DNA from: Candidatus Lindowiibacteriota bacterium | GTDB lineage: Bacteria > Lindowbacteria > 2-12-FULL-62-27 | Direction: 5' to 3' | Length of the DNA stretch: 9,116 bases | NCBI GenBank assembly: GCA_023249255.1 | Contig: JAHFCY010000131.1 | Span: forward strand, 1 to 9,116 | Shown here: in pieces, positions 1 to 9,116 of the stretch | How the letters are laid out: every line of letters begins with the position of its first letter | How positions within the stretch are numbered: position 1 is the first letter of the stretch | Program-made: the position numbers and the translations under genes | The notes under the pieces: generated by a model | The model's database searches: none | Seen by the model: the letters and a program-made list of their open reading frames with translations, nothing else | Told to the model about the DNA's origin: nothing

Positions 1-276
1 CTGCGCGTCGGGCGTTCCGTCGTTGTCGTCGTCGAGGTCCTTCGCATCAGGCGTTCCGTCGTTGTCGTCGTCGAGATCGGCGATGTCGATAGTTCCGTCG
101 CCGTCGTCGTCCGACAGGAGAATATTCTCAACCGCGTCAGGCATTCCATCGTTATTGTCGTCCAGGTCCTTGTCGTCAGGCGTTCCGTCGTTGTCGTCGT
201 CCTTGTCTTTCGCGTCGGGTACTCCGTCGTTGTCGTCGTCAAGGTCTTTGATGTCCGGCGTCCCATCGTGGTCGGC
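1..276 (-). repeat. 39-bp tandem coding repeats (TSP3 Asp-rich units)
   Basis: The 3' part of the visible TSP3 gene is built of 39-bp units encoding 13 residues (DDNDGxPDxKDxD). The two copies nearest the left edge are almost identical in DNA: the 25-bp segment beginning at 12 recurs exactly 39 bp later at 51. Units further right are more diverged, and one degenerate stretch (residues 145-165, VENILLSDDDGDGTIDIADL) interrupts the phase. The pattern suggests recent unit duplication toward the C-terminal end. The array continues off the window. Confidence 0.8.
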
Positions 277-570
277 ATCGGCGTTGGCCGCGGCCTCAAG
301 GGCGTTGGGGATTCCGTCGCCGTCAGCGTCGGGCAGAGCCGGCGGAGCTTCCGGCGCTGCTGCCTCCGGTGCGGCCGCCTCATCCGCCGCGTGGGCCGCC
401 ATCGTCTGAAGGAGCGGCCGGATCATCCACATCCTGTTGAATCCGATAACGGTGAGATAGAGCGCCAGGAAAATTACCAGCGGAATTCGTCCCCGCACGT
501 TATTGAATCTTGTGCGTCTTCGCATGAGTTTCAGGACCTGAATTTCTTCAGGTGTTCGCAAATACGACAT
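1..570 (-). CDS. Membrane-anchored thrombospondin type 3 repeat protein (C-terminus beyond window)
   Basis: This frame runs 190 codons from ATG at 570 to the left edge without a stop, so the C-terminus is missing. Residues 1-28 are basic and probably cytoplasmic. Residues 29-50 (IPLVIFLALYLTVIGF and following) form one hydrophobic segment, probably an uncleaved anchor. Residues 57-80 are an Ala/Pro/Glu-rich linker. From residue 81 the protein is made of Asp-rich repeats of the DxDxDG type: DADGDGIPN at 81-89, then 13-residue units such as DDNDGTPDAKDLD around 112, 125, 138, 168 and 181. In TSP3 and related repeats these acidic loops bind calcium, so an exported, calcium-stiffened stalk or surface protein is likely; any domain carried beyond it is not visible. 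An in-frame TAA lies six codons upstream, so the only alternative start is GTG at 582. A weak purine-rich site (AAGGGG at 582-587, or GGTGG at 579-583) precedes the ATG. The gene has its own leader and promoter, separate from the two-component operon. Function beyond calcium binding is unknown. Confidence 0.85.
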   Translation of the reverse strand, partial: MSYLRTPEEIQVLKLMRRRTRFNNVRGRIPLVIFLALYLTVIGFNRMWMIRPLLQTMAAHAADEAAAPEAAAPEAPPALPDADGDGIPNALEAAANADADHDGTPDIKDLDDDNDGVPDAKDKDDDNDGTPDDKDLDDNNDGMPDAVENILLSDDDGDGTIDIADLDDDNDGTPDAKDLDDDNDGTPDAQ

Positions 571-596
571 GTTGACAGCCACCCCTTAGTTGGTTT

Positions 597-639
597 ATTC
601 GGACATGCGACGCACGGTTTCGTGCTGAAGATGCCGAAT
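597..639 (-). promoter_or_regulatory. Leader stem-loop upstream of the TSP3 gene
   Basis: In the RNA direction this 43-nt segment folds as an outer stem ATTCGG/CCGAAT extended by CAT/ATG with one bulged base, then a 5x5 internal loop (CTTCA opposite GTCGC), then an inner stem GCACG/CGTGC closed by an AAAC tetraloop. It lies between the predicted promoter (670-698) and the start codon at 570, ending about 10 nt before the ribosome-binding region. There is no U-run after it, so it is not an intrinsic terminator. It may be a cis-regulatory or mRNA-stabilising element. I do not recognise a named riboswitch class. The pairing is visible in the sequence; the function is inferred. Confidence 0.5.
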
Positions 640-669
640 CCATAGTCCCCTCGTATATCGCCGGCCAAG

Positions 670-698
670 TTAATATAGAATTTGTTTCATAAAGTCAA
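670..698 (-). promoter_or_regulatory. Sigma70-like promoter for the TSP3 gene
   Basis: On the minus strand TTGACT (693-698) is followed by a 17-bp spacer and TATTAA (670-675). The -35 box matches 5 of 6 consensus bases, the -10 box 4 of 6, and the spacing is optimal. The surrounding spacer is AT-rich compared with the genes. Transcription would start near 663 and give a leader of about 90 nt before the ATG at 570. It lies downstream of the response regulator stop, so the TSP3 gene is probably transcribed independently. Confidence 0.6.
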
Positions 699-734
699 TC
701 AGAAACGTTCCTTAAAAAAGAATAGGGGAAATAC

Positions 735-1424
735 TTATTTGCGGGGGGCGGTGGATCGCATGGTTCCGTATCCGTCGTGGACCCAGCGGGCGGCGAACTG
801 AGCCAGATCAACGGCGCTGGCCATGCCGAGTTTTTTCTTGATGTTTTCCCGATGGACTTCGACGGTCTTCACGCTAAGATGCAGCAGGTCAGCGGCTTCC
901 CGGGTGTTTTTCCCCTCGCCGATCAGTTGAAACACCTCGATCTCGCGGTCGGTCAGGACTTCGATCGGATCACCGCCGCCATCCGTCTTCGCTCCAACCG
1001 ATTTTTTCAAAAGTTGCGCGGACATTTTTTCGCTCAAAAAAATGTCTCCGGCCAAAACCTGGCGGATCGCCGTCAACACCTGATCCGGAGCGTCCTGTTT
1101 CATGATGTACCCTCTGGCGCCGGCCCGAAGCACGCGCTCGGCAAAAAGAGCTTCGTCGTACATCGACAGGACGAGGATGATCACGTCCGGATGCCACTTT
1201 TTAAGACTTTTGATCAGATTGATCCCGTTCGAACCCTTGAGCGTGATATCGACGAACGCGATGTCGGGCCGGCATTTTTCCATCTGTTTCAACGCGCCGT
1301 TTTCGTCCTCGGCCTCGCCGCAGACCGTCATGTCCTTTTGCTGGTTGATGAGAAGCGCCAGCCCCTGGCGGACGAAGGGATGGTCGTCGACAATGAAAAC
1401 ACGGATCTTCTCCCGGGCCGTCAT
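735..1424 (-). CDS. NarL/FixJ-family response regulator (REC + LuxR-type HTH)
   Basis: A 229-residue DNA-binding response regulator. The receiver domain (residues about 6-125) has the acidic pair D13/D14, phospho-acceptor D59 (IAFVDI), the switch residue S87 (LVLSMYD) and the conserved K109 (YIMKQD), so it should be phosphorylatable. A linker at about 140-155 leads to a LuxR/GerE helix-turn-helix (about 155-215) with the LTDREIEVFQLIGEGK start and the SVKTVEVHRENIKKKLG recognition region. Length and layout are typical of NarL, UhpA and DegU relatives. Its ATG overlaps the kinase stop codon (ATGA), and GAGGAG at 1433-1438, 8 nt upstream, is a good ribosome-binding site, so the two are translationally coupled and this is almost certainly the cognate partner. 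It would receive phosphate from the kinase and act as a transcription factor. Its targets cannot be read from the window. Confidence 0.96.
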   Translation of the reverse strand: MTAREKIRVFIVDDHPFVRQGLALLINQQKDMTVCGEAEDENGALKQMEKCRPDIAFVDITLKGSNGINLIKSLKKWHPDVIILVLSMYDEALFAERVLRAGARGYIMKQDAPDQVLTAIRQVLAGDIFLSEKMSAQLLKKSVGAKTDGGGDPIEVLTDREIEVFQLIGEGKNTREAADLLHLSVKTVEVHRENIKKKLGMASAVDLAQFAARWVHDGYGTMRSTAPRK

Positions 1425-2497
1425 GCGATCCGCTCCTCGTCCGGGTCGACTGCCTGATCGGTGAACAGGCAGGTGACGCGGGTTCCACCGCTCTCGGCCT
1501 TCTGAACATCCAGCGCACCCCGGATCATCCCCGCACGATACCGCATGATGTGCAGGCCCATTCCGGCCGCATTCTTTCCAGATTGCACAATGCCGATTCC
1601 GTCGTCCTGAACGGTCAGCGCATAGCCGCCATTCTGCCGGGAAAGATCGATACGGATTTCCGAGGCGTTTCCGTGGCGCACGGCATTGGTGACCGCCTCC
1701 TGGGCGATCCGGTAAAGATGGATGATGACATTCGTATTTTCAATTTGTATGCCCGGATTGGCGCTGAAAAAACATGAGACACCAAACTGGCTTTCCACGT
1801 TGGACCGCAGATTTTCCATCGCGGCGTCCAGTCCGCCGTCTTCAAGTCCGACCGGAAAAAGCCCTTTCGCCATTCGGCGGACGTCTTCGACCGTCCGGTG
1901 AATCTGTCCGGCAATTTCGCCGGCTTCGGCCGCGTCCTCCGGCAGGGATTTTTCCGACAACTTTTGCTGAAGAACCTTGCACATGAACGCCACTCCCGTC
2001 ATCTGCTGGCCGATGCCGTCGTGCATGTCCTGCCCGAGACGCTTCTGCTCCCGTTCGCTCACTTCCAGAATCTCCCGCTCCATCCGCTGGCGCTCCAAAA
2101 TTTCCTTGCGCAGTTCCGCGGTCCGCGCCTCGACCTTTTTCTCAAGCGAGGCGTAAATATTCTTGAGCGCGGACAGAAGATATACGACCGTCAGAAAAAC
2201 GCCGAGCCGCATCAGCAGGTTCCAGTACGGGATGGCGGGATTGGAATACTGACTGACGCGGGCGTAGAGAAGATTTGAGGTGAGGACGATGAATGCGCAC
2301 AAGATGGCCACGAAGATGCCGGTTCGCCGCCCGACCAGCCAGACGGCCATCGAAATGGGGACGAGGTAAAACAGGGTGAACGCAATTTCAGGACTTGTTT
2401 TCCAATCGACAAACCCGATTAACAGACTCAAGACCACAGTGAAGACGGCCAAAGCCCACTTGGGCTGACGGTCGAGCCATTCCATCACATTCGGCAT
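1421..2497 (-). CDS. Membrane sensor histidine kinase, HisKA_3 (NarX/DegS-like)
   Basis: A 358-residue kinase. Residues 1-112 hold four predicted membrane helices (about 14-30, 38-56, 60-77, 93-112) joined by short loops, with the FTLFYLVPI pattern in helix 2. To my knowledge similar four-helix modules also precede GGDEF and other kinase domains. No large periplasmic domain is present, so the signal is probably sensed in or at the membrane. Residues about 113-150 look like a coiled coil. The HisKA_3 dimerisation domain has phospho-acceptor H159 in GQDMHDGIGQ. The HATPase_c domain has the N box (E267, N271 in AQEAVTNAVRHG), the G1 box DDGIGI (298-303) and the G2 box GMGL (312-315). All catalytic motifs are intact. 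The ATG at 2497 has AAAGG 9 nt upstream. The 4-bp overlap with the regulator gene makes this a two-gene operon. The stimulus is unknown. Confidence 0.95.
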   Translation of the reverse strand: MPNVMEWLDRQPKWALAVFTVVLSLLIGFVDWKTSPEIAFTLFYLVPISMAVWLVGRRTGIFVAILCAFIVLTSNLLYARVSQYSNPAIPYWNLLMRLGVFLTVVYLLSALKNIYASLEKKVEARTAELRKEILERQRMEREILEVSEREQKRLGQDMHDGIGQQMTGVAFMCKVLQQKLSEKSLPEDAAEAGEIAGQIHRTVEDVRRMAKGLFPVGLEDGGLDAAMENLRSNVESQFGVSCFFSANPGIQIENTNVIIHLYRIAQEAVTNAVRHGNASEIRIDLSRQNGGYALTVQDDGIGIVQSGKNAAGMGLHIMRYRAGMIRGALDVQKAESGGTRVTCLFTDQAVDPDEERIA

Positions 2498-2721
2498 GCT
2501 ATCGAACCTTTCATAATACGTAACTATTCAGGTAGACCGTTGAAAATTTCATAAGGAATCCAAGAATGCAGGAGGAAGCAAACCCGCCTATGTTCCTGGC
2601 TTCATGGCTTCCTTATAATTTTTCCAAGGCGGTTGAATTGTTACCACAATACTATATGTACTATATATACCACTTATATTTAACAGGCAAGCAGGCAGGT
2701 CGCGAAACTCCGCTCCGTCCA
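2498..2721. other. AT-rich spacer with inverted repeats, no gene
   Basis: This 224-bp stretch lies between the stop of the downstream cyclase and the kinase start. I see no coding potential; the plus-strand frame that begins here is an antisense shadow. It holds a perfect dyad ATTGT-N4-ACAAT (2637-2650), an imperfect GC-rich inverted repeat (aacccgcct at 2581-2589 with aggcggtt at 2627-2634, one bulge), and a second, overlapping inverted repeat (ataaggaa at 2551-2558 with ttccttat at 2609-2616, extended by A/T pairs on the outer side after a 2-nt bulge). The two longer repeats cannot form together. The GAAGCC and CCAGGAA words around 2590-2612 resemble degenerate intergenic filler seen in some environmental genomes. 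No stem followed by a T-run marks a clear terminator for the cyclase genes. Confidence 0.5.
2662..2690 (-). promoter_or_regulatory. Possible promoter for the two-component operon
   Basis: On the minus strand TTGCCT (2685-2690), a 17-bp spacer and TATATA (2662-2667) make a plausible but imperfect sigma70 pair, matching 4 of 6 consensus bases in each box. The area is very AT-rich, so other -10 placements are possible. A start here would leave a leader of about 155 nt before the kinase ATG. The dyad at 2637-2650 would fall just downstream of the start site, a usual place for a repressor. Confidence 0.3.
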
Positions 2722-5700
2722 TTATTCCTCGGCCCAGACGCCGTCCCAGTCCTTGGGCAGGGTATGCTTGCGAAGTCCGGCAATTCGTTCAATGTACTTC
2801 ATGGCGGGGCCGTCGTTGGGATCCATTTCGAGAATGTGCTTCATGGCGGCCTCCGCGGCGTCCCAGTCCTGCTTCAGGTAGTGCGCGCGGGCTTTATCGA
2901 ACTCTTCCCGGACCTTGTACTTGATTTCGGGCACCACGCAGTGGTCGGCGATGAATTCGTGATACTCTTGGGAACGGTTCTGGACGCGCTCGATGAACTG
3001 GGCCATCTCGGCGTGTATCTGCGTCAGCAATCCTGCGGCCTTGGCCTGCGCTTCCGCCACGCCCACCCCCGCGCCTTCTCCTTCCGCCCGAATCAACTGC
3101 TTCAGATGGTCGGCAAGGTCCACGGCCACACGATCATCGGGCTTCGGAAATATCGTGCGCTTGATGTAGCACTCGACGCGTTTTTGCGCGGTGTCGACAG
3201 CCGCAAGCAGGAACTCGTACCGGTCGACCGGGACACTGCCGGACAGCACGATCGTGTTGAACTGTTCCTCCTTAAGGCGATGTTTCCACCCGTAGAGAAT
3301 TTTCAGAGCGTCATCCGTGGCCGAATCACGCTGTTTGGCGATCCCCTCAATCTCGGCCTGCCCGGCCTTTGTGAAGGCCTTGCCGGCAAAGAGATCTTTG
3401 TGGCTCTCGACATCCTTCTGCAGATTCTCGAGGTCGGTCCGCAGGATGGACACCGCCGCGATGTCGATCTGTTTCATGTAGTCGACGGCGAGCGGGGCGA
3501 GTTTTTCGAACTGCGCGCGAAAGTCGCGGTAGAACGGGCCGTCGGGAAGTTTTTTCTGGTCCCAGTAGTACAGGTATCCGAGGATTTTTTCGGGCAATAT
3601 CTTTCTCCAACCCTCGACGATGAGAGGCGGGATGGGCCGGCCGGTCCAGTATTCGACAAACTTGTCGCGTTTCCAGGCCATGAGTTCATAGACGCCGGTG
3701 GCGTGGCCGGCGTGACCCATCTTGACCGTGTCGAGGTGGCGGACGTCGACGCGGGTTTTCGATTTTTCAAGCGTCAGGGGGCCGATCGCGATCCAGGTTT
3801 CGTAGAGTTTGTTGATCGGCTCAAGTTCCTCGGCGATGGTGACGGCCTCGCCCATGGCGGTGTACTGGAGACGTTTTTCGGAACCCATGTTGCCGGCAAC
3901 GACGACGCCGGTGTTGACGCCCATGCGCGCGGTGATTTTGACGCCGTACTTGATGAGCAGGAGCCGCTGGATGACGGAGAGTTCCTCCTGCTGAAGAAGC
4001 GCCGAAAAACAGCCTTTCCAGGCATGATCGGGATCGGGCACGGGCACGCCGTAATCGGCCTTGATGGCGTCGCCCTCGTATTTGTCGCAGTATCCGCCGA
4101 ACGTCATGATGATGTTGCTCATGGGCGTCAGGTAGATATTGAGGATGTTGGCCAGCTCCTGCGCCGTGACGCCTTCGGAAATCGTCGTGAATCCGGAGAC
4201 GTCGGAGGAAAACATGGTGGCTTCGTATTTTTCTCCGCCCAGGCCCAGCTTGCCGGGATTGGCTTCCAACATTTTCAAAACGTCCGGCGAAACCATCGCG
4301 CCGAATAATCCGCGGACCTTTTTGCGCTCCCGCGCCTCCTCGACGTAACGGTACAGATTGGCGGCGACGTAACAGAGAACCACCGCCGCCAGCGGGGCCA
4401 CCAGCGCCACGATGATGCCGCCAGTGATGAACAGGGTCCACGCGAGGCCCGCATGGACGGCCGTGGTCGCAAGGACAACCAAAAATCCCATGATCGGCCT
4501 GAAATGCAGGACCAGCCACGTGACGGCCAGCGCGTAGAGGAAAATGTAGAGGTATTGCATGAATGGAGACTGCGGCCGGATGAATTTGCCGGTGACGATG
4601 GTGTTATAGACGCTCGGCACCATCGCGAACATCGGAAATCGGGCCTGATACGGCGTCGGATTGTAGGCGTTCAGGCCGGTGGCGGTCAGGCCGACGAATA
4701 CGGTCTTGCCGGCAAGATCCAGAGGAGAGAACCAGACGTTCTCGCCGCTGATGCCGATCGGAATCGGCTCCAGAAAATACAGCGGCTGAACTTCGTGAAT
4801 CCGGCCCGTCTTGAAAAAGAATTTGGTCTGATTGAATCCGTCCCGGTAGTAGTCGGTATCCGGAATGTCGAGGCTGATCTCCACCGCCCTGTAGTCCGGA
4901 TCTTGACCCGATTTGAGAGTCTCCGCCGTCCGCTTGTTGATGGCAAGCTGATTCCACCAGTTCTGCTGTTCCGGCGTGTCCGCGCCCTCCTGCTGGCCGG
5001 TCTGCGCCAGATACTGCTGATACGCCGCGCCCCGGTCGATGAAGTAATCCATCATCCAGACGAGCACGGTCTGGCGCGCGATGATCGAGGCGTCCTCGGA
5101 AGTCACGAGACGCTGGCTTGCGAGAAACTCCGCCATCTTCTGCATGACGTCCTGGGGATTGTCGGCGCCGAGCTGGAATTGCCGCAGATAAACTTTGGCG
5201 AGCTGATACGCGTAGCAGTAGGTGATGAGATTGTACGGAAGAGGCTTGAATGAGTTTTGATAGGTGCCGACCCAGTTGATGATCATGAATCCGTTTTGAT
5301 CGATCGGAATCCGGACGGTTCGGACCGAACCGGGAATGTCGATGTACCGTCCGGGAACGATTTTGATTTCGGAGAGCGGACAGCCAAGTTCCCTGGCGGC
5401 CATCGACAGCGCGACGCTCGGATAGACGCGGCCGTCGTACCAGGCGATGAGAGGCGTGCGGCGGACGATGCCGTCAACGTCCTGAACAATCCGGCTGAAT
5501 CCGTCGCCGGCACAGCGTGCGGACAGGCCGGTCGTGACGGGGATAATGTCGACGGCGCGCATAAGCGACAGCGGTTTGGCCCACGGCAGGGAAAACGAAT
5601 CCAGCGACGCGATGGCGTCGCGTTTGCTCTGGGGGAAAATGGTCTTGTTGGACGCGGCCAGAGACTCGAGCGCGCGTTCATCCTCGGCCTGCTTGCCCTC

Positions 5701-6198
5701 GGGGATGGTGAATCCCATTCCGATAAACGTGTTCGGAAAACGATCGACGGCGCGGAGAAACCGATTGTTGAAATCCGGGATCAGGCCTTCGACGGCCGCC
5801 GGATCGGCCTGGCCGCCGGGTTGGGCGAACTGATTGAGACCCATGGCGATCTGCCGAGCCTGATCTTTCTGAATGGTGACCGGCCCGAGGTCGTCAAAGT
5901 ACGGTTCGACGAAGGCGACCTGATGGCCGCCGTAGAGGCGAAGCAATTCCGCGACGACCGCGTGCCGATCCCACGTCCACGGCCAGCGGCCCATCTGGTC
6001 GATGGCGTTGTCATCGATCACAATGTCGTAGATGCCGGTGTCCGAAACCGGCGCCGGCCGCTCGACGTAGCGCAGGTCCGTCAGGAAGAGTTCATTTTTT
6101 TCAAGCACGCCGGCCCACGCAAGCAGGGATACGAGGACGGCGACGGCAAGGCCGATGGCGGCCGTTTTGGTCAGGTCGATTTTGAGTTTGGCGTCCAT
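2722..6198 (-). CDS. CHASE2 class III cyclase with metal-site aspartates but no transition-state Asn/Arg (C1-like)
   Basis: A 1158-residue membrane cyclase. One N-terminal helix (about 12-32) is followed by an extracellular CHASE2 sensor (about 35-545) with the family signature IDDNAIDQMGRWPW at 61-74 and LAGKTVFVG near its end. Three membrane helices follow (about 548-567, 570-590, 593-616), then a linker (RKKVRGLFGAMVSPDVL), the cyclase domain (about 655-840) and an extension of about 318 residues. The metal aspartates D666 (MFSSDVSGFT) and D710 (DKYEGD) are 44 residues apart, as in the family. The class IIIb substrate residues K706 and T780 are present. The usual GDAVNxAxR motif reads GEAVTIAEE: the catalytic Asn is T787 and the Arg is E791. 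As a homodimer it should be very weak or inactive. The C-terminus (about 1095-1140) is TPR-like and ends in KDWDGVWAEE. The ATG at 6198 is 4 bp after the upstream cyclase stop, so coupled translation is likely. No frameshift is seen; the substitutions are in otherwise conserved context. Confidence 0.93.
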   Translation of the reverse strand: MDAKLKIDLTKTAAIGLAVAVLVSLLAWAGVLEKNELFLTDLRYVERPAPVSDTGIYDIVIDDNAIDQMGRWPWTWDRHAVVAELLRLYGGHQVAFVEPYFDDLGPVTIQKDQARQIAMGLNQFAQPGGQADPAAVEGLIPDFNNRFLRAVDRFPNTFIGMGFTIPEGKQAEDERALESLAASNKTIFPQSKRDAIASLDSFSLPWAKPLSLMRAVDIIPVTTGLSARCAGDGFSRIVQDVDGIVRRTPLIAWYDGRVYPSVALSMAARELGCPLSEIKIVPGRYIDIPGSVRTVRIPIDQNGFMIINWVGTYQNSFKPLPYNLITYCYAYQLAKVYLRQFQLGADNPQDVMQKMAEFLASQRLVTSEDASIIARQTVLVWMMDYFIDRGAAYQQYLAQTGQQEGADTPEQQNWWNQLAINKRTAETLKSGQDPDYRAVEISLDIPDTDYYRDGFNQTKFFFKTGRIHEVQPLYFLEPIPIGISGENVWFSPLDLAGKTVFVGLTATGLNAYNPTPYQARFPMFAMVPSVYNTIVTGKFIRPQSPFMQYLYIFLYALAVTWLVLHFRPIMGFLVVLATTAVHAGLAWTLFITGGIIVALVAPLAAVVLCYVAANLYRYVEEARERKKVRGLFGAMVSPDVLKMLEANPGKLGLGGEKYEATMFSSDVSGFTTISEGVTAQELANILNIYLTPMSNIIMTFGGYCDKYEGDAIKADYGVPVPDPDHAWKGCFSALLQQEELSVIQRLLLIKYGVKITARMGVNTGVVVAGNMGSEKRLQYTAMGEAVTIAEELEPINKLYETWIAIGPLTLEKSKTRVDVRHLDTVKMGHAGHATGVYELMAWKRDKFVEYWTGRPIPPLIVEGWRKILPEKILGYLYYWDQKKLPDGPFYRDFRAQFEKLAPLAVDYMKQIDIAAVSILRTDLENLQKDVESHKDLFAGKAFTKAGQAEIEGIAKQRDSATDDALKILYGWKHRLKEEQFNTIVLSGSVPVDRYEFLLAAVDTAQKRVECYIKRTIFPKPDDRVAVDLADHLKQLIRAEGEGAGVGVAEAQAKAAGLLTQIHAEMAQFIERVQNRSQEYHEFIADHCVVPEIKYKVREEFDKARAHYLKQDWDAAEAAMKHILEMDPNDGPAMKYIERIAGLRKHTLPKDWDGVWAEE

Positions 6199-6202
6199 GC
6201 GA

Positions 6203-9116
6203 TTATTTCTTCTTCTGCACGAACTCGCCCTGCCACTTTTCGCCAGGCGGTTCAGTTTTGTAGCCTTCGATGCGTTCCAGATAAGCTTTCGACGGGCCGT
6301 CGGTGGGAACGAGATCGAGGACGGCGCGGAATTTCTGAATCGAGTCGTCCCACTTGCGCTCCCAGTGCAGATTCACGCCGGCCTCAAACAGTTCCCGGGC
6401 CTTCTTCTGCGTCGGGGTCGTGTCCCCGACAAGAGCCATCATTTCGTGGTACGGCTTGGGATCAGCGGCGAGCGTCTGATGAAACGCGTTGACGGCGGCA
6501 TGATACGCCTGACGTTTGGCGTCGATGTCCTCGGCGGAGACGGGCGCAAGACTTGTTTCGGTTGCGGCGGTTTTCTCGATCGCCTCGTGCTGATTGACCA
6601 GAAATCGCTCGACGACCGATTCGGTGTGCGCCTGAAACGACAGGCGGGGCTTGAGCGAATGGAGTTTGTTGACAAGCGTGTCGGCGCGTCCCAGTGCGCC
6701 CGAATACGCGGCCAGGGCAAGAGGGTCGGCGCCGGGCGCGATCTTGTGCTCCTGCAGAGCGGCCCGGAGCGTCTCGGCCGAATGAATCCAGTGGTCCAAA
6801 ATGGCGTCCCACGATCGTCCGGCGCCTCCCGCGCCGTTGACGGATTTGGACAGAATCTGTCCGGCGTCTGCGCGCAGGGCGGTCAATTCCTCGTGATACT
6901 TCTGGATTTCAAACCGCCCGTCGAGTTTGACCATTTCCTCGGCGGCCGGAAGTTGGGATTCGAAAAACTCGCGGATCTGTTTGACGATGGCATGGTCGAC
7001 GTCCTTTTCCTTCCGGCTCCAGAACTCATGATATCCGAATATTTTTTCGGCCGGGCATTTGGTCCAGCGGGTGATCAGGGACGACGGCAGGGGGTCGCCG
7101 CCTTTGAGTTTGAGATAGGCGTCAGGCTTCCAGCCCTGGACTTCGTAGATGGTGATCGGAATGGTCTTGCCTTTTGCGAGAAGTTTGTCGAGCAGGCGAA
7201 GTTCGACGACGTCGCGCAGGATCGGTTCAGAGGCCTCGCCGGTGATGATCCGCGTGTCGTAGATGCCGTTGGCGGGGCGAAACCGGGCGGACATGTTGAC
7301 GGCGTCGCCCATGACGGTGTACTGCATCTTTTTTTCGGAACCCATGTTTCCGGCGGAGACGTAGCCGGAATTGACGCCCATCGCGACGTGAACGTCGGCG
7401 CCGTAGTGGGCCTTGATGTAAAACTGGAACGGCTCGATGTCCTGCTGTTGTTCGATGCTGGAGAAGGCGCATTTCCAGGCGTGGCCGGGATCGTCGAGCG
7501 GGACGCCGAAATCGGCCATGATGACGTGGCCCTCGTATTTGTCGATGTATCCGCCGTAGTCCATGATGATTTCGCTCGTGGGCGTGAGATAAATGCTCAA
7601 GACGCCGACCAGATCGTCGGGCGCGACTCCGGCGCTGACTTTGCCGAATTTTTCGATCGCCGAGAACATCATGGTCGCGGGTTTGCGCACGCCGGAGAGG
7701 GAAAACCGTTCCGGATGGTCCTCCATGAGTTTGAGAACAGCCGGCGAGACCATGGCCGAAAAGATTGCGCGGACTCGGCCCTTTTCCTTCTGGGCCTCCA
7801 TGAAATGATAGACGACGATGGCGATGAACGTCAACTGGCCGGTCAGCACCGGCTCAAACCAGTAAATCCACTGGCCGTGCTCGATGAACGCCCATACAAC
7901 GGCGCCGCTGAAGAGGAGCGTCAGAAGTTCGCAGATGAGAAATCCGATGAACGGCGACGTCAGAGCGCCGAACAGGGCCGTCAGGACGGCGGTCCCGATA
8001 TCAAGGGGGTACCGCCAGAATTTTTGGGGATAGTGGAGGAACTTTCGGACGAGGATCGTATTGAGCGCGTTGGAGTGCAGGCCGACCATCGCGTAGACGT
8101 TCTGGTACGGCATGGGATTGAGGTCGATCGTGCCGACGCCGGTCAAGCCGATCATGAAAATCTTGTTTTCGATGTCCAGCGGCGAGAAATCTTTCCTCGC
8201 GCCGTTCCACTGGACCTGACGCGTCGGCGGGAAAAAGTAGGGCGCGACGTCGGCCAGACGATTTTTCGATTTGAACCAGGCGGCGTTTCGGTCGATCTCG
8301 GCCTTCCACGCGGGATCGAACGCCGCCAGAGCGGGATCGGCCTGCGCGTGCGCGTCGGTGTCGGCGGCCCGAATGCCGGCGAATACGGCGGTCAGCGTGT
8401 CCCCGGCGGCATCGGACTTTGCGGCCGGCGGCAGGGCCGCGAGAATTTCGGCGCGCGACTTGCCGGCGCGAATGAGCGGGGTGGCGACGTGGGCCAGGGC
8501 GATCTCGGACGCGATGCGCCGGGATTGGTCCTCCGTGACCATTCCCTCCTCATCGATGGAATTGACGATCTCCCGTCGCAGGGCATCGTAGGAGGAGGGT
8601 TCGGACGGATACGTCCGCGCGAGATTTTTCGCCGTGTAGTAGGCGTAATATTCCGAAACATAGCGGAACGGCAGATGCAGCATCACGTCGTCGAATCGTC
8701 CGGCCCAGTTTGTGAGCATCTGGGCATTTTCGTTGATCGGAATGCGGATGGTTTCGCGTTGAGTCTCGCCCGGCACGAGGGCGTTTGGAATCTCGACGTC
8801 CTCGCCGGGAACGACGCGCCACGTGTTGAGCGGCGCGTCCAGAATTTTCGAGAGCATGGTGCACGCGATCGAAGGATACATTTTTCCGTCATAGTACATG
8901 CAGATCGGATAGAGCCGGACGGTCTGGTCGAGATCGTGAACGATCTGGGCGTATCCGGCGCCCGCTGACGCGCGCGTCAGCCCCGATAGAGGCGGCGTGA
9001 TGTCGACCATTTTGAATACGCTTTTCTTCAGTTCCGGCGTCGGCTCGAGCGTGTAGGGATCCAGCGCCTCGATGGCCCCCTGTTTTTTCTGGTATTCCTC
9101 CCCCTTCTTGTACTCA
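6203..9116 (-). CDS. CHASE2 class III cyclase with transition-state Asn/Arg but no metal aspartates (C2-like; N-terminus beyond window)
   Basis: The frame is open to the right edge (35 more codons before the Met at 9010), and those codons continue the homology to the neighbouring cyclase, so the true start lies outside; about 970 residues are visible and roughly 220 are missing. The visible order is: rest of CHASE2 (9116 to about 8040), three membrane helices (about 8010-7800), linker KGRVRAIFSAMVSPAVL, cyclase domain (about 7690-7130) and an extension of about 308 residues ending in a TPR-like segment (WDDSIQKFRAVLDLVPTDGPS). In the cyclase domain the first metal Asp is Ala (FSAIEKF, codon 7658-7660) and the second is His (DKYEGH, codon 7526-7528), again 44 codons apart. 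Substrate Lys (7538-7540) and Thr (7316-7318) remain. GDAVNMSAR is intact, with Asn at 7295-7297 and Arg at 7283-7285. Alone it cannot bind the catalytic metals in the known way. It probably supplies the other half of the site for the next gene's product. Confidence 0.92.
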   Translation of the reverse strand, partial: EYKKGEEYQKKQGAIEALDPYTLEPTPELKKSVFKMVDITPPLSGLTRASAGAGYAQIVHDLDQTVRLYPICMYYDGKMYPSIACTMLSKILDAPLNTWRVVPGEDVEIPNALVPGETQRETIRIPINENAQMLTNWAGRFDDVMLHLPFRYVSEYYAYYTAKNLARTYPSEPSSYDALRREIVNSIDEEGMVTEDQSRRIASEIALAHVATPLIRAGKSRAEILAALPPAAKSDAAGDTLTAVFAGIRAADTDAHAQADPALAAFDPAWKAEIDRNAAWFKSKNRLADVAPYFFPPTRQVQWNGARKDFSPLDIENKIFMIGLTGVGTIDLNPMPYQNVYAMVGLHSNALNTILVRKFLHYPQKFWRYPLDIGTAVLTALFGALTSPFIGFLICELLTLLFSGAVVWAFIEHGQWIYWFEPVLTGQLTFIAIVVYHFMEAQKEKGRVRAIFSAMVSPAVLKLMEDHPERFSLSGVRKPATMMFSAIEKFGKVSAGVAPDDLVGVLSIYLTPTSEIIMDYGGYIDKYEGHVIMADFGVPLDDPGHAWKCAFSSIEQQQDIEPFQFYIKAHYGADVHVAMGVNSGYVSAGNMGSEKKMQYTVMGDAVNMSARFRPANGIYDTRIITGEASEPILRDVVELRLLDKLLAKGKTIPITIYEVQGWKPDAYLKLKGGDPLPSSLITRWTKCPAEKIFGYHEFWSRKEKDVDHAIVKQIREFFESQLPAAEEMVKLDGRFEIQKYHEELTALRADAGQILSKSVNGAGGAGRSWDAILDHWIHSAETLRAALQEHKIAPGADPLALAAYSGALGRADTLVNKLHSLKPRLSFQAHTESVVERFLVNQHEAIEKTAATETSLAPVSAEDIDAKRQAYHAAVNAFHQTLAADPKPYHEMMALVGDTTPTQKKARELFEAGVNLHWERKWDDSIQKFRAVLDLVPTDGPSKAYLERIEGYKTEPPGEKWQGEFVQKKK

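Follow-up and report, generated by a model that had tools for sequence, protein, structure and literature searches.

Adjacent CHASE2 receptor genes with complementary catalytic half-sites predict heterodimeric class III adenylyl cyclases in bacteria

The window analysed here is the whole 9,116-nucleotide stretch (9116 bases) of contig JAHFCY010000131.1 from a Candidatus Lindowiibacteriota bacterium, contig 100 of the source assembly, and it carries two adjacent cyclase genes, both on the minus strand. The downstream gene (2722..6198, minus strand) is an open reading frame of 1158 aa for a CHASE2 receptor with a cyclase domain that holds the metal half of a catalytic site, and is referred to below as C1-like. 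The upstream gene (6203..9115, minus strand; 970 aa), referred to as C2-like, encodes a CHASE2 receptor whose cyclase domain holds the purine and transition-state half. Its 5' end is missing, cut at the contig edge, and the residue numbers of its protein were counted from the window end. The two genes had been described in the initial annotation as lying 4 bp apart, which was borne out by the gap at 6199..6202 (minus strand). In the other pairs described below the gap measured 2-143 bp, always with both genes on one strand and in one order.

From the phmmer and Pfam ranges, the cyclase domain was located at 3664..4242 (minus strand; about residues 653-845) in the downstream protein and at 7133..7699 (minus strand; about residues 473-661 of the part inside the window) in the upstream protein. 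CHASE2 (PF05226) was detected in both chains, with 90.9 bits (1.3e-25) downstream and 50.6 bits (2.5e-13) upstream at a Pfam cut-off of 26.3. Guanylate_cyc (PF00211) was likewise detected in both, with 42.0 bits (1e-10) downstream and 41.1 bits (1.8e-10) upstream at a cut-off of 21.9. The identity between the two proteins was only about 30%, so the two sensors could read different inputs.

A C-terminal extension of about 330 aa is conserved in both chains of the family to which the window's pair belongs (family I; window 2722-3660 and 6203-7130), and is helical with a TPR-like end. When the window's C1-like cyclase domain was modelled together with this extension using AlphaFold (AF2), with eight sequences only, the cyclase part was poor and the helical extension of the downstream protein (about 330 aa) was confident. 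A Foldseek search of the PDB with the extension model gave nothing at E<=0.001.

Downstream of the cyclase pair and likewise on the minus strand, 735-2497 encodes a NarL-type histidine kinase and a LuxR-type response regulator. Neither adjoined the pair in the other family I loci that were read, and by inspection the neighbours outside the pair were not conserved within family I. The protein at 1-582 (minus strand), which runs off the contig end, combines a hydrophobic N-terminal segment with numerous Asp-rich DxDxDG (thrombospondin type 3-like) repeats, and gave no Pfam match at 1e-3. Long antisense open reading frames (e.g. 6155-8968, plus strand), which lie opposite the cyclase frames in G+C-rich DNA, were dismissed as genes.

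Both metal-binding aspartates are kept in the downstream protein, Asp666 as metal Asp 1 (4201..4203, minus strand) and Asp710 as metal Asp 2 (4069..4071, minus strand), and both positions are D in 19/19 C1-like relatives. The transition-state Asn is replaced by Thr787 (3838..3840, minus strand), a position at which the C1-like relatives have T, A, D, E or I and never N, and the transition-state Arg is replaced by Glu791 (3826..3828, minus strand), where they have E, H or D and never R. In the upstream protein, Ala486 (7658..7660, minus strand) stands for metal Asp 1, with A, S, W, M or L and never D in C2-like relatives, and His530 (7526..7528, minus strand) stands for metal Asp 2, a His in 7/7 of family I. 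The transition-state residues Asn607 (7295..7297, minus strand) and Arg611 (7283..7285, minus strand) are kept here, as N and R in 19/19 C2-like relatives.

The purine-site Lys and Thr are present in both chains (K706 and T780 downstream, K526 and T600 upstream). The upstream chain would offer Lys526 (7538..7540, minus strand) for purine recognition in the predicted active site, and its purine-recognition Thr600 (7316..7318, minus strand) is of the class IIIb type; Lys/Thr at the purine site points to ATP as the substrate. The catalytic string reads DKDT-T-E downstream and AKHT-N-R upstream, and a complete one-chain set (D, K, D, T/D, N, R) is found in neither protein. This division of residues between the chains, with spacings of 44 and 77 residues in both, had been claimed beforehand. 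When the codon positions were computed anew they matched exactly, and the two spacings were recovered in both proteins. A phosphate-binding Lys close to the domain end (Lys1065 of mammalian C2) is a further requirement of class III enzymes. Lys650 of the GK loop (7166..7168, minus strand), the equivalent of the triphosphate-binding Lys supplied by mammalian C2, is kept upstream and absent downstream.

Since each gene supplies only half of the catalytic machinery, activity is to be expected only from the two proteins together. From the sequences, we consider it highly probable that the two products form an obligate heterodimer in which one site is active and the other dead, carried on two different CHASE2 receptors. 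The genes would have originated by tandem duplication of a CHASE2 receptor adenylyl cyclase of ordinary type, after which the copies divided the catalytic residues, and the products would pair as an asymmetric membrane heterodimer. At the active interface site, where cAMP would be made, the downstream C1-like chain would contribute both metal Asp, and all of Lys, Thr, Asn, Arg and the GK-loop Lys would belong to the upstream C2-like chain. The other interface site, lacking metal ligands, Asn, Arg and GK Lys, would be dead. Two-metal catalysis at the dimer interface is established class III enzymology (PMC8815786), and combined with the division of residues it allows exactly one complete site per pair. 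Neither homodimer should work, so that cAMP output would need both chains and could depend on two CHASE2 sensors. Rv1625c carrying D300A (metal) and Rv1625c carrying R376A (Arg) were active when co-expressed, in chimeric and full-length form (PMC4821796), which shows that a bacterial class III enzyme can be complemented in this way. In the window's genome, 25 cyclic-nucleotide-binding domain matches were found, which makes a cAMP reader plausible.

Relatives were collected by a protein search of 98 genomes and by alignment searches of further genomes. All 19 adjacent pairs were complementary and encoded on the same strand, with the metal-less C2-like gene always upstream. The retained half was invariant, with D, D and K in 19/19 C1-like chains and K, T, N and R in 19/19 C2-like chains, and the lost-half positions varied among the 19 pairs. 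In the comparison set of unpaired relatives, all six residues were kept in 57/57 and none was degenerate (0/57). The division in 19/19 related pairs versus 0/57 unpaired relatives is therefore beyond chance. The initial annotation had proposed a search for adjacent pairs in other genomes and had held that randomly varying losses would speak against a heterodimer; in the search that was run, the losses segregated between partners in 19/19.

The GK-loop Lys had not been used in the initial annotation and served as a held-out test, since the heterodimer model requires it to segregate with Asn and Arg. GK was found in 19/19 C2-like chains and in 0/18 assessable C1-like chains (Lys kept in all of the former and lost in 18/18 of the latter), and the motif was also present in the single relatives shown. 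These counts bear on another reading, in which catalysis is left to a homodimer of the downstream protein, active with its atypical residues in place of Asn and Arg, and the upstream protein, as a dead receptor, does no more than regulate or titrate it. Such a reading is compatible with the metals, Lys and Thr that are all kept in the downstream protein, and a non-complementary adjacent pair does exist in G026. However, a mere regulator would have no need to retain Asn, Arg, Lys, Thr and the GK Lys, as it does in 19/19 cases alongside loss of the metal ligands. The downstream protein lacks Asn, Arg and the GK Lys wherever they could be assessed, and the pattern was repeated over what appear to be three independent origins. 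We regard a dead regulator beside an active homodimer as improbable. In G026 (L190 2293-6838) the upstream adjacent gene is defective in both halves and its downstream neighbour keeps D, D, N and R, a contrast which shows that non-complementary loss is detected where it exists.

The 19 pairs fall into three families. Family I consists of seven pairs, the window's, those of G001 and G002 from the same family as the window's genome, those of G069 and G098, which are both sampled genomes of a second phylum-level group, and those of G135 and G271, both of a third. The gaps were 4, 2, 3, 7, 3, 27 and 23 bp, and the order was always C2-like then C1-like. The C2-like chains of family I have A, S, A, W, A, M and M at metal position 1 and H throughout at position 2, with Lys, Thr, Asn and Arg retained in all. 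Its C1-like chains all have both Asp and the Lys, with Asn changed to T or A and Arg to E throughout. Family II was found in G122, G258 and G384 and then in 7/7 genomes of that phylum-level group. In its C1-like chains D/D is retained, Asn is replaced by D or E and Arg by H, and its C2-like chains have M or L and then A, S or H at the metal positions, with Asn and Arg kept.

Family III pairs occur in one large phylum (G019, G424, G167, G413 and G486). In their C1-like chains Asn has become I or T and Arg has become E or D, and the metal positions of the C2-like chains hold S or A followed by E or D. In the C2-like chains of G413 and G486 (2/19) metal position 1 alone is lost, and the loss of metal binding is partial because the second Asp is still present. 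In the alignment, all C1-like chains of the three families have Glu in place of the residue just before the lost Arg position. In three genomes the family III pairs lie directly downstream of glgB (L107 896-3124, L170 8151-10364 and L171 8414-9319); the adjacency to this glycogen branching enzyme gene suggests a connection to glycogen metabolism.

When 385 genomes were scanned with a degenerate DNA pattern for the C1-type change (x-E-[EDHQ]-L for A/S-R-L), it matched in 7, each time at a known pair, a count that is a lower bound because some codon choices escape the pattern. The reversed-pattern control gave zero matches in the 385 genomes. In 392 genomes near G019, the DNA pattern DK[YF]xGH gave 4 sites, approximately the chance expectation, none of them in a detectable cyclase ORF. 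Apart from a contig identical to G002:C16 (L041), a protein scan of contigs yielded one short CHASE2 match, which was unrelated.

For the phylogeny, the six catalytic columns, two neighbouring columns and the GK loop were removed, and 55 domains were placed in a maximum-likelihood tree. Within each family the C1-like and C2-like clades were sisters, with UFBoot values of 100 (family I), 98 (family II) and 96 (family III). Complete single cyclases branched between the families, L048, L050 and L102 by family I and L174 and L149 by family III, and six state changes were required on the tree. In AU tests, a single clade of all pair members was rejected (p 1.9e-34), as was a single clade of all C1-like chains (p 4.8e-32). 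The tree and these tests indicate that the pairs arose independently, at least three times in bacteria, from complete single cyclases. The identical gene order in all three families and the Glu before the lost Arg position in all C1-like chains could instead reflect one old split, in which case the heterodimer evolved once and later gene conversion produced the similarity between C1-like and C2-like chains within each family. Such a history is unlikely, as complete single cyclases interleave the families with high support, one clade was rejected, and conversion would need to have spared the catalytic residues every time.

Within the window's family (G000, G001 and G002) the cyclase domains were 78-85% identical versus 56-64% for the part before them, with a cyclase-domain omega (NG86) of 0.11-0.24. 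In families II and III omega was 0-0.05 where computable (NG86; some dS values saturated). Both cyclase domains are under purifying selection and the genes are not decaying. A family III pair, the two frames of which are joined by one in-frame TAA, was folded as a read-through chain (AF2), and both domains gave good cyclase folds, the C1-like half with Z 27.1 over 185 residues at 1.6 A and the C2-like half with Z 24.6 over 188 residues at 2.1 A. The fold matches included the soluble guanylyl cyclase structures 3uvj and 4ni2. The mutual placement of the two domains in this model was not comparable to that in a cyclase dimer, the alignment to AC5 covering 359 residues at 17 A rmsd. It could be argued that both chains are dead pseudo-cyclases and that the receptor pair signals otherwise, for example via the C-terminal extension of about 330 aa, which is large, helical and conserved in family I and for which no relative of known structure was detected. 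Yet a dead pair has no reason to preserve exactly one full catalytic set, and families II and III, without this extension or with another C-terminus, show the same division. Signalling by two dead chains is thus very improbable.

The predicted dead site of family I has an invariant Glu (7/7; window 3826-3828) and an invariant His (7/7; window 7526-7528). The two residues occupy homologous, facing positions, and Lys and Thr/Ser are kept. It is tempting to speculate that a regulatory ligand is bound there. In the fullest form of the proposal, which we put forward tentatively and hold to be possible rather than likely, the pairs would be repeatedly evolved bacterial two-receptor cyclases needing both chains, perhaps both signals, and the family I dead site would be a regulatory ligand site lined by His530 and Glu791, with Lys706 and Thr780 in place, as an analogue of the forskolin site.

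According to a 2022 review, bacterial class III cyclases homodimerise, and the C1/C2 duplication is placed in early eukaryotes (PMC9552081). In the literature searched, which comprised papers available without subscription, no natural bacterial split-site heterodimer was found. The pairs would show C1/C2-like specialisation in bacteria, unfused, at least three times, which makes divided sites a recurrent outcome of cyclase duplication and the pairs natural models of the step before fusion. With them, the contribution of a dead site and of two different sensors to a single enzyme becomes open to experiment. If the prediction is true, both chains, and perhaps both signals, are needed for cAMP in repeatedly evolved two-receptor cyclases.

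A close parallel in design is with the mammalian transmembrane adenylyl cyclases (tmAC), in which the metal Asp pair likewise comes from one domain and the purine Lys, Asn, Arg and triphosphate Lys from the other, and in which one active site is accompanied by one degenerate site. The losses are of the same kind, mammalian C1 having Thr for Asn and His for Arg, and mammalian C2 having Ser for metal Asp. In contrast to tmAC, the bacterial pair consists of separate ORFs with CHASE2 rather than one polypeptide with two 6-TM anchors, and it is of the class IIIb Lys/Thr type. The best PDB matches of both proteins were Cya2/CyaB (phmmer, 1e-18 to 1e-26), and tmAC type V was matched at 1e-5 by the downstream protein and not at all by the upstream protein. 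Judged by its residues (19/19, with the GK Lys in all assessable cases), the pair is predicted to work like C1/C2, and it is not of tmAC lineage.

Soluble guanylyl cyclase alpha/beta also consists of two separate homologous chains with one active and one degenerate class III site, as is predicted for the bacterial pairs. That enzyme is eukaryotic, has a heme/NO sensor and uses GTP, whereas the pairs are bacterial with membrane CHASE2 sensors and ATP-type residues. The chytrid rhodopsin-cyclase NeoR/RGC, a class III receptor cyclase that is an obligate heterodimer, combines two different sensors (PMC8815786). None of the catalytic residues is missing from its cyclase domains, and the need for two chains stems from the sensor or linker (PMC8815786); in the bacterial pair the catalytic residues themselves are divided. 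The homodimeric CyaB, Cya2, CyaC and Rv1625c and the single-chain CHASE2 cyclases share the same fold (Z 24-27), and the sensor type of the latter is common to the bacterial pairs. Unlike the pairs, these homodimeric bacterial enzymes have all residues in one chain and two equal sites, and homodimeric or single-chain bacterial cyclases of this kind are evidently the ancestors of the pairs.
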